From assembly GCF_007827365.1 (NCBI RefSeq), contig NZ_VISI01000002.1, forward strand, positions 1,431,001 through 1,495,000: a stretch of DNA of 64,000 nucleotides, read 5' to 3'. The DNA comes from Olleya sp. Hel_I_94. Its GTDB lineage: Bacteria; Bacteroidota; Bacteroidia; Flavobacteriales; Flavobacteriaceae. A program made the translations under genes and the position numbers. The notes beneath the pieces were generated by a model, which saw only the letters and a program-made list of their open reading frames with translations, did not search any database and was not told where the DNA came from. This document shows positions 1 through 64,000 of the stretch, one piece after another (position 1 is the first letter of the stretch; each line of letters opens with the position of its first letter).

Positions 1-2
1 TT

Positions 3-188
3 ACATTAGGTCTTCTAGCATTAGGTTTTGCTGGAATAGCAATTAAAATATGGGCAAAAAAAGATGGTAAATTTGCTGGTACTTGCGCAAGTCAAAATCC
101 AATGTTAAACACAACAGGAGAATCTTGCGGATTTTGCGGTAAAACTCCAGATCAGTTTGACAACTGCAACGAAACGCAACATTCTTAA
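3..188 (+). CDS. C-terminal part of a small membrane or secreted protein (partial)
   Basis: The reading frame is open from the window edge and stops with TAA, so the start lies upstream. The visible 61 residues begin with a hydrophobic stretch (LGLLALGFAGIAIKIWAKK) that looks like a single membrane anchor. A small cysteine-containing tail follows, with CASQNP, CGFCGKTP and a final CNETQHS. The CGFCG pair could bind metal or be redox active, but this is inference. Short proteins of this kind upstream of a family 2 glycosyltransferase are familiar in Flavobacteriia and are usually annotated only as membrane or secreted protein. The stop is 3 bases from the next start codon, so it is probably co-transcribed with the glycosyltransferase. 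Confidence 0.75.
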   Translation, partial: TLGLLALGFAGIAIKIWAKKDGKFAGTCASQNPMLNTTGESCGFCGKTPDQFDNCNETQHS

Positions 189-191
189 TAC

Positions 192-1307
192 ATGCTAATA
201 CTTGAGGTTTTATTCTACAGCTTTGTAGCTGTGGTTGTTATTCAGGTATTATATTATGCTGTGTTATTTGGCAGCTTTGCTTTTTCTAAAAGTATTACAA
301 CCTCTTTAAACAGAAACTATCCAATTTCTGTAATTATCTGTGCCAAAAACGAAGCACAAAACCTTAAAAAATTTCTACCTAGCATATTAAATCAATCGTA
401 TCCCAATTTTGAAGTGGTACTAATAAACGACTCATCTCACGATGAGACTTTAGATGTTTTTGAAGATTTTAAATCTAAACATAGCAATATTAAAATTGTA
501 GATGTCAAAAATATTGAAGCCTTTTGGGGAAATAAAAAATACGCACTCTCACTAGGCATAAAAGCTGCCACACACAATCATTTATTGTTTATTGATGCAG
601 ATTGCCAACCGGTTTCAAACCAATGGATCGACAAAATGAGTCAAAGTTTTAATGACGAGAACACCATTATTTTAGGTTATGGTGCGTATAACAAAATAAA
701 AAACTCATTTTTAAATAAACTAATCAGATTTGAAACCTTGCTGACTGCAACACAATATTTTTCGTTTGCAAAAGTTGGGATTCCTTTTATGGGTGTTGGT
801 CGTAATTTAGCCTACCATAGAGATGAGTTTTTTAAAACTAATGGTTTTATTAAACACATGAAAATTAGATCTGGAGATGATGATCTTTTTATCAACGAAG
901 CTGCTAACGCAACTAACACAGCAATTTGTTACAATAAAGAAAGTTTTACATCTTCCATACCAAAGTCTTCATTAAAAGATTGGTTTAAACAAAAACGCAG
1001 ACATGTATCAACTGCTCAATATTATAAATTAAAGCATCAATTTTTATTGGCTAGTTTTTATATCTCGCAAATACTTTTTTGGACATTAGCTATTGTATTA
1101 GCCATAACCACCTATTTATGGCCTTTTGTTTTGGGTCTAATTATTTTACGTTTTATCATTCAATTTTTAAGTTTAGGCTTTTCTGCAAATAAATTAGACG
1201 AAAAAGACACCATTTTATTGTTACCAATCCTAGAAATAACCTTGATTGTATTGCAATTTAGTATCTTTATAGCCAATAAAATTTCAAAACCAAATTATTG
1301 GAAATAG
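192..1307 (+). CDS. Family 2 glycosyltransferase, membrane-anchored
   Basis: Transfers a sugar from an activated donor to a membrane-associated acceptor; the acceptor cannot be told from sequence. A hydrophobic N-terminal helix (about residues 1-30) precedes a GT-A domain that opens with ISVIICAKNEAQNL and LINDSSHDET. The metal-binding DADC motif is near residue 135, a DDDLF motif is near 230, and a basic KQKRRH segment stands where processive-type enzymes carry QxxRW. Two or three C-terminal membrane helices (about 285-365) complete a topology typical of membrane glycosyltransferases, for example of polysaccharide or glycolipid synthesis. ATG start 3 bases after the preceding stop. The 3' end overlaps the sigma factor start by 10 bases, which suggests translational coupling. 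Confidence 0.85.
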   Translation: MLILEVLFYSFVAVVVIQVLYYAVLFGSFAFSKSITTSLNRNYPISVIICAKNEAQNLKKFLPSILNQSYPNFEVVLINDSSHDETLDVFEDFKSKHSNIKIVDVKNIEAFWGNKKYALSLGIKAATHNHLLFIDADCQPVSNQWIDKMSQSFNDENTIILGYGAYNKIKNSFLNKLIRFETLLTATQYFSFAKVGIPFMGVGRNLAYHRDEFFKTNGFIKHMKIRSGDDDLFINEAANATNTAICYNKESFTSSIPKSSLKDWFKQKRRHVSTAQYYKLKHQFLLASFYISQILFWTLAIVLAITTYLWPFVLGLIILRFIIQFLSLGFSANKLDEKDTILLLPILEITLIVLQFSIFIANKISKPNYWK

Positions 1308-1846
1308 AAGAAGCAATAAAAAGAGCCAAACAAAACGACCAAAAAGCGTTTAATTATTTACTTCATAATTATTGGGATAAGGTTTATGGTTTTCAACTTA
1401 AACGCATCCAAAATGAAAACGATGCAGAAGATATTACCATTCAAACTTTCTCTAAAGCTTTTGACAAAATAAAAACTTACGACAGCAAATACGCATTTAA
1501 TACTTGGTTAATTACAATTTCTAAAAACATTCATATTGATATTATTAGAAAACAAAAAAACAGCATTAAACAAGCTATTTCAAGTACAGATGACAATGCT
1601 GTCTATCAAGTTTTAGACGAAACACCATCTGTTGAAGACAAACTAATTACAGAACAAAATTTAGCTAAATTACTTCGTGACATTAAAAAGCTAAAACCAC
1701 ATTATCAAGAAGTAATAAACCTAAGATATTTTCAAGAATTAAGTTACAAAGAAATTTCTGACGAGCTAAAAGAGCCAATTAATAATATAAAAGTAAAGTT
1801 ACTTCGTGCTAAAAAATTATTAGCAGAAATTATTCAAAAAAAGTAA
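1298..1846 (+). CDS. ECF-type RNA polymerase sigma factor
   Basis: Sigma-70 family factor of the short extracytoplasmic-function type (about 182 residues). Region 2 is visible as YGFQLKRIQNENDAEDITIQ followed by FSKAFDKI and FNTWLITISKN (about 30-85). Region 4 is visible as YQEVINLRYFQELSYKEISD (about 137-157), with the helix-turn-helix continuing to the end. The only plausible start is TTG at 1298, inside the last codons of the glycosyltransferase; no ATG lies between it and region 2. The overlap argues for translational coupling. No anti-sigma gene is visible next to it, since lipA follows from its own promoter. Which promoters it serves is unknown. Confidence 0.85.
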   Translation: MEIEEAIKRAKQNDQKAFNYLLHNYWDKVYGFQLKRIQNENDAEDITIQTFSKAFDKIKTYDSKYAFNTWLITISKNIHIDIIRKQKNSIKQAISSTDDNAVYQVLDETPSVEDKLITEQNLAKLLRDIKKLKPHYQEVINLRYFQELSYKEISDELKEPINNIKVKLLRAKKLLAEIIQKK

Positions 1847-1901
1847 TTATTAGCTTACCCTACTTTACTCCTACTCCTTAAATTTTAACCAAAATACTTC
1901 G

Positions 1902-1909
1902 TATCTTTG
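1902..1909 (+). promoter_or_regulatory. Predicted -7 box for lipA-gap
   Basis: TATCTTTG matches the Bacteroidota sigma-A -7 consensus TAnnTTTG and lies 19 bases before the lipA ATG. No convincing -33 TTTG element is visible upstream. Confidence 0.6.
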
Positions 1910-1928
1910 CATCTACAAAATTGCAACT

Positions 1929-2807
1929 ATGAATACAGAAACTGCATCAAATATATTACCAGAAAGACAACCTAAACCAAAATGGTTACGCGTTAAATTA
2001 CCAACAGGTAAAAAATATACAGAATTAAGAGGATTAGTAGATAAATACAAATTAAACACTATTTGTGCATCTGGAAGTTGTCCAAACATGGGAGAATGTT
2101 GGGGAGAAGGAACTGCAACTTTTATGATACTTGGAAATGTTTGTACTAGATCATGTGGATTTTGCGGTGTAAAAACTGGACGTCCAGAGGATGTTGATTG
2201 GGACGAACCAGAAAAGGTAGCACGTTCTATAAAAATTATGGGAATCAAACATGCTGTATTAACAAGTGTAGATAGAGATGACCTAAAAGATATGGGAAGT
2301 ATTATGTGGGCAGAAACAGTAGATGCTGTCAGACGAATGAATCCACAAACAACACTAGAAACATTAATCCCTGATTTTCAAGGTGTAGAAATGCACATTG
2401 ACAGAATTATTGATGTAGCTCCAGAAGTGGTATCTCATAACATTGAAACCGTAAAAAGACTAACCAGAGAAGTCCGTATACAAGCTAAATACGAAAGAAG
2501 TTTAGGCGTATTAAAATACTTAAAACAACAAGGACAACGCAGAACAAAATCTGGGATTATGCTAGGTCTTGGTGAAGCGCGTGAAGAGGTTATTCAAACT
2601 TTACACGATTTACGAGATAACGATGTGGATGTTGTTACCATTGGTCAATATTTACAACCAAGTAAAAAACACTTACCTGTTAAACGATTTATACTTCCTG
2701 ACGAATTTAAAGAGTATGAAGAAATAGGACTAAAACTTGGATTTAGACATGTAGAAAGTAGCGCATTAGTACGTTCTTCATATAAAGCACAAAAACACAT
2801 AAATTAA
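1929..2807 (+). CDS. lipA: Lipoyl synthase
   Basis: Radical SAM enzyme that inserts two sulfurs into protein-bound octanoyl groups to make lipoate for pyruvate and 2-oxoglutarate dehydrogenases and the glycine cleavage system. Both clusters are intact. The auxiliary cluster ligands are C46, C51 and C57 ([12 protein letters not shown]), and the radical SAM CxxxCxxC is C72, C76 and C79 (CTRSCGFC). The terminal serine ligand fits the family end RSSYKAQ. Length 292 residues is normal for the family. It is preceded by its own -7 box. The gap gene starts 2 bases after the stop, so the two are likely co-transcribed. Confidence 0.97.
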
Positions 2808-2809
2808 AT

Positions 2810-3802
2810 ATGATTACAGTAGCTATTAATGGTTTTGGACGTATTGGAAGACGCGTTTTTAGACTACTACATAACAATCCCAATATTAAGGTTGTTGCCA
2901 TAAATGATTTAGCAGATGCAAAAACGTTAAGTCATTTACTAAAATATGATAGTATACATGGTGTATTTCCTGCTGAAATTTCTTCCACAGAAAACACTAT
3001 ACTTGTAAACAATGTATCTGTTTCACTTTTAAACCAAACACATCCTAAAACTATAGACTGGTCCCAATTTGCTCCAGATTTTGTTATTGAAGCCACCGGA
3101 AAATTTAAAACTACAGAAGATTTACAACATCATATAAACAATGGAGCTAAGCGCGTAATTTTAAGCGTACCTCCAACTGAAGATGATATTAAAACTATTG
3201 TTTTAGGCATTAATCAAAACGATTTAGATGGTACTGAAACTATAATATCAAACGCCTCATGTACCACAAATAACGCAGCTCCAATGATTGACATAATCAA
3301 TGAGCTTTGCGGTATTAATCAAGCATACATAACAACAATACACTCATACACCACAGACCAAAGCCTACACGATCAGCCACATAGGGATTTACGACGTGCT
3401 AGAGCTGCTGGACAAAGTATTGTACCAACAACAACTGGAGCTGCCAAGGCTTTAACAAAAATATTTCCTGAGTTATCAAATGTAATTGGTGGATGCGGAA
3501 TTAGAGTTCCTGTAGCCAATGGATCGTTAACAGATATTACTTTTAATGTTAAAAAAACGGTCACTATTGAAGCCATAAATCAGGCTTTTAAAAATGCATC
3601 TAAAGGCAAATTTAAAAACATCTTAGAATATACTGAGGACCCAATAGTATCCATCGATATTGTTGGCAATCCACACTCCTGTATTTTTGATGCTCAAATG
3701 ACCTCTGTTATAGGTAACATGGTAAAAATTATTGGATGGTATGACAACGAAACTGGTTACTCTAGCCGAATAATAGATTTGATTTCCAATTTATCGGAAT
3801 AA
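2810..3802 (+). CDS. gap: Type I glyceraldehyde-3-phosphate dehydrogenase
   Basis: Oxidises glyceraldehyde 3-phosphate to 1,3-bisphosphoglycerate in glycolysis, or the reverse in gluconeogenesis, in the cytoplasm. The N-terminal Rossmann motif INGFGRIGR and the adenine-ribose contact INDLAD (residue about 32) suggest NAD use. The catalytic cysteine C151 lies in SNASCTTN, and WYDNETGYS closes the C-terminal domain. Length 330 is standard. It sits directly behind lipA. Flavobacteria usually carry more than one gap paralogue, so whether this is the glycolytic or the gluconeogenic copy cannot be decided here. Confidence 0.95.
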   Translation: MITVAINGFGRIGRRVFRLLHNNPNIKVVAINDLADAKTLSHLLKYDSIHGVFPAEISSTENTILVNNVSVSLLNQTHPKTIDWSQFAPDFVIEATGKFKTTEDLQHHINNGAKRVILSVPPTEDDIKTIVLGINQNDLDGTETIISNASCTTNNAAPMIDIINELCGINQAYITTIHSYTTDQSLHDQPHRDLRRARAAGQSIVPTTTGAAKALTKIFPELSNVIGGCGIRVPVANGSLTDITFNVKKTVTIEAINQAFKNASKGKFKNILEYTEDPIVSIDIVGNPHSCIFDAQMTSVIGNMVKIIGWYDNETGYSSRIIDLISNLSE

Positions 3803-3827
3803 AAATAACTTTTAGAGTATAAATATT

Positions 3828-3835
3828 TATATTTG
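3828..3835 (+). promoter_or_regulatory. Predicted -7 box for the hybrid histidine kinase
   Basis: TATATTTG matches TAnnTTTG and lies 18 bases before the ATG at 3854. A longer reading frame using TTG at 3833 would begin inside this box, which argues for the ATG start. Confidence 0.6.
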
Positions 3836-3853
3836 TTTATATATACCCAACCA

Positions 3854-6106
3854 ATGAAATCCCATTTTATAAAATTTTTCACGTGCTTAATATTGTGTTT
3901 TATAGGATTAAACCTACAAGCACAAAACTTAACAGAAAAAGAAAAGGAAGTCATTAAGAGCAAAATAAACTTTAACATTAGTCAAGCTCAAAAAAATATT
4001 GATAACAATCAATATTACAAAGCGCAAAGCGATTTAGACGAAGCCTTAGCATTGGCTAATCAAATTAATGACAATAAAAATATTGGTTTAATCTACTCAA
4101 AAATTGGAAAAATTCAATTTATTACTGAGGAATCTAACGAAGCCCTTCAAACGCTAATTAAAGCTATTGAAAAGCAACGCTTTGCAGAGGATAATATTAA
4201 CATAGCAGAAACTTACAAAACGATTGGTATCGTTTACATGAGTAAAAATAATTTTAATCGTGCACTAGATTATTTTACATCTGCAGAAGTTCTTTTTGAA
4301 AATGAAGACTTACATGATTTTGAAGCAGAGTCGGTCCTATATAAAGGTGATGCCTACTATAACTTAGAAAACTACGAAGAAGCAGAAATAGAATATGAAA
4401 AAGCAGTTAGCATATCTAAAAGCTATTTAAACAATAAAATACTTAGTAGCGCTTACGTACATTTAGGGAAAAATAAAATAAAGTTAGGCCAATTTGCTGA
4501 AGCTGAAAAGTTAATTACACAAGGATTAACCATTGCACAAAAAAACAACTTCCCTTCCATTACTAACATTGCTTATGCTTCATTAAGTGATATTTATAAC
4601 GAAACTGAAGATTATAAAAAATCAAATACCTATTTAAAAAAGCACATCAAACTTAACGATTCATTATTAATGGCTAAGCGTGGTTTTCTTTCTTCAGATA
4701 AAAGGTTAGACAAACTTTACAGTAATCCCGTAGAATACCAAAAAGAAAAAGAAGCTGATTTAGAAAAAGAGGCAAGCTCAACTTGGTTAGAAAAACTAAC
4801 AACAATATTAAGTATTGCTTTAATTACAATTTTATCATTATTGACGCTTTCGTTATATAAAAACAATAATATTAGATTAAAATCTAATAATATTTTACAT
4901 AAAAAAAATGCAGAATTAACCATTGCAATGGAAAAAGCAGAATTGGCTACCAAAACCAAAGCTAACTTCCTATCTACGGTAACGCATGAGTTAAGAACAC
5001 CTTTATACGCTGTAACAGGATTAACAAATATGCTTTTGGAGGAAGACCCAAAACCTACCCAAGTGCAACACTTAAAATCACTTAAATTTTCTGGTGATTA
5101 CCTTTTAACTTTTATTAATGACATCCTTCAAATTAATAAAATTGAAGCCAATAAAGTAGATATAGAACCTGAAGTTTTTAATCTTAAAAAGAAAGCTGAA
5201 AATGTCATGTCAGCACTAAACAATTCTGCTTTAGACAACAATATCACCTTGCATTTAGAATACGACAGAGACCTACCAACTAATTTTAATGCAGATCAAT
5301 TAAAAATCTCTCAAATACTAATTAACCTTATTGGTAACTCTATTAAGTTTACAAAGGATGGAGATATTTGGATTAGAATTATCAAACAGAATCAAAATGG
5401 AGAAAATTTTGAAGTTAGATTTGAAGTAGAAGATAACGGTATTGGAATTAGTGAAGAAAAGCAACAAAATATGTTTGAAAGTTTTTCTCAAGGATCAATT
5501 CAAATCAACCGTAAATATGGAGGAACTGGACTTGGTCTATCCATTGTTAAAGGATTAATAGATATATTAAAAGGAAAAATTTACATGAAAAGTCAGCTAG
5601 GAAAAGGAACTACCTTTTTCTTTGAAATACCTATGAAAAAAAGTAATGAGATTATTGTTGAGAAAAAGGCAAACTACTTTAACGAAATTGACGAAATTGA
5701 ATTAAGCAACATAAAAATACTAGTTGTAGAGGATAACAAGATTAACCAAATGATCACCAAAAAAATCCTGAATAAAATGAAACTGTATTGTGACGTTGTG
5801 GATAATGGTGAAGAGGCTGTTGACATGGTTAAAACCACCAAATACGATGTTGTATTAATGGACATCCACATGCCAGGAATTAGTGGTATGGAAGCCACAA
5901 AAATTATTAGAACCTTTGATAAAGAACTTACTATTTTTGCATTAACTGCTGTTACTATTGAGGATAAAATGCAAGAATTTGAAGAAGCTGGATTTACAGA
6001 TATTATCCCTAAACCTTTTAAACAAGAAGACTTCGAGAAAAAACTTTTTAATGCCTTAATGCTATCGGAAAAAGGAGACAACCCTACCCTAAACCATACG
6101 TCTTAA
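3854..6106 (+). CDS. TPR hybrid sensor histidine kinase with receiver domain
   Basis: A phosphorelay sensor of the Bacteroidota TPR type. The order is signal peptide (LILCFIGLNLQAQ), periplasmic tetratricopeptide repeats (about 30-280), one membrane helix (about 314-335), then a HisKA dimerisation helix with phospho-acceptor H378 in THELRTPL. The HATPase domain follows with N box (NLIGNSIKF), G1 (EDNGIGIS) and G2 (GTGLGLSIV). A C-terminal receiver carries phospho-acceptor D670 in LMDIHMPG and the conserved lysine in KPF. No output DNA-binding domain is fused and no partner regulator lies next to it, so the downstream phosphotransfer partner is elsewhere. The ATG at 3854 is preferred over an upstream TTG that falls in the promoter. 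The 3' end overlaps the convergent lpxK by 23 bases. Confidence 0.92.
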   Translation: MKSHFIKFFTCLILCFIGLNLQAQNLTEKEKEVIKSKINFNISQAQKNIDNNQYYKAQSDLDEALALANQINDNKNIGLIYSKIGKIQFITEESNEALQTLIKAIEKQRFAEDNINIAETYKTIGIVYMSKNNFNRALDYFTSAEVLFENEDLHDFEAESVLYKGDAYYNLENYEEAEIEYEKAVSISKSYLNNKILSSAYVHLGKNKIKLGQFAEAEKLITQGLTIAQKNNFPSITNIAYASLSDIYNETEDYKKSNTYLKKHIKLNDSLLMAKRGFLSSDKRLDKLYSNPVEYQKEKEADLEKEASSTWLEKLTTILSIALITILSLLTLSLYKNNNIRLKSNNILHKKNAELTIAMEKAELATKTKANFLSTVTHELRTPLYAVTGLTNMLLEEDPKPTQVQHLKSLKFSGDYLLTFINDILQINKIEANKVDIEPEVFNLKKKAENVMSALNNSALDNNITLHLEYDRDLPTNFNADQLKISQILINLIGNSIKFTKDGDIWIRIIKQNQNGENFEVRFEVEDNGIGISEEKQQNMFESFSQGSIQINRKYGGTGLGLSIVKGLIDILKGKIYMKSQLGKGTTFFFEIPMKKSNEIIVEKKANYFNEIDEIELSNIKILVVEDNKINQMITKKILNKMKLYCDVVDNGEEAVDMVKTTKYDVVLMDIHMPGISGMEATKIIRTFDKELTIFALTAVTIEDKMQEFEEAGFTDIIPKPFKQEDFEKKLFNALMLSEKGDNPTLNHTS

Positions 6107-7091
6107 TAATGGCATCAAACTTATCACTGTTATCAATATCTATTTTAATAGGTAGATAAAATAATTTACCTTGTAAAGAAGCTTCCGTTTTTAAACGCAT
6201 ATAATCTTTTTCTGTAGTGATTATTAGCTCATACTTTGATAAATACTCGATTTCTGAGGATAAAAACTCATGATGATCTTTAAAATTTAAATGTTCAAAA
6301 CTTAAATCTTTACTCTTCAAATAGGACACTAATGGTTTTGCATTAGCAATACCTGTTACCAATTTAAAATCATCTGTTAATTGATCTATTGCAATTGTTT
6401 TGTTTTCAGAATATACTTTGTCACTATAACGTATCTTACTAAAAAACACCTGTTGATAAGCTAAAGGTTTGATTTCAGCAATTATATCCTGTTTATTAAT
6501 TTCTGTTATCTCTTCTGGACATTTGGTTACAACTATAATATTTGCACGCTTAGCTCCTGATTTTGGTTCACGCAAATTACCAGTTGGCAATACAATATCT
6601 TTTGTATATCTATTATCACAAGTGGTCAACATGATATTTAATCCTGCTTTAACTTTTCTATGCTGAAAAGCATCATCTAACAAAATAACATCTGGCTTAT
6701 CCTTTAAACGCAATAAATTAGAGATTCCAGATTGTCTATCTGCATCCACTGCAACTTTAATATCTTCTGAAAACGTATTATAAAACTGAAAAGGCTCATC
6801 ACCTAAAATTGTTGCATTAGTCGAAGCATCACCTAGCTTAAACCCTTTACTTTGGCGTCCATAACCTCTACTTAAGGTAGCCAAATTAACATCATCTTTT
6901 AATAAACGTATTAAATACTCAACCATTGGTGTTTTTCCAGTTCCTCCTGTACTAAGGTTACCAACACAAATAATTGGAAAATCATAAGATTTAGAAGCCA
7001 ACCAACCTTTATCAAACATGATGTTTCTAAACCAAGTTATTAAATAATAAAACGGTACAATAGGAAATAAAATAAATCTTAAAAACTTCAT
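6084..7091 (-). CDS. lpxK: Tetraacyldisaccharide 4'-kinase
   Basis: Phosphorylates the 4' position of the lipid A disaccharide precursor at the inner membrane, the sixth step of lipid A synthesis. An N-terminal hydrophobic helix (about 5-22) provides the membrane contact. It is followed by the P-loop GGTGKTP (residues 49-55) and the family signature LSRGYGR. The DDAFQHR motif (about 140) holds the catalytic and metal-binding residues. Length 335 is normal. ATG start; the gene is convergent with the histidine kinase, overlapping by 23 bases, and divergent from the Nif3-like gene, with which it shares a 112-base upstream region. Confidence 0.95.
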   Translation of the reverse strand: MKFLRFILFPIVPFYYLITWFRNIMFDKGWLASKSYDFPIICVGNLSTGGTGKTPMVEYLIRLLKDDVNLATLSRGYGRQSKGFKLGDASTNATILGDEPFQFYNTFSEDIKVAVDADRQSGISNLLRLKDKPDVILLDDAFQHRKVKAGLNIMLTTCDNRYTKDIVLPTGNLREPKSGAKRANIIVVTKCPEEITEINKQDIIAEIKPLAYQQVFFSKIRYSDKVYSENKTIAIDQLTDDFKLVTGIANAKPLVSYLKSKDLSFEHLNFKDHHEFLSSEIEYLSKYELIITTEKDYMRLKTEASLQGKLFYLPIKIDIDNSDKFDAIIKTYGLG

Positions 7092-7170
7092 TTAATATAT
7101 TTAAAGCCCATTTATCATTTTTATAAAAACGAAATGGAGCAAACAATAATAGTAACGAAAGTAAATATTT

Positions 7171-7178
7171 TATATTTG
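7171..7178 (+). promoter_or_regulatory. Predicted -7 box for the Nif3-like gene
   Basis: TATATTTG fits TAnnTTTG and lies 25 bases before the ATG at 7204. It sits in the divergent lpxK/Nif3 intergenic region. No -33 match is clear. Confidence 0.5.
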
Positions 7179-7203
7179 TTTTAAATATTAAAGACCAAAA
7201 AGT

Positions 7204-8298
7204 ATGTTGATAAAAGACCTTGTTAATCACCTTGAAGAAATTGCGCCTTTAAAATATGCAGAAGATTTTGACAACGTAGGATTATTAATTGGCGATAAAA
7301 ACACTAAGATAACCAACGTATTGGTAACTTTAGACACATTGGAAGATGTGGTTGACGAAGCAATTGCTAAAAACTGCAACTTTATATTAAGTTTTCACCC
7401 AATAATTTTTAAAGGCCTTAAAAGTCTTACCGGAAAAAATTATGTAGAGCGTACCGTTTTAAAAGCCATCCAAAACAACATTGCTATTTACGCTATACAT
7501 ACAGCCTTGGATAATGATAAAAATGGTGTTAATGCCATGTTATGTGATCAACTTAACTTAACTAATCAACGCATATTAATACCACAAAAACAAACCATAA
7601 AAAAACTAACAACTTACGCACCAGAATCAGAAGTTGAAACCATAAAAAACGCCTTATTTAAAGCAGGTGCAGGACAAATTGGAAACTATTCTAACTGTAG
7701 CTTTACAACAAAAGGGATAGGGTCATTTAAACCTAATCAAGAAGCTAATCCTACAATAGGTCAAAAAGGAGAAAATTATATCGAAGCTGAAACACAAATA
7801 AATGTCACCTTTCAAAAACATTTAGAATCTACCATTTTACAAACTTTATTTAAAACACATTCTTACGAAGAAATAGCTTTTGAAGTAACCACTTTAGAAA
7901 ATACAAACCAAAATATTGGTATGGGAATGATTGCAGAACTAGAAAATCCCAAAGCCGAAATTGAGTTTTTGCATTATTTGAAAGAAAAAATGGATGTTTC
8001 AGCAATTAGACATAGTAAATTAACAAATAAAAGAATAAAAAAAGTTGCTGTATTAGGAGGTTCCGGAAGCTTTGCTATAAATGCAGCAAAAGCAGCAGGA
8101 GCTGATGCTTTTGTAACTTCAGACCTTAAATATCATGATTTTTTCCAAGCAGAAAACAACATTTTATTAGTAGATATAGGACATTATGAAAGTGAACAGT
8201 ACACAAAAATTGGTTTAGTAGCAATACTTACGAAAAAAATCCCTAATTTTGCATTCATTTTATCGAACACAAATACCAATCCTGTTAAGTATTTTTAA
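7204..8298 (+). CDS. Nif3-like dinuclear metal center protein (GTP cyclohydrolase I type 2 family)
   Basis: Member of the NIF3/YbgI/YqfO family, hexameric proteins with a two-metal site whose physiological reaction is unsettled. The N-terminal half shows the metal-binding motifs SFHPIIF and IYAIHTALDN; the C-terminal half shows DIGHYESEQ. At 364 residues it is the long form, with a central PII/CutA-like insertion (about 130-240, including SYEEIAFEV), as in YqfO. It is followed after 3 bases by the zinc-ribbon-like coiled-coil gene, an association common in Bacteroidota. Function beyond the fold is inference. Confidence 0.9.
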   Translation: MLIKDLVNHLEEIAPLKYAEDFDNVGLLIGDKNTKITNVLVTLDTLEDVVDEAIAKNCNFILSFHPIIFKGLKSLTGKNYVERTVLKAIQNNIAIYAIHTALDNDKNGVNAMLCDQLNLTNQRILIPQKQTIKKLTTYAPESEVETIKNALFKAGAGQIGNYSNCSFTTKGIGSFKPNQEANPTIGQKGENYIEAETQINVTFQKHLESTILQTLFKTHSYEEIAFEVTTLENTNQNIGMGMIAELENPKAEIEFLHYLKEKMDVSAIRHSKLTNKRIKKVAVLGGSGSFAINAAKAAGADAFVTSDLKYHDFFQAENNILLVDIGHYESEQYTKIGLVAILTKKIPNFAFILSNTNTNPVKYF

Positions 8299-8301
8299 AA
8301 T

Positions 8302-9081
8302 ATGGCAAAGACAAAAGAAGCAACAGTAGAAGATCGCCTAAGAGCGTTATATGATCTACAATTAATAGACTCTAGAATTGACGAAATAAGAAGCGTACGT
8401 GGAGAATTACCTTTAGAGGTTAGCGATTTAGAAGACGAAGTTGCAGGATTAAAAACTAGATTAGAGAAATTAGAAGATAGTTTAAGCTCTGTAGATGCTG
8501 AAATTACTGCTAAGAAAAATTTAATTGAAGAATCTAAAACTTTAATTAAAAAATACTCTGAGCAACAAAAAAATGTTAGAAATAACAGAGAATTTAATTC
8601 TTTAACTAAAGAGGTTGAATACCAAGAGTTAGAAATTGAATTAGCTGAAAAGCATATCAGAGAATTTAAAGCTCAAATTGAGCAGAAAAAAGACGTTATT
8701 GCTAAAACTAAAGAGCATAACAAAGAGCGTGAAAACCACTTGAAACATAAAAAAAGTGAGTTAGATGCTATCTTAAAAGAAACTGAAAAAGAAGAAAAAG
8801 CACTTATAGACAAGTCTGAAGATTACAAGAAAAAAATCGAAGCGCGTTTAGTAAAAGCTTACAACCGTATTAGAGTAAACGTAAAAAATGGTTTAGCTGT
8901 TGTACCAATCGAAAGAGGTGCATCAGGAGGATCTTATTTTACAATTCCACCACAAGTACAAATGGAAATCGCTGGACGTAAAAAAATTATTACAGATGAG
9001 CATAGTGGACGTATACTTGTTGATGCTGCTTTAGCAGATGAACAAAGAGAGAAAATGGAAAAAATGTTTTCTAAATTATAG
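8302..9081 (+). CDS. CT398-like coiled-coil protein with degenerate zinc ribbon
   Basis: Long N-terminal antiparallel coiled coil (about residues 10-185, very rich in E, K and L), then a C-terminal domain matching the C4 zinc-ribbon family often written as DUF164. The segment RGASGGSYFTIPPQ ... ITDEHSGRILVD occupies the place of the two CxxC knuckles, but all four cysteines are missing (ASGG and DEHSG instead). The zinc site is therefore lost while the surrounding sequence is kept. It is likely co-transcribed with the Nif3-like gene, 3 bases upstream, and followed by a strong terminator. Roles proposed for relatives include assembly of secretion or flagellar structures, but none can be assigned here. 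Confidence 0.8.
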   Translation: MAKTKEATVEDRLRALYDLQLIDSRIDEIRSVRGELPLEVSDLEDEVAGLKTRLEKLEDSLSSVDAEITAKKNLIEESKTLIKKYSEQQKNVRNNREFNSLTKEVEYQELEIELAEKHIREFKAQIEQKKDVIAKTKEHNKERENHLKHKKSELDAILKETEKEEKALIDKSEDYKKKIEARLVKAYNRIRVNVKNGLAVVPIERGASGGSYFTIPPQVQMEIAGRKKIITDEHSGRILVDAALADEQREKMEKMFSKL

Positions 9082-9102
9082 AAACCTTTTTCATTATATT
9101 AT

Positions 9103-9133
9103 AAAGCCTTTACATAACGTAAAGGCTTTTTTT
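9103..9133 (+). terminator. Intrinsic terminator after the zinc-ribbon-like gene
   Basis: An 11-bp perfect stem (AAAGCCTTTAC at 9103-9113 with GTAAAGGCTTT at 9119-9129), a 5-base loop and a following T tract. Confidence 0.9.
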
Positions 9134-9225
9134 ATTGCTATATATTTATTTTTTTTAAGAAATAATTATAAGTAAATAAGCAAGGATGTTATAATTTATA
9201 CGTCCAATTGAAAAAGAAAAGAAAA

Positions 9226-9873
9226 ATGAAAAAATTATTATCAGTATTATTTCTAGCCTTATTATTTAGCTGTAACAATCAAGCCCAAACCAATCCTAAA
9301 CAAGAAGCTATCAAAACAGCAACTCCAGTAACTGTTGCATTACAAAACGGAAAAGCAAAAGCCTATTTTGCAAGTGGTTGTTTTTGGTGTGTAGAAGCTG
9401 TATATGAAAGCGTTAAAGGTGTAGATGAAGTTATTAATGGATACGCAGGAGGTCATACGCAAAATCCTACTTACGAGAAAAGTAACACAGGTCAAACAGG
9501 TCATGCTGAAGCAGTAGAAGTTATATACGATCCAAAAATTGTAAGTTTTGAAACCTTAGTAGACGTTTATTTTGCTTCGCAAAATCCAACACAAGTAAAT
9601 GGTCAAGGTCCTGACGGAGGCAGTCAGTACAGATCTATTATTTTTTATCAAAATCTAGAACAAAAAGAAATTATTGACGCAAAGAAAAAGGCATTAGCTG
9701 AAAAACTAAATAGCACAGTTGCTGCCGAAGTTTATCCGTTTCTAAAATTTTGGATTGCCGAAGACTATCATCAAGATTATGAAAAATTACATCCTGAAAA
9801 TCCTTACATACAAAATGTTTCTATTCCTAGATTAAATAAGTTTAAATCTAAGATGCCAAACATCTTAAAATAA
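9226..9873 (+). CDS. msrA: Peptide methionine-S-sulfoxide reductase, lipoprotein form
   Basis: Reduces the S epimer of methionine sulfoxide in proteins. The catalytic cysteine is C52 in GCFWC, with YAGG and DGGSQYRS downstream and the family EDYHQDY motif near the end. The N-terminus is a lipoprotein signal (LFLALLFSC, lipobox cysteine at residue 16), so the enzyme should be tethered in the envelope rather than cytoplasmic. The ATG at 9226 is chosen over a TTG 18 bases upstream because it gives a normal signal peptide. It stands alone between a terminator and a structured intergenic repeat. Resolving cysteines near the C-terminus are not evident. Confidence 0.93.
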   Translation: MKKLLSVLFLALLFSCNNQAQTNPKQEAIKTATPVTVALQNGKAKAYFASGCFWCVEAVYESVKGVDEVINGYAGGHTQNPTYEKSNTGQTGHAEAVEVIYDPKIVSFETLVDVYFASQNPTQVNGQGPDGGSQYRSIIFYQNLEQKEIIDAKKKALAEKLNSTVAAEVYPFLKFWIAEDYHQDYEKLHPENPYIQNVSIPRLNKFKSKMPNILK

Positions 9874-9896
9874 AACGACCTAAAAAACTGTTTATC

Positions 9897-9996
9897 GGTT
9901 AAATAAGTTATTTTAGCGATTAAAATTAAGCTGTAAATGTAATTAGACTTGCTAAGCGCAATACTAATTACATTTACAATAAATCGTTATTTAACC
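9897..9996. repeat. Nested inverted repeat, about 100 bp
   Basis: Outer arms GGTTAAATAA (9897-9906) and TTATTTAACC (9987-9996) are perfect complements. Inner arms TGTAAATGTAATTAG (9932-9946) and CTAATTACATTTACA (9964-9978) are a perfect 15-bp inverted repeat around a 17-base spacer. A CGATT/AATCG pair lies between them. There is no T tract after it, so it does not look like a simple terminator. It ends 10 bases before the ATG of the T9SS gene. It could be a small mobile repeat or a structured leader. Confidence 0.75.
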
Positions 9997-10006
9997 TATT
10001 AATCCC

Positions 10007-11914
10007 ATGAAACAAAAATTACTTATAGTATTTTCTATCGTTTTCTTTTCAATTTGTTCTGCTCAAAATACAGAAGTAGTTTTATCTGTTAATTGGCCGC
10101 AATGGTCAACAGAAAATAAAGTTGAGTTTTATGATCCTAACGGAACATTATTAGAGACTATAGATAACGGTTATGATGGATCTGGTAGTCAAGCAAATCC
10201 TTACTCCACTTCAACCATCCCTATGGATTACCCAGTAAACAATAGTACTACTGCTGGTTACTATGTTATCGTTTATGATACTTATGGTGATGGATGGAAT
10301 GGATCAGGTAGCTTAACCATTACCACTGATGGTCAATCGGCATTTACATTTAATGGTTCCTTTAATACGTCTGCTACCAATAGCGAAATTTCGCAAACAA
10401 TCTACCTTGCTTTAGAACAACCTGCTCCTCCTTTTCCGGGAATATCTCAATTTGATTCCAGCGGAAACAATTATATTGAATACATACCAGGTAATATTCC
10501 AATCATAATTTCAGCGCCACATGGTGGTGTAAAACAGTCAGGTCTTACTATTGGAGGTACTTCATATCCTGATAACGATAATAGTTTACCTGATAGAAAC
10601 TGCGGAACGGTTGAAAGAGATGACAATACTGATATATTAATTAGAGAAATACAGCAATCTGTATATGATCAAACAGGTTGTTATCCATACATTATTATAA
10701 ACAATTTACACAGAAGTAAATTAGATCCAAACAGAGCGTCTGCTGAGGCTACATGTGGAGATTCAGATGCGCTATTTTACTGGAATGAATACCATAATTT
10801 TATTGACACTGCAAGTGCTGATGTTATGAACACGTTTGGCAAAGGTCTTTACATAGACTTACATGGTCAAAGTCATGCTATACCAAGAATAGAAGCTGGT
10901 TACAATATTTCGGCTTCAGATTTAAATAACACGACTACAAATTTTCTTAATACTGTATCTAATTCTACAATTTCTAACTTAGTAACTAATAACATTGGAG
11001 GATTAACGCAAGAACAATTAGTAAGAGGTCCAAATAGTTTAGGTGGCATATTTAGTGATACTGGAGGTGCTTTTTACAATGCACAAGGTTACTCTCAATG
11101 TGGTGTTAGTAGTGGATATCGTACGCTTCCAAGTGACTTTAATGGAGGATCAACAAGTTGTGATGACACACGTCCTTATTCTAACTCGTATTTTGATGGA
11201 GACTTTTACAGCAATAAACGTCATGGATCTGGACCTGCAGCAAGCGATGGACTTGGTGGTGGTGGAAGTATAGATGGTATAATGACAGAAGTTAATAGAC
11301 GCGTAAGAGATTTAGGGACTTACAATGGAAATACGTATGATACTAGACCACAAACATTAGTACCATTTGCTGATGATTATGCTACAGTTATTGTATCTTT
11401 TTTAGACATACATTATAACGATTTTGCAGATTTTGAATACGCTTCAAACAGTTACAGTATAACGGATAGCAATCCAATGCCTATAATTACAGGTAGTGCA
11501 ATTGGTACGTTCTCTAGTACACCAGGATTAGTAATAAATGCAGCAACTGGAGAAATTAACACAGCAGCATCAACAACAGGAAACTATACAGTCACTTACC
11601 AAATTGATGCTTGTAATAATTATAGTTCGACTTTTAATTTGGATATTACAGATAGCACATTAAGTGTTATGGATATTGAAAATATTAATTTTAAGTTATA
11701 CCCAAATCCAACAGATGGTCTGGTATCATTTATATCTAACATACAAGTAACCAACTTTAAAGTCTATAATATATTAGGCCAACAAGTAATTGATAAAAAC
11801 CCAAATAGCAAAGAAGCTACATTAGATTTAAGTCAAATTAAATCAGGATCTTACTTTATAAAGATTTATAGTTTTGATAAACTTATAGGTTCAAAAATGA
11901 TTATCAAAAACTAA
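10007..11914 (+). CDS. T9SS-exported protein with N-formylglutamate amidohydrolase-like domain
   Basis: Signal peptide (IVFFSICSAQ) followed by a beta-rich N-terminal module containing YDTYGDGWNGSG, a motif common in secreted flavobacterial proteins (about 20-135). The middle (about 150-460) carries H172 in SAPHGG, H235 in LHRSKLDPNR, and DLHGQSH (284-290). This order matches zinc amidohydrolases of the N-formylglutamate amidohydrolase family. A cadherin-like beta segment (about 480-545) and a C-terminal type A sorting domain (LYPNPTDG ... ILGQQV ... GSYFIKI, about 560-635) follow. It is therefore probably secreted or surface-attached by the type IX system. The substrate is unknown; amidase activity is inference from motifs. 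The stop overlaps the convergent methyltransferase. Confidence 0.82.
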   Translation: MKQKLLIVFSIVFFSICSAQNTEVVLSVNWPQWSTENKVEFYDPNGTLLETIDNGYDGSGSQANPYSTSTIPMDYPVNNSTTAGYYVIVYDTYGDGWNGSGSLTITTDGQSAFTFNGSFNTSATNSEISQTIYLALEQPAPPFPGISQFDSSGNNYIEYIPGNIPIIISAPHGGVKQSGLTIGGTSYPDNDNSLPDRNCGTVERDDNTDILIREIQQSVYDQTGCYPYIIINNLHRSKLDPNRASAEATCGDSDALFYWNEYHNFIDTASADVMNTFGKGLYIDLHGQSHAIPRIEAGYNISASDLNNTTTNFLNTVSNSTISNLVTNNIGGLTQEQLVRGPNSLGGIFSDTGGAFYNAQGYSQCGVSSGYRTLPSDFNGGSTSCDDTRPYSNSYFDGDFYSNKRHGSGPAASDGLGGGGSIDGIMTEVNRRVRDLGTYNGNTYDTRPQTLVPFADDYATVIVSFLDIHYNDFADFEYASNSYSITDSNPMPIITGSAIGTFSSTPGLVINAATGEINTAASTTGNYTVTYQIDACNNYSSTFNLDITDSTLSVMDIENINFKLYPNPTDGLVSFISNIQVTNFKVYNILGQQVIDKNPNSKEATLDLSQIKSGSYFIKIYSFDKLIGSKMIIKN

Positions 11915-12705
11915 AGCTTAGTTGCTTTAATTTCAAAAATAAGAGGATATAGTTTTTCTTTTAATTCAAAATTGCCAGATTTAGTTTCTATTAAGTCTGG
12001 CAATACGTTATACGGACTTTCATCATATTCATTTAGATAGTCAATGTGTAACCCAGCTTCGGTTAAGGCATTTATAACTTCGCCTAAACCATGATTCCAT
12101 GAATAGGTCTTAGATAGTACATCAGCAGTTTCATCTGCATACGTACCTTGTTCTTCTTCATAAATAACCTCATCCCTATTATAAGCATAGCGCATTACAG
12201 GCTTTTTTTCTAAATAATCAAACATCCAAACAATCGGATGAAACTCTGCTATATAAAAGACGCCACCTTTGTTTAAACGCTCAGCGATCATTTTTCCCCA
12301 TGGTTTTAAATCAGGTAGCCAACCTATAACTCCATAGCTTGTAAACACTATATCAAAAGTTTCCTTGACATGAGTAGAGGTGTCTAAAACATTACAACAA
12401 ACAAATTTGGCATTTAAAGACAAATCGTTATTTAAAGTTTGGGCTAATTTTATACCTTCATCACTAATATCAACACCCACGCACTTAGCTCCTAACCTGC
12501 TCCAACTAAGTGTATCTTGACCAAAATGACATTGTAAATGCAACATCGATTTACCGCTAACATTTGGTAATGCCTTTAACTCATAGTGTTTTAAGGATGT
12601 TTCTCCTTTTTTAAAGGCATCCATATCATAAAAGTCACTCGTGGCATGAATTTTTACTTTTTCGTTCCAAGTAGATTTATTGGTGTTAAAATAATCAGTT
12701 TTCAT
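11911..12705 (-). CDS. Class I SAM-dependent methyltransferase
   Basis: Rossmann-fold methyltransferase of about 264 residues. The SAM-binding motif I is degenerate (MLHLQCHFGQDTLSW, about residue 55), as in the SmtA/UbiE-like family, with the acidic GVDISDE after strand 2 and the motif IV region DIVFTSYGVIGWLPDL. The C-terminal half is tailored (AEFHPIVWMFD), typical of small-molecule methyltransferases of unknown substrate. The ATG at 12705 is preferred to a TTG 21 bases upstream. Convergent with the T9SS gene (4-base overlap) and divergent from the lipoprotein gene at 12777. Confidence 0.85.
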   Translation of the reverse strand: MKTDYFNTNKSTWNEKVKIHATSDFYDMDAFKKGETSLKHYELKALPNVSGKSMLHLQCHFGQDTLSWSRLGAKCVGVDISDEGIKLAQTLNNDLSLNAKFVCCNVLDTSTHVKETFDIVFTSYGVIGWLPDLKPWGKMIAERLNKGGVFYIAEFHPIVWMFDYLEKKPVMRYAYNRDEVIYEEEQGTYADETADVLSKTYSWNHGLGEVINALTEAGLHIDYLNEYDESPYNVLPDLIETKSGNFELKEKLYPLIFEIKATKL

Positions 12706-12759
12706 AATATTGGTATTTGTTCCCAATTTAATATTTCTATTTTAAATAAAAGGCTTCCG

Positions 12760-12767
12760 TATCTTTG
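12760..12767 (+). promoter_or_regulatory. Predicted -7 box for the lipoprotein gene at 12777
   Basis: TATCTTTG matches TAnnTTTG and ends 9 bases before the start codon, so the transcript would have almost no leader. Confidence 0.6.
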
Positions 12768-12776
12768 CTATAAAAA

Positions 12777-13439
12777 ATGATGAAAAAATTATTACTTATA
12801 TTTATGGCTATAGTTAGTTTTTCTTGTAAAAAAGAGGTTAAACCAACTCAAATACAACTGACTACTGCTCAAAAAATTGCTAACGCTAACGGAATATCAC
12901 ATTGGAAAAATGTAACCCAAATTGACTTTACTTTTAACGTAGATAAAGATAGTACACATTTTGAACGCTCTTGGTCGTGGCAACCAAAATCCAAACAAGT
13001 TACGCTAATTACGGATAAAGACACTATAACGTACAACAGAAGCAATATGGATAGCACAGCAATGATGGCTGATCGTGGTTTTATAAATGATAAATTTTGG
13101 CTTTTAGCACCTTTTCAAATATCATGGGATAAAGGCACAACTATTACTGATACAATTGTAGAATTAGCGCCAATTAGCAAGGTTAAACTAAACAAATTAA
13201 CACTAACATATACTAGTGATGGTGGTTACACACCTGGTGATGCCTATGATTTTTACTACGATAAAAACTACATTATTAAAGAATGGATTTTTAGACAAGG
13301 TAATACTTCAAAACCCTCAATGATCACAACTTTTGAAAATTATCAAGACTACAACGGTATTAAAATAGCTAAGGATCATAAACAGAATGATAGTAATTGG
13401 AACTTAAATTTTTCTAATATTTCAATAAAAATGAATTAG
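12777..13439 (+). CDS. Hypothetical lipoprotein
   Basis: The N-terminus MMKKLLLIFMAIVSFSC is a lipoprotein signal with the lipobox cysteine at residue 17. The mature part begins TAQKIANANGISHWKNVTQI. That layout (helix with a conserved G, then many amphipathic beta strands) resembles flavobacterial proteins thought to have a LolA/LppX-like half-barrel. The gene at 55523 has a related arrangement (KAQQIINKTILAHGGDLYQ). No catalytic motif is visible. Monocistronic: own -7 box, terminator 68 bases after the stop. The start could also be the adjacent second ATG (12780). Function unknown. Confidence 0.75.
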   Translation: MMKKLLLIFMAIVSFSCKKEVKPTQIQLTTAQKIANANGISHWKNVTQIDFTFNVDKDSTHFERSWSWQPKSKQVTLITDKDTITYNRSNMDSTAMMADRGFINDKFWLLAPFQISWDKGTTITDTIVELAPISKVKLNKLTLTYTSDGGYTPGDAYDFYYDKNYIIKEWIFRQGNTSKPSMITTFENYQDYNGIKIAKDHKQNDSNWNLNFSNISIKMN

Positions 13440-13506
13440 AAAACGTCCAAATTAAAACTTAAAACGTATATAAAGTAATTCCGCTTTATGCGTCAACATA
13501 TATCTC

Positions 13507-13546
13507 AAAGGGTTTCATAATTTATATTTATGAAACCCTTTTTTTG
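13507..13546 (+). terminator. Intrinsic terminator after the lipoprotein gene
   Basis: Perfect 14-bp stem (AAAGGGTTTCATAA at 13507-13520 with TTATGAAACCCTTT at 13528-13541), a 7-base loop and a T tract. Confidence 0.9.
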
Positions 13547-13583
13547 TCTTAACCAACTACTTCCTTTCTAACCTAATTATTCT

Positions 13584-13591
13584 TATTTTTG
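13584..13591 (+). promoter_or_regulatory. Predicted -7 box for the kynurenine operon
   Basis: TATTTTTG fits TAnnTTTG and lies 25 bases before the kynU start. It follows the upstream terminator, so it is the likely main promoter of the kyn genes. Confidence 0.55.
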
Positions 13592-13616
13592 TTGGACACC
13601 TAAAAAACAAACCATT

Positions 13617-14882
13617 TTGACCAACTATAAATTAGGTTTAGATTTTGCTAAACAATTAGATAACGAAGACCAATTGGCTGACTACCGTCAACAATTCCAT
13701 ATTCCTAAAGATAAAAACGGAAAGGATTTAATTTATTTCTGCGGAAACTCATTAGGTCTTCAACCAAAAATAACTAAAACTTATATTGACCAAGAGCTTC
13801 AAGATTGGGCAAATCTAGGAGTAGAAGGACACACCGAAGGTAAAAACCCTTGGCTACATTATCATGAGTTTTTAACAGATACTATGGCTAATATCGTTGG
13901 CGCAAAACCATTGGAAGTTGTAGTAATGAATTCATTAACTGCTAACCTACATTTTATGATGGTTAGTTTTTATCAACCTACACCTAAGCGTTATAAAATT
14001 TTAATAGAGGCTGATGCCTTCCCTAGTGATAAATACGCAGTAGAGTCTCAATTACGTCATCATGGCTATGACGACAAAGAAGGCTTGATATTATGGAAAG
14101 CTAGAAAAGGCGAAGAACTAGCCAATTACGACGATTTAGAAGCTATTTTAAATCAACATGGTGACGAGATAGCGTTAGTAATGATAGGTGGTGTAAACTA
14201 CTACACAGGACAGTTTTTTGATTTAAAACGAATTACTGATTTAGGTCATAAACATGGCTGTGTTGTTGGTTTTGATTGTGCTCATGGTGCAGGAAATGTC
14301 CAATTAAATTTACACGATTCTGGTGCAGACTTTGCAGTTTGGTGTACATACAAATATTTAAATTCTGGACCAGGAAGTTTATCTGGTGCGTTTGTGCACG
14401 AGCGTCATGCTAATAATAAAGATTTAAATAGATTTACTGGATGGTGGAGTCATAACAAAAAGACACGATTTAGAATGCGTGACGATTTTGACCAACTTCC
14501 AGGTGCAGAGGGTTGGCAACTTTCAAATCCACCAATATTATCTATGGCTGCTATTAGAGCGTCTTTAGATGTAATACAAGAAGCTGGATTTGATAAGCTT
14601 TGCGAAAAATCAAAAGTATTAACTGGTTATTTTGAGTTTTTAATAAACCAATTAAACAACAAGGATATAAAAATAATTACTCCTAGTAATCCTAACGAAA
14701 GAGGATGCCAACTGTCTATCCAAGTTAAAAATGCAGATAAATCTTTGTACGACAAGTTAACAGATGCTGGCGTTATAACAGACTGGAGAGAACCTGATGT
14801 TATCAGATGTGCTCCTATACCATTATATAATAGTTTTCAAGATGTTTACAATATGGTGGAGCGTCTAAAACAATTACTATAA
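13617..14882 (+). CDS. kynU: Kynureninase
   Basis: PLP-dependent hydrolase that cleaves kynurenine to anthranilate or, in this pathway, 3-hydroxykynurenine to 3-hydroxyanthranilate plus alanine. The PLP lysine is K246 in WCTYKYLNSGPGS. FDCAHGAGN holds the aspartate that contacts the pyridine nitrogen, and FCGNSLGLQP is the N-terminal signature. Length 421 is normal. The only start giving a full N-terminus (MTNYKLGLDF) is TTG at 13617; no in-frame ATG occurs before conserved sequence. First gene of the kyn cluster; the next start is 7 bases after the stop. Confidence 0.95.
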   Translation: MTNYKLGLDFAKQLDNEDQLADYRQQFHIPKDKNGKDLIYFCGNSLGLQPKITKTYIDQELQDWANLGVEGHTEGKNPWLHYHEFLTDTMANIVGAKPLEVVVMNSLTANLHFMMVSFYQPTPKRYKILIEADAFPSDKYAVESQLRHHGYDDKEGLILWKARKGEELANYDDLEAILNQHGDEIALVMIGGVNYYTGQFFDLKRITDLGHKHGCVVGFDCAHGAGNVQLNLHDSGADFAVWCTYKYLNSGPGSLSGAFVHERHANNKDLNRFTGWWSHNKKTRFRMRDDFDQLPGAEGWQLSNPPILSMAAIRASLDVIQEAGFDKLCEKSKVLTGYFEFLINQLNNKDIKIITPSNPNERGCQLSIQVKNADKSLYDKLTDAGVITDWREPDVIRCAPIPLYNSFQDVYNMVERLKQLL

Positions 14883-14889
14883 TTTTACT

Positions 14890-15234
14890 TTGAACACTTT
14901 TTACAAAATAATAAGTGATGAAACAGTATTACTAAAACTAAAGAAAAAAAGTGATATTGGATTTTGGCAATATCAAATACTAGGGTTACTAAGCTTTTTT
15001 GCCAATAATCAATTTGATTATCTTTTTATCACAAACAAAAGAATATTAGTCTTAATTAAAGACACTGTAGTTACAAACATAGAGTATCATAATTTTAAAG
15101 AATTAAAATTTAACAGCATGAATAATACTTTAAGTTTTAATGACTCAAATAATCAACAACAACAGTTATCCTTAAATAAGTTAAGATTAACTTACGAAGA
15201 GATACAGTTAATAAAGAAAAAATTACATGCCTAA
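14890..15234 (+). CDS. Small PH-like protein inside the kyn operon
   Basis: A 114-residue protein starting at TTG 14890 and overlapping kmo by 8 bases, so it is translated within the operon. The segment YLFITNKRILVLIKDTVVTN, followed by alternating beta strands and a C-terminal helix (TYEEIQLIKKKLHA), resembles bacterial PH-like domains. No cysteine or catalytic motif is seen. No enzyme of the kynurenine route has this shape, so a link to the pathway rests only on position. The start is uncertain because the region has no ATG. Confidence 0.65.
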   Translation: MNTFYKIISDETVLLKLKKKSDIGFWQYQILGLLSFFANNQFDYLFITNKRILVLIKDTVVTNIEYHNFKELKFNSMNNTLSFNDSNNQQQQLSLNKLRLTYEEIQLIKKKLHA

Positions 15235-16624
15235 TAAACAAAACATATTAATCATTGGTGCAGGACTTTGCGGAAGCTTACTAGCACTAAGACTTGGACA
15301 AAGAGGCTATAATGTTAACGTGTACGAGATGCGTCCCGACTTACGCAAAACTGACATATCTGCAGGTCGCTCTATCAATTTAGCATTTTCAGATAGAGGT
15401 AATAAAGCAATGAAATTAGTTGGTATAGAAAAACAAGTAGAAGCACTTTGTATACCAATGAATGGTCGAATGATTCATGATAAACAAGGTAACACGTTCT
15501 TATCCAATTATAGTGGTCGTGATCATGAATATATAAACTCGATATCAAGAGGTGGATTAAACGCTTTACTTTTAAATGAAGCCGAAAAACATGATAATGT
15601 TACCTTTCATTTTAATAAAAAATGCAAATCGGTAGATTTTGAAAAAACAACTGCTCTTTTTGAAGATTATACTTCTAAAGACAAATTTATTGAAGATGCA
15701 GATTGCATAATAGCAACAGATGGAGCTGGTTCTGCTTTACGCAAAAGTTATTATTTAGAGCGTAAATTTTTATTCAGTTTTTCTCAAAACTACTTAACAC
15801 ACGGTTATAAAGAGTTAAGCATATTACCAACAAAAACAGGAGATTACAAAACATACAAAAACGCCTTACACATATGGCCTAGAGGAGATTTTATGGTTAT
15901 TGCACTACCAAATTTAGACGGTAGCTTTACTGTAACACTATTTTTAAGCTATGCTGAAGGTGAATATAATTTTAACAACTTAACTACTCCAGAAATTGTA
16001 ACCGAGTTTTTTCAAAAAGAATTCCCAGATGCATTAGCTTTAATGCCTAATCTGGTGGAGGACTTTTTTGAAAACCCAACAGCTCCTTTAGGTACAGTAA
16101 AATGTTCTCCTTGGCACTATAAAGGCAACACCCTATTAATGGGAGATTCAGCACACGCAATAGTACCTTTTTACGGACAAGGCATGAATGCGTCTTTTGA
16201 AGATGTTGTCGAGTTTGACGCTGTATTAGATAAATTTGAAGGCGATTGGGAAACTGTTTTTACAGAATACGAAAAAACTAGAAAAAAAGACACAGATGCT
16301 ATTGCAGATTTAGCTATAGATAATTTTCACGAAATGAAAGACCACGTTGGTCAAGCTATATTTCAAGAAAAACGAAAAATTGAACAAGCATTAGAAAAAG
16401 AATTCCCTAATGAGTATTCATCAAAATATAGCTTAGTCACTTTTAACGAGCATATTGGCTATCGCGAAGCAATGCTCAGAGGTCGTGCACAAGATAAAGC
16501 CATACTAAACCTTTTAGACGACGGAATAATTAAAACATCAGATAATCTAAAAGATATTTTGGAAAAAGTAAAAACACAAACAGAAGCAATTTTACAAGAC
16601 GATAGAGTTGCAGGATTGAAGTAA
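15227..16624 (+). CDS. kmo: Kynurenine 3-monooxygenase
   Basis: FAD-dependent hydroxylase converting kynurenine to 3-hydroxykynurenine with NADPH and oxygen. The dinucleotide motif GAGLCG is at residues 11-16. The second FAD motif is LLMGDSAHAIVPFYGQGMN (about 303-321), and the ring-contact sequence RSINLAFSDRG occurs early. Length 465 is typical of the bacterial enzyme. ATG start overlapping the small upstream gene. Together with kynU it produces 3-hydroxyanthranilate for the dioxygenase further down the cluster. Confidence 0.95.
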   Translation: MPNKQNILIIGAGLCGSLLALRLGQRGYNVNVYEMRPDLRKTDISAGRSINLAFSDRGNKAMKLVGIEKQVEALCIPMNGRMIHDKQGNTFLSNYSGRDHEYINSISRGGLNALLLNEAEKHDNVTFHFNKKCKSVDFEKTTALFEDYTSKDKFIEDADCIIATDGAGSALRKSYYLERKFLFSFSQNYLTHGYKELSILPTKTGDYKTYKNALHIWPRGDFMVIALPNLDGSFTVTLFLSYAEGEYNFNNLTTPEIVTEFFQKEFPDALALMPNLVEDFFENPTAPLGTVKCSPWHYKGNTLLMGDSAHAIVPFYGQGMNASFEDVVEFDAVLDKFEGDWETVFTEYEKTRKKDTDAIADLAIDNFHEMKDHVGQAIFQEKRKIEQALEKEFPNEYSSKYSLVTFNEHIGYREAMLRGRAQDKAILNLLDDGIIKTSDNLKDILEKVKTQTEAILQDDRVAGLK

Positions 16625-16700
16625 CTAAAAATTAGCAATTAGCAAAAATGAAAATAATTTAGGGCTTAAAAATAAACTAAGTAAATTATAAAGCCCTCAA

Positions 16701-16887
16701 ATCAATTCAAAAGAATTGAAACATCAAGGCGAAGAATAGATGAAGAAAAGCTCCGAAAACAGGAGAACGCAGTTCGACGCGGAGTTTTCAAATCGGTTTC
16801 AGTTTGCAAAACTGAAAATTCCTTGGCTTGATCGTGATTTTTTGGTTCGTTTTGCATCAAGGCAAAATGAACAGAAAGAAAGAATAA
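16701..16887. repeat. Structured intergenic repeat, copy A
   Basis: About 185 bases nearly collinear with 20876-21060. Both copies contain GAAAAGC[T/C]... paired with ...AGTTTTC, a TTTCAGTTT/AAACTGAAA hairpin, CCTTGGCTTG and TTTTTTGGTTCGTTTT. In copy A the main stem is GAAAAGCTCCG (16746-16756) with CGGAGTTTTC (16780-16789). No frame looks coding. The rest of the 308-base kmo-amnD gap holds a weak GGGCTT/AAGCCC pair (16661-16697) and the hairpin at 16892. Confidence 0.8.
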
Positions 16888-16891
16888 TGAG

Positions 16892-16912
16892 ATCCTGAAA
16901 CAAGTTCAGGAT
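16892..16912. repeat. Short palindromic intergenic repeat
   Basis: ATCCTGAA (16892-16899) and TTCAGGAT (16905-16912) form an 8-bp stem with a 5-base loop, followed by GACG. The same unit is a common dispersed palindrome in Bacteroidota genomes, as far as I recall. It abuts the structured repeat. Confidence 0.6.
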
Positions 16913-16932
16913 GACGTAAAAATATAAAATTA

Positions 16933-17340
16933 ATGAACGAAGGAACTAAAGTAACACCAAGAGGAGCCTATCCACACGTAAAACAAGTTGGCGATTTCAT
17001 TTTTGTTTCAGGAACAAGTTCTCGTAGAGCAGACAATACCATTGCTGGAGTCGATATTATCGACGAAATGGGAACTAAAAAACTAAACGCCTACACACAA
17101 ACGCAAGAAGTTTTAAAAAACATAGACACTAACCTTAAAAAAGTTGGTGCCAGTTTAAAAGACGTTGTAGATGTGACTTCCTTTTTAGTAAACATGAATG
17201 ACTTTGCAGATTATAATAAAGCTTACGCTGAATTTTTTGACAAACAAACAGGACCAACCAGAACAACAGTTGCTGTACATCAATTACCACATCCTGATTT
17301 AGTGGTTGAAATTAAAGTAATGGCTTATAAGAAACAATAA
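16933..17340 (+). CDS. amnD: RidA-family 2-aminomuconate deaminase
   Basis: A 135-residue RidA/YjgF-type protein ([28 protein letters not shown]). The general family hydrolyses enamines and imines. In 2-aminomuconate pathways a member deaminates 2-aminomuconate to 4-oxalocrotonate. Its place between kmo and an aminomuconate semialdehyde dehydrogenase supports that role, and the substrate arginine in GPTR is present. The stop codon is directly followed by the ATG of the dehydrogenase. The specific name is inferred from context; the family assignment is certain. Confidence 0.85.
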
Positions 17341-18777
17341 ATGAAGATTCAAAACTACATTAACGGAGCATTCCATAATCCATTGCAAGACCTTTGGATA
17401 GACAATTACAATCCTAGTAATGGAGAAGTTTACGGACAAATTCCAAACTCGTCAAAAGAGGATGTAGAAAACGCATATATCGCTGCAAAATCAGCTTTTC
17501 CAAGTTGGTCACAAACTAGTATAGAAGTGCGTAGTAGAATATTAATAAAGATTTCAGAGTTACTAGAAGCTAACTTACAACGCTTCGCAGAAGCCGAAAG
17601 TAAAGACAACGGAAAACCGATTAGCTTAGCAAAAGCAGTAGATATACCAAGAGCAGCAAGTAACTTTCGTTTTTTCGGGAATGCCATAACACAATTTGCC
17701 AGCGAAAGTCACGAAAGCATTGGACAAGCCATAAATTACACCTTACGTCAACCCATTGGTGTTGTAGGTTGTATTTCTCCTTGGAACCTTCCACTCTATT
17801 TATTTACATGGAAAATCGCTCCAGCAATTGCAGCGGGAAACTGCGTCGTTGCCAAACCAAGCGAAATCACTCCAATGACTGCTTATTTATTGGGCGAGAT
17901 TTGTAACCAAGCAGGCCTTCCAAAAGGTGTTTTAAATATTGTACATGGTTTAGGAGGATCTACTGGACAAGCCATTATTGAGCACGAAGACATAAAAGCA
18001 ATCAGTTTTACAGGAGGAACAGCTACAGGAGCACATATTGCTAAAGTAGCAGCTCCAATGTTTAAAAAACTATCGTTAGAATTAGGCGGTAAAAACCCAA
18101 ATATCATTTTTGCAGATTGCGATTATGACGATATGTTAGACACAACAGTACGTTCATCATTTGCTAATCAAGGTCAGATTTGTTTATGCGGAAGCAGAAT
18201 CTTTGTAGAAGCTTCTATCTATGAAAAATTCAAGAAAGATTTTGTTGCAAAAGTAAAGGCTTTAAAAGTTGGTCATCCATCTGAAGCATCCACAAATATT
18301 GGAGCATTAGTATCCAAACCACATTTAGAAAAAGTAAAAGAATATATAAATATCGCTAAAGCGGAAAACGGAACAATCCTTTGTGGTGGAAATGAAGTCA
18401 CTGTAAAAGGTTATGAAAACGGTTACTATTTAGAACCAACAGTTATTGAAGTACCAAATGATGACTGCAGAGTCAATCAAGAAGAAATTTTTGGACCTGT
18501 AGTTACTATTATGCCATTTAAAACAGAAGACGAAGTATTACTAATGGCAAACAAAGTAAAGTACGGTTTATCAGCTACACTGTGGACCAACAACCTAAAA
18601 CGCACCATGCGCATGAGTAACCAATTACAAGCCGGAATAGTTTGGGTTAACACGTGGATGATGCGTGATTTACGAACGCCTTTTGGCGGTGTAAAAGCTT
18701 CTGGTGTTGGACGCGAAGGTGGTTTTGAAGCCTTACGCTTTTTTACTGAAGCTAAGAATGTTTGTATAAAATATTAG
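17341..18777 (+). CDS. amnC: 2-aminomuconate 6-semialdehyde dehydrogenase (aldehyde dehydrogenase family)
   Basis: NAD-dependent aldehyde dehydrogenase of 478 residues. The catalytic cysteine is C281 in GQICLCGS and the general base is E247 in LELGGKNP. The cofactor motif is ISPWNLPLYLFTWKIAPA (about 142-160), and FTGGTATG occurs at about 220. It most resembles the 2-aminomuconic/2-hydroxymuconic semialdehyde class, which oxidises the product of ACMS decarboxylase to 2-aminomuconate. It begins at the base after the deaminase stop. After it the operon is interrupted by the GIY-YIG element before the SDR gene. Confidence 0.9.
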   Translation: MKIQNYINGAFHNPLQDLWIDNYNPSNGEVYGQIPNSSKEDVENAYIAAKSAFPSWSQTSIEVRSRILIKISELLEANLQRFAEAESKDNGKPISLAKAVDIPRAASNFRFFGNAITQFASESHESIGQAINYTLRQPIGVVGCISPWNLPLYLFTWKIAPAIAAGNCVVAKPSEITPMTAYLLGEICNQAGLPKGVLNIVHGLGGSTGQAIIEHEDIKAISFTGGTATGAHIAKVAAPMFKKLSLELGGKNPNIIFADCDYDDMLDTTVRSSFANQGQICLCGSRIFVEASIYEKFKKDFVAKVKALKVGHPSEASTNIGALVSKPHLEKVKEYINIAKAENGTILCGGNEVTVKGYENGYYLEPTVIEVPNDDCRVNQEEIFGPVVTIMPFKTEDEVLLMANKVKYGLSATLWTNNLKRTMRMSNQLQAGIVWVNTWMMRDLRTPFGGVKASGVGREGGFEALRFFTEAKNVCIKY

Positions 18778-18847
18778 TTCACAAGAAAGTGGGAATCTTA
18801 TAAATTGAAAACTAAAAGTCTCCTCGAGCACAGTCGAGAGGTTTACT

Positions 18848-19168
18848 ATGAAATCTTATTTTGTTTACATACTACAATGTTCTGATAATTTAACCTATAC
18901 AGGAGTTACGAATAACATTTCCAGAAGATTTGAAGAGCACCAAAATGGATTAAACAAAAATTGTTTTACTTTTAAAAGAAGACCATTAAAGTTAATTTTT
19001 CATCAAGAATTTAACGATATTGAACAAGCAATATTTTTTGAAAAGAAAATAAAAAAGTGGAGTGCAAAAAAGAAATATGCATTAGCTAATGGTGAATTTG
19101 ATTTATTACAAATTTTAACAGAATGCAGAAATGCTAGTCATTCAAAATATAATCCAGATAGCGAGTAA
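18848..19168 (+). CDS. GIY-YIG family nuclease
   Basis: Small single-domain endonuclease of the UvrC N-terminal/GIY-YIG type (106 residues). The motif is YVYILQCSDNLTYTGVTNN (Y-V-Y ... Y-T-G, the YIG part read as YTG), then the conserved arginine R27 in ISRRFEEHQNG, and the metal-ligand glutamate in FFEKKIKKW. The body after about residue 85 is not conserved-looking. The gene sits between repeated palindromes and ends exactly where an inverted palindrome begins. A homing-like or repair role is possible; no DNA target is known. Confidence 0.85.
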   Translation: MKSYFVYILQCSDNLTYTGVTNNISRRFEEHQNGLNKNCFTFKRRPLKLIFHQEFNDIEQAIFFEKKIKKWSAKKKYALANGEFDLLQILTECRNASHSKYNPDSE

Positions 19169-19188
19169 GGTCTCGACTGCGCTCGACC
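19169..19188. repeat. Inverted copy of the TCGAG palindrome
   Basis: GGTCTCGACTGCGCTCGACC, an imperfect palindrome, is the reverse-complement form of the core found in both flanking direct repeats (18822-18841 and 19229-19248). Confidence 0.8.
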
Positions 19189-19267
19189 AGACATAAAACA
19201 CAAAATATAAATTGAAACAAGATTGTCTCCTCGAGCGCAGTCGAGAGGTTACAAAAGAACTTAGAAT

Positions 19268-20050
19268 ATGAACTTAAAATTAAACAATAAATACGCATTA
19301 GTTTGCGGAAGCACAGCAGGAATAGGAAAAGCAACCGCTTTAGCATTAGCTGAAGAAGGTGTACAAGTAACACTTATTGCTAGAAATGAAGACAAGTTAA
19401 AATCAACGCTAACTGAGTTACCTCAACATAGAAATCACGATTATATAGTTGCCGATTTTTCTAACCCGAAGGAATTAAAAGAAAAGGTAGAAGCGTATAT
19501 AAAAGACAATCATGGGTTTCATGTATTGGTAAATAATACAGGTGGACCAAAAGGAGGACCAGTATTTTCGGCAAATGTAGACGAATTTGAAGCTGCTTTT
19601 ACTCAGCATTTAAAATGTAATCACGTGTTAGCACAAGCAGTGGTTCCGTTTATGAAAAGTGAAGGCTTTGGAAGAATTATAAATGTAATTTCTACATCAG
19701 TAAAACAACCCTTAGACGGTCTTGGAGTGAGTAATACCATTCGTGGTGCTGTTGCCAATTGGAGTAAAACATTGGCTAATGAGCTTGGTCAATTTGGTAT
19801 TACTGTAAATAATGTATTACCAGGCGCAACAGGTACCGATCGCTTGGCTGAAATTATTAAAAATAAATCTGCTAAATCAGGAAATACAGAAGAAGAATCT
19901 GCAAATGCTATGAAAAGTGCTGTGCCTGCAAAACGTTTTGCCAAGCCTGAAGAATTGGCTGACGCAATTACATTTTTAGCAAGTGAACGTGCTAGTTATA
20001 TTAACGGAATTAATCTTCCGGTTGATGGCGGAAGAACAAAGAGTTTATAA
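19268..20050 (+). CDS. Atypical short-chain dehydrogenase/reductase in the kyn operon
   Basis: SDR fold of 260 residues with the cofactor glycine motif G14-STA-GIG20 and a changed NNAG motif (VNNTGGPKGG). The active site is non-canonical. The catalytic YxxxK is replaced by S155-NTI-R159, while S142-T-S144 still occupies the serine position, and KTLANELGQFGITVNNVLPG follows as usual. This matches the beta-ketoacyl-reductase-like SDR subgroup recorded as lacking the standard tetrad (cd05344, from memory). Its position between the aminomuconate dehydrogenase and the dioxygenase suggests a step after 2-aminomuconate, possibly reduction, but the reaction is not established. Confidence 0.85.
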   Translation: MNLKLNNKYALVCGSTAGIGKATALALAEEGVQVTLIARNEDKLKSTLTELPQHRNHDYIVADFSNPKELKEKVEAYIKDNHGFHVLVNNTGGPKGGPVFSANVDEFEAAFTQHLKCNHVLAQAVVPFMKSEGFGRIINVISTSVKQPLDGLGVSNTIRGAVANWSKTLANELGQFGITVNNVLPGATGTDRLAEIIKNKSAKSGNTEEESANAMKSAVPAKRFAKPEELADAITFLASERASYINGINLPVDGGRTKSL

Positions 20051-20060
20051 TTCCATCTAT

Positions 20061-20102
20061 CATTGCGAGATTTTTTTCTTTTTAAAAAATCGTGGCAATC
20101 TG
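20061..20102. repeat. Palindromic intergenic repeat (CATTGCGAG type)
   Basis: ATTGCGAGATTTTTT near 20062 pairs imperfectly with AAAAAATCGTGGCAAT near 20085-20100. It resembles degenerate copies of the CATTGCGAGG...CGCGGCAATCT palindromes dispersed in many Bacteroidota genomes. No gene is seen in 20051-20280. Confidence 0.55.
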
Positions 20103-20138
20103 TTCAATTATCACTAATTTTATTGAATTGATAAATTT

Positions 20139-20267
20139 GCGTTAAGGATTACTCACAGATTAATATTTTAAAATATTGATTTCGTGAACCTAAAGGTTTG
20201 AAAGGTTTGTTTGAGCTCCTCGTAGAGAGCGAGCCTTGAAAGCCTGACCCTATTTAGGGAAACGCCC
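20139..20267 (-). repeat. GGGCGTT-type structured repeat, copy 1
   Basis: Read on the minus strand it begins GGGCGTTTCCCTA, includes a CCCTA-TT-TAGGG hairpin (20248-20259) and GGGTCAGGCTTTC, and ends AACGC, so GCGTT/AACGC can close the whole element. Copy 2 at 30722-30810 has the same ends (GGGCGTTACC ... AACGC). It resembles a dispersed flavobacterial intergenic element; the strand given is a reading choice. Confidence 0.6.
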
Positions 20268-20280
20268 AAAATATTATAAT

Positions 20281-20817
20281 ATGAGTAAATTATTTCCACC
20301 TATAAATTTTAAAGCTTGGATTGAGGAAAATAGACATCTTTTAAAGCCACCAGTTGGTAACAAAGTGGTTTGGAAGGATGGTGATTTTATTGTTATGGTT
20401 GTTGGTGGACCAAATAATAGAAAGGATTACCATTACAACGAAACACCTGAATTTTTCCATCAAATTGAAGGTGATATTATCTTAAAAGTTATTGAAGATG
20501 GTGTCCCAAAAGACATTCATATTAAAGAAGGTGAAATATTTTTATTACCACCAAAAGTACCACACTCGCCACAACGTGGTGCAAATACAGTTGGTTTAGT
20601 CATTGAATACCCAAGAGAAAAAGGTGTGCAAGATGCTTTACTTTGGTTTTGTGAAAATTGCACAACTAAATTGTATGAAGAAGATTTTACAGTAAAAAAT
20701 ATCGAAACTGATATGCCAAAAATATTCGATAAATATTATGGCGATTTAGACAAGCGTACATGCCCAAACTGCTCGGCTATCATGCAACCACCCCAAAAGG
20801 TCAAGCTAGAAAAGTAG
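20281..20817 (+). CDS. nbaC: 3-hydroxyanthranilate 3,4-dioxygenase
   Basis: Cupin dioxygenase opening the ring of 3-hydroxyanthranilate to 2-amino-3-carboxymuconate semialdehyde (ACMS). The catalytic iron ligands are H51, E57 and H95, and the substrate arginines R47 and R99 are all in place. The C-terminal rubredoxin-like iron site of bacterial enzymes is intact, with C124-x2-C127 and C161-x2-C164. Length 178 is typical. It is separated from the SDR gene by 230 bases of repeats and from the decarboxylase by another repeat, but the order and strand fit one catabolic unit. Confidence 0.96.
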   Translation: MSKLFPPINFKAWIEENRHLLKPPVGNKVVWKDGDFIVMVVGGPNNRKDYHYNETPEFFHQIEGDIILKVIEDGVPKDIHIKEGEIFLLPPKVPHSPQRGANTVGLVIEYPREKGVQDALLWFCENCTTKLYEEDFTVKNIETDMPKIFDKYYGDLDKRTCPNCSAIMQPPQKVKLEK

Positions 20818-20875
20818 TTCGCATAAGAATCAAAGTCGGGATTAAAAATAACAATAGCTTAATTGAAAGTCCCCA

Positions 20876-21060
20876 ATCAATTTGTAAAATTGAACGCCAA
20901 GGCGAAGAATAGATAAAGAAAAGCTTCGAGATCAGGAGAACTATGTTCGACGCGAAGTTTTCGTATCGATTTTCAGTTTAAAACTGAAAAATTCCTTGGC
21001 TTGGACGTCTTTTTTTGGTTCGTTTTTTGAACAAGCAAAAAATGAATAGAATAAATAATT
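20876..21060. repeat. Structured intergenic repeat, copy B
   Basis: Collinear with copy A (16701-16887). The main stem is GAAAAGCTTCG (20919-20929) with CGAAGTTTTC (20953-20962): the pairs that are C-G in copy A are T-A here, so pairing is kept while sequence changes. The outer GCCAAGG (about 20896) can pair with CCTTGGC (20994-21000). No coding frame is visible in 20818-21105. Confidence 0.8.
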
Positions 21061-21105
21061 TAAGACACAAATTGCCGCATCTAAAGACCAGCAATAACAA
21101 AACAT

Positions 21106-22191
21106 ATGGAAAAACGCAAACTTAGAATTAACGGTCACTCCCACTTATTGCCATATCCAGAGGAAATCCCTCAGTTTATGCAAGACAAAGAAATTTTTTG
21201 GGTCGATAAAGACCGAAAATTTATGCTTCAAAAAGATTGGAACAGACCAATTACTGATTCTAGTTTCTTTTTAGATGAAAAACTAGCTTGGATGGAACGT
21301 TTTAAAATTGACCATGCAGTCGTTTTAAATTTATCACAATTATATGGTAATGGTTTGCGTGTGGAAGAAATGAAGCAAGCGCTTAAATTTCAGAACGATT
21401 TTAATGCCAAAGTACAACGCGAAAACCCAAGTAAATTTACTTGCGGTTTTGTAGTACATCCTGGTTTTGTTAGAGGAGCCTGCTGGGAAATTGAGCGTTG
21501 TGTGGAAGAATTAGGTATGCAATTATTATGTTTACCAACCCACTACATGGATACTATAGGAACGTGGCGTTGTATTTTTGATGAAGAAAACGAGCCTATT
21601 TTTGAAATGGCCAACAAGTATAATCTAGCTGTAGAAATCCATCCTTACGATGGTGAAAAGTTTATAAAACTAGAAAACACCTCTTGGCGTTTTCATTTAA
21701 TATGGATGTTGGCACAATGTGCAGATGCGTACCACTTTTTAACATTAAATGGTTATCAAGATAAGTACCCAAATATGCGTACTTGTTTTGCGCATGGTGG
21801 ACAATTAGCACAAATAAACTTAGGACGACGTATCCAAGGTTTTGATGGTAGACCCGATTTATTTGAAGGAAAAAGTCACCCAAGAAAAGCGGTTGGACAT
21901 AAAAACATCTTTTTTGACACTTTAGTACACGATACTGGTGGATTAGATTTATTATTAAAAAATCAAGGTTCTAAACAGGTGTTAATGGGACTTGATGATC
22001 CTTATCCTTTAGGGGAAATGGAAAGCGAGAAACAAAGCTCGTACCCTGGAAAAATTTTAGATTTAGCCATAGACCGAAAAATCATTACAGAAACAGAACG
22101 TGATGCTATTTGGGAAGACAACGTAATCCAATGGTTATGTGGAGATGACCAAGCTGCTAAAGACAAACTTGTTAAACGTATTTTAGGATAA
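21106..22191 (+). CDS. nbaD: 2-amino-3-carboxymuconate-6-semialdehyde decarboxylase (ACMSD)
   Basis: Zinc amidohydrolase-fold decarboxylase that removes CO2 from ACMS to give 2-aminomuconate semialdehyde, keeping flux away from quinolinate. The metal HxH is H11/H13 in INGHSHLLP. Further motifs are the histidine in AVEIHPYDGEK, CFAHGGQ, and the aspartate in MGLDDPYPLG. At 361 residues it is slightly longer than well-studied bacterial ACMSDs. The next small gene starts at the last base of its stop codon (TAATG). It supplies the substrate for the dehydrogenase upstream at 17341. Confidence 0.93.
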   Translation: MEKRKLRINGHSHLLPYPEEIPQFMQDKEIFWVDKDRKFMLQKDWNRPITDSSFFLDEKLAWMERFKIDHAVVLNLSQLYGNGLRVEEMKQALKFQNDFNAKVQRENPSKFTCGFVVHPGFVRGACWEIERCVEELGMQLLCLPTHYMDTIGTWRCIFDEENEPIFEMANKYNLAVEIHPYDGEKFIKLENTSWRFHLIWMLAQCADAYHFLTLNGYQDKYPNMRTCFAHGGQLAQINLGRRIQGFDGRPDLFEGKSHPRKAVGHKNIFFDTLVHDTGGLDLLLKNQGSKQVLMGLDDPYPLGEMESEKQSSYPGKILDLAIDRKIITETERDAIWEDNVIQWLCGDDQAAKDKLVKRILG

Positions 22192-22322
22192 TGAAAAAAG
22201 AGTCTTTTTGGGATAGTGTAGCAAACTACATTAAATTTAAAACTATTATTCCACTGATAGTTTTAGCAGTATTACTCATTGTGCTTTTAATAAAATCACT
22301 TTACAACACTATAATAGGTTAA
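22191..22322 (+). CDS. Small single-helix membrane protein (43 residues)
   Basis: ATG at 22191 overlaps the ACMSD stop as TAATG, indicating translational coupling. The product starts MKKESFWDSVANYIKF, then has one strong membrane helix (IIPLIVLAVLLIVLLIKSL) and ends after NTIIG. A basic and aromatic N-terminal flank followed by one helix suggests a small inner-membrane protein. No family is recognised. It lies between the kyn cluster and the O-methyltransferase. Confidence 0.65.
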   Translation: MKKESFWDSVANYIKFKTIIPLIVLAVLLIVLLIKSLYNTIIG

Positions 22323-22331
22323 ACATTATTT

Positions 22332-22973
22332 ATGTACTTTTTACCAGAAAAACTAGACGACTACGTGGTTGCTCACAGTCAAGATGAACCCGAGTTATTG
22401 CAACAATTAACTAGAGAAACGTATCAAAAAATATTACAGCCTATTATGTTGTCAGGACCTTATCAGGGTCGCGTGCTAAGTATGATTTCTAAATTAATTA
22501 GACCAAAATCTGTTTTAGAATTAGGTACTTTTACTGGCTATGCAACACTTTGTTTAGCTGAAGGTTTGCATCCTGAAGGCGAAATACATACTATTGATGT
22601 TAATGAGGAGTTGGAAGATTTTCAGCGTAAATATTTTGATAAATCAGAATTTGGACAGCAAATACATCAGCATTTAGGAAGCGCAATTGATATACTTCCA
22701 AAGCTAGACAAATCTTTTGATTTGGTATTTATTGATGCTGACAAACCTAACTACGTTAATTATTTTCATTTAATAATAGATAAATTAAGACCTGGCGGAA
22801 TCATATTATCTGACAATGTTTTATGGCACGGGAAAGTAGTTGAACCAGTGGATCCAAAAGACGTTTCTACCAATGCTGTTTTAGAGTTTAATACACTTTT
22901 AAAAGAAGACCCAAGAATAGAAACCGTTTTATTACCTATTAGAGATGGCTTAACTATTAGCCGAAAAATATAA
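22332..22973 (+). CDS. Class I SAM-dependent O-methyltransferase
   Basis: Family of catechol/caffeoyl-CoA-type O-methyltransferases, 213 residues. Motif I is LELGTFTGYATLCLAEGL (about 60-77), the acidic ribose contact is TIDVNEE, and the metal/catalytic region is FIDADKPNYVNYF (about 135) followed by LSDNVLWHGKV. These are the divalent-metal-dependent enzymes acting on vicinal hydroxyls; the native substrate is unknown. It follows the kyn cluster on the same strand after 9 bases, so it might be co-transcribed. Confidence 0.9.
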   Translation: MYFLPEKLDDYVVAHSQDEPELLQQLTRETYQKILQPIMLSGPYQGRVLSMISKLIRPKSVLELGTFTGYATLCLAEGLHPEGEIHTIDVNEELEDFQRKYFDKSEFGQQIHQHLGSAIDILPKLDKSFDLVFIDADKPNYVNYFHLIIDKLRPGGIILSDNVLWHGKVVEPVDPKDVSTNAVLEFNTLLKEDPRIETVLLPIRDGLTISRKI

Positions 22974-22981
22974 TATTACTA

Positions 22982-23761
22982 ATGAGTAAATTAGATATAA
23001 GAACCGTTGATGTTACACAATACATCACTCCTCTAAGAGAAGGTGGTTCTTTACCTGCTATTGTAAAAGCAGATGACGACTTTTTATACGTTTTAAAGTT
23101 TAGAGGTGCAGGACAAGGAAAAAAAGCATTAATTGCCGAATTTATTGGAGGCGAATTAGCAAGAGCTATTGGGTTAAAAGTACCAGAGTTGGTTTTTATG
23201 AATTTGGATGACTCGTTTAGCAAAACAGAACCAGATGAAGAAATACAAGACTTACTTAAGTTTAGCGTAGGTTTAAACCTAGGACTACATTATTTAAGTG
23301 GTAGTATAACCTTTGATCCTTTGGCATCCGTTGCAGATCCTTTGACAGCATCCAAAGTAGTATTATTAGATAGCATTATTAGTAATATTGACAGAACAGT
23401 TAAAAACCCTAATGTACTTAATTGGAATAAAGAGTTATGGGTTATTGATAATGGAGCAAGTTTTTATTTTCATCATAATTGGGAGACTTGGGAGAATCAT
23501 TTAACCAGAACATTTCCATTAATTAAAGATCATGTTTTATTAGATCGTGCTTCAAAATTTGATGAAGCATCGCAACAAATTATTGAAAAATTAAGTTTAA
23601 ATACTATTGACACTATAATTAATACCATACCTGAAGATTGGCTAATAAATGAGTCTGACACTTTTACGCCAAACCAAATGAAAGCTGCTTACAAAACGTA
23701 TTTAAACTCCAGACTTGAAAAGATTAACTTACTAGTTAAAGAAGCTAAAGATGCAAGATAA
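22982..23761 (+). CDS. HipA-like kinase (HipA_2 family)
   Basis: A 259-residue protein with kinase-like landmarks: a glycine-rich loop FRGAGQGKK (about 38-46), IAEFIGGELARAIGLKVPE, a catalytic-loop-like NIDRTVKNPN (about 136-145), and a metal-loop-like LWVIDNGASFYFH (about 150-162) corresponding to DFG. This matches the HipA_2 family (HipA-related kinases without the HipB partner). It overlaps the DUF3037 gene by 11 bases, a pairing seen widely in bacteria. Substrate and purpose are unknown. Such genes are sometimes misnamed aminotransferase; nothing here supports that. Confidence 0.85.
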   Translation: MSKLDIRTVDVTQYITPLREGGSLPAIVKADDDFLYVLKFRGAGQGKKALIAEFIGGELARAIGLKVPELVFMNLDDSFSKTEPDEEIQDLLKFSVGLNLGLHYLSGSITFDPLASVADPLTASKVVLLDSIISNIDRTVKNPNVLNWNKELWVIDNGASFYFHHNWETWENHLTRTFPLIKDHVLLDRASKFDEASQQIIEKLSLNTIDTIINTIPEDWLINESDTFTPNQMKAAYKTYLNSRLEKINLLVKEAKDAR

Positions 23762-24155
23762 AGTTACTTTTGAATACGCGATAATACGTTTAGTACCTAA
23801 AGTAGAACGTGAGGAGTTTTTTAACATTGGTGTTATTTTATTTTCTAAAAGAAAAAAATATCTAGAGGTTAAATTTAAAATAGACGAGGCTAAATTGGCT
23901 GCATTTGCATGCGAACTAAATATAAAAGATCTAAATACATATTTAAAGTCTTGGGACTTAATTTGTAAAGGTGACAAATCTAGCGGAACTATTGGACAGT
24001 TTGAATTATCCGATAGATTTAGATGGTTAGCAGCTTCACGCAGTACAGTAATACAAAGCTCTAAAACTCATTCTGGTATTACAGATAATCCAGAGAAGGA
24101 ATTAGAAGATATTTTTAAAAACTATGTTTTGTGTGAAAGTACTAGCAAAAAATAA
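23751..24155 (+). CDS. DUF3037 family protein, partner of the HipA-like kinase
   Basis: A 134-residue protein with the family signature FEYAIIRLVPKVEREEFFNIGVILF at the N-terminus (quoted by its key parts: YAIIRLVP, EEFFNIGVI). It also has the conserved DRFRWLAASRSTVIQ and HSGIT motifs. The basic and polar motifs near residue 90-110 may be a binding site; no catalytic assignment exists. Start ATG overlaps the kinase stop region by 11 bases, so the two are produced together. Function of the pair is not known to me. Confidence 0.85.
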   Translation: MQDKVTFEYAIIRLVPKVEREEFFNIGVILFSKRKKYLEVKFKIDEAKLAAFACELNIKDLNTYLKSWDLICKGDKSSGTIGQFELSDRFRWLAASRSTVIQSSKTHSGITDNPEKELEDIFKNYVLCESTSKK

Positions 24156-24166
24156 AAACTAACTAT

Positions 24167-24565
24167 ATGGACTTTACTTTATCTATAGAAGAAAACGAAG
24201 ATTTTTTTACTAATAAGATGATTACTTTTGAAAAAAGATACATCCTTCAGCATTACTTTAAAAACAGAATTAAAATAAACGAAGTAGAAAGACGCATATT
24301 AGAAAATTGCCATACTGATGAAATTGAACCTATTGCTCTAATTGGGTATTTACTTGGTGACAAAAGTCCGTTAAACATTTTTAGATTACGACTTGGTTCA
24401 TTTTTTAAAAGTGATTTAGAGTTGGCTAAATGCTGCAAAGATTTAATTACTGAAAAAGATATTAAAGAGGCCGAAGCTATTTTGTTTCATTATGAATATG
24501 AAGAAAACGACCACATAGAGAGACCCATTTTTGAATATTACTACAAACGCCCAAAAACTAATTAG
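24167..24565 (+). CDS. Hypothetical protein after the HipA-like/DUF3037 pair
   Basis: A soluble, acidic, mostly helical 132-residue protein without signal peptide or membrane helix. No family is recognised. Charged stretches (EKRYILQHYFKNRIKINEVE, EYEENDHIERPIFEYYYK) are the only notable feature. It starts 11 bases after DUF3037 and ends directly next to the convergent monooxygenase stop (no gap), so it may be a third member of the kinase operon. Confidence 0.65.
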   Translation: MDFTLSIEENEDFFTNKMITFEKRYILQHYFKNRIKINEVERRILENCHTDEIEPIALIGYLLGDKSPLNIFRLRLGSFFKSDLELAKCCKDLITEKDIKEAEAILFHYEYEENDHIERPIFEYYYKRPKTN

Positions 24566-25618
24566 CTATTTAATATTATCCTTTGTAACCATTACATTAG
24601 CTAAATAACTTGCATCTTTAGACACACCACCTAATGTCGCAGAGCCACGTGTATACATCCAAGGTAAACCAATAAAGTATAATCCGTCAATATTGCTAAC
24701 ACCTCTATAATTTTTTGGATAACCATTAGCATCCAATTCTAAACCTTGTATCCAATTAAAATTGGGACGATAACCTGTTGCCCAAATCACATTTTTAATG
24801 GTTGAAACTTTTTGTTTTTCAAAAAAGACATCATTATTTAAAGCATCCTTTGTACGTCCTACAGCAATTACATTCTCTCTTGTCAAAATTCCCTTAACAT
24901 CTGTTCCAATAACGGGTTGTGTCGATGAGTTAATTTTTTTTCCTATCCAACTATACTTACTATAATTTAAAAAACCAACAACAGTAAACCACCACCACAA
25001 CGTTTTACCTAAAAAATTTTGAGGTAAAGATTTTACTGTTGTATCACCAGAAAAGTAAACTGTTCTGGATGTATCCTTAGAGATTTCATTTAGTATTTGA
25101 TACCCAGAATCTCCTCCTCCTACAACCAAAGCATCTCCTTGTTGTAATTGCCTAACACCTTTGTAGTAATTACTATGCATTTGCAAAGTGCTTTTAGAAA
25201 TTTTGGTATGACAAGGTGGTGTATATGGTATATGGAATGGACCTGTTGCAACAATAACGTTTTTAGCTTCAATTTCGCCAGCTTTATGCTGAACAAAAAA
25301 ACCTGTTTCAGTTTTACTTACAGAGGTCACTAAAGTGTTTAATTGTATTGGAATATTAAATTTTTTGACATAATTCTTAAAATAATTAGCAACATCAACC
25401 TTAGTTGGATAATATCCTTTAGGTGCATCAAATTTTAAGCCTGGTAAATGGTTATATTCTGTTGGTGTAAATAACTTTAAAGAATCCCATCGGTTTAGCC
25501 AAGATGCACCAACCTCTGACTCTCCATCAAGCACCAAAAAATTTACATCCATTTGTTTTAAATGAAAAGCCATAGCCAATCCTGCTTGTGCGCCACCAAT
25601 TACTACATAATCCAACAT
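24566..25618 (-). CDS. Flavin-containing monooxygenase-like FAD/NAD(P) oxidoreductase
   Basis: CzcO/FMO-type flavoprotein of 350 residues. The FAD motif is VVIGGAQAGLAM (about 5-16), the second dinucleotide motif is VVGGGDSGYQ (about 165), and the typical WATGYRPNF lies near 280. The early segment ASWLNRWDSLKLFTPT is characteristic of this group. It could oxidise a soft nucleophile or serve in thiol/metal stress; no substrate can be given. Own promoter (25643-25650) and convergent with the hypothetical gene upstream. Confidence 0.85.
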   Translation of the reverse strand: MLDYVVIGGAQAGLAMAFHLKQMDVNFLVLDGESEVGASWLNRWDSLKLFTPTEYNHLPGLKFDAPKGYYPTKVDVANYFKNYVKKFNIPIQLNTLVTSVSKTETGFFVQHKAGEIEAKNVIVATGPFHIPYTPPCHTKISKSTLQMHSNYYKGVRQLQQGDALVVGGGDSGYQILNEISKDTSRTVYFSGDTTVKSLPQNFLGKTLWWWFTVVGFLNYSKYSWIGKKINSSTQPVIGTDVKGILTRENVIAVGRTKDALNNDVFFEKQKVSTIKNVIWATGYRPNFNWIQGLELDANGYPKNYRGVSNIDGLYFIGLPWMYTRGSATLGGVSKDASYLANVMVTKDNIK

Positions 25619-25642
25619 CTAAATTCCTTTTTTAATTTAGTG

Positions 25643-25650
25643 CAAAAGTA
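25643..25650 (-). promoter_or_regulatory. Predicted -7 box for the flavin monooxygenase
   Basis: Reverse complement TACTTTTG fits TAnnTTTG, 24 bases before the ATG. A CAA (minus-strand TTG) occurs at 25663-25665, closer than usual for the -33 element. Confidence 0.5.
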
Positions 25651-25810
25651 CCCACAATTTATCAATCTGAGCAATAAAGACTAGCTCAAGATTAATTCAT
25701 GATTGTTAAACCTATTGATAATACTCATTAAAAAAAAGACTTAACTCGACCAAACGCCTTTTTCACTAGTTACTATTTATTTAATAAGCTAAATAGTATA
25801 CTTTTATAAT

Positions 25811-26317
25811 ATGAAGCATAAATTAATACTGATTTTTATAATTCTAATTGCACAAATAATTAGTGCTCAAAATACTGCTAAGGATAAAACCTTGACTTTA
25901 AACGACAATATTACATGGTTAAATAATTTTGAGAAACTAGAATTAAAAGTCAATAGAGTTACTATTTTCAAGCAGAAAATAAACGCTGACACACTATTTA
26001 AAGCTCAAACTAAATATTCTAGAATTAAATTTAAAAACAAAAGTAAACCTGCTTTTTTCACAGATAAATTAGAGTGCGATTGTAAGATTATGTTTTTACT
26101 AAATTTAAACGAACCTAATTATTATTTACTTGATCCTATAGCGTATCCTAAAACGATAGTGGTTCTAGAATTAATAAACTCTTATAATATTGAAGATTTT
26201 TATATTGTAAAACCAGCTAACGCTGCTGCTTTATTTGGAGAGCAAGCCAAATGCGGTGTCCTTATCCTTAAAACCATGAACAAGCAATTTATTAAAAAAG
26301 TAAAACAAACATTATAA
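25811..26317 (+). CDS. Secreted protein with a TonB-plug-like C-terminal motif
   Basis: Signal peptide MKHKLILIFIILIAQIISAQ, then about 145 residues. The C-terminal part IEDFYIVKPANAAALFGEQA KCGVLILKT (about 130-160) resembles the plug-domain end of SusC/TonB receptors (VLKGAxATALYGSRAANGVIxIxT), but no barrel follows. Two cysteines in ECDC and one in KCG could form a disulfide or bind metal. A free-standing plug-like protein is unusual; possible roles are inference. Preceded by 192 bases without another gene. Confidence 0.6.
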   Translation: MKHKLILIFIILIAQIISAQNTAKDKTLTLNDNITWLNNFEKLELKVNRVTIFKQKINADTLFKAQTKYSRIKFKNKSKPAFFTDKLECDCKIMFLLNLNEPNYYLLDPIAYPKTIVVLELINSYNIEDFYIVKPANAAALFGEQAKCGVLILKTMNKQFIKKVKQTL

Positions 26318-26428
26318 TTGCATGCAGAGAGCAGCAATTTAACAACATTTAACTAAAGTTTTTTATTGCCAATTATTTTTACGAAATTTAAGCTAATAAC
26401 GTAAAAAATTAACCACTAAAACATAAAC

Positions 26429-26959
26429 ATGGATTGGATATATTCTTTAAGTGACCCTTTATGGGAAACTATTTTAGGAAGCCTTATATTATTTGTAGTC
26501 ATTATTATATTAACCAGAATTATTGGTTTACGCTCGTTTGCTAAATTTACAGCATACGACTTTGCATTTACTATTGCTATTGGTAGTATTATCTCTTCAA
26601 CTTTAACGTCAAGTACTTCCATTACACATGGTAGCGTTGCAATTGCAGGCTTACTATTTTTAACTTATATTTTTTCTACTTTACAAAAAAAATTTCCTAG
26701 TATAAACACTTTAATATCAAATAAGCCTTTATTATTAATGAAAGGTCAAACCATTTTACATGACAATTTAAAACATGCTAGAATTGAAAAATCGCAATTA
26801 ATAGCTAAGCTAAGAGAAGCAAATGTGTTAGACTTTAAACAAGTTGAGGCTGTGGTTTTAGAATCCACTGGAGACATATCTGTATTACATAAATCTTCTG
26901 AATCTGACGACACAAATTTAAGTGCAACCCTATTAGAAGATGTTAGAGAATCGCCATGA
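26429..26959 (+). CDS. DUF421 family membrane protein (YetF-like)
   Basis: Three N-terminal membrane helices (about 10-30, 45-62 and 68-88) with the conserved IIGLRSFAKFTAYDF segment. A small cytoplasmic domain of the YetF type follows (NKPLLLMKGQTILHDNLKHA, then LIAKLREANVLDFKQVEAVV, then ESTGDISVL). Length 176. Members are common membrane proteins implicated in envelope or spore stress in some bacteria; the biochemical function is unknown. Monocistronic. The preceding 111-base gap has no clear -7 box. Confidence 0.85.
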   Translation: MDWIYSLSDPLWETILGSLILFVVIIILTRIIGLRSFAKFTAYDFAFTIAIGSIISSTLTSSTSITHGSVAIAGLLFLTYIFSTLQKKFPSINTLISNKPLLLMKGQTILHDNLKHARIEKSQLIAKLREANVLDFKQVEAVVLESTGDISVLHKSSESDDTNLSATLLEDVRESP

Positions 26960-27025
26960 AACACATCAACTAATTATATAAAAAGATTAACATTTTACTA
27001 CTTAAAGTTTATTTAAATTTGAATT

Positions 27026-27400
27026 GTGAAAGACAAATTAAACTTACATACAAAACACACGGTACTTCCTTTATTAGGTTTAGTAATACTGTTACTACTT
27101 TCACCTTGTAAGGTTAGAAATTTTATTCAAGTTGAACTTGGCTTAACACAAACTGAAGTTTCAAACAAAAGCCAAGCGACTGTAAGTTATTTGGATTGTA
27201 ATGATTTTGAAATTACCAATACTAGTTTTCAAAAAAGCACTTCTTCTGTAGACTTTACAGCAATAATACTTGATGTTAATACAGCATTTGTTGTATCAGA
27301 TATTTCAAAAAGTTACTTACAACCTGATCAAAAAGGAAACTACTCAGTTTCTAAAATTCCCCTTTATATTTTATATCAAAATTTTAAGGACTATCTGTAA
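27026..27400 (+). CDS. Hypothetical secreted or membrane-anchored protein
   Basis: A 124-residue product using GTG at 27026. An N-terminal hydrophobic stretch (VLPLLGLVILLLLSPCKVR) could be a signal or an anchor, and the remainder is short beta-rich sequence with one more cysteine (YLDCNDFE). A TAAATTTG box lies only 4 bases upstream of the GTG, so the message would be leaderless if that box is used. No family recognised; the reading frame is plausible by composition but not certain. Confidence 0.5.
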   Translation: MKDKLNLHTKHTVLPLLGLVILLLLSPCKVRNFIQVELGLTQTEVSNKSQATVSYLDCNDFEITNTSFQKSTSSVDFTAIILDVNTAFVVSDISKSYLQPDQKGNYSVSKIPLYILYQNFKDYL

Positions 27401-27504
27401 TTAGATATTTTCTAGTCTAGAGTATCAGTACACACAAAGCTGATAACACTTTTTTGATAACCAAAACAGAAATTACAAGAATATACTTTCCGCTAATTTT
27501 AGCT

Positions 27505-27521
27505 ATGGTAATATATACCAT
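27505..27521. promoter_or_regulatory. Palindrome upstream of dsrE-doxDA
   Basis: ATGGTA-ATATA-TACCAT, 6-bp arms with a 5-base centre, about 40 bases before the DsrE start. Possible operator; no further support. The rest of 27401-27562 shows nothing clear. Confidence 0.35.
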
Positions 27522-27562
27522 CTAACGACCTCTTGTTTTCTTAAATTTAAAATATAAAACTG

Positions 27563-27985
27563 ATGAAAAATTCAATCTTAATTTTCACAACTCTATTTAG
27601 CTTCATATGTGGAACTCAACAATTACAAGCACAAGATTTTAATACTACAAAAAATAATTACTTAATCCTTTCCAAAAATATCCAACAACTTAAACCTGTA
27701 TTACTAACTGCCCAATCTTTAGCAACGGAAGACGGTATTAACTATGGTGACTTTTACGTAATTATTTGCGGTAAAACAGTAAAAGATATTCCTAATAACA
27801 CTGAATTTAAAACCCTTTTAGAAGAAGCAAAATTCTTAAATATAAAAGTCTTTGTGTGTGGTATTTCACTTAAAAAATTTAATATAACACCTAAACAATT
27901 ACCTGATAGTATTGTAGTTACAGAAAATGGAATCCTTTATGGTTTTCAACTTACAAAAAATGGATTCTTAACATTAACTATCTAA
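27563..27985 (+). CDS. Exported DsrE/DsrF-like protein
   Basis: Signal peptide (FICGTQQLQAQ) then a DsrE-like alpha/beta domain of about 115 residues. VIICGKTVKDI and NIKVFVCGISLKKF place cysteines at the positions used for sulfur transfer in this family. It is likely periplasmic. It is followed after 10 bases by the DoxD-DoxA fusion, which suggests a shared role in handling reduced sulfur or thiosulfate outside the cytoplasm. The pairing is an inference from context. Confidence 0.75.
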   Translation: MKNSILIFTTLFSFICGTQQLQAQDFNTTKNNYLILSKNIQQLKPVLLTAQSLATEDGINYGDFYVIICGKTVKDIPNNTEFKTLLEEAKFLNIKVFVCGISLKKFNITPKQLPDSIVVTENGILYGFQLTKNGFLTLTI

Positions 27986-27995
27986 TTTACTAAAA

Positions 27996-29021
27996 ATGAA
28001 AACTATAAATATAAAAAATGATGCAGGCCTATTAACGCTGGCAATAAGACTAGTAATTGGATGGACTTACTTTTCGGCATTTTGGAGGCGTACCATTTTG
28101 GCAGATAAACTAGACCCAGAGGTTGCTGGATACATTGGAGAAAAGTTTAACCACTTTTTACCAAACGCTTTAGGTATAAAACCAATTATTCAATACCTAG
28201 TAGAAAACCCAGATATACTTTGGTTAAACATGGTCATATTTACAATAATAGAAGGAATTGTAGGTTTATTTATTCTCCTTGGGTTGTTTACTAGACTAAT
28301 GAGTATTGGTGTCTTTGGATTAGCAATGGGAATACTTTTAGGGTCAGGATGGATTGGTACAACGTGTCTTGACGAATGGCAAATTGGTGTATTGGGAATT
28401 GCTACAGGATTTGTTTTGTTTTTAACAGGAAGCGGAAAATACTCTTTAGATAATTATTTAATAAACCGCAATTATACTTTCACTACAAAAAAATGGTTTG
28501 CTTGGTTAGGCTCTGGTATTCTACCAATTAAAGACCAGCTTTTTCCTAAAGTTGTGCTAATTGGGTCGTTAGCCATTTTAGGCATGACCTTAATGACAAA
28601 TCAAGTTTTTCATGGTGGTTTATGGGGAACACTCCATAACAAATCTGTGAAACCAAAATTAGAAATTACTAATGGACAAATTGAAGATAACACATTATCT
28701 TTTGATGTTTTTAGGACAGAAGGTGTAGATGTTTATGGCTCTTGGGTTATTGGTATTGAACTATTTGACGATACAAATAAATTAATTATGAGTTATAATC
28801 AAGAAGAATTATCAAGCTTACAACCTAAAAATATCTCAAACTTTTATGTCGCTAAAATAAAACCTGGCAAACATAGTTTGATTGTTCCTTTGGGCGCAAA
28901 AGCAACATTACACTTAAAAAATGGTAAACTAACAACAATAACCAATAGTGAGTATACTATCAAGATGACAGATATTAGTGGTCTTAGCTGGGAACATAAG
29001 TTGACAGTAACTAATAAATAA
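27996..29021 (+). CDS. DoxD-DoxA fusion, thiosulfate:quinone oxidoreductase-like
   Basis: N-terminal DoxX/DoxD membrane domain with four helices (RLVIGWTYFSAFWRR at about 17-31, then FTIIEGIVGLFILLGLFTRL). The C-terminal exported DoxA-like beta domain (about 205-341) contains GSWVIGIELFDD and a beta sandwich end. In Acidianus the two parts are separate subunits that oxidise thiosulfate and pass electrons to quinone; here they are one 341-residue chain. Activity is not proven for the bacterial fusions. Co-transcribed with the DsrE-like gene and ended by a terminator 6 bases after the stop. Confidence 0.8.
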   Translation: MKTINIKNDAGLLTLAIRLVIGWTYFSAFWRRTILADKLDPEVAGYIGEKFNHFLPNALGIKPIIQYLVENPDILWLNMVIFTIIEGIVGLFILLGLFTRLMSIGVFGLAMGILLGSGWIGTTCLDEWQIGVLGIATGFVLFLTGSGKYSLDNYLINRNYTFTTKKWFAWLGSGILPIKDQLFPKVVLIGSLAILGMTLMTNQVFHGGLWGTLHNKSVKPKLEITNGQIEDNTLSFDVFRTEGVDVYGSWVIGIELFDDTNKLIMSYNQEELSSLQPKNISNFYVAKIKPGKHSLIVPLGAKATLHLKNGKLTTITNSEYTIKMTDISGLSWEHKLTVTNK

Positions 29022-29026
29022 AAAAC

Positions 29027-29058
29027 AAAAAGCCTCTCAATGTTTTGAGAGGCTTTTT
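29027..29058. terminator. Bidirectional terminator between doxDA and the subtilase
   Basis: AAAAGCCTCTCAA (ending 29040) pairs with TTGAGAGGCTTTT (29045-29057), with a 4-base loop and A/T tracts on both sides, serving the two converging genes. Confidence 0.9.
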
Positions 29059-29078
29059 TAACTAACACTTAAAATGTT

Positions 29079-30593
29079 TTACTGCACTGCTTGTAAGGCA
29101 TCAATATTACCATAACCAAAACTACTGTTCTTGTTAGGATAAAACTCGGCAGATTGCTTTAATTTATTTAACACTTGTGTTCTAGACCAAGATGGATGTC
29201 TTGACCAAACTAATGCTGCAATACCAGCTGTAGTTGCTGTTGCTACAGATGATCCACCTGTGTATCGTCTATCTCCATTATAAAATCCTAATACAGGAGG
29301 CGCTTTACTTGTGTTATTATCACCTTCCATAATAATTGTAAAATCTATTTTACTTCCGCTATGACACACTTCGCATCTGTCATAATTTGGACCATCATCA
29401 ACACCTGTAACAGCAACAGTCTCACTCATAGTTGCAGGAAAAATTACGCCAAATCCATTTGTAAAACTAGTAGAGGTCCCACCTGCTGCAAAAATTAATT
29501 TACCTTTACTATATGCATATTTAACAGCATCTTTAATACTACCAATAGACCACACATAACCAATTGACATAGATATGATTTTGACATCACTTCTGTTTCC
29601 TAATTGCGTTAATGCTGCAGACACACCTTTACGCTCATGATAGTCATTAAGCAAAACATCTTCTGTTGCTCTATAAGCTACTAAATTTGCGTTATAGGCA
29701 ACTCCAACTGGCATACCATTATCATTACGTGGTGCTGCCATAGTTGACGCCATAGCTGTACCATGTCCACATTTATCATGAGGTCCATCATAGTTACTAG
29801 ACCACCACCAAGAGGAATCTATAAAGGTTCCATATTTTTGTACAAAACGACCATTAGAATACCCATCATTAATTCCTGAGGAATTTAATAAGCTTTGTGA
29901 TGCTGATACACCTGTATCAATCAACCCTATAGTTATACCTGATCCAGTACTATAATTCCATGCTTGCGGAATATTATGCTTATTAAAATGCCAAGATACT
30001 TGTGCATTATTTGGTGCTATTGTTGTGTAATGTGATGCGTTTATGGCATCTGCATTTTTATCACAACCTGAGCTTGAGCGAGCATTATTTACGGTTTCGT
30101 AGTGATTATAACCGTTTGGTTCTAAATATCTAACACCATCTGTTTGTAATAATTGTTTTATAGTTATAAAGTTTTCTACTTTAACGTCTACAACATTTAT
30201 TATATCATGTTCAAACATTGTTTTTTCGCTTTTTTTGTAAGCTTCATTAGCTTCTACTAGTTGCTCTATATTAGACAAGGTAGACTTTAAGCGCTCTGTT
30301 TTGACCTCTATAAAACTTTCTCCTTCTTCTCCATATCCAATGGTTAGGATATTATTACCTCTAACAACTGCACTCCATAAGGTATGTGGTGTGACGTCCT
30401 TCCAATCAAAACTTCCGGTTTCAGTAAGACTAGTATTAATTATAGCATTAATTTCTGGGATAGTCAACGCTGCTTTTTGGTCGTCGTTAACTGTGGTTTC
30501 TTCAGGATTTTCTAGATAGGCCTCATCCTGACAGGCATTAAAAAAAGCAAAAGTCATTACTAGTAATGACAATTGAAGTACACGTTTTTTCAT
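29079..30593 (-). CDS. S8 family serine peptidase, lipoprotein
   Basis: Subtilisin-like protease of 504 residues with a lipoprotein signal (FAFFNAC, lipid cysteine C21) and an N-terminal prodomain-like region (about 40-165). Catalytic residues are D226 (GLIDTGVS), H277 (CGHGTAMAS) and S449 (GGSSVATAT). The oxyanion-hole asparagine usual in AAxGN appears as glycine (FAAGGTSTS, about 369-377), so activity may differ from typical subtilases. A CEVC pair (407-410) could bind metal or form a disulfide. No T9SS domain, so it is probably anchored in the outer membrane. Confidence 0.9.
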   Translation of the reverse strand: MKKRVLQLSLLVMTFAFFNACQDEAYLENPEETTVNDDQKAALTIPEINAIINTSLTETGSFDWKDVTPHTLWSAVVRGNNILTIGYGEEGESFIEVKTERLKSTLSNIEQLVEANEAYKKSEKTMFEHDIINVVDVKVENFITIKQLLQTDGVRYLEPNGYNHYETVNNARSSSGCDKNADAINASHYTTIAPNNAQVSWHFNKHNIPQAWNYSTGSGITIGLIDTGVSASQSLLNSSGINDGYSNGRFVQKYGTFIDSSWWWSSNYDGPHDKCGHGTAMASTMAAPRNDNGMPVGVAYNANLVAYRATEDVLLNDYHERKGVSAALTQLGNRSDVKIISMSIGYVWSIGSIKDAVKYAYSKGKLIFAAGGTSTSFTNGFGVIFPATMSETVAVTGVDDGPNYDRCEVCHSGSKIDFTIIMEGDNNTSKAPPVLGFYNGDRRYTGGSSVATATTAGIAALVWSRHPSWSRTQVLNKLKQSAEFYPNKNSSFGYGNIDALQAVQ

Positions 30594-30721
30594 TTTATAT
30601 AGTTTAAGGTTGATGCTTAAATATATAAATTATTCTTAAAGAAAAGTTAATAAAAGTTACAAATTAACAAACAACCACTACACAAAATAGTAAATCGATA
30701 CATTTTTAAGAGTAATGCTTT

Positions 30722-30810
30722 GCGTTAGCGGTAGGAATGACATCCTTTTTTTGCTGCCATATATGGCAAAAAAAGATATAATGGATGACGCGACCCTTGT
30801 GGTAACGCCC
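30722..30810 (-). repeat. GGGCGTT-type structured repeat, copy 2
   Basis: Minus-strand reading starts GGGCGTTACCACAAGGGTCG and ends TACCGCTAACGC. It includes a perfect TGCCATATATGGCA palindrome (30755-30768) at the tip of a T/A-rich stem. It shares both ends with 20139-20267. It lies between tatA and the subtilase gene; the remaining bases of 30594-30833 show no gene. Confidence 0.6.
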
Positions 30811-30833
30811 AAATAATTAAAATAAATTTTGAA

Positions 30834-31121
30834 TTATAGTTTACGACGTACAGATCCTGTAAACTCTTCTAGATCGTCTTTAACTTTTTTAAGCTCTTCG
30901 TTTACATCATTGGTGATGCTTGTGTCTAGACCGTTACGTTCTGCAGATTTTGTGATTTCGGTTTTAATATCATTAGTTGCGTCTTTAAGTTGGCGCATAC
31001 CTTTACCCAAACCTTTGGCTATATCTGGTACATTTTTAGCACCAAATACCATAACAACTATAAGTAGGATGAAAAATATTTCTCCTCCGCTTATAAATAA
31101 AAATGTTGCTAATTTAATCAT
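30834..31121 (-). CDS. tatA: Twin-arginine translocase subunit TatA/TatE
   Basis: A 95-residue protein with one N-terminal membrane helix (FLFISGGEIFFILLIVVMVF), then the hinge FGAKNVPDIAKGLGKGMRQL and an amphipathic helix, the standard TatA layout. It forms the pore of the Tat pathway for folded proteins with TatC, which is not in this window. The -7 box lies only 4 bases upstream of the ATG, which implies a leaderless or near-leaderless message. Confidence 0.93.
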   Translation of the reverse strand: MIKLATFLFISGGEIFFILLIVVMVFGAKNVPDIAKGLGKGMRQLKDATNDIKTEITKSAERNGLDTSITNDVNEELKKVKDDLEEFTGSVRRKL

Positions 31122-31125
31122 GGTA

Positions 31126-31133
31126 CAAATATA
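31126..31133 (-). promoter_or_regulatory. Predicted -7 box for tatA
   Basis: Reverse complement TATATTTG fits TAnnTTTG and ends 4 bases upstream of the tatA ATG, so little or no leader is expected. Confidence 0.6.
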
Positions 31134-31227
31134 CTAAGTTGTTTTGATTGTTTGAATAAACTACTGTTTTTTTTAAGAGTCTTTTAGTACGATTTTTGTA
31201 TTTTTACATCAAGTGAAACACAATACT

Positions 31228-32988
31228 ATGGCGTTTAAAAATATTGAATCTAATCCAATTTTAGATCGTTTACCTAAGCATTTAAGACAATTTATTAAAC
31301 CTCAGGATTATGAGGATTACTCTGCTATTGATCAAGCAGTTTGGCGATATGCTATGCGTAAAAATGTGGATTACTTAAGTGAAGTAGCACATAATACGTA
31401 CCTAGAAGGCTTGCAACAAACTGGTATTAGTGTGGATGCTATACCTAATATGTATGGTATGAACCGTATTTTAAAAGCTATTGGTTGGGCTGCTGTTGCT
31501 GTGGATGGTTTTATACCTCCTAATGCTTTTATGGAATTTCAGGCGTATAACGTCCTTGTTATTGCTAGTGATATTAGACAATTGGAACATATTGAATATA
31601 CGCCTGCTCCAGACATAATCCACGAAGGTGCTGGTCATGCGCCAATTATTGCTAATCCTGAGTATGCTGAGTATTTAAGACGTTTTGGTGAGATTGGTTG
31701 TAAAGCGATAAGCTCTGCCAAAGATTACGAGTTATATGAAGCTGTGCGACACTTATCTATTATTAAAGAAGCTCCTAATACACCACAAGATCAAATTGAT
31801 TTAGCTGAAAAAGCAGTTGAAGATTTACAGAATAACATGGGTGAACCAAGTGAAATGGCTTTGATTAGAAATTTACATTGGTGGACAGTTGAGTATGGTT
31901 TAATTGGCACAATAGATAATCCAAAAATTTATGGTGCTGGTTTATTATCGTCTATTGGTGAGAGTGCTTGGTGTATGACAGATAAGGTAAAAAAGTTACC
32001 TTACACGATTGACTCTACCTTTCAGAATTTTGATATCACAAAACCGCAACCACAATTATATGTCACTCCGGATTTTGCACATCTAAGTTTAGTTTTAGAA
32101 GAATTTGCAAATACTATGGCTTTGCGTACTGGTGGACCAAGTGCAATTAAAAAACTGATACAAAGCGAAGCTTTAGGAACTATCGAGCTGAGTACAGGTT
32201 TACAAATATCTGGTATTTTTACTAATATGATAGAACATAATGGTAAAGTAAGCTACATACAAACTACCGGAAAAACTGCCTTAGCTAACAGAGATAAAGA
32301 GCTAGTTGGACATAGCACTTTAGAGCATCCTGATGGTTTTGGATCGCCTATTGGCAAATTAAAAGGTATCAATTTGGCTATTGAAGACATGTCGCCTAGA
32401 GATTTACGCGCTTACGATATTTATGAAGGCGAAACAGTTACTTTGGAATTTGAAGGTGGTATTATTGTTAAAGGTGAAATTATTACTGGTACTAGAAACC
32501 TACAAGGTAAAATTATATTAATTAGCTTTAAAAACTGTACGGTAACCCATAACAATACTGTTTTATTCCAACCAGAATGGGGACAATATGATATGGCTGT
32601 TGGTAAGGAGGTACTTTCAGGATATTCTGGTACTGCCGACTTACATAGTTTTGATTTAATTACACACACCATTAGTAGCACAACTATACATGAGGAAAAA
32701 TCACCTGAAAAACTAGAACTTATAGCGCTTTACAAACAGGTACGTGATTACAGAGAAGGGACTAACTTTACTATTTCTAGAACTAAAGTGTTAGAGCAAT
32801 TAATTAACCGTTTTCCGATGGATTGGTTATTACCAGTTGAGTTGTTTGAATTAGCTAAAAAAGGAAATGAAAATGAATTATGTAATACTATTTTAGATCA
32901 TTTAGAAACGATTAAACAAAATAGACCTGAAGTAGGACATTTAATTGACGATGGTATTAAGATTGCTAGTCAGGAGATTGTGGTGTAA
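31228..32988 (+). CDS. phhA: Phenylalanine 4-monooxygenase (aromatic amino acid hydroxylase, long form)
   Basis: Pterin-dependent non-heme iron hydroxylase converting phenylalanine to tyrosine. The catalytic domain covers about residues 1-330, with iron ligands in DIIHEGAGHAP and the glutamate in NPEYAEYLRRFGEIG. Afterwards comes a C-terminal extension of about 230 residues (from roughly VEHSTLEHPD onward) not found in proteobacterial enzymes and of unknown function; it contains beta-rich sequence such as EGETVTLEFEGGIIVKGEI. ATG at 31228 is preferred to a GTG 15 bases upstream. The end overlaps the convergent membrane-protein gene by 19 bases. Confidence 0.9.
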   Translation: MAFKNIESNPILDRLPKHLRQFIKPQDYEDYSAIDQAVWRYAMRKNVDYLSEVAHNTYLEGLQQTGISVDAIPNMYGMNRILKAIGWAAVAVDGFIPPNAFMEFQAYNVLVIASDIRQLEHIEYTPAPDIIHEGAGHAPIIANPEYAEYLRRFGEIGCKAISSAKDYELYEAVRHLSIIKEAPNTPQDQIDLAEKAVEDLQNNMGEPSEMALIRNLHWWTVEYGLIGTIDNPKIYGAGLLSSIGESAWCMTDKVKKLPYTIDSTFQNFDITKPQPQLYVTPDFAHLSLVLEEFANTMALRTGGPSAIKKLIQSEALGTIELSTGLQISGIFTNMIEHNGKVSYIQTTGKTALANRDKELVGHSTLEHPDGFGSPIGKLKGINLAIEDMSPRDLRAYDIYEGETVTLEFEGGIIVKGEIITGTRNLQGKIILISFKNCTVTHNNTVLFQPEWGQYDMAVGKEVLSGYSGTADLHSFDLITHTISSTTIHEEKSPEKLELIALYKQVRDYREGTNFTISRTKVLEQLINRFPMDWLLPVELFELAKKGNENELCNTILDHLETIKQNRPEVGHLIDDGIKIASQEIVV

Positions 32989-33587
32989 GATTTTGTAATA
33001 CTATATTGTACGGTCGCTTTAATTGTATGTTCTTCATTAAATGAAGACATAACAATAGATGCTTTTTTAACCTGTTGCTCCTGTAAAGGCACAAACTGTA
33101 TATTGGTATATGCTACATTTTCAATTACAATTTCTGACACACCAATTAGCTTTTTAGATTTTACATCAATAGGAATAAAACTATAGAAATCTTCTCTTTT
33201 AAGTAAATCATTTTCAAAATAAGCATTAAAAGTCACCGTTTTAAATAAGTATCTTGATAGCAATATGTCTTTAATTACCAAACCCAACAATATAACTTGT
33301 GCATTTACACCAACTGATAATTGACCAATAGTTATTGCTAAATGAAAGTGTAAAAACTGTGATAAGTCAAAAATATCATTTTGATATGCTACGTAAGGGA
33401 TTTGAGCTACTATCCATAGTATAGCCAAATAGTAGAAATTAAACTTTTTAGCAAAAAACAAAATTGAAGCTACAATACCTAATACACAAACTATTGCACT
33501 TAAATTTAACACTATAAATCCATTATTAAATAGCGTTAAAATACTAGAAACAACAACATACGTGTAGAAGATTTTTAATTTTCGCAT
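32970..33587 (-). CDS. Hypothetical integral membrane protein
   Basis: A 205-residue protein. The first 115 residues contain about four hydrophobic helices (TYVVVSSILTLF, LSAIVCVLGIVASILFF, YYLAILWIVAQIPYVAY and VILLGLVIKDILL). A soluble beta-rich tail follows (about 120-205, FYSFIPIDVKSKKLIGVSEI). No family is recognised. ATG start; it overlaps the end of the phenylalanine hydroxylase gene tail to tail and has no partner gene. Confidence 0.65.
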   Translation of the reverse strand: MRKLKIFYTYVVVSSILTLFNNGFIVLNLSAIVCVLGIVASILFFAKKFNFYYLAILWIVAQIPYVAYQNDIFDLSQFLHFHLAITIGQLSVGVNAQVILLGLVIKDILLSRYLFKTVTFNAYFENDLLKREDFYSFIPIDVKSKKLIGVSEIVIENVAYTNIQFVPLQEQQVKKASIVMSSFNEEHTIKATVQYSITKSYTTIS

Positions 33588-33621
33588 TCACATGTTTTAT
33601 AAATTAGATATTATTAAAAAC

Positions 33622-34374
33622 CTACTTATAACTCTTCAATTTCTCTTTGGTAAAGTCACTTAATACAAGTTTTCCACTAATTTCGGCACGCTCCAGCAGA
33701 GAAACACACCACTCATTTGTGTCTTCCCATAGTACTCTTTTAAGTTCTAACAAAGCTTCTGGATTGTAACTTGCCAATTTAGCAGCTAAAGTATCTACAG
33801 CATTATCTAACGCTTCAACAGTGTCAAACACATTAGCATATAAGCCTTTTTCTTTTGCATATTCTGCAGTAAAAAATGTTTCGGCATCAATAGTCATTTG
33901 AGAAAACGCAGTTTGCCCCATTTTTCTAGTAACAGCAGGCTCAATAACAAAAGGTCCAATTCCAATACTAATTTCGCTAAGTTTTATGGCAGCAAACTTA
34001 GTAGCCAAACAATAGTCGGTTGCACTTGCCAATCCAACACCTCCTCCAACAGCTTTACCTTGTACGCGACCAATAATTAACTTTGGACATTTACGCATCG
34101 CATTAATTACATTTGCAAAACCAGAAAAAAAGCGCTTACCCTCTTCTAAATTAGTAATAGCCACTAACTCTGTAAAACTTGCTCCTGCACAAAATGTACG
34201 CTCGCCTCCACTTTTTAAAACAATGACTTTAATGTCATTATTTTTACCTGCATCTTTAATAGCTAATTCCAATTGTTTCAAAATTGGACTAGGCATCGCA
34301 TTATGTTCTGGTGTAAAAAAAGTGATGTAACCTATGTTATTTTCAATGGATTGATTAACGTATGCTTGAGACAT
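33622..34374 (-). CDS. Enoyl-CoA hydratase/isomerase family protein
   Basis: Crotonase-fold protein of 250 residues. The CoA/oxyanion-hole segments are FCAGASFTEL (about 63) and VQGKAVGGGVGLASATDYCL (about 105-124). The position of the second catalytic glutamate (SEISIGIGPFVIEP, about 132-145) retains acidic residues. It could act in fatty acid, phenylacetate or branched-chain breakdown; the substrate cannot be decided. The upstream TTG alternative lies inside the -7 box, so the ATG at 34374 is chosen. Confidence 0.85.
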   Translation of the reverse strand: MSQAYVNQSIENNIGYITFFTPEHNAMPSPILKQLELAIKDAGKNNDIKVIVLKSGGERTFCAGASFTELVAITNLEEGKRFFSGFANVINAMRKCPKLIIGRVQGKAVGGGVGLASATDYCLATKFAAIKLSEISIGIGPFVIEPAVTRKMGQTAFSQMTIDAETFFTAEYAKEKGLYANVFDTVEALDNAVDTLAAKLASYNPEALLELKRVLWEDTNEWCVSLLERAEISGKLVLSDFTKEKLKSYK

Positions 34375-34404
34375 ATACTGCTTTTTTTTTAAGTTGAAGT
34401 TACA

Positions 34405-34412
34405 CAAATTTA
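34405..34412 (-). promoter_or_regulatory. Predicted -7 box for the crotonase gene
   Basis: Reverse complement TAAATTTG fits TAnnTTTG, 30 bases before the ATG at 34374. Confidence 0.5.
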
Positions 34413-34435
34413 AGGATTTTTAAGTTTCAAATTAG

Positions 34436-34443
34436 TAGCTTTG
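34436..34443 (+). promoter_or_regulatory. Predicted -7 box for the rhodanese gene
   Basis: TAGCTTTG fits TAnnTTTG, 17 bases before the ATG. Divergent from the crotonase promoter. Confidence 0.55.
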
Positions 34444-34460
34444 TAATAAACAATTATACT

Positions 34461-34766
34461 ATGGGAATTTTTAGTTTTCTTTTTGGAAATAAAGCCAATA
34501 AAATAAAAGAATTTACAGATCGAGGTGCTATTATATTAGATGTACGCTCAAAAGCAGAATATGACTCTGGAGCTATTCCAGGTTCTAAACATATTCCGTT
34601 ACAACAAATACAAGCAAAAGTTGCAGATATAAAAAAATGGAACAAGCCAGTAATTACTTGTTGTGCAAGTGGTATGCGCTCTGGTAGTGCTGCAGCAATT
34701 TTACGCAGCAATGGTGTAGAGGTTATGAATGGTGGTGGATGGCAAAGCCTATATAATAAGCTATAG
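34461..34766 (+). CDS. Rhodanese-like sulfurtransferase
   Basis: Single rhodanese domain of 101 residues with ILDVRSKAEYDSGAIPGSKH near the N-terminus. The six-residue active loop C68-ASGM-R73 (in ITCCASGMRSG) carries the persulfide. It is cytoplasmic: no signal peptide. Such single-domain enzymes move sulfane sulfur to thiol acceptors. It converges on the DUF4230 gene with a 6-base overlap. Confidence 0.92.
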   Translation: MGIFSFLFGNKANKIKEFTDRGAIILDVRSKAEYDSGAIPGSKHIPLQQIQAKVADIKKWNKPVITCCASGMRSGSAAAILRSNGVEVMNGGGWQSLYNKL

Positions 34767-35372
34767 TTTTAAAATTTCTAGCCTGTCTGGATTATCTATT
34801 TTACTGTCGTTGTACTGCAACGTCCAACCCAAACTATTGGTTAAAATATAAAATTTAGACAGCTCGCTTACCAATCTGTTTTTAGCATTAATACGTAAAT
34901 TGGATGCCTCTATTTTTTTTGTTATTCGTGTTGTAACAATTTCTTTTATTTTATTATAATCGTCATGATTAAAAGCGTTAAGGTATCCACTTTCTACGTC
35001 GTAATATTCTAAATTTGGATAGATTTTTAATTCTTCTTTAGGAATAGATTTTATTTTTAAAACCTTATTAATACTATCTATTTCATATTCAATTTTACTT
35101 AAATCATAAGCCACAGTAACCTCAGCATTTACAATAACTAACGCCTGTTTATCTGAAGTTAAATTAGCAAACAATGCTTTTGAATTTTTATAACTGTAGG
35201 CATCACTAAAATACCCTTCGGTAACAATTAATTTACCAACATTATTTATTTGTTTTTGGATTAACGCAGAGTGTTCTCTTACAACTGTTTTATCTGCACT
35301 TCCCTCTGTACATTTCTTTATTGCAAAAGAAATTACAAACGCAATTACTATACCTATTACTATTTTTCGCAT
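34761..35372 (-). CDS. DUF4230 family protein
   Basis: An N-terminal membrane anchor (IVIGIVIAFVISFAIKKC) is followed by a DUF4230 domain covering most of the remaining 185 residues. Recognisable parts are GKLIVTEGYFSD, ALVIVNAEVTVAYDLSKI, and SIPKEELKIYPNLEYYDVES. It is predicted to face the periplasm. Function unknown; the family is widespread in Bacteroidota and Firmicutes. The ATG at 35372 gives a better anchor than the ATG 15 bases upstream. Confidence 0.85.
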   Translation of the reverse strand: MRKIVIGIVIAFVISFAIKKCTEGSADKTVVREHSALIQKQINNVGKLIVTEGYFSDAYSYKNSKALFANLTSDKQALVIVNAEVTVAYDLSKIEYEIDSINKVLKIKSIPKEELKIYPNLEYYDVESGYLNAFNHDDYNKIKEIVTTRITKKIEASNLRINAKNRLVSELSKFYILTNSLGWTLQYNDSKIDNPDRLEILKL

Positions 35373-35502
35373 ACCATAAAAGTACATAAAAAAAGCATTT
35401 CAGATTTTAATAATTATTGAAAAATTTAGCAACATGTAAAACCTTCCGTTACTAACTAAAAAGAGACTTTTAAGAATCGAAAAAAACTTAAAAAATTAGT
35501 AA

Positions 35503-35554
35503 CAAAAAAAACACCAACATAAAAACTAGATTGGCAGTTCTGTAGTTGGTGTTT
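35503..35554 (-). terminator. Terminator downstream of the GSCFA gene
   Basis: AAACACCAAC (35509-35518) pairs with GTTGGTGTTT (35545-35554) around a 26-base loop. On the minus strand a T tract follows. It lies about 140 bases past the GSCFA stop. Confidence 0.65.
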
Positions 35555-35637
35555 GAAAATATAATGATTAATAGCTTTATAAAAATAAGCCTACTTTTTC
35601 GTTTAATATTTTTTATTCGACAAAAAGGATAAATAAT

Positions 35638-35688
35638 TAGTTGTAAGCAATATTTGTATTAAAAAAGCTACAAATCAACTACTTACAA
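35638..35688. repeat. Hairpin with alternative outer pairings
   Basis: ATTTGTA (35652-35658) pairs with TACAAAT (35669-35675). The overlapping outer arms TAGTTG/CAACTA (35638-35643, 35676-35681) and TTGTAAG/CTTACAA (35641-35647, 35682-35688) are mutually exclusive. It lies just after the GSCFA stop; the 305-base gap holds nothing else beyond the terminator. Confidence 0.5.
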
Positions 35689-35692
35689 ATTA

Positions 35693-36637
35693 CTAAAACT
35701 TAATATTAGGAAACTGATTTGTTAGCGTAATTTGTCTTTCTACCAATTGATGTACAAATTTAAGATGTGCAGTTGAGTTTGGATTGAATGGTTTGTGCTG
35801 TAATCCTTTTTGAATAGTATCTACTTCAGACATAATAGCAATAGCAGAATCTGCCATCCAAACCGTTTTAAATCTATCCCAAATGTAATCGACCGCTAAT
35901 GGACTTGGATGTAGCAAATCTTGGTTATAAAAACGGTAATCACGTAACTCATCCATCATAATTTCGTAAGAAGGAAAATAATGAGATTGGTCATCCAACA
36001 CTTTATGAAGCGCAGCAAGTAAATGCGATTTACTTTGTGTGTTTTCTATAAAACCATCCTTGATATGTCTAACAGGTGATACTGTAAATATAAATTTAAC
36101 CCTAGGATTTACCTTTTTTACTTGTTGTATAATTGACTGTAATGCTGCTACAATAGCATCTACACTTAATATTTGTTTTTGAAATTGCTGCTGCGGAATT
36201 TTATGACAGTTGGCTACAATTTTATTAGTCTTTAAGTAACGGTATACCCAAGCTGTACCTAAAGTGATGACAACATGTGTGCTTTGTTTTAAATAATGAC
36301 TAGTCTTTTGCGAAGCTGCATTAAGTTGATGTAATAATAAGCTTTTGGTATGCTGACTTAATTTTGAATGTGCATCAAAACTATGAAACTGCTCGTTATT
36401 AATAAACACGTCATCCTCTGTATATTTTTTACCATGTAATGCATTAGATACTAAATTATGAATCGCTATTGGATGAAACAAAATACCAAACGGATTAACA
36501 TAGTGCGGAAACTTGAAATATTCAAATTTTTCGCCAATATTTTCCGCAAAGCATGAGCCTAATAAAAACACTTTAGAGTTATAATCTATCAGATTATACT
36601 CTTGTTTATTTAATGGTATTTTGGTTTGAAGATTCAC
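35693..36637 (-). CDS. GSCFA domain protein
   Basis: 314 residues beginning with the family signature FLLGSCFAENIGEKF at about residue 28. Later motifs include VITLGTAWVYR and FTVSPVRHIKDGF, consistent with an SGNH-hydrolase-like fold. YRFYNQDLLHPSPLAVDYIW near 237 carries an Asp-x-x-His pair as in the SGNH catalytic C-terminal block. It may be a carbohydrate or lipid esterase; no substrate is known. It lies 30 bases behind alaS on the same strand, so probably in one transcript. Confidence 0.88.
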   Translation of the reverse strand: MNLQTKIPLNKQEYNLIDYNSKVFLLGSCFAENIGEKFEYFKFPHYVNPFGILFHPIAIHNLVSNALHGKKYTEDDVFINNEQFHSFDAHSKLSQHTKSLLLHQLNAASQKTSHYLKQSTHVVITLGTAWVYRYLKTNKIVANCHKIPQQQFQKQILSVDAIVAALQSIIQQVKKVNPRVKFIFTVSPVRHIKDGFIENTQSKSHLLAALHKVLDDQSHYFPSYEIMMDELRDYRFYNQDLLHPSPLAVDYIWDRFKTVWMADSAIAIMSEVDTIQKGLQHKPFNPNSTAHLKFVHQLVERQITLTNQFPNIKF

Positions 36638-36667
36638 AAGTAAACAACTAGTTTTTATATATCACAT

Positions 36668-39283
36668 TTAAGAGATATAATCCTTAGCTGCCTGTAAAGC
36701 ATTAGCAATACCTGCTGGATTTTTACCACCTGCTGTTGCAAAAAATGGCTGTCCACCACCTCCACCATGGATGTGTTTACCTAATTCTCTAACAATGGTT
36801 CCTGCATTAAGCCCTTTAGCGTCCACTAAACTTTTAGACACATAACATGACAGTATAGCCTTACCATCATTTTCCGCTCCAAATAACAAGTATAAGTTGT
36901 CAAATTGGCTACCTAGCTCAAAACATAAATCTTTAATACCAGAAGGATCTAAATCTAATTGTTTAGCCAAGAAGTTTACTCCGTTTATTTCTGTTATTTC
37001 ATTTTTAAGTTCGCCTTTTATATTCTTAGCTTTATCTTTAAGTAATTGTTCTATTTGCTTTTTAAGACTTGAATTTTCTTCTTGAAGATTCTGTAATGCT
37101 TTAACAGGCTCTTGTGCGTTGTTAAGCATATCTTTCATTTCAAAAAATGATCTATTATTGTCCTGATAATAAGACTTAACCGCATCATTTGTAATTGCTT
37201 CAATACGACGTATACCTGAAGCAACTGCGCCTTCAGACACTATTTTAAAATGCCAGATATCTGCAGTGTTATCGACGTGTGTTCCTCCACATAATTCTAT
37301 AGACTGACCAAAACGTACTGTACGCACAGCATCTCCATACTTTTCGCCAAACAAAGCCATAGCACCTTCTTCAATCGCTTTTTCCATTGGTACGTTACGA
37401 CCTTCTTGTAATGGTAACTTACTTTCTATTCTAGAGTTTACAAAGTTTTCTACATCACGTAATTCTTCAACAGTTAACTTAGAAAAGTGAGAGAAATCAA
37501 AACGTAAATATTTAGAGTGTACTGCACTACCTTTTTGCTCTACATGCTCTCCTAAAACTTCTCTTAAAGCTTGATGCAATAAATGTGTTGCTGTATGGTT
37601 ACATTCTGTTCTGTAACGTTGTTTCTCGTCAACTTTTGCTACAAACACTTGATTTACATCACGAGGTAACTCTTTAGTTAAGTGAATAATAACGTTGTTT
37701 TCCTTTTTAGTATCTATAATATAAAATACGTCACCATTCCCAGCTTGTATATATCCTTTATCTCCAACTTGTCCTCCACCTTCAGCATAAAATGGTGTTA
37801 GATTAAAGACTAGTTGGTGCATTTCGCCATCTTTTTTAGAAACGACTTTACGGTATTTTGTAATTTTAACTTTAGCTTCTAATTGATCATAACCTATAAA
37901 CTCTTGGTCTTCATCTTGGATAAGCACTGTCCAATCGTCAGATTTTAACTCTGATGCTTCACGACCTCTACCTTGTTGTTCTTTTAAGCGCTTATTAAAT
38001 TCACCTTTATTATAAGAGAATCCTTTTTCGCGTAAAATTAAATCCGTTAAATCTTCTGGAAAACCATAGGTATCTTTAAGTTCAAAAACCTTAGATCCTG
38101 ACACTTGCTTATCTGTTGCATTGTCTACAATACGATCTAAAATTGCTAAACCTTGATCTAATGTTCTTAAAAAAGAGGCTTCTTCTTCCTTAATTACATT
38201 TTCTATTAATTGCTTTTGGGCTTTTAATTCTGGAAAAGCTGATCCCATTTTTTCGGTTAAAACATTAACCAAACGGTAAATAAATGGTTCTTTTTTATCT
38301 AAAAAAGTAAAACCATAACGCACTGCACGACGCAAAATACGACGGATTACATAACCAGCTCCTGTATTACTTGGCAATTGTCCATCTGCTATAGAAAAAG
38401 CTACAGCACGAACATGATCAGAGATAACACGAATAGCAATATCTACTTTTTCTTCTTTATTATAATCTTTCCCAGTAATGGTTTCAATCTCTCTAATTAT
38501 TGGCGTAAATACGTCTGTATCGTAATTAGATTGTACGTTTTGCAACACCATGCATAAACGCTCAAATCCCATTCCTGTATCAATATGTTTGTTAGGCAAA
38601 CCTTCTAAGGTTCCGTTTGCTTTACGGTTGTATTGCATGAAAACTAAATTCCATATTTCCACAACTTGTGGATGGTCTTCATTTATTAAAGTCTTACCAT
38701 CTATTTTAGCTTTTTCTTCTGCAGATCTAATATCAACATGGATTTCGCTACAAGGTCCACAAGGTCCTTGCTCTCCCATTTCCCAGAAGTTATCCTTTTT
38801 ATTTCCTTTTAAAATACGGTCTTCACTAATGTACTGTTTCCAAATATCAAAAGCTTCGGTATCCATTTTAAGGTTATCCTCATCGTCACTTCCTTCAAAA
38901 ACGGTAACGTATAATATATCCTTATCAATTTTATACACTTCGGTTAAAAGCTCCCAAGCCCAAGCAATTGCTTCCTTTTTAAAATAATCGCCAAAAGACC
39001 AGTTACCCAACATTTCAAATAATGTGTGGTGGTAGGTGTCATAACCAACTTCTTCTAAATCGTTATGCTTTCCAGAGACACGTAAACATTTCTGGCTATC
39101 TGTAAGTCTATTATTTTTTGGTTGACCATTACCTAAAAAGTATTCTTTAAAAGGAGCCATACCAGAATTAACAAACATTAATGTTGGATCATCCTTTAAC
39201 ACCATTGGTGCAGAAGGTACGATACTATGTTTTTTATCTTCAAAAAATTTAAGGAAAGTTGCGCGTATATCTTGAGAGTTCAT
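36668..39283 (-). CDS. alaS: Alanyl-tRNA synthetase
   Basis: Class II synthetase that charges tRNA-Ala, 871 residues. The N-terminal catalytic core opens with [19 protein letters not shown], with motif 2 near [15 protein letters not shown] and motif 3 in [19 protein letters not shown]. The editing domain has the zinc-site [11 protein letters not shown] (about 565) and CGGTHVDNT (about 670). The C-terminal DHHA1/oligomerisation domain ends [16 protein letters not shown]. All domains are complete. Start ATG with a -7 box 110 bases upstream. Confidence 0.97.
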
Positions 39284-39393
39284 AATACTATGTTGATAAT
39301 CTTGTTAGCATAAGCTTAACGCTTATTAAAACAATTTATATATTTGTTATTCGTTACTATTTAATTAACTGAAAAATTCAGGTTTATTAATTG

Positions 39394-39401
39394 CAAAAAT
39401 A
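39394..39401 (-). promoter_or_regulatory. Predicted -7 box for alaS
   Basis: Reverse complement TATTTTTG fits TAnnTTTG. It would give a leader of about 105 bases. The region also holds the start of the divergent M23 gene. Confidence 0.45.
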
Positions 39402-39415
39402 GTATAAATTAGATA

Positions 39416-40387
39416 ATGAGTAAGGTAAAATATTATTATGATTCTGAAACGCTCTCTTATAAAAAAATAGAGCGCAAAAAAAGACGCACATTTAAGTTTA
39501 TATCTTTATTCTTAGTTGCTGCTGCCTTATTTGGTTTTTTGTTTGTTTTTATTGGTGGTCACTACTTTGAATCGCCCAAAGAGAAAGCGTTAAAACGAGA
39601 ATTATCAAACTTAGAATTACAGTTTGATTTACTTAATAAAAAAATGGAAGAGGCAGAAACAGTCTTAGCCAATATAGAAGATCGTGACAACGCCATTTAC
39701 CGTTTATATTTTGAAGCTAACCCAATACCTGAAGAGCAACGTAAAGCTGGGTTTGGTGGTGTAAATAGATACAAAAAACTAGATGGTTATGATAATTCAG
39801 AATTAATTATTAGCAGTTCAAAACGCATAGATAAACTATTAAAACGTATTGTAGTACAATCCAAATCTTTAGATGAAATTGCTGTTTTAGCTGAAGAAAA
39901 AGAAAAACTACTACTTGCAATTCCTGCTATACAACCTGTTAGCAACGAAGACTTAACACGCATGGCTTCTGGTTATGGTATGCGATCTGACCCTTTTACT
40001 AAATTAAGAAAAATGCATTGGGGAATGGACTTTACCTCTCCTAGAGGTACACCTGTTTATGCATCTGGTGATGGTATTGTAGAGCGTGCAGACAGTAATT
40101 CTGCTGGATATGGAAACCATATTAGAATAGATCATGGTTATGGTTATGTATCGTTATACGCGCACTTATTTAAATATAATGTCCAAAAAAACCAACGTGT
40201 TAAACGTGGTGACTTAATTGGCTTTGTAGGTAGTACAGGACGCTCTGAAGCACCACACTTACATTACGAAATATTTAAAGATGGAGAACGTATTAACCCA
40301 ATTAACTTTTACTATGGTAGTTTAACACCTGAAGAGTTTAATAAGTTATTAGAACGTGCTTCACTTGAAAACCAATCTTTAGATTAA
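39416..40387 (+). CDS. M23 family metallopeptidase
   Basis: Cell-wall hydrolase-type protein of 323 residues: cytoplasmic N-terminus, one membrane helix (about 28-48, FISLFLVAAALFGFLFVFI), a coiled coil (about 55-90) and a C-terminal LytM domain. The zinc ligands H201 and D205 (HWGMD) and H283 in HLHYE are intact, as is H281, so it is predicted to be active against peptidoglycan cross-links. It shares one base of overlap with the MerR gene (TAATGA arrangement at 40385-40390). Confidence 0.93.
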   Translation: MSKVKYYYDSETLSYKKIERKKRRTFKFISLFLVAAALFGFLFVFIGGHYFESPKEKALKRELSNLELQFDLLNKKMEEAETVLANIEDRDNAIYRLYFEANPIPEEQRKAGFGGVNRYKKLDGYDNSELIISSSKRIDKLLKRIVVQSKSLDEIAVLAEEKEKLLLAIPAIQPVSNEDLTRMASGYGMRSDPFTKLRKMHWGMDFTSPRGTPVYASGDGIVERADSNSAGYGNHIRIDHGYGYVSLYAHLFKYNVQKNQRVKRGDLIGFVGSTGRSEAPHLHYEIFKDGERINPINFYYGSLTPEEFNKLLERASLENQSLD

Positions 40388-40716
40388 TGATTATAGAACT
40401 TCCAGAAAAACGGTATTACACCATAGGTGAAGTCGCTAAAGCATTTGATGTTAACACATCATTAATCCGTTTTTGGGAAAAAGAATTTGACGAGCTTAAG
40501 CCAAAAAAAACAGCAAAAGGCAATCGAAAATTTACACCTGAAGACATTAAAAACCTTCAACTAATTTTTCATTTAGTAAAAGAACGTGGGTTTACTCTGG
40601 ATGGTGCAAAAATTCATTTAAAAGAAGAAAGAAAAAAAACACTTGATAATTTTGAAATTATAGCTAAATTGGAAGGTGTAAGAGATCAACTAATCAAACT
40701 AAAAGAACAACTTTAA
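40387..40716 (+). CDS. MerR family transcriptional regulator
   Basis: A 109-residue regulator with an N-terminal winged helix (YYTIGEVAKAFDVNTSLIRF, then WEKEFDELKPKKTAKGNRKF) and a coiled-coil dimerisation helix, lacking an effector domain. It overlaps the M23 stop by one base and precedes lemA by 11 bases, so it belongs to this transcript and may regulate it or envelope genes. No operator palindrome of MerR spacing is evident nearby. Confidence 0.9.
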   Translation: MIIELPEKRYYTIGEVAKAFDVNTSLIRFWEKEFDELKPKKTAKGNRKFTPEDIKNLQLIFHLVKERGFTLDGAKIHLKEERKKTLDNFEIIAKLEGVRDQLIKLKEQL

Positions 40717-40727
40717 AACCAACAATT

Positions 40728-41327
40728 ATGAAAAAATGGCTTGTACCAGTAATTATTATTGCAATAATTGCTTTTAGCTTATACAAATGGGCAGTAGGAA
40801 TAAACAATACAGCAGTAACTTTAGAAGCTAATGCAAAAACTGCGTGGTCTAATGTAGAGAGCACCTACCAAAGACGTAATGATTTATATAGCAGTGTAAT
40901 TAAAACGGTTCAAGGATCTGCTGACTTTGAAAGAAAAACGTTAAACGAAGTTATTGCAGCACGTGCAAAAGCAACATCTGTTAATATTGATGCTAGTAAT
41001 TTAACTCCAGAAAAAATGGAAGCTTTTCAAAAAGCACAGAGTGAATTAAGTGGATCTTTTAGTAGACTTATTGCCTCTTTTGAAAGATACCCAGAGTTAA
41101 AAACTACAGAACAGTTTAAAGAATTTATCTCTCAGCAAGAAGGTACTGAAAACCGAATAAATGTTGCTAGAGATAGATATAATGAAGAAGTAAATAAATA
41201 TGATATTTATACTTCTAAATTCCCTAACAGCTTATTAACAGGATGGTTTGGATTTAAAGAAATGGCTAGATACAAAGCTGATCCAGGATCTGAAAACGTA
41301 CCTGATGTAGAATTTAAATTTGACTAA
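40728..41327 (+). CDS. lemA: LemA family protein
   Basis: A 199-residue protein with an N-terminal membrane helix (LVPVIIIAIIAFSLYKWAV) and the LemA four-helix domain (VESTYQRRNDLYSSVIKTVQ, then ERYPELKTTEQF, NRINVARDRYNEEVNKY and FPNSLLTGWFGFKEM). Family role is unclear; in many bacteria lemA sits with TPM-domain genes exactly as here, suggesting an envelope complex. The TPM gene begins 4 bases after the stop. Confidence 0.92.
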   Translation: MKKWLVPVIIIAIIAFSLYKWAVGINNTAVTLEANAKTAWSNVESTYQRRNDLYSSVIKTVQGSADFERKTLNEVIAARAKATSVNIDASNLTPEKMEAFQKAQSELSGSFSRLIASFERYPELKTTEQFKEFISQQEGTENRINVARDRYNEEVNKYDIYTSKFPNSLLTGWFGFKEMARYKADPGSENVPDVEFKFD

Positions 41328-41331
41328 AAAC

Positions 41332-41775
41332 ATGATACCTGAAGACGTAGAATCTTTTCTATCCACTACCGAAGAACAAGAAATTGTTGAGGCTATACGT
41401 ATAGCAGAAGACCATACGTCTGGAGAAATCCGTGTGCATATTGAAAACACTTGTAATGACAACCTTGAAGGTCGCGCATTACAAGTGTTTTCTGTTTTAA
41501 AAATGCATAATACAAAAGACAGAAATGGTGTTTTAATTTACGTTGCTGTAAACGACCATAAATTTGGTATTTATGGAGATAAAGGTATTAACGATGTTGT
41601 GACTAAAGATTTTTGGGACAACACTAAGTTAATTATCCAAAATCAATTTAAAAATGGTCAGTTTAAACAAGGGTTAGTAGATGGTATTTTACATGCAGGC
41701 CAACAACTAAAAACCCATTTTCCAGTCCAAGACAATGACACTAACCAGTTGACTAATACGATCTCTAAAGGATGA
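41332..41775 (+). CDS. TPM domain protein (soluble)
   Basis: About 147 residues. The TPM_phosphatase-type domain shows AIRIAEDHTSGEIRVHIEN, then LIYVAVNDHKFGIYGDKGIN and LVDGILHAGQQL. There is no signal peptide, so it may be cytoplasmic or anchored through its partner. The ATG at 41332 fits the 4-base spacing after lemA; a TTG at 41320 would overlap lemA. Overlaps the next gene by 4 bases (ATGA). Confidence 0.85.
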   Translation: MIPEDVESFLSTTEEQEIVEAIRIAEDHTSGEIRVHIENTCNDNLEGRALQVFSVLKMHNTKDRNGVLIYVAVNDHKFGIYGDKGINDVVTKDFWDNTKLIIQNQFKNGQFKQGLVDGILHAGQQLKTHFPVQDNDTNQLTNTISKG

Positions 41776-42641
41776 AATTAAAAAACCAACGGTTAGCAGT
41801 TTTTAAGCAATCTATAAAACAGTATACAATGCCAATCATTGTATTATTACTGTTACTATCGTTTAGCACAAGTTTTGCACAATTTAAAATACCAGAAAAA
41901 CCAAGCCTATCAAATGGTGGACAAACTAGCGTCTATGATTATGCAAATTTGTTATCCGCAAGTGAGAAAAGCACTTTAGAAAACAAATTAATAAAATACT
42001 CTGACACAACCTCAACACAAATTGTGGTTGCTATAATAGCATCCACAGATGGAGAATATATTAATTATTTAGGTACACAATGGGCACATGCTTGGGGAAT
42101 TGGTCAAGAAAAAGAAGATAATGGTGTATTTATTTTATTAGCCAGAGACGACCGTAAAATAAATATTAGTACTGGTTATGGTGTAGAGCATTTATTAACA
42201 GACGCTATGTCGCGTCGTATTATAGAAAGAGACATAATACCATACTTTAAGCAAAATAATTATTATGGAGGCTTAAATCGTGGTGCTGATGCTATTTTTG
42301 AAGTCTTAACTGGAGCATATCAAGGCTCTAGACAGAACACCAACGCAGGAGAATTCCCTGTAGGACTTATATTCTTTTTGTTTATTGTGTTTGTCATCAT
42401 ACTAATCTCTGTATCTAAAAACCAAAAAGGTGGCAATGGTACAGATAACTTTGGAGGTGGTAGCAACACGACACGAAGTATTTTAGAAGCTATCATTTTA
42501 AGCAACTCTGGACGTGGAGGTTACAGAAGTGGTTCTGGAGGATTTGGAGGTGGTTTTGGAGGCTCTTCTGGAGGAGGTGGATTTGGTGGAGGCTTCGGTG
42601 GAGGTGGCTTTGGAGGTGGAGGCGCTTCTGGAGGTTGGTAA
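41772..42641 (+). CDS. TPM domain membrane protein with glycine-rich tail (YgcG-like)
   Basis: Signal or anchor helix (MPIIVLLLLLSFSTSFAQ, about 20-37), then a periplasmic TPM domain (VYDYANLLSASEKSTLENKL, STGYGVEHLLTDAMSRRII). A second membrane helix lies around 195-213 (VGLIFFLFIVFVIILISVS), and a C-terminal tail made almost only of G, S and F ends at GGW. The layout matches YgcG. The tail is low complexity; the opposite-strand Ser/Thr-rich frames are shadows. An internal ATG (codon 20) is an alternative start. Confidence 0.88.
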   Translation: MKLKNQRLAVFKQSIKQYTMPIIVLLLLLSFSTSFAQFKIPEKPSLSNGGQTSVYDYANLLSASEKSTLENKLIKYSDTTSTQIVVAIIASTDGEYINYLGTQWAHAWGIGQEKEDNGVFILLARDDRKINISTGYGVEHLLTDAMSRRIIERDIIPYFKQNNYYGGLNRGADAIFEVLTGAYQGSRQNTNAGEFPVGLIFFLFIVFVIILISVSKNQKGGNGTDNFGGGSNTTRSILEAIILSNSGRGGYRSGSGGFGGGFGGSSGGGGFGGGFGGGGFGGGGASGGW

Positions 42642-42685
42642 TATTAAATTATATAATGGTTTCATATATCTGTGTTGTTCCAAAA

Positions 42686-43522
42686 ATGAGAAAAATCCAT
42701 TTAATATTATTAATCTTAATAACCATATCAAGTTGTAAAACTTTTGATTACAAAAGTAGATTTGAAGAAAAATATATAGGCAATCCAAAAAAAATCCAAA
42801 TCACATTTTATGATGTAATTGAAATTGATGACACTATAAAAAAAGGAAAAATGAAATATTCAGAAATTTCATTCTTTGATAAAAAAAATAGAATATTCAA
42901 AGATTATAGTATCAATTCTAAAGGAGACACAATCGGAAAAAAATGTGAACGACTATTTAATAAAAAAGAACTTACTATCAAAAGCGTTTGTTATACAGAT
43001 TCTACTGAAAATATCCTTTCTATTTATAAGTTACATAAGAATTTCAAAAAAAGCACATTTGAATTTTATCATAACAATAAATTATCTGGAAAAAGAATTT
43101 TTGAATACGCATCAAATAAAATTGATTATGTTGATTTTGGTTATGACAAAAACAATAAACTTAAAGATAAAACACTTATAATTCACGATAAAAAAGGTCG
43201 AATAATTAAATCTACAAGTTACAATCTAGAAGACAATAGTATTAAAAATATCATTGAGCATAAGTATGACAAAAACGGGAATGAATATGAACAAAATTGG
43301 TATAAGAAAGGAAAAAAACTTTTCACTTCTTACACTAACAGAAAATTTGATGACAGAAATAATTATATTTATGGAGAAAAACTATTTTTCAAAAATTCAG
43401 ATACTATAAAATCTATTACAACAATAGAATATAAATATGATAAAAAAGGTAATATTATTTATAGATTAATTAATACGCACAACCAACCATCTCTCATAGA
43501 AGAAAGAAAAATAACTTATTAA
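42686..43522 (+). CDS. Hypothetical lipoprotein with YD-like repeats
   Basis: Lipoprotein signal MRKIHLILLILITISSC with cysteine at residue 17; the ATG at 42686 is chosen over an upstream TTG that has no signal. The mature protein has repeated beta-hairpin-like units with a YDKxGN/FDDRxN flavour (HKYDKNGNEYEQNWYKKGKK, EYKYDKKGNIIYRL), the loose YD-repeat style common in Bacteroidota surface lipoproteins. No catalytic motif. It follows the TPM gene by 44 bases and may or may not share its transcript. Confidence 0.65.
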   Translation: MRKIHLILLILITISSCKTFDYKSRFEEKYIGNPKKIQITFYDVIEIDDTIKKGKMKYSEISFFDKKNRIFKDYSINSKGDTIGKKCERLFNKKELTIKSVCYTDSTENILSIYKLHKNFKKSTFEFYHNNKLSGKRIFEYASNKIDYVDFGYDKNNKLKDKTLIIHDKKGRIIKSTSYNLEDNSIKNIIEHKYDKNGNEYEQNWYKKGKKLFTSYTNRKFDDRNNYIYGEKLFFKNSDTIKSITTIEYKYDKKGNIIYRLINTHNQPSLIEERKITY

Positions 43523-43673
43523 ACACGTGGCACAAGACCGTACATAATTAATTTGCCTGGTTCTCCAATACTTCCAAAAACCCTCACAGATTTTCTATTC
43601 GGTTTATAATTGCTAAATTAGTACCTAAATCACGTAAGAAAACATATACATACACGTTTTACGCAATTAAAAA
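43523..43673. other. Intergenic region without gene, possibly a dispersed element
   Basis: Contains CGTGGCACAAGACCGTACAT right after the lipoprotein stop. The AAGACCGT part also occurs at 62239-62246 beside a cassette boundary. No paired arms of the kind seen at 59249-59387 were found. No promoter box recognised for the next gene. Confidence 0.35.
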
Positions 43674-44243
43674 ATGACACGTCAAATCAGAGATAAACTA
43701 ATTTATGAAAATCAAGAATATTATCTTAATACTGAACTAATAGAACTCTACTTTCGACAACATCCAGAAAAACGTCCTAAATTTGAAATAAGTTGTAGTG
43801 CTTTGTGGAGAGGATACGTTGCGATATTTGAGGTCAAAAATAATAAGCTTTTAATTAAAGAACTAGATTGGTTGACTGACATAAATTTTAATATGCAATC
43901 ATTTCGAGATGAATTATTTCCAAATAACAAGTTTGAATGGTATTCTGGACTTATAAGAATTGATGAATTTAGAGGAGAATTTGACAAAGAACCTGAAAAC
44001 GGAATATTTGAATATTTGGAGATTGAAAACGGAAATTTGATACAGAAAAGAACATTCAATTTTGAGGAACTTCAAAGATTTAAGAAAGAACAATATGACT
44101 ATTTTTTATTGTCAGATGAAGTAGAAAGTCTTTATGAATTTTGGGGAAGAAATAATGAAAATGGAGTTATTAATAAAGAAAGCGTTAATAAAATCATTTT
44201 GAAAAACATTATGGAATACACTCAAAAAGTATACGTTGAATAA
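43674..44243 (+). CDS. Hypothetical soluble protein
   Basis: A 189-residue acidic protein rich in aromatic residues, starting MTRQIRDKLIYENQEYYLNT. It contains the pattern ISCSALWRGYVAIFEVKNNK followed by LLIKELDWL. This resembles small Bacteroidota proteins of unknown function. No signal peptide, membrane helix or catalytic motif is visible. It stands alone between an unexplained gap and the TPP riboswitch. Confidence 0.65.
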   Translation: MTRQIRDKLIYENQEYYLNTELIELYFRQHPEKRPKFEISCSALWRGYVAIFEVKNNKLLIKELDWLTDINFNMQSFRDELFPNNKFEWYSGLIRIDEFRGEFDKEPENGIFEYLEIENGNLIQKRTFNFEELQRFKKEQYDYFLLSDEVESLYEFWGRNNENGVINKESVNKIILKNIMEYTQKVYVE

Positions 44244-44321
44244 AATCATATTCAACAATTTAACCATTTAACAAATAAACTATATAGACAAATTCAAACA
44301 AAAAAAGTAACTTTACAAAAT

Positions 44322-44395
44322 CGTTAGGGGTGCCCAAATATGGCTGAGATTATACCCTATGAACCTGATATGTTTAACAACAGCGGAGGGAAACG
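44322..44395 (+). ncRNA. TPP (THI-element) riboswitch
   Basis: Classical thiamin pyrophosphate aptamer: GGGGTGC near 44327, GGCTGAGA at 44342-44349, ACCC near 44353, GAACCTGAT at 44361-44369, and CAGCGGAGGGAA at 44381-44392. A terminator hairpin follows at 44429. TPP binding is expected to cause transcription termination before thiM. Confidence 0.95.
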
Positions 44396-44428
44396 AGCCT
44401 TGTACATAATTGGATATATAATTATACA

Positions 44429-44463
44429 AGCCACTTTCGCAGCTACGAAAGTGGCTTTTTTTA
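44429..44463 (+). terminator. Riboswitch-controlled terminator
   Basis: AGCCACTTTCG (44429-44439) pairs with CGAAAGTGGCT (44446-44456), a 6-base loop, then a T tract, ending 25 bases before thiM. An antiterminator would have to pair with the left arm. Confidence 0.88.
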
Positions 44464-44487
44464 TTATAAAAATTGACAATAAATACT

Positions 44488-45261
44488 ATGTCTAAAAAAC
44501 AACAACTCAACAAAATTTTAAATGAATTAAAAGCACAGACACCTTTAGTTCATAACATTACCAACTATGTGGTGATGAACACTACTGCCAATGCATTACT
44601 TGCTATTGGCGCATCACCTGTAATGGCTCATGCAATTGAAGAGGTCGAAGAGATTACTTCCATTTCTTCTGCTTTGGTAATTAATATGGGAACACTTAGC
44701 CCAAAGTGGGTTGAAGCAATGGAATTAGCCATTAAAAAAGCTAACCAACTTAATATACCAGTTGTTTTTGACCCTGTAGGTGTAGGCGCTTCTTCATACA
44801 GAACTAAAACTGCTCTACAAATTATTGAACAATACAAACCTTCGGTTATTAGAGGAAATGCATCAGAAATTTTAGCATTAACTCAATTAAGCAATAATAC
44901 TAAAGGTGTTGATAGTACAATAAGTTCAGAAAACGCATTAAATGCAGCTCAAGAGCTTTCAAAAAAATTAAATAGTACCATTGTTATAAGTGGTGCTGTA
45001 GATTATATTATTACTGGAGAGCTTATTGATAAAGTAACCAAAGGAAAACCTATTATGGCCAAAGTTACCGGAATGGGTTGCACTGCGACTAGCATCATTG
45101 GATCGTGTATAGCAGTACACTCAAACTACCATGTGGCTTCATATATGGCAATGGAATTAATGGGAAAAGCAGGTAATAAGGCTGAAAAAATATCAAAAGG
45201 TACTGGGAGTTTTCAAATAAATTTTCTTGATGCGTTATACCAAATTTCTAATAAAGAATGA
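44488..45261 (+). CDS. thiM: Hydroxyethylthiazole kinase
   Basis: Phosphorylates 4-methyl-5-(2-hydroxyethyl)thiazole for thiamin salvage. Signatures include PLVHNITNYVVMN at the N-terminus, VFDPVGVGASSYR, and GMGCTATS (catalytic cysteine region) near the C-terminus. 257 residues from the ATG at 44488, which fits the family better than a TTG 15 bases upstream. First gene of the TPP-riboswitch operon; overlaps thiE by 4 bases. Confidence 0.95.
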   Translation: MSKKQQLNKILNELKAQTPLVHNITNYVVMNTTANALLAIGASPVMAHAIEEVEEITSISSALVINMGTLSPKWVEAMELAIKKANQLNIPVVFDPVGVGASSYRTKTALQIIEQYKPSVIRGNASEILALTQLSNNTKGVDSTISSENALNAAQELSKKLNSTIVISGAVDYIITGELIDKVTKGKPIMAKVTGMGCTATSIIGSCIAVHSNYHVASYMAMELMGKAGNKAEKISKGTGSFQINFLDALYQISNKE

Positions 45262-45902
45262 AGCAGCAAGATTATTCTCTAATGTATGTTACTGATGAAC
45301 GAATAACTGACAATACAGCGTTTTTAAATGTTTTAGAATCTAGTTTAAAAGGTGGCGTGAGCATAGTTCAATTAAGAGAAAAAAAACTAAACACAAAAGC
45401 ATTTTATATTAGAGCCTTAGCTGTAAAAAATCTTTGTTTAAAATACAAGACTCCACTTATTATAAATGACAGAATAGATATTGCTTTAGCTATAGATGCA
45501 GACGGTGTACATATTGGTCAAAAGGATATGCCTGTAGGACTTGCTCGTAAGTTATTGGGCAAAAACAAAATTATTGGTTGGTCTGTAAGTAATATAAAAC
45601 AAGCTTTGGAAGCTAACCATCTAGACGTGAATTATATTGGCATATCTCCAATTTTTAATACTAATACAAAAACAAAAGATTTAGACTTGCCATTAGGTAT
45701 TGAAGGCTTAAAAGAAATAAAAAAAATATGCAGCATACCTATTATTTGTATTGGAGGTATCAACAACAAAAATACTGCAAGTATAATAAAACATGGATCA
45801 GATGGTGTAGCAATAGTTTCGGCTATTTCACAAGCTGACAATCCAGAACAAGCAACAGCACAATTAAAAGAAATTATATGTCAAACTGGTACGAAAAAAT
45901 AA
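45258..45902 (+). CDS. thiE: Thiamine-phosphate synthase
   Basis: TIM-barrel enzyme that joins the pyrimidine and thiazole phosphates to thiamin monophosphate. Visible motifs are VQLREKKLNTKAF, IINDRIDIALAIDADGVHIG, and GISPIFNTNTKTKD with IGGINNKN near the end. 214 residues, normal. ATGA overlap with thiM and a 25-base overlap with tenA point to one coupled operon. Confidence 0.95.
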   Translation: MKQQDYSLMYVTDERITDNTAFLNVLESSLKGGVSIVQLREKKLNTKAFYIRALAVKNLCLKYKTPLIINDRIDIALAIDADGVHIGQKDMPVGLARKLLGKNKIIGWSVSNIKQALEANHLDVNYIGISPIFNTNTKTKDLDLPLGIEGLKEIKKICSIPIICIGGINNKNTASIIKHGSDGVAIVSAISQADNPEQATAQLKEIICQTGTKK

Positions 45903-46531
45903 ATTTAAAAACAGCACACATTTTAGAACAAATAAAAGCGCATCGTTTTATACAAGAGCTTATGGCTGGAACGCTTCCAAAAGACATATTTTATTTTTAT
46001 ATAAATCAAGATGCTATTTATTTATCTGAATACAAAAAGGTTTTGGCACAAATAGGTGTAAAATGTTCTGATGAAAATGATACACAGTTTTTTTTGAATG
46101 CAGCCACAGGAATCATAAATGTAGAAAATGCCTTGCATCAAAATTTTCTTAATCAAAAAATTATAACAAACGAAGCTTCAATTACGTGCGAACTATATAT
46201 AAGTTACTTATCGCGTATGGCACATACTAAATCTTTAGAAGAAGGTCTTGCAGCTGTGCTTCCATGTTTTACTATTTACCAACAGATTGGAGATTATATT
46301 TTAGCCAATCAGACAAATAAAAACAATAATCCATACCAAGATTGGATTAACACCTATGGTGGAGAAGCATTTGCAAATTCAGTAAAAAGTGCAATTGAAA
46401 TAACTAACAAACATACTATTAAAGCATCACATGAAAGTATAAATAACATGAATAAAGCTTTTGAAAAAGCTTCAAAATTAGAATGGATGTTTTGGGATAG
46501 TGCTTATAATAAAGAATCATGGAAAATATAA
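45878..46531 (+). CDS. tenA: Thiaminase II / aminopyrimidine aminohydrolase
   Basis: TenA helical-bundle hydrolase that salvages the pyrimidine from degraded thiamin. Motifs are FYFYINQDAIYLSEYKK (about 34-50) and the active-site cysteine in VLPCFTIYQQIG (about 125). The final YNKESW block fits the family. 217 residues. Overlaps thiE and thiD on both sides, consistent with tight coupling in the riboswitch operon. Confidence 0.94.
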   Translation: MSNWYEKINLKTAHILEQIKAHRFIQELMAGTLPKDIFYFYINQDAIYLSEYKKVLAQIGVKCSDENDTQFFLNAATGIINVENALHQNFLNQKIITNEASITCELYISYLSRMAHTKSLEEGLAAVLPCFTIYQQIGDYILANQTNKNNNPYQDWINTYGGEAFANSVKSAIEITNKHTIKASHESINNMNKAFEKASKLEWMFWDSAYNKESWKI

Positions 46532-47334
46532 AAACACCCTACAAAAGTGTATTAACTATTGCTGGTAGCGACTCTGGTGGTTGCGCAGGAATACAGGCTG
46601 ATATCAAAAGTATTTCGGCATGTGGCGCATTTGCAGCAAGTGTCATAACTGCATCTACAGCGCAAAATACCAAGGGTGTCTTTGATATACATCCAATGCC
46701 TATTTTTCATATTAAAAAACAACTGGATGCTGTGTTCTCTGATATTAATTTTGATGCCATAAAAATAGGCATGCTCCATTCTTGTGAAGTAATAGAAATT
46801 GTTGGTATGAAATTAGCTGAATACAATGCAAAAAACGTTGTACTAGATCCTGTAATGATAGCAACATCAGGCGACAAGTTAATTACAGATCAAGCTATAG
46901 ATTGCTTAAAAAAATTATTACCAAAAGCATTGTTAATTACACCAAATAGTAAGGAAGCAGAAACATTAATTGGATATGTAATCCATAAAAACAACGTTAA
47001 AGCTGCTGCAAAAGATATTGGCCTAACGTTTAAAACATCTGTATTATTAAAAGGTGGTCATTTAGAAGATACTTTAGACGATATGTTTGATGTATTGTAC
47101 AATTATTCAACTGATACATTATCTGTGTTTAAAAACCCAAGAATACACACAAATAATACACATGGTACTGGTTGCAGTTTATCTTCAAGTATAGCTGCAT
47201 TTTTAAGTAAAGACGATGACTTAGAATATGCTGTTAAGCAAGCTTGTGAATATATAAACATGGCTATTGCTAATGGGAAAAACAAAATTTTAGGAAAAGG
47301 AAATGGTCCTATAAATCACTTTGGATTAAAATAA
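46519..47334 (+). CDS. thiD: Hydroxymethylpyrimidine/phosphomethylpyrimidine kinase
   Basis: Ribokinase-fold enzyme performing both phosphorylations of HMP. The N-terminal signature is AGSDSGGCAGIQADIKSISA (13-32); the ATP/anion-hole motif is NTHGTGCSLSSSIA (about 213-226) with DPVMIATSG between them. 271 residues. Last gene of the operon; no thiC or thiG is present here, so this cluster performs salvage and final joining. Confidence 0.95.
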   Translation: MENIKTPYKSVLTIAGSDSGGCAGIQADIKSISACGAFAASVITASTAQNTKGVFDIHPMPIFHIKKQLDAVFSDINFDAIKIGMLHSCEVIEIVGMKLAEYNAKNVVLDPVMIATSGDKLITDQAIDCLKKLLPKALLITPNSKEAETLIGYVIHKNNVKAAAKDIGLTFKTSVLLKGGHLEDTLDDMFDVLYNYSTDTLSVFKNPRIHTNNTHGTGCSLSSSIAAFLSKDDDLEYAVKQACEYINMAIANGKNKILGKGNGPINHFGLK

Positions 47335-47465
47335 CGACTTGCAATATTTAATTTATCTACAAACTTTTACTAACATAACACCTCAGCTATTTTAAATAAA
47401 TGCATGTATTAAAAAGCACATAACTATAAACAATGCACATTATTTAATCACATATTATACAACAC

Positions 47466-47503
47466 AAAAGCAGCTTACGTTTTAGGGTAAGCTGCTTTTT
47501 TTA
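47466..47503. terminator. Terminator between thiD and the TonB receptor
   Basis: AAAAGCAGCTTAC (47466-47478) pairs with GTAAGCTGCTTTT (47487-47499), with an 8-base loop and flanking A/T tracts, able to serve both converging genes. Confidence 0.9.
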
Positions 47504-47532
47504 TTATAGACTTTATGTAGGTTATGGATTAA

Positions 47533-50316
47533 TTAATCCATGTAATACATACCATTATCTCTAGTTTCTCCCTTAGACCCTAAACTGTTAAACTTCCAAC
47601 TAAAGTTAAGCATAAAGTATTGACGTAATACAGTACTTTGCGTATCCTGTATATAGTCATTAGTAGCTGTACGCCTTGCGTTGGTATTTTGATTTAATAA
47701 ATCATAAACTTTTAGCGTGACTAACCCTTTATCTTTTAATACTGAATACGCTACACTAGCATTCCAAAACCAAGCATCTTTTTGAAAACCATCTGCTATA
47801 TTTGGATTATAATTATAGGTGACATCATTTCGCCATTCTAAACCTTTTGGAAGAAAAAATGCAGTATTTAAATCTAAATTATGAGATGTGAAGTTTCTGT
47901 CTTCAAAAGCTTCAATATCATATTTGTTATTTGTAAATGAAATTCGGTAACGTGGTTTAAACTCAAAAATAGTATTATAAACATAATCAATCCCAAAGTT
48001 TGGATTAAACACCAATACATTACTTGCGTATTGCACGTCGTTATTATAGTTTATATTTTTTGAAAAGTTTGACCAGTTACCAATTTTAAATCTTACAGAT
48101 TGTAAAGAGTCTATTTTAAACTTTTTACTATAATCCAATCCAAAATACCCACTTTGATTACCGTCTACATTGTCATAAGTAGTAATACGTTTTAAAGTTG
48201 CTGGATCAATTGTTGTTCTGGACACTACTGCATTTTGACTTCTAGAAATATTAGCATACATATAAAAACCAGAACGTTCTTGCCAATTATAAGCATTAAA
48301 GCCCATGTAAAAACTATGCTCATTAGTTGGCTCTAGATTAGGATTACCTACAACTGTATTTAATGGGTTTGACACATCCTCAAACGCTTGTAATTGCCTT
48401 AAAGATGGTGGTCTATTTGATAGTCTGTAATTGGCGTAAATAGAAGCCTTTTTACTAAATCTATAATTAAAATTAGATCGTAGTTCGACTGCTTTAAAAT
48501 CTCTTTCAACATTAAATTGCGGTCGTAATCCATCTTGATTTTTCAAAGTTCTAGACACGTAATCTGCACCTATTCTAGCTGACCATTTTTCTTTATTATA
48601 ACTTAAGCTAACTCCTGGTGCACTTTTTATATCAGTGTATTCAAAATCTGTACTTAACAGTTCATTAAAAGCATCATAATTATCTGTACCAGAGTTGTAA
48701 TCAAAGGTACTTTGTATGTTTTCGTCTTTATTACGTTGGTATTCATAATCAAAACTTACAAAAAATTCTTTTTCAATAACTGGCAATCTATAGCTTATGT
48801 CAGTTTGTAAATTGTTGCTTGAGTTATCACCATCAGTAAATTGGTTTCGGTTAATAGTTTCTGGACTTGATCCAAACACTTCGGTATTAGAATTTATAAA
48901 GTCTTCACTTTCGCTATTATTAAAACTGTTATCCAATCCAAATCTTAAAAAGGCACCTTTATTACCAAACTTTTTAGTAACGCTAATTTCATTTGAAAAG
49001 TTTTTAACGCGATTATCTACAAACGATGATAATGTAGATTGGTTGGTTAACGCTCTATCTTCATCTAAAGTTTCGTCTTGACTAGTATAATCTGTTGTAC
49101 TTTTAGAGTAAGCAAAGGATGGTTTGATGTTTATAAAAAATGTAGTGTCAATTTTTATTTCAAAATCCGAATTTACAGTATGACTTTGTGTATCGTTATT
49201 TGAGCGAGATGTAGAATTAGAAAAATATCTAGAATCAGATAAAATAGTTTCCCTTTGGGAAGACGTTTCGTTTTCAGAATTACTGTTTGAGAAAAAATAA
49301 TCTGCAGCAACTTCTGTTTTTTCGCTTAAAGCATCTGCATAATTGGCTCCTGCTAATTTAGAGGTTGTAATCCCTTGACCACCTCCAAATTGTCTTCCGT
49401 TAATACTAAAAGAACCATTGCTATCCCAACTTCGGCTTCCTCCACTACCAAACATTTTTTCGATTTCACCAAAACTAAATCCTGGCGAGTTTATGTTATT
49501 TCCACCAACCAAAACGCTAATACGTTGGTCGTTGTCAAACCTATTAAACATTCCAGCAAATTCATACCTTTTATCTGTCCCAACTCCTGCTGCAACACGT
49601 CCAAAAACACCTTTATTGTTTTCTTCTTTTATGGTTAAGTTTATGGTTTTGTTTTCTTTATCTCCTTCTTCTCCTGTAAAGGCTTCACTTTTTGTTTTGG
49701 TGTCAACAACCTGGATTTTTTCAATAATCTCTTTAGTTAAGTTTTTTATTGTAATAGAAGGATCGTTTCCAAAAAAGGGTTTACCGTTTACCAATATTTT
49801 ATTAACCTCTTTACCGTTAACTTTAATCTTACCTTCTTCATCAATTTCGACACCTGGTAATTGTTTTAGTAAATCCTCAACAGTTGCGTCTTTTTTTGTT
49901 TTAAATGAATTTACATTAAACTCTAAAGTATCTTTTTTAATAGTTACAGGCGCTGAAGACTTGATAACTACCTCATCTAAGGCATTACTAATTTGCAAAT
50001 TAATTTTACCCAAATTAATATTTCCGCCTGCTTTGATAGCTATTTGTTTCTTGTAAGATTGGTAACCTACGTAAGACACTAGAAGATTTAAATTTTCTTC
50101 AGCACTAGCATCTTCTAGACTAAAAGATCCATCTTTATCTGTTATAGTATACGTTACTAAACTACTATCCTTGACACGCTCTAGATAAACCGTTGCGGCT
50201 TCTAAAGGTGCTTGATCTAAGTCATCAAGCACCTGACCTGTTATAATAAATTCTTTGGATTGACTAAATGAAAAAGTGGTACACAGCAGTGCAGTGATAA
50301 TGATTAGATTACGCAT
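47533..50316 (-). CDS. TonB-dependent receptor-like outer membrane beta-barrel protein
   Basis: 927 residues: signal peptide (LLCTTFSFSQ), an N-terminal carboxypeptidase-regulatory-like beta sandwich (about 22-105, ITGQVLDDLDQAPLEAATVY), and a plug-like region (VEDLLKQLPGVEIDEEGKIK, VNGKPFFGND, about 145-190). A long barrel follows with aromatic-terminated strands. It belongs to the Bacteroidota outer-membrane-receptor-like group without a clear SusD partner. The ligand is unknown. No TonB box is certain. Confidence 0.88.
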   Translation of the reverse strand: MRNLIIITALLCTTFSFSQSKEFIITGQVLDDLDQAPLEAATVYLERVKDSSLVTYTITDKDGSFSLEDASAEENLNLLVSYVGYQSYKKQIAIKAGGNINLGKINLQISNALDEVVIKSSAPVTIKKDTLEFNVNSFKTKKDATVEDLLKQLPGVEIDEEGKIKVNGKEVNKILVNGKPFFGNDPSITIKNLTKEIIEKIQVVDTKTKSEAFTGEEGDKENKTINLTIKEENNKGVFGRVAAGVGTDKRYEFAGMFNRFDNDQRISVLVGGNNINSPGFSFGEIEKMFGSGGSRSWDSNGSFSINGRQFGGGQGITTSKLAGANYADALSEKTEVAADYFFSNSNSENETSSQRETILSDSRYFSNSTSRSNNDTQSHTVNSDFEIKIDTTFFINIKPSFAYSKSTTDYTSQDETLDEDRALTNQSTLSSFVDNRVKNFSNEISVTKKFGNKGAFLRFGLDNSFNNSESEDFINSNTEVFGSSPETINRNQFTDGDNSSNNLQTDISYRLPVIEKEFFVSFDYEYQRNKDENIQSTFDYNSGTDNYDAFNELLSTDFEYTDIKSAPGVSLSYNKEKWSARIGADYVSRTLKNQDGLRPQFNVERDFKAVELRSNFNYRFSKKASIYANYRLSNRPPSLRQLQAFEDVSNPLNTVVGNPNLEPTNEHSFYMGFNAYNWQERSGFYMYANISRSQNAVVSRTTIDPATLKRITTYDNVDGNQSGYFGLDYSKKFKIDSLQSVRFKIGNWSNFSKNINYNNDVQYASNVLVFNPNFGIDYVYNTIFEFKPRYRISFTNNKYDIEAFEDRNFTSHNLDLNTAFFLPKGLEWRNDVTYNYNPNIADGFQKDAWFWNASVAYSVLKDKGLVTLKVYDLLNQNTNARRTATNDYIQDTQSTVLRQYFMLNFSWKFNSLGSKGETRDNGMYYMD

Positions 50317-50428
50317 TGGTTTTTGGTTGATGTTATAAAGCCTGATTAGTAGCTCTTTATTTTCAAAAACGAAAGTAACCTTGTAATATTATCTTTAGTC
50401 TTAAAAGAAACTTAAAATTTCCTTAAAA

Positions 50429-51739
50429 TTATTTTTTACGCATGTAAACGCTAATTGGCACACCTTTAAAGTCATACAACTCACGTAATTTGTTTTCTAA
50501 ATAACGCTTGTATCCTTCACGCACATATTGTGGTAAGTTACAGAAAAAAGCAAATTGCGGTTGTGGTGTTGGCAATTGCATTACGTATTTAATTTTAACA
50601 AATTTACCTTTATAAGCTGGTGGTGGATAATTATCTATGATAGGTAATAAAGTCTCATTAAGCTCGCTAGTTTTGATACGTTTAGATCGGTTTTGGTACA
50701 CCTCAACAGCGGTTTCAATAGCTTTATAAATACGTTGCTTAGTTAATACCGAAATAAATACAATTGGCACATCAGTAAAAGGTTCTAATTGTGTTTTAAT
50801 GTATTTTTCAAATTCGATAGTTGACTTGTGGTCTTTTTCTACTAAATCCCATTTATTAATTAGCACTACAATACCTTTTCTGTTACGTTGTGCTAACCAA
50901 AATATATTTTGTACTTGTCCATCAAATCCTCTGGTAGCATCAACTACTAAAAGACAAACGTCAGAATGCTCAATAGCACGTACGCTTCGCATTACAGAGT
51001 AAAACTCTAAGTCTTCTTTTACTTTAGATTTTTTTCTAATTCCAGCAGTATCTACTAAATTAAATTCAAATCCAAAACGGTTATATTTTGTATCAATAGA
51101 GTCTCTGGTTGTACCAGCTATATCTGTAACAATATATCTATCTTCACCAATTAAGGCATTTATAAAAGATGATTTTCCAGCATTAGGACGACCAACTACT
51201 GCAAAACGTGGTATAGCATCTACTTCCTCTTCCTCCTCTTCTACTTCTGGTAATGCTGCTACTAAAGCATCTAATAAATCTCCAGTACCACTTCCGTTAA
51301 TACTAGCAATAGTATGGTATTCACCAAGTCCTAAGTTGTAAAACTCGACAGCGTCTTCTTCACGCTTACCATTATCTACTTTATTAACTACTAAAAAGAC
51401 AGGCTTTGTAACTTTACGCAGTAATCTTGCAACATCCTCATCCATTCCTGTTACACCATCTTCCACATTTACCATAAAAATAATAGCATCTGCTTCTTCA
51501 ATAGCTAAAACAACTTGTTTATCGATTTCTGCTTCAAAAACATCATCACTTCCTTTTACATATCCTCCTGTATCGATTAACGAAAATTCTTTTCCGTTCC
51601 AATCACTTTTACCATAATGTCTATCTCTTGTAACACCACTAACAGCATCCACAATTGCCTCACGACGTTGAATTAAACGATTAAAAAAAGTTGATTTACC
51701 AACATTTGGTCTTCCTACAATAGCTACTATATTACCCAT
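50429..51739 (-). CDS. der: Ribosome-associated GTPase Der (EngA)
   Basis: Double GTPase needed for 50S assembly. G-domain 1 has GRPNVGKST (about 9-17), DTGG and NKVD. G-domain 2 has GRPNAGKSS (about 183), DTAGIRKK and NKWD. A KH-like C-terminal domain ends with [11 protein letters not shown]. 436 residues. A short acidic linker [10 protein letters not shown] lies between the domains. -7 box 41 bases upstream. Confidence 0.97.
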
Positions 51740-51780
51740 ATCTTTGTTTTTTTATGCATTACATATCCTGTAAGCGAGTG

Positions 51781-51788
51781 CAAAGGTA
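51781..51788 (-). promoter_or_regulatory. Predicted -7 box for der
   Basis: Reverse complement TACCTTTG fits TAnnTTTG, 41 bases before the der ATG. Confidence 0.55.
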
Positions 51789-51837
51789 GTGTTTAGTTTG
51801 AGAAAAAATAGTATTTTACTTTCATTATGAGATAATT

Positions 51838-52335
51838 ATGAACGAAAATTTAAATGAAGTCGTGCTGCGTCCACGATTTAAGATAGAATTAAATAGATCA
51901 CATACGTCTGTTTTAGAAGATTTTGAAGCTAAACGACTGGACCAGAAGCAATTTATAGTCTCCAGAGTGGATGATCATGTGTTTATTAAATTACCAAAAG
52001 CGCAACAACAATTTTGGTCACCACAATTACATTTAGAGATAAATGATCTAGAAAACAACAAAAGTCAATTGTATGGGCTTTTTGGTCCTAATCCAACAGT
52101 TTGGACATTATTTATGTTTTTACATTTTTTAGTTGCTGGATTATTTATAGCATTTTGTATTTCGGCTTACTCCAATTATGCCTTAAAAGTAGACTATCAA
52201 TTACAAGTTTGGGGACTAATTGGTATGGTTATACTATGGTTTATATTGTATTTTTCTGGACGTTTAAGTAAAACGTCAAACCAAAAAGAAATGACAGCAC
52301 TTTACACGTTTATGAGTAGTGTTTTAGATGAATAA
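51838..52335 (+). CDS. Hypothetical membrane protein with two C-terminal helices
   Basis: 165 residues. The first 95 are soluble and charged (LRPRFKIELNRSHTSVLEDF, then FIVSRVDDHVFIKLPKAQQQ), followed by GPNPTVWTLFMFLHFLVAGL and a second helix IGMVILWFILYFSGRL. Family not recognised; similar small proteins occur in Flavobacteriia, often beside der or era. Divergent from der and closed by a terminator. Confidence 0.7.
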   Translation: MNENLNEVVLRPRFKIELNRSHTSVLEDFEAKRLDQKQFIVSRVDDHVFIKLPKAQQQFWSPQLHLEINDLENNKSQLYGLFGPNPTVWTLFMFLHFLVAGLFIAFCISAYSNYALKVDYQLQVWGLIGMVILWFILYFSGRLSKTSNQKEMTALYTFMSSVLDE

Positions 52336-52368
52336 AAAAAAGCTTCAGTTTACACTGAAGCTTTTTTT
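52334..52368. terminator. Bidirectional terminator
   Basis: AGCTTCAGT (52341-52349) with ACTGAAGCT (52354-52362), a 4-base loop, a T tract on the right and an A tract on the left. It serves the genes converging here. Confidence 0.88.
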
Positions 52369-52393
52369 AAAATTCGATTATATCTTATATATC

Positions 52394-53923
52394 TTATTGT
52401 TGATTTTCGTAAAATGATACTGTACCACTATCCTCGTTAGAGACTATCAATAGGTCTTTTCCTGTTGGACTATCTGCTGCAGGAATAGCTAACAGACCTT
52501 CTGGAGCCTCGTCTCCAGCGTGTGATAAAATGGATAAAAACACAGGAGCATTTGGATTAGTAATATCATACACCATAATTTGGTCTGTACGCTCTAATCC
52601 TACAAATAAAATATAACGTTGGTTACCAATATTTAAAACATCAACACTTTCTGGTTCTGCACCTTTATCATCGCTTCGTTTATCCTCATCATTAAAGGTT
52701 GCTGGAGTAGCTGCTAAGGTTTGCGTTGCAATACTATTACCACTATCATACACTAAAGCTCCATTTGCACTCCAGATAGAAAACGAACGTGCACCATAAC
52801 TATACAAATAGTCATAATCACCATCGTTATCAATATCGCCTTCAGACAACATCACGTTTAATCGTCCTAAATTAGCTTCGTTTTGATAATCTTCTGACGC
52901 AGGAAACATAGTGGCATCCAAGGTTAAATCTTTAACTCTGTCAATGTCTATATAACCAGGAGTGCCTTCATATTCTCTTGCATCACCTTCATTAGCAGAA
53001 ATCACATAATCTGTTCCGTTTATTCTAACAGATACAATAGCGTCTGGTTGGTACAAACCTCTAACTGGCCAATTTTTAAGTTGGGTTACGCCATCCTCGT
53101 TACTAGCATCCAAACTATTTTGAGGTAACATATGGTCTTTATAACCTAAAGGAAAAATAGCTTCAATGGTTTTTGTTAGCAGGTTAATTTTTGCAATTCC
53201 GTTATTTTCTTGAAGTGATACCCAAGCTGTCTGCGAGTCTTCTGACACTGTAATATATTCTGGCTCGACGTCTTTTGCTAGATCTGCATTTAATCCTGTT
53301 ACTCTAAAATGATTGGCTTCCAAAGTAGCCTCTTGGCTATTAAAACTTGTAAAATCTAAAGTGGTAACAGTGTTATTATTTAAATCGATAATACTTACGG
53401 TTCCCATTGGATCGTTGGTATAATCTGCATTTGGCTCGCCTTCATTAGCTGATAAAATAAAATTACCATCTTTAGAAAATGTAACCATATCTGGTAACGC
53501 ACCAACTGTATAGGTATTATTTAAAGACGCATCAGCAGTATTATACACTCTTATTTGTCCTGGATTTTGTTTAGTTGAAGCTTCAACAGCTACTGCTAAC
53601 TTACCATCAAAAACTGCTACACTATTAGGTGCACCAAAACCACTTAAGCTAATGGATGCTTCTTGCAATGGTAGTTCTAAATCTGTAAGGTTATAAATAG
53701 AAATCTCATTACTTTCAGCATTAGTAACAAACAACTTTTTTGTTGTTTTATCATATGCAGAAATTTCGGCAGCAGCCTCACCTCCAACATTAATTGTGGT
53801 TTTATAAGTAAAATTAACTGCTGTATTTACTGTTGGTAGATCTACAGAAGCGTCATCATCGTTTGCACAATGGAATAATGTTAAGGCTGAAAATAATAGT
53901 ACTGACTTTTTTAAATGTTTCAT
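52394..53923 (-). CDS. Choice-of-anchor I family beta-propeller lipoprotein
   Basis: Lipoprotein signal (LFSALTLFHC, lipid cysteine about residue 19) and a long beta-propeller-like protein of 509 residues. Motifs typical of the choice-of-anchor I family are VFDGKLAVAVEA, VTFSKDGNFILSANEGEPNA, DYVISANEGDAREYEG, KGAEPESVDV and LIVSNEDSGTVSFYE. Relatives are secreted with varied C-terminal anchors; here the lipid is the anchor and no T9SS domain follows. Catalytic function unknown. Single gene between terminator and era. Confidence 0.88.
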   Translation of the reverse strand: MKHLKKSVLLFSALTLFHCANDDDASVDLPTVNTAVNFTYKTTINVGGEAAAEISAYDKTTKKLFVTNAESNEISIYNLTDLELPLQEASISLSGFGAPNSVAVFDGKLAVAVEASTKQNPGQIRVYNTADASLNNTYTVGALPDMVTFSKDGNFILSANEGEPNADYTNDPMGTVSIIDLNNNTVTTLDFTSFNSQEATLEANHFRVTGLNADLAKDVEPEYITVSEDSQTAWVSLQENNGIAKINLLTKTIEAIFPLGYKDHMLPQNSLDASNEDGVTQLKNWPVRGLYQPDAIVSVRINGTDYVISANEGDAREYEGTPGYIDIDRVKDLTLDATMFPASEDYQNEANLGRLNVMLSEGDIDNDGDYDYLYSYGARSFSIWSANGALVYDSGNSIATQTLAATPATFNDEDKRSDDKGAEPESVDVLNIGNQRYILFVGLERTDQIMVYDITNPNAPVFLSILSHAGDEAPEGLLAIPAADSPTGKDLLIVSNEDSGTVSFYENQQ

Positions 53924-54010
53924 TTTTAGTTGGTTTTTTTATAAACCATAAAAGTGAAACATCAAGTTTAACCTAAAGTTAAGTCAAAGCAACGATTACA
54001 TTAAAATATG

Positions 54011-54892
54011 CTACTGATTGTAACCAAAACGTTTTAACTGACGTTGGTTGCTTCTCCAATTTTTATTAACTTTTACATAAAGCTCCAAGTGAATTTGCTT
54101 ACCAAAGAATTTTTCTAGATCCTTTCTAGCCTCAACACCTACACGTTTTAAGGCACTTCCTTTATGTCCAATAATGATCCCTTTTTGCGTTTCGCGCTCC
54201 ACCATAATTACAGATCTTACTCTGATTATTTGGTCTTCTTCAAAAAACTCTTCCGTATCAATCTCTACTGCATAAGGGATTTCCTTTTTATAATGCATTA
54301 AGATTTTTTCACGAATGGTTTCGTTTATAAAAAAGCGTTCTGGCTTGTCTGTTAATTGATCCTTTGGATAAAAGGCTGGAGATTCTGGTAATAATTCGAT
54401 AATACGGTCAAAAACTTCTTTTACATTAAACCCTTCTAATGCTGAAATAGCAATAATCTCTGCATTTGGCACTTTAGTTGCCCAAGATTGCACTTGCTCT
54501 TCTAACTGCTCTTGATTAGATTTATCAATTTTGTTTAAAAGTAATAAAACAGGGATTTTAGCATTGGTAATTTTATTAAAAAACGCTTCGTCTTTTAATT
54601 CTTTTTCACCAATTTCTACCATATAAATAAGGATGTCTGCATCATCAAAAGCGGACTTAACAAAATCCATCATAGAGGCTTGCAGCTCGTAAGCTGGTTT
54701 AATAATTCCTGGTGTATCACTTAGTATTACCTGAAAATCTTCACCATTAACAATCCCTAAAATCCTGTGTCTTGTGGTTTGTGCCTTAGAGGTAATTATA
54801 GACAATTTTTCGCCTACAAAGGCATTCATAAGTGTTGACTTACCTACGTTTGGATTACCAATAATATTTACAAAACCTGCTTTATGTGCCAT
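54011..54892 (-). CDS. era: GTPase Era
   Basis: 16S rRNA-binding GTPase of 30S maturation. G motifs are GNPNVGKST (about 12-20), DTPGI and NKID; the C-terminal KH domain contains IIGHKGSALKRVGVEARKDL. 293 residues. Own -7 box at 54915-54922, inside the end of the upstream methyltransferase gene. Confidence 0.97.
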   Translation of the reverse strand: MAHKAGFVNIIGNPNVGKSTLMNAFVGEKLSIITSKAQTTRHRILGIVNGEDFQVILSDTPGIIKPAYELQASMMDFVKSAFDDADILIYMVEIGEKELKDEAFFNKITNAKIPVLLLLNKIDKSNQEQLEEQVQSWATKVPNAEIIAISALEGFNVKEVFDRIIELLPESPAFYPKDQLTDKPERFFINETIREKILMHYKKEIPYAVEIDTEEFFEEDQIIRVRSVIMVERETQKGIIIGHKGSALKRVGVEARKDLEKFFGKQIHLELYVKVNKNWRSNQRQLKRFGYNQ

Positions 54893-54914
54893 CTTAATCT
54901 TATTTAATAGACCG

Positions 54915-54922
54915 CAAAGTTA
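54915..54922 (-). promoter_or_regulatory. Predicted -7 box for era
   Basis: Reverse complement TAACTTTG fits TAnnTTTG, 22 bases before the era ATG. Confidence 0.5.
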
Positions 54923-55378
54923 CGACCTTGGTTTGTTTATTCCTCTATCATACATCACAATACTTCCTGCAACAGATACATTTAAGCTTAATTGCGACTT
55001 AAATTTAACCAAAAAATGGCTTTTTTCTATCGCTTGTTTAGATAATCCATGATCCTCTGCACCTAATAAATAGACACAACGTCTAGGATGATGGAAGGTT
55101 TCTAGATCCACTGCGGTATCATCCAGCTCTACACCTACTAATCGCGCACCTTTTGGGATGTTATCATAAAAATCCTGAAAGGTATCATAATGAAAATATG
55201 GCATAGACTTGACTGCATTATGCGTATCGCAAGCTTGTTTAGCATACCTATTACCAATTGTAAAAATATAGCTTGCGCCTAAATTTTGTGCAGTACGCCA
55301 AAGGACACCTAAGTTTTCTGGTGTTTTTCCGTTTTGGATACCTATACCAAAATATTCGTTTTCAAAATTATCTACCAT
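54920..55378 (-). CDS. SpoU-class RNA methyltransferase
   Basis: Single-domain TrmH/SpoU-type (SPOUT) methyltransferase, 152 residues. Motif 1 is KTPENLGVLWRTAQNLGA (18-35), motif 2 is VYLLGAEDHGLS (about 103), and motif 3 is LSLNVSVAGSIVMYDR (about 131-146). The lack of an N-terminal RNA-binding domain resembles TrmL-like tRNA enzymes, but the exact RNA target is not determined. The -7 box lies 4 bases upstream of the start, implying a leaderless transcript. era follows on the same strand. Confidence 0.9.
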   Translation of the reverse strand: MVDNFENEYFGIGIQNGKTPENLGVLWRTAQNLGASYIFTIGNRYAKQACDTHNAVKSMPYFHYDTFQDFYDNIPKGARLVGVELDDTAVDLETFHHPRRCVYLLGAEDHGLSKQAIEKSHFLVKFKSQLSLNVSVAGSIVMYDRGINKPRS

Positions 55379-55382
55379 GTTA

Positions 55383-55390
55383 CAAAAGTA
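55383..55390 (-). promoter_or_regulatory. Predicted -7 box for the SpoU methyltransferase
   Basis: Reverse complement TACTTTTG fits TAnnTTTG and ends 4 bases upstream of the ATG. Confidence 0.6.
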
Positions 55391-55522
55391 AAATTTTTAA
55401 GTACATTTTAAACACTTCGTTATACATATCCATGATGGAAGCTATCATAAAATTTTACTAATTAATTGAAAGGTCTTGTTTTTAAAACGACAAAAATTGT
55501 AATTTCATCTAAAAATTAACCA

Positions 55523-56320
55523 ATGACCATTTTAAGACCTGTTATTATACTACTATTACTAGCCTTAAACACGTCCTGTAAAGAACGCAACACTAGTAAT
55601 ACTGCAACAGTCATAGATAGTACAACAGTAACAACGACTACCCTTAGTAAAGCGCAGCAAATTATAAATAAAACTATTTTGGCTCATGGTGGCGACTTAT
55701 ACCAAACTGCACATTATGCGTTTACTTTTAGAGATAAGCAGTATCAATTTAAAAATGAAGGTTCTAATTATAAGTACACTAAAACGTATATAAAGGACAA
55801 CGATACGATCCAAGATATATTGACTAATACTACATTTTCAAGACTTTTAAATAATAAAGCAGTTACACTAACGGAAAAGGAAATTGTGGATGGCTCAGGA
55901 GCGATAAACTCGGTTATTTATTTTGCTATGTTACCTTACAAATTAAATGATCCTGCTGTTAACGCTAGTTATATTGAAGCTACTACTATAAAAAATAAAG
56001 ACTATGCAGTCATACAAATTACTTTTAATGAAGCAGGTGGTGGACAAGACTTTGACGACCAGTTTTATTATTGGATAAATAAGGACACTAATAAAATTGA
56101 CTATTTAGCCTACAGTTATCATGTCAATGAAGGTGGTGTAAGATTTAGAAGCGCTTATAACAGTCGTGTTATTGATGGCATAACGTTTCAGGATTATATA
56201 AATTATAAAGCAGATGTTGGTACTGCATTACAAACGCTACCTACATTACATGAAGCTGATATGCTTGAAAAACTTTCAGAAATAAAAACCGAGAACATAA
56301 TTAATTTAAACAAAAACTAA
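55523..56320 (+). CDS. DUF6503-like lipoprotein
   Basis: Lipoprotein signal (IILLLLALNTSC, cysteine about residue 19), a threonine-rich linker, then a beta-rich domain starting AQQIINKTILAHGGDLYQT (about 45) and including FNEAGGGQDFDDQFYYWINK. Similar architecture to the lipoprotein at 12777. The family is of unknown function and may have a LolA-like half-barrel. The DUF2911 gene follows after one base, so they form an operon. Confidence 0.78.
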   Translation: MTILRPVIILLLLALNTSCKERNTSNTATVIDSTTVTTTTLSKAQQIINKTILAHGGDLYQTAHYAFTFRDKQYQFKNEGSNYKYTKTYIKDNDTIQDILTNTTFSRLLNNKAVTLTEKEIVDGSGAINSVIYFAMLPYKLNDPAVNASYIEATTIKNKDYAVIQITFNEAGGGQDFDDQFYYWINKDTNKIDYLAYSYHVNEGGVRFRSAYNSRVIDGITFQDYINYKADVGTALQTLPTLHEADMLEKLSEIKTENIINLNKN

Positions 56321-56321
56321 A

Positions 56322-56897
56322 ATGAAAAAATTACTATTTATTATCGCAGTTGTATTAATAGGAACGACTGTCAATGCACAAGAGTTTGCTAAAATGGACA
56401 AAAGCCCAATGGATCGTGCCTATTATCCAGAAAACGCACCAAAACGAGCGTTTGAAAAAGATGAAGCTAAGCAAGCCGCAATGGAGCCACAAATTAGAGT
56501 AACTTACTCTAGACCTGCAAAAAAAGGGAGAGACATTTTTGGAGGTTTATTAAAATTTGGAGAAGCATGGCGAGTTGGTGCTAATGAGTCTACTGAGATA
56601 TTATTTTTAAACGATGTTACTGTTGGCGGAAAAACGGTAAAAGCTGGAAGATATTCTATAATAATCATCCCTACTGCTAACGAGTGGACACTTAAACTAA
56701 ATACTGGTTTAGATGGTTGGGGAAATTACGGTTATGACGAAAGTAACGATGTTGCTAGTGTAAGCGTAGCTGTTACTGAAAGTGATACAGAAATTGAAAA
56801 CCTGTCTATCGCGTTATACGAGGCATCTAAAAACACAGTACACTTAAAAATTGGATGGGATACTACTGTTGTAGAGTTTCCTATTACTTTAAAATAA
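56322..56897 (+). CDS. DUF2911 family secreted protein
   Basis: Signal peptide (AVVLIGTTVNAQ) and a DUF2911 beta domain of about 150 residues: MDRAYYPENAPKRAF, RVTYSRPAKKGRDIFGGL, FGEAWRVGANESTEI, and TVHLKIGWDTTVVEFPI. 191 residues in all. It is probably periplasmic or outer-membrane-facing; function unknown. Second gene behind the DUF6503-like lipoprotein, then a strong terminator. Confidence 0.88.
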   Translation: MKKLLFIIAVVLIGTTVNAQEFAKMDKSPMDRAYYPENAPKRAFEKDEAKQAAMEPQIRVTYSRPAKKGRDIFGGLLKFGEAWRVGANESTEILFLNDVTVGGKTVKAGRYSIIIIPTANEWTLKLNTGLDGWGNYGYDESNDVASVSVAVTESDTEIENLSIALYEASKNTVHLKIGWDTTVVEFPITLK

Positions 56898-56910
56898 GAC
56901 TTAATTACTA

Positions 56911-56944
56911 AAAAAAGCCTCGCAAATTGCGAGGCTTTTTTTTT
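56911..56944 (+). terminator. Intrinsic terminator after the DUF2911 gene
   Basis: GCCTCGC (56917-56923) with GCGAGGC (56929-56935), extended by A/T pairs on both flanks and followed by a long T tract. Confidence 0.92.
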
Positions 56945-56982
56945 AAAACGCTATTTACATACTGTTTAATTTTATGCTACAG

Positions 56983-57366
56983 TTACTTTTTAAGCATATA
57001 ATCCTGCCATTTTACCAATATATACTTCTCTATTCCGCTCTCCTTTTTTTTCATAAAACCAAACTCGTAAACAAATAAATACACTTCATCTTTGTTGTTT
57101 TTCCAGTAATGGGTAAAAAAATTGGGATCAAACCCTAAATCTAATACTACGTTAGATCTAACCGTCACTTTCCCAGCTTTGTTGTAAATTTTTAAAATAC
57201 GCCTATTTAGCTTCAATTGTTTGTCTACACGACTATAAAACTTGGGTGTATCCTCTATCATTTTATTATAATGAAAAGAGCTTTTGCAATAAGCATCACA
57301 AAATTTTTTATCCGATCGTCCTGATACCTCTTTATTACAAGACAGACATGTTTTGCTTTTTTTCAT
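56983..57366 (-). CDS. Zinc-ribbon protein divergent from the recombinase gene
   Basis: 127 residues. The N-terminal CLSCNKEVSGRSDKKFCDAYC gives four cysteines in C-x2-C-x13-C-x3-C spacing (residues about 7-26), a probable zinc ribbon. Then comes a helix (SSFHYNKMIED) and a C-terminal domain (VVLDLGFDPNFFTHYWKNNK). Small Bacteroidota proteins of this type are conserved but uncharacterised. It faces away from the recombinase with 83 bases between starts, so co-regulation is possible, not shown. Confidence 0.72.
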   Translation of the reverse strand: MKKSKTCLSCNKEVSGRSDKKFCDAYCKSSFHYNKMIEDTPKFYSRVDKQLKLNRRILKIYNKAGKVTVRSNVVLDLGFDPNFFTHYWKNNKDEVYLFVYEFGFMKKKESGIEKYILVKWQDYMLKK

Positions 57367-57449
57367 AAAACAGAATATACAGCAGTTATTTATACGTTTA
57401 TTAAACGTTTAATATACAACTATTTACTTAAATAAAAGTAATATTGGCT

Positions 57450-58580
57450 ATGGAACTAAAAAAACATATTACACTAAAACATCTTTTAATAGATAATAAA
57501 AAATTTATTGGACTACAATTTTACTCTGATAAGGTATTAAATTCTTTAATAAAAGAATTACCAGATTTACAATGGACAGATGAGTTTAATATGCATTATA
57601 TTGAAAACACAACAAATAACTTAAGTGCAATATTTGATTTATTTAGAGGTGTTGCCTGGATTAATGGAAAATACTTTTTTCAGACTACCAAATCCAAACA
57701 ATTGGATGAAGAATTTAATGTAGAATGGTACAGAAAACGAGACTTACCCAAAAACTTGAAGTCTTGTCCAGAATCTTATTTTCAAAAATTAGAATTAAAA
57801 AGATATGCTAATAACACAGTAAAATCCTACGTGTCTTGTTTTGAAAGATTTATAAATTACCATATAAACAAAGATATAGATAGCTTAAATGAAGTAGACA
57901 TACGCAACTACATACAGGTTTTGATACAGAGCAAACACTCCAACTCCTACATTAATCAAGCTATTAATAGTATAAAGTTTTATTACGAAGTTGTTTTAGG
58001 CATGCCAAACCGGTTTTATGCAATTGAAAGACCTAGGAAAGAAGCCAAACTACCAATTGTATTATCCAAAATAGAAGTTTTAAAACTTATTGAATCCACC
58101 AACAACATAAAACATAAATGTATTGTTAGCCTACTCTATTCGGCTGGATTACGTCGAAGCGAATTATTAAGTTTAAAACCAAAAGACATAGATAGTAAAC
58201 GTATGGTAATAAAAGTATTAGGATCCAAAGGAAATAAAGATCGTTACACGTTATTATCGCATAGTATTCTAAAAGATTTAAGACTGTATTTTAAGCAATA
58301 CCAACCAAAAGACTATCTATTTGAAGGTGTTAGAGGTCAAAAATATAATGCAAATAGTGTTTATAAAATTGTAAGTAATGCAGGAGCAAAAGCAGGAATA
58401 AAAGTTAAAGTTTCTCCGCATGTGCTAAGACATAGTTTTGCAACTCACCTCCTAGAATCTGGTACAGATTTAAGGTACATACAGATACTACTTGGCCATA
58501 ACTCGTCAAAAACCACAGAAATTTACACTCATGTTGCCACAAATACTTTTAACTTAATAAAAAATCCGTTAGATTTGTAG
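57450..58580 (+). CDS. Tyrosine recombinase, integron-integrase-like
   Basis: 376-residue tyrosine recombinase. An N-terminal extra domain (about 1-95, HITLKHLLIDNKKFIGLQF) precedes a SAM-like core-binding domain (about 107-190) and the catalytic domain. All six catalytic residues are found: R235 (AGLRRSE), K260 (GSKGNK), H324 and R327 (HVLRHS), H350 (LLGHNSS) and nucleophile Y359 (EIYTHV). The C-terminus (KNPLDL) resembles the RSPLDAL end of IntI1. The IntI-specific insertion expected between K260 and H324 is absent. It is transcribed toward three cassette-like units that start 44 bases after its stop. The ATG at 57450 is chosen over an upstream TTG. It could instead be a generic XerC/D-like enzyme. 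Confidence 0.88.
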   Translation: MELKKHITLKHLLIDNKKFIGLQFYSDKVLNSLIKELPDLQWTDEFNMHYIENTTNNLSAIFDLFRGVAWINGKYFFQTTKSKQLDEEFNVEWYRKRDLPKNLKSCPESYFQKLELKRYANNTVKSYVSCFERFINYHINKDIDSLNEVDIRNYIQVLIQSKHSNSYINQAINSIKFYYEVVLGMPNRFYAIERPRKEAKLPIVLSKIEVLKLIESTNNIKHKCIVSLLYSAGLRRSELLSLKPKDIDSKRMVIKVLGSKGNKDRYTLLSHSILKDLRLYFKQYQPKDYLFEGVRGQKYNANSVYKIVSNAGAKAGIKVKVSPHVLRHSFATHLLESGTDLRYIQILLGHNSSKTTEIYTHVATNTFNLIKNPLDL

Positions 58581-58593
58581 GTATATATAATAG

Positions 58594-58619
58594 GAATAAA
58601 CTCCCTTGGGAGTTTATTC
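58594..58619. other. Perfect hairpin between the recombinase and the first cassette
   Basis: GAATAAACTCCC (58594-58605) and GGGAGTTTATTC (58608-58619) are exact complements with a 2-base centre. The GTT of the first cassette follows 4 bases later. It could be a weak terminator for the recombinase (no proper T tract), or part of an attI-like attachment site. Confidence 0.7.
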
Positions 58620-58623
58620 AATT

Positions 58624-58633
58624 GTTGTAGCAC
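58624..58633. other. Candidate cassette boundary 1 (attI/first cassette junction)
   Basis: GTTGTAGCAC here is the exact reverse complement of GTGCTACAAC at 59249-59258, behind the first cassette gene. In integrons the first bases of a cassette match, inverted, the R'' box at its own 3' end, as seen here. Confidence 0.65.
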
Positions 58634-58642
58634 ATTTGAGAA

Positions 58643-59242
58643 ATGAGAATATTCACAACATTATTTTTGATTTTAACCTTTTTTTCTTGCCAAAACAACA
58701 AGAAATCAAGCGAACTGAATATTAATATAATGGACAACGATACTGTTTATAAAAAGACTTCGTCTTATTTAAACAGCAAATACAAATTAATTGACAAAAA
58801 AGGGAATGCTGGAGAAATAATATTAAGCGAAAACACAAATAAAAAAATCGGAGGAAATTTTAATTTCGGGATTATTGAAACCAATAAACCTCAAAACAAA
58901 GCTTTCATTTTTTTATCTGACCAAAAAATAAAGTTTGACTCTTTGCCCAAGCTTGATAATCCGACTGACTTCTCTCTGGTAAATGAATTCGAAAAATCGA
59001 CCTCTGAAAAGAATTTAAAATCAGTACTAATAGAAAAAGATGAGAATGCTTTGACCAATGCAAAGGCTTATAAATTAGTTTTTGCTTTTATAAAAAACCA
59101 AAAAGACACAATCGGATTTCAAAACACATATCAATTGGTTACTAACAATCGATTTTGTTCAATAAACTATATAAACGAATCGAGAGAAAACTATATTGAA
59201 ATGGAAAAAGAATTCGAGGGATTAGCATTAAGAATAAAATAA
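58643..59242 (+). CDS. Hypothetical lipoprotein, first cassette gene
   Basis: 199 residues with lipoprotein signal (FLILTFFSC, cysteine at residue 16). The mature part is hydrophilic (NNKKSSELNINIMDNDTVYK) with alternating beta and helix and no recognised motif or family. It is the only gene in the first cassette; its start is 9 bases after the boundary tag and its stop is 6 bases before the R'' box, so it fills the unit completely, as cassette genes do. No promoter of its own is seen. Confidence 0.72.
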   Translation: MRIFTTLFLILTFFSCQNNKKSSELNINIMDNDTVYKKTSSYLNSKYKLIDKKGNAGEIILSENTNKKIGGNFNFGIIETNKPQNKAFIFLSDQKIKFDSLPKLDNPTDFSLVNEFEKSTSEKNLKSVLIEKDENALTNAKAYKLVFAFIKNQKDTIGFQNTYQLVTNNRFCSINYINESRENYIEMEKEFEGLALRIK

Positions 59243-59248
59243 AAAAAC

Positions 59249-59387
59249 GTGCTACAACACCGGCTATAGTTCATTGCTTCTGACTTTCCTTGCGGAAAGT
59301 CCTCGCAAATTTGCTATCTTCGGTTTACGGCGGAAAATCCTCGCGGATTTTCACGCAACGAAACCATAGCCAAACACGTTAGCCACA
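59249..59387. repeat. attC-like site 1
   Basis: Order: R'' GTGCTACAAC (59249-59258), 3-base spacer, L'' GGCTATAGTTCATTGC (59262-59277), variable middle, L' GCAACGAAACCATAGCC (59355-59371), 6-base spacer, then GTTAGCCACA (59378-59387), which starts the next cassette. L'' and L' pair over their whole length with one unpaired extra base, like an extrahelical base of attC. The middle holds two further small hairpins (ACTTTCC/GGAAAGT and AAAATCC/GGATTTT). Confidence 0.75.
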
Positions 59388-59448
59388 ATTTACCCTTGAA
59401 TTCTATAAAGAGCATTCATTGCAATCATAATTTCACATTTACATTTTT

Positions 59449-59468
59449 TTGACACACTTATGTGTCAA
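59449..59468. promoter_or_regulatory. Candidate TetR operator
   Basis: TTGACACA-CTTA-TGTGTCAA, a perfect 8-bp inverted repeat with a 4-base centre, overlapping the -33 region of the promoter at 59476. A further half site TGTGTCAA lies at 59493-59500, directly before the TetR ATG. Consistent with autorepression. Confidence 0.65.
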
Positions 59469-59475
59469 TTTTTAA

Positions 59476-59483
59476 TATATTTG
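59476..59483 (+). promoter_or_regulatory. Predicted -7 box for the TetR-led cassette genes
   Basis: TATATTTG fits TAnnTTTG, 17 bases before the TetR ATG and 7 bases after the palindrome. The palindrome's TTG is 24 bases from the box. Confidence 0.6.
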
Positions 59484-59500
59484 TCACGTATTTGTGTCAA

Positions 59501-60049
59501 ATGAAGAAATCAAAAGAGCATATAATTGATATAGCGATTGTTTTATTGGAAAAAAACATTTTCGTGTCACTAGATGAAATTGCCTTAGAATCAGGTATTA
59601 GCAGAAGAACTTTACATCGTTACTTTGACGGAAAAGAAGAACTCATTATTCAAGTTTTCGAAACTTTATTAAACGAATATACCGAAGGCTTCATTGATAT
59701 TATTTGGGCAGAAATGAATACAGTTGACACAATAAAAAGTCTATTGAAATATGATTTAAAATGGTATTCTAGATATACAACTATTTATAATTTGTATGAA
59801 ACGCATAGCGATAAATATAAATTTGAAGAAGATTTGATTAAGAAAATCGAACAAGATTACATTTCTATTTTCACAACATTTCTAAGTGAGTATGACTGCA
59901 ATCCTTTACTTAATTCTCAGTGGTTAGAGGCTTATTACACTAGTATTTTAAAACTAGGAGGAAATCAAATAAAAACTGGTTTAGATAAAGAAACAGTTTT
60001 TAAGACAATATGGGAAATATTTTGGAATGGTATAATCTCAAAAAACTAA
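59501..60049 (+). CDS. TetR/AcrR family transcriptional regulator
   Basis: 182 residues from the ATG at 59501 (MKKSKEHIIDIAIVLLEKN); an upstream GTG would place 13 extra residues inside the promoter. The helix-turn-helix is VSLDEIALESGISRRTLHRYFDGKEEL (key parts IALESGISRRTLHRYF, about 25-40). The C-terminal ligand/dimer domain has no recognised signature. The TTGACACA palindrome just upstream suggests autorepression. First gene of the second cassette, followed by the suffix-domain, beta-barrel and cyclase genes, all on the same strand and closely spaced. Confidence 0.88.
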   Translation: MKKSKEHIIDIAIVLLEKNIFVSLDEIALESGISRRTLHRYFDGKEELIIQVFETLLNEYTEGFIDIIWAEMNTVDTIKSLLKYDLKWYSRYTTIYNLYETHSDKYKFEEDLIKKIEQDYISIFTTFLSEYDCNPLLNSQWLEAYYTSILKLGGNQIKTGLDKETVFKTIWEIFWNGIISKN

Positions 60050-60063
60050 GAAATAAAGAAAAA

Positions 60064-60381
60064 ATGAATAATAATACCAATAACACAGAATCTAAAAAAA
60101 ATATTACTCGAACAACTGGATACACGTTATTAACTATCTCATTTTTTTCTTGGATTTGTGTTTTTGTGGTTCCTTTTTTAGAATTAAAAAACCACAAACT
60201 AATAATCACTTCAATATTAATAATTATAGGTGAGATAACTTTTTACGCTTCAATTGCCTTATTAGGTAAACAGATAATAAAAAAATTAAAAGGATTTTTA
60301 AAAATATTTATAAATAAACATCAACACAGAAATGAAATTAATAACAAAAGTATCGGTAATGAAGAAACCCAAAAACATTAA
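60064..60381 (+). CDS. Transporter-suffix-domain membrane protein
   Basis: 105 residues from the ATG at 60064. Two membrane helices (TLLTISFFSWICVFVVPFLE and LIITSILIIIGEITFYASIA) followed by LLGKQIIKKLKGFLK match the short transporter-suffix domain found alone or at the end of RND-type transporters. It lies 14 bases after the TetR gene, and its end overlaps the beta-barrel gene by 23 bases. A role with the TetR regulator in envelope transport is inference. Confidence 0.75.
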   Translation: MNNNTNNTESKKNITRTTGYTLLTISFFSWICVFVVPFLELKNHKLIITSILIIIGEITFYASIALLGKQIIKKLKGFLKIFINKHQHRNEINNKSIGNEETQKH

Positions 60382-60934
60382 TTATTATTTAATCTTAACA
60401 TTCCTATTCACAATAAGTAGTCAATTATATTCCCAAAACATTGATAAAAAAAATGTTTTCGGTATTATGGCAGGAGGTAATATATCTAATATTTCTAACT
60501 ATGAAGGAAAATCATCATTAGGTTTTTCAGGTGGTTTATATTGGGAATGGAAATTTTCAAACAAATTCTCACTTCAATCAAATATTCTTTATTCTCAAAG
60601 AGGGGAAAATAAAGATGGTAACTTTTCCGATTTAAAACTAGACTACATCAATATGCCGATATTACTTAAATACTATGCTACAGAGAAACTTGGAGTAATG
60701 ACTGGTGTATATATGGATTTCTTATTAAATGTTGATAGTTCCAACTTTGACAAAGATGATTTTAAGCAGACTGATTTAGGTATACCTATTGGTGTTAGCT
60801 ATGATTTATCAAAAAATCTTCAATTAGGGTTATCTTATAATATTGGGCTTACAGATATTCTAGATAACAACCCAAATTCAGATAAACTAACAAATAATTG
60901 GGGTAATTTTTCTTTAACTTATATTTTTAAATAA
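60359..60934 (+). CDS. Outer membrane beta-barrel protein
   Basis: 191 residues from the ATG at 60359, which gives a clean signal peptide (LILTFLFTISSQLYSQ). A barrel of the PorT/OMP_b-brl type follows: GIMAGGNISNIS, FSGGLYWEWKFSNKFSLQSN, ILYSQRGENKDG, YINMPILLKYYATEKLGVMT, and a final aromatic FSLTYIFK. It is probably a small outer membrane protein. It lies in the TetR-led cassette set and overlaps the suffix-domain gene by 23 bases. Confidence 0.82.
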   Translation: MKKPKNINYYLILTFLFTISSQLYSQNIDKKNVFGIMAGGNISNISNYEGKSSLGFSGGLYWEWKFSNKFSLQSNILYSQRGENKDGNFSDLKLDYINMPILLKYYATEKLGVMTGVYMDFLLNVDSSNFDKDDFKQTDLGIPIGVSYDLSKNLQLGLSYNIGLTDILDNNPNSDKLTNNWGNFSLTYIFK

Positions 60935-60979
60935 TTAAGTAGTAAATAACCTTGTTTATATTTAATTACTACTTCAATA

Positions 60980-62059
60980 ATGCGAGAAGTTAGAAAATAC
61001 CTCAATAAACTATTTATATCATTATTGTTTTGGATAATTGCAATGGTATTATATACTGTTTTTAGATATTACGGTATATCTGAAGAACTTGTTACTTATG
61101 CCAATTTTGATAATGATTTTTCTATGATAGTAAATATAAAACACTCTATTTTTTTTGGTGTTTTATTTGGGGTATTATATTCTTTTATCAACTATTATTT
61201 CGAAAGAAAAATTTTCGCTAACCTACCTATGTGGGTTATGTTTGTTCTAGAGTCAATTTTATTCATAATAATTTTTACTCTTACTATTATTATTTTTGGG
61301 TTTCAAGTTGATAATGACAACGATAATCTTGACATTTTAGCCTATCTAAATTGGTGGTTTTCAACTAAATTATTTTGGGCTGCGTTATTATATGCTAGTG
61401 TTGTATCAATGGGATTGTCGTTTATAAATATAGCTACACAACGATTAGGGCATAAGAATTTTTATAATATACTTATAGGAAAATACAGGCAACCAAAAGA
61501 AGAATACAGGGTTTTTATGTTTATAGATTTAAAGTCTTCTACTTCAATTGCCGAAGAGCTTGGGCATTTAAAGTATAGTAAACTAATACAAGATTGCTTT
61601 TCTGATTTAAATGCATTATTAAGAAAACATAATGCAGAAATATTTCAATATGTAGGAGATGAAGCAGTAATTATTTGGAATTTTCAAAACGGTATACAAA
61701 ACAACAATTGTTTAAAAATGTTTTTTGCCTTTATTCAAAGCTTAGAATATAAATCAGAATACTATAAATCTAACTATAATATTATTCCAGAATTTAAGGC
61801 TGGTATCCACGCGGGTAAGTTGATGGTTGCCGAAGTAGGTACAATAAAGAAAGAAATTGCATATCACGGTGATGTTATCAATACTACGGCACGCATTCAA
61901 TCTAAATGTAACGAATTTGAACAACAACTTATTATCTCTCAAGATTTATATAAACAGTTTGATAATTTAGACCACTATAAGTTCAAAAACTTAGGTTCTT
62001 TATTATTGAAAGGAAAGAAAATGGAAACAAATTTAATTGGAGTAAAAAACTGTGGCTAA
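60980..62059 (+). CDS. Membrane-bound class III adenylate/guanylate cyclase
   Basis: 359 residues: four N-terminal membrane helices (about 13-150) and a C-terminal class III catalytic domain (about 175-355). Metal aspartates are in FMFIDLKSSTS and YVGDEAVIIW. The transition-state Asn and Arg occur in GDVINTTARIQ. Substrate specificity (ATP or GTP) is not obvious. Its stop codon lies inside the R'' box of the second attC-like site, the tight packing usual for cassette genes. No effector protein is adjacent; the window has no evident CRP-type receptor. Confidence 0.88.
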   Translation: MREVRKYLNKLFISLLFWIIAMVLYTVFRYYGISEELVTYANFDNDFSMIVNIKHSIFFGVLFGVLYSFINYYFERKIFANLPMWVMFVLESILFIIIFTLTIIIFGFQVDNDNDNLDILAYLNWWFSTKLFWAALLYASVVSMGLSFINIATQRLGHKNFYNILIGKYRQPKEEYRVFMFIDLKSSTSIAEELGHLKYSKLIQDCFSDLNALLRKHNAEIFQYVGDEAVIIWNFQNGIQNNNCLKMFFAFIQSLEYKSEYYKSNYNIIPEFKAGIHAGKLMVAEVGTIKKEIAYHGDVINTTARIQSKCNEFEQQLIISQDLYKQFDNLDHYKFKNLGSLLLKGKKMETNLIGVKNCG

Positions 62060-62254
62060 CAACGTGTATAGCTCATTGCTATTCAGTTGATTAAACCAAA
62101 TTTAAAGCATATTTGGAAAGTCGCCAAATTTTTAAATTTGACGATTTCCAATAAAAAAGATAAATAGTAAAATTTAAAAATCTGGCTTGTGCCTCAACCG
62201 AAAATTAATCGCTAATTTGCACGCAACGAGCCATACACAAGACCGTTGTGTGTA
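62051..62254. repeat. attC-like site 2
   Basis: R'' TGTGGCTAAC (62051-62060) is the exact inverse of GTTAGCCACA at the start of this cassette (59378-59387). Then a 3-base spacer, L'' GTGTATAGCTCATTGC (62064-62079), a longer variable middle, L' GCAACGAGCCATACAC (62223-62238, 14 of 16 pairs with L''), a 6-base spacer, and GTTGTGTGTA (62245-62254), the start of the third cassette. Spacer lengths equal those of site 1. Confidence 0.75.
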
Positions 62255-62295
62255 ATGTAAAAATCGTGCTAAAATTGAACATTTGAACTAAAAAA

Positions 62296-62381
62296 GCCAA
62301 CGCTCAAACAGCACATTTATTTTTTTGCCGACACGAAAGCCAACGCTGAAAAAAATAAAAGAGCTGTTTCTTGCCAACGCT
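62296..62381 (+). repeat. Three direct GCCAACGCT repeats before the restriction-modification gene
   Basis: GCCAACGCT at 62296-62304, 62339-62347 and 62373-62381, with AAACAGC/GCTGTTT inverted between them. Located in the 5' region of the third cassette. Function unknown; 62255-62420 has no other feature and no clear -7 box. Confidence 0.6.
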
Positions 62382-62420
62382 CGGAATAATATTAAATTTG
62401 AGAAAAAAGATTAAAATTTT

Positions 62421-64000
62421 ATGAGCTTATTTCAGAACTCTGTTCTAAACAAATATTTAAAAGGATTGGAGTCCGAAAAAGTTAATCAAGCTTACGAACG
62501 ATTTACGAGCCATTTCCATAATCCGACCATTCAGGAAAATATTCGAAATTCCAAAGAGGAACAATATCAAGGCGAATTTCTGATTGACCTTTTTGTAAAC
62601 GTATTTGAATACGTTAAGAATCCGACACCAGATTTTAATCTTACAACGGAATTAAAAAACATAAAAGGCTCAAAAAAGACAGATGGAGCAATTTTAAAAG
62701 GCGAAAAAGCACTTGCGGTAATTGAACTGAAAGGAACAAACACAACCGATTTAAGCAAAGTAGAAACTCAAGCATTTGGATATAAAAACAACCAACCTGG
62801 TTGTAATTATGTAATTACTTCCAACTTTGAGAAGTTGCGTTTTTACATTGACAATGCAGTAGATTTTGAAGAATTTAATTTATTCCAATTAACGAAAGAA
62901 CGTTTTGATATCCTTTGGCTTTGCCTTTCGTCTGAATATCTTTTAAAAGACATTCCTAAAAAAATTAAGGACGAATCCTTAACGCAAGAGGAAAAAATCA
63001 CAAAAGAACTTTACAAAGACTACGCATCTTTCAGAAATGAAGTTTTTGATAGCATTCAAAAGGAAAATCCGCAATACGACAAACTAACCTTATTCAAGAA
63101 AACGCAAAAATTACTTGACCGTTTTTTATTCATCTTCTTTGCAGAAGACAGGTTATTACTTCCACCTAATTCAATTAGGTCTATAGTAAACCAATGGACA
63201 GATTTAAAAGATAAATACGATGAGTATTTTCCTTTGTACGACCGTTTTCAAAAGTATTTCGGTTATATGAATTCTGGTTATAAAGGACAACAACACGATA
63301 TTTTTGCTTACAATGGAGGTTTGTTTGCACCAGACGAGATTTTAGACAACATCAAAATTAACGATGAATTGCTTTACAAACACACAGTTAATTTAAGCAA
63401 TTACGATTTTGAAAGTGAAGTAAGTGTAAATATTCTTGGTCATATATTTGAACATTCTCTAAACGACATTGACGAAATCCAAGCAGAAATTCAAGGAGTT
63501 TCAACTGAACAAAGCAAAACAAAACGAAAAAAAGATGGTGTTTTTTACACGCCAAAATACATTACCAAATACATTGTAGATAATACTGTTGGCAAACTTT
63601 GTGAGGAAAAGAAAATTGAACTTGACATACAAGAAGCTGAATACGAAAAAGAACGTAAAGGAAGAAAGAAAGCAACACTAAAAAAATTAACTCAAAAATT
63701 AGAAGATTATAGAAAATGGCTATTACAAATTACCATTTGCGACCCAGCTTGTGGTAGTGGAGCTTTTCTAAATCAAGCTTTGGAGTTTTTAATTGCAGAA
63801 CATCAATATATTGACGAATTACAAGCCAAACTCTTTGGAGACGCAATGGTTTTAAGTGAAGTTGAAAATGCAATTTTAGAAAATAATATTTATGGTGTTG
63901 ACATCAATGATGAAAGTGTAGAAATTGCAAAACTATCACTTTGGTTAAGAACAGCACAAAAAGACAGAAAACTAACTTCATTAAACAATAATATTAAATG
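62421..64000 (+). CDS. Type IIG-like restriction/N6-adenine methyltransferase (partial, runs off the window)
   Basis: Open from the ATG at 62421 to the window end (526 codons, no stop). The N-terminal PD-(D/E)xK nuclease site is visible as D88 (KKTDGAIL) and E102-x-K104 (AVIELKG). A helical connector follows (FLFIFFAEDRLLLP), and then GVFYTPKYITKYIVDN, typical for Eco57I/type IIG enzymes. The SAM motif is CDPACGSGAFL (440-450). The catalytic NPPY would lie past the edge. Such single-chain enzymes cut and methylate DNA using one target domain. It is the first gene of the third cassette-like unit. Confidence 0.85.
   Translation, partial: MSLFQNSVLNKYLKGLESEKVNQAYERFTSHFHNPTIQENIRNSKEEQYQGEFLIDLFVNVFEYVKNPTPDFNLTTELKNIKGSKKTDGAILKGEKALAVIELKGTNTTDLSKVETQAFGYKNNQPGCNYVITSNFEKLRFYIDNAVDFEEFNLFQLTKERFDILWLCLSSEYLLKDIPKKIKDESLTQEEKITKELYKDYASFRNEVFDSIQKENPQYDKLTLFKKTQKLLDRFLFIFFAEDRLLLPPNSIRSIVNQWTDLKDKYDEYFPLYDRFQKYFGYMNSGYKGQQHDIFAYNGGLFAPDEILDNIKINDELLYKHTVNLSNYDFESEVSVNILGHIFEHSLNDIDEIQAEIQGVSTEQSKTKRKKDGVFYTPKYITKYIVDNTVGKLCEEKKIELDIQEAEYEKERKGRKKATLKKLTQKLEDYRKWLLQITICDPACGSGAFLNQALEFLIAEHQYIDELQAKLFGDAMVLSEVENAILENNIYGVDINDESVEIAKLSLWLRTAQKDRKLTSLNNNIK

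What the first reader, a model, noticed from the sequence alone, without database searches (positions are those of the whole stretch)
57450..64000. Integron-like array: IntI/Xer-type recombinase followed by three cassettes with attC-like sites
Seen directly: a complete tyrosine recombinase, then three units, all genes on one strand, separated by two large imperfect palindromes with the same internal plan. Established: integron cassettes are joined by attC sites folding as R''-L''...L'-R' with AAC/GTT ends. Inference: this is a flavobacterial integron whose att sites differ enough from the usual consensus to be missed by standard attC models.
Basis: partly seen in the sequence, partly recalled or inferred. 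Interest (0 to 1): 0.92.

Follow-up and report, generated by a model that had tools for sequence, protein, structure and literature searches.

The report
Flavobacterial integron with non-IntI integrase
A marine bacterium carries about a hundred interchangeable DNA cassettes, most with a gene, that look captured and shuffled by an enzyme lacking the part thought essential in integrons, so gene capture through folded DNA may work in a second way.

Summary
The window holds the start of a cassette array: a tyrosine recombinase, an attI-like site (GTT ending at 58626), two whole cassettes and part of a third. The array continues past the window and a second lies on the other contig: 105 sites in 280 kb, all in one orientation. 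Each cassette's first bases are complementary to its own last bases (at least 5 of 6) in 96 of 100 neighbouring pairs. Two near-identical cassette pairs stop matching at GTT. A congener matches up to the attI GTT (97% over 200 nt) and not beyond.

It is not a canonical integron. The recombinase lacks the IntI-specific insert of about 40 residues and falls outside the IntI clade. Most sites have no bulge in the L stem but strand-specific G.T wobbles: 262 of bottom-strand type against 8 of top-strand type here, 269 against 9 in named relatives. Eleven IntI-linked control sites all have one-sided bulges. Sites of this type are common in the family. Recombination is inferred from comparison, not assayed.

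The parts
57450..58580 (+). Tyrosine recombinase (376 aa): N-terminal ~78-aa domain, SAM-like core-binding domain (110-184), catalytic domain (206-364); proposed integrase of the array
58595..58618 (+). attI palindrome AATAAACTCCCTTGGGAGTTTATT, 5 nt before the attI GTT; in related attI sites the sequence differs but a palindrome stays in place (28 of 32 with at least 8 of 10 paired)
58624..58626 (+). attI crossover triplet GTT; O. marilimosa is identical for 58 nt up to here and shares one base beyond
58624..59380 (+). Cassette 1 (GTT to GTT); start tag GTAGCAC is complementary to the end tag before AAC at 59256
58643..59242 (+). ORF of cassette 1, 199 aa, no Pfam or NCBIfam hit at 0.001
59256..59380 (+). 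attC-like site 1 (AAC...GTT, 125 nt)
59378..62247 (+). Cassette 2 (GTT to GTT), start tag AGCCACA, four ORFs
59504..60049 (+). TetR-family regulator ORF
60064..60381 (+). Transporter-suffix-domain membrane protein ORF (NF033684)
60332..60934 (+). Outer-membrane beta-barrel protein ORF
60980..62059 (+). Adenylate/guanylate cyclase-domain ORF; its stop codon lies at the start of attC site 2
62058..62247 (+). attC-like site 2 (190 nt)
62245..64000 (+). Start of cassette 3 (ends outside, window coordinate 65860)
62421..64000 (+). Cassette 3 ORF: DNA methylase of the PglX / MmeI-like kind (incomplete at window end)

Best explanation
This is a sedentary chromosomal integron-like system of Olleya. 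Short cassettes, each ending in one folded site, are excised and inserted at attI (its GTT ends 46 nt after the recombinase stop codon) by recombination at GTT (boundaries and turnover shown by comparison; circular intermediates inferred). The neighbouring recombinase does this (inferred from linkage and co-occurrence). The substrate of the cassette site is its bottom strand, extruded as a hairpin (inferred from covariation and strand bias). Unlike canonical integrons, the enzyme has no I2 insert and most sites have no extrahelical base in the L stem; strand choice is instead encoded by conserved G.T wobble pairs and an unequal R-L spacer of 6 (or 5) against 3 nt (pattern shown, function inferred).
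For: 105 co-oriented sites. Start/end tag complementarity at least 5/6 in 96 of 100 pairs here and in 72 of 80 in named relatives. A 1673-bp cassette 99.9% identical on both contigs and an 844-bp one identical at two places, each with 0 nt shared past the downstream GTT; a 1062-bp cassette 100% identical in O. marilimosa with unrelated flanks. attI divergence at GTT. 117 of 123 sites downstream of the recombinase in 79 named loci, 122 of 123 co-oriented; attI tag refound downstream in 30 of 44 loci, reversed-tag control 3 of 44. Sites co-occur with the recombinase (43 of 68 site genomes; 70 of 327 others; p 5e-11) and not with IntI-model matches at 1e-60 (20 of 68; 87 of 327; p 0.65) in 395 Bacteroidota. 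Bottom strand folds better in 63 of 64 sites; covariation 0.571 against 0.146 shuffled in 121 relatives' sites; wobble bias 262 to 8 and 269 to 9. Of 75 cassettes with an ORF of 60 aa or more, 74 have the longest on +.
Against: No recombination assay. 4 of 100 pairs fail the tag test, 8 of 80 in relatives. 10 of 44 loci with at least 1.5 kb downstream have no R1 site, and the attI tag was not refound in 14 of 44. 70 of 113 recombinase-bearing genomes in the phylum sample have no R1 site, and 25 of 68 site genomes lack the recombinase at 1e-42, 17 of them lacking IntI too (only 8 site candidates scored per genome). Alignments A2 and A3 were fitted by a model of the bottom strand, which favours its pairs; in A3 one measure, pairs with a change on both sides (12), is reached by 138 of 500 shuffles. 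The top-versus-bottom fold difference rests on G.T being scored as a pair. Over all 837 compared recurrences (816 of them the short cassette type, ungapped comparison) the contrast is blunter: identity 0.92 and 0.59 inside the two ends, 0.52 and 0.40 outside. A third recurrent cassette (559 bp) is identical for 145 nt upstream and 13 nt downstream too, the neighbours being of one type.
Confidence: 0.88

Rival explanations
1. It is an ordinary integron whose IntI lost the I2 insert secondarily; sites and enzyme are derived canonical ones.
For: Same overall plan: attI, AAC/GTT ends, bottom-strand bias, compact co-oriented cassettes. IntI4 of Vibrio is among the best structural matches. By eye the C-terminus (..PLD) resembles IntI. 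The fork that joins Xer and the array recombinases against IntI is open (83/50).
Against: Nine canonical IntI form a clade (99/98) without any array recombinase. In 39 of 39 recombinases of the array family aligned, 9-10 residues stand where the nine IntI have 50 and Xer 15-17. The site design differs from 11 IntI-linked sites of the same phylum.
Confidence: 0.25
2. The cassettes are moved by another recombinase (host XerC/XerD or an IntI in trans) and the linked recombinase is a passenger.
For: Arrays or single sites exist in 25 of 68 site genomes without a detected homologue at 1e-42. The C1 array has only a truncated copy of the recombinase.
Against: 117 of 123 sites are downstream of the recombinase. 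All 14 genomes with 8 of 8 candidates confirmed have the recombinase and none is among the IntI matches. 0 of 41 same-family genomes in the sample match the IntI model at 1e-60. The attI GTT ends 42-50 nt behind the gene in 27 of the 33 loci whose tag was refound.
Confidence: 0.06
3. The palindromes are static repeats (REP/MITE-like elements or terminators) between ordinary genes.
For: They are hairpins between co-directional genes and contain stable apical hairpins.
Against: A static palindrome pairs its own two flanks; here flanks pair across the cassette (96 of 100) and not across the site (9 of 100). Two near-identical cassette pairs end at GTT.
Confidence: 0.01

Closest known systems
Canonical chromosomal integron (IntI / attI / attC; superintegrons recalled)
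   Same: Array of compact co-oriented cassettes; attI next to the recombinase; sites with AAC...GTT ends; cassette-specific complementary tags; bottom-strand asymmetry
   Different: Recombinase lacks the IntI-specific insert and lies outside the IntI clade; most sites lack an extrahelical base in the L stem; strand marked by G.T wobbles; attI carries a palindrome 4-6 nt before GTT in 30 of 32 examined
Treponema integrons with intI transcribed toward attI (PMC3607928, passages read)
   Different: The paper treats them as intI integrons; here the insert is missing and the sites differ. Relatives of 272-306 aa in G010, G096 and G104 are divergent from their arrays
Archaeal integrons (PMC9668308, passages read)
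   Same: Integron outside the best-studied taxa
   Different: They are described as having IntI with the additional domain and bacterial-type attC
XerA / XerC / XerD recombinases
   Same: Recombinase scores above the cut-off of NF040815 (231.3 against 220 bits); nearest solved structure is XerA
   Different: Extra N-terminal domain; linked to cassette arrays; the genome has separate Xer-like genes of 296 and 308 aa (L003, L001)

Membership tests
Canonical integron (IntI-type) | Integrase with the IntI-specific additional domain (I2 region) | tested here: not met
   Net ~40 residues missing against IntI4 2a3v; 9-10 residues in 39 of 39 array-family rows where nine IntI have 50; TIGR02249 195.7 bits in two stretches, cut-off 265
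Canonical integron (IntI-type) | Integrase inside the IntI clade | tested here: not met
   9 IntI form a clade 99/98 without the array recombinases; root not resolved
Canonical integron (IntI-type) | attI next to the integrase where cassettes enter | tested here: met
   GTT ends 46 nt after the stop; congener identical up to it and unrelated beyond; tag refound in 30 of 44 loci, control 3 of 44
Canonical integron (IntI-type) | Repeated sites with AAC...GTT ends whose outer bases belong to different cassettes | tested here: met
   103 of 105 start AAC, 102 of 105 end GTT, 96 of 100 pairs
Canonical integron (IntI-type) | Extrahelical bases in the L part of the folded bottom strand | tested here: not met
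   Equal L-stem arms in 90 of 98 and 93 of 121 sites; canonical control 0 of 11 without bulge, 33 against 1 bases one-sided. A minority of sites does have unequal arms, the R-L spacers are unequal (6 or 5 against 3), and the neutral aligner puts bulges in more of the present sites
Canonical integron (IntI-type) | Bottom strand is the recombining strand | not testable with these tools
   Only indirect: fold bias 63 of 64 and wobble bias
Canonical integron (IntI-type) | Compact, co-oriented cassettes | tested here: met
   74 of 75 cassettes with an ORF of 60 aa or more have the longest on +; median length 804 bp; start codon median 25.5 nt from GTT. Genes per cassette were not counted
Canonical integron (IntI-type) | Cassette promoter Pc; promoterless cassettes | not tested
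   No promoter analysis was made
XerA / NF040815 recombinases | Score above the family cut-off | tested here: met
   231.3 bits, cut-off 220; the family's name also says 'integron integrase', so it decides nothing
XerA / XerCD | Resolves chromosome dimers at dif | not testable with these tools
   Separate Xer-like genes exist in the genome
XPB damage-recognition / HARP-type DNA-binding domain (N-terminal 78 aa) | Clear fold or sequence match | tested here: inconclusive

The most novel reading that the evidence does not exclude
A second kind of integron: a XerA-like recombinase lineage of Bacteroidota that evolved capture of folded single-stranded cassette sites independently of IntI and its I2 helix, reading strand identity from near-invariant G.T wobble pairs in a fully paired stem instead of flipped-out bases; in the co-directional form perhaps aided by an added N-terminal domain.
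Probability: 0.45. Interest if true: 0.96.

Novelty: new variant of a known kind. Interest (0 to 1): 0.91.

Why it matters
Acquisition of the I2 helix, which docks extrahelical bases, is presented as how integrases moved from double-strand to single-strand recombination (PMC7790495, abstract and passages read). Here the enzyme lacks I2, most sites lack the bases it docks, and yet strand asymmetry and cassette turnover are present. That makes the question of what is needed for folded-site recombination directly testable. It also points to a large cassette reservoir in Flavobacteriaceae: sites of this kind occur in 25 of 27 sampled other genera of the window's family. IntegronFinder 2.0, whose IntI detection uses the IntI-specific domain (as described in PMC9668308), reported one complete integron in Bacteroidetes proper, Salinibacter ruber M1, beside those in Chlorobi and Ignavibacteriae (PMC9024848, passages read). 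Bacteroidota as a phylum is already listed as holding integrons (PMC8618304, passage read).

Tried and rejected
Rejected: static repeats, by the cross-cassette tag test. Rfam: no match to the sites or to the repeated 355-bp cassette. IntI label for L170: wrong, it groups with Xer. Two rows (L006, L136) were left out of the tree.

The idea that the N-terminal domain replaces I2 in all these systems is not supported: relatives without it sit divergent from arrays of the same site type, and a search for a split-off copy nearby found nothing convincing (best E 0.16). Its likeness to HARP was recalled from memory; the fold searches give only weak XPB/HARP matches. Sequence search of the domain in the PDB gave nothing below E 0.77.

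My first regex site lists missed site types: the tag score rose from 31 of 58 perfect to 89 of 100 once the covariance model was used. The neutral hairpin scan confirmed only 6 sites in the part of G000 given to it, so that comparison was redone on model-defined sites, where the aligner also places bulges (46 of 98 and 41 of 118 sites without bulge, 17 and 38 bases on one arm, 46 and 71 on the other). The canonical control rests on 11 tag-confirmed sites out of 44 hairpins, from 3 of 7 IntI loci.

An R1 match in a genome with IntI was examined in one case (L198, G124): by eye a degenerate site of the present type. R1 has no match at E up to 1 in 10 IntI loci L175-L184, whose flanks are short.

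In one search the tag test on newly fetched arrays is weaker because sites are missed: at least 5/6 in 8 of 11 (L187), 3 of 6 (L189), 1 of 5 (L188), 5 of 8 (L200), 3 of 5 (L201). For L187 no attI tag was found, and for L200 the first detected site's tag lies 1244 nt from the recombinase.

The attI comparison used 31 of the 33 loci with a refound tag; L128 and L161 (GTT 186 and 94 nt after the stop) were left out.

Literature: seven searches bear on flavobacterial or Bacteroidota integrons; I saw the listings with titles and starts of abstracts (not all papers found were listed) and noticed no description of such a system. Preprints and most subscription papers were not searchable. NCBI already names homologues 'site-specific tyrosine recombinase/integron integrase', the name of model NF040815.
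Full report
WHAT IS THERE. The recombinase ORF 57450-58580 is complete. A GTT ends 46 nt after its stop codon (58624-58626), followed by the tag GTAGCAC; the first unit ends with GTGCTAC-AAC at 59256, the complement of GTT plus tag. The window lies at C2:1431001-1495000 of a 3.56-Mb genome in two contigs. The closest named recombinase, 96% identical, is in Olleya marilimosa CAM030; its contig has the length and the match position of G009:C8, and G009 is of the window's genus. So the window is from an Olleya (inference).

THE ARRAY GOES ON. A pattern from the L' box hit the own genome 59 times forward and 5 times in reverse, against 11 and 9 for the reversed pattern. A covariance model, R1, of 27 sites (bottom strand) finds 105 sites in the 280 kb I fetched, 105 of 105 in one orientation. 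They form a 48-site block from the recombinase on (40.5 kb) and a 20-site block after a 22.7-kb gap on the same contig, and blocks of 4, 3 and 30 sites on contig C1.

CASSETTE BOUNDARIES. In an integron the bases outside AAC and GTT belong to different cassettes, so complementarity should hold across a cassette, not across a site. It does: 96 of 100 consecutive pairs match at 5 or more of 6 positions (89 at all 6), against 9 (4) for a site's own two flanks, and 11.3 on average, at most 22, in shuffles (three neighbours over 6.6 kb apart left out). Positions 1-7 match in 83-99%; position 8 never matches and is A.C on the top strand, that is T.G on the bottom, in 92 of 100; position 9 matches in 95%. 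Four pairs fail. In the named relatives the figures are 72 of 80 against 8 of 80, shuffled mean 4.9, maximum 14.

TURNOVER. A 1673-bp cassette is 99.9% identical on C2 and C1, with 2 nt shared upstream (AC, common before GTT) and 0 nt past the downstream GTT; an 844-bp one is identical at two places on C1 with the same limits; a 1062-bp one is 100% identical in O. marilimosa with unrelated flanks. A third recurrence (559 bp) runs on for 145 nt upstream and 13 nt downstream, its neighbours being of one type. Over all 837 recurrences compared without gaps, 816 of them of the short non-coding type, identity is 0.92 and 0.59 inside the two ends and 0.52 and 0.40 outside. At attI, the two Olleya are identical for 58 nt up to GTT (97% over 200 nt) and 38% identical over the next 50 nt. 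This is what insertion at attI predicts.

CASSETTE CONTENT. Of 101 delimited cassettes, 74 have their longest ORF (60 aa or more) on +, 1 on -, 26 have none. For the 74, start codons lie a median 25.5 nt after GTT and stops a median 14 nt before the last 125 nt. Of 20 randomly chosen cassette ORFs of 90 aa or more, 5 have a Pfam match at 1e-4 (Sel1, AAA_21, DUF1963, DUF2071, Ion_trans). In the window: TetR, a transporter-suffix protein, a beta-barrel, a cyclase and a PglX/MmeI-like methylase.

THE SITE AS A FOLDED STRAND. On 64 regex-found sites with their tags, the bottom strand folds better than the top in 63 (mean -24.4 against -20.5 kcal/mol). The 16-pair L stem is paired in 97.0% of cells in both sets; the covariation score is 0.440 against 0.137 shuffled in 98 distinct sites of this genome and 0.571 against 0.146 in 121 sites of relatives, where however the count of pairs changed on both sides (12) is reached by 138 of 500 shuffles. 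The wobbles are nearly all G.T when read on the bottom strand: 262 bottom-type against 8 top-type here, 269 against 9 in relatives; more bottom-type in 98 of 98 and 120 of 121 sites. One position is G.T in 119 of 120 relatives' sites with letters there, another in 97 of 120. The L-stem arms are of equal length in 90 of 98 and 93 of 121 sites; the spacer next to AAC of the bottom strand is 6 or 5 nt in 98 of 98 and 116 of 121, the other 3 nt in all. Caveat: the sites in A2 and A3 were found and aligned by a bottom-strand model, which leans to its own pairs; (regex sites) is independent of it, in part.

CONTROL WITH TRUE INTEGRONS. TIGR02249 reaches its cut-off in 105 of 395 Bacteroidota genomes; none of the 41 same-family genomes of that sample is among the 107 that match at 1e-60. 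From 7 IntI loci, 44 hairpins gave 11 tag-confirmed canonical sites, in 3 loci. They have 33 bulged bases on one arm and 1 on the other, 0 of 11 without a bulge, 5 bottom-type and 0 top-type wobbles, and the bottom strand folds better in only 2 of 11. The same aligner on the present sites gives 398 bottom-type against 2 top-type wobbles (98 sites) and 335 against 14 (118 sites); it also places bulges in many of them, but not on one arm only (17 and 46; 38 and 71 bases).

LINKAGE. In 79 named loci around homologues, R1 finds 123 sites, 122 co-oriented with the recombinase, 117 downstream and 6 upstream; 34 of 44 loci with at least 1.5 kb downstream have one. A GTT whose 7-nt tag recurs as complement plus AAC was found behind the gene in 30 of these 44 loci (3 of 44 in the control), and in 33 of 79 in all; in 27 of the 33 it ends 42-50 nt after the stop. 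In 31 of these 33 plus the window, a palindrome of variable sequence ends 4-6 nt before GTT in 30 of 32; 28 of 32 have at least 8 of 10 pairs, against 14% of shuffles.

DISTRIBUTION. R1 matches 40 of 60 genomes: 10 of 10 of the genus (own included), 25 of 27 others of the family, 5 of 23 of other families of the order; and 68 of 395 Bacteroidota, a lower bound since only 8 candidates were scored per genome. Sites go with the recombinase (43 of 68 against 70 of 327, p 5e-11) and not with IntI (20 of 68 against 87 of 327, p 0.65); all 14 genomes with 8 of 8 confirmed candidates have the recombinase and none has IntI. Against: 25 site genomes lack it at 1e-42, 17 of them lacking IntI too.

A SECOND LAYOUT. 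Recombinases without the N-terminal domain in G010, G096 and G104 (272-306 aa) stand divergent from arrays of the same site type; in G010 and G096, and in G232 with one site, GTT plus the first site's tag lies 104, 213 and 101 nt beyond their 5' end; in G104 none was found. So the N-terminal domain is not needed for this kind of site, and neither form has the IntI insert.

MECHANISM. Shown by comparison: cassette units, GTT junctions, attI, turnover, conserved hairpin, strand asymmetry. Inferred: the linked recombinase is the catalyst; the bottom strand is the substrate; G.T wobbles and spacer asymmetry tell the enzyme which strand it holds. Published work ties strand recognition in IntI to extrahelical bases docked by I2 (PMC7790495, PMC3053210; abstracts and passages read).

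VERDICT. Works like an integron (very likely). Membership in canonical, IntI-type integrons fails on two tested features (insert, extrahelical bases) and on the tree. I rate it a new variant of a known kind, with a fair chance of being an independent invention.

Noticed in passing
C2:1498605-1556326 and C1:319537-329862 (24 copies; e.g. L009:14083-14436): A 351-360-bp cassette without an ORF of 60 aa, 95% conserved, occurs 24 times and alternates with coding cassettes for a long stretch of C2; no Rfam match in the copies searched. A promoter or selfish cassette is a guess.
   Followed up: partly
C1:307701-337049 (L050, L051): Second array behind a 5'-truncated copy of the recombinase (residues 248-376) with an intact attI whose tag matches the first site's end tag; it would need the C2 recombinase in trans.
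   Followed up: partly
C2:1530720-1553411: 22.7-kb gap between two blocks of the array, filled with large ORFs mostly on the opposite strand.
   Followed up: no
L187, L188, L189, L196 (G104, G096, G010, G232): Recombinases of the same family without the N-terminal domain, divergent from arrays of the same site type.
   Followed up: partly
window 57450-57683: N-terminal 78-aa domain, confidently predicted, weakly like the XPB N-terminal domain and the HARP domain; a relative also gives a weak DUF7397 hit.
   Followed up: partly
window 58595-58618 and 31 related loci: attI carries a palindrome of lineage-specific sequence, ending 4-6 nt before GTT in 30 of 32; binding site, terminator or both is open.
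   Followed up: partly
C1:319894-321890: The only cassette whose longest ORF (407 aa) is on the reverse strand.
   Followed up: no
Bacteroidota genome sample: Canonical IntI over the curated cut-off in 105 of 395 genomes, nearly all labelled outside the window's class.
   Followed up: partly
window 62421-64000: Cassette 3 carries a large PglX/MmeI-like methylase, a probable restriction or defence gene inside a cassette.
   Followed up: no
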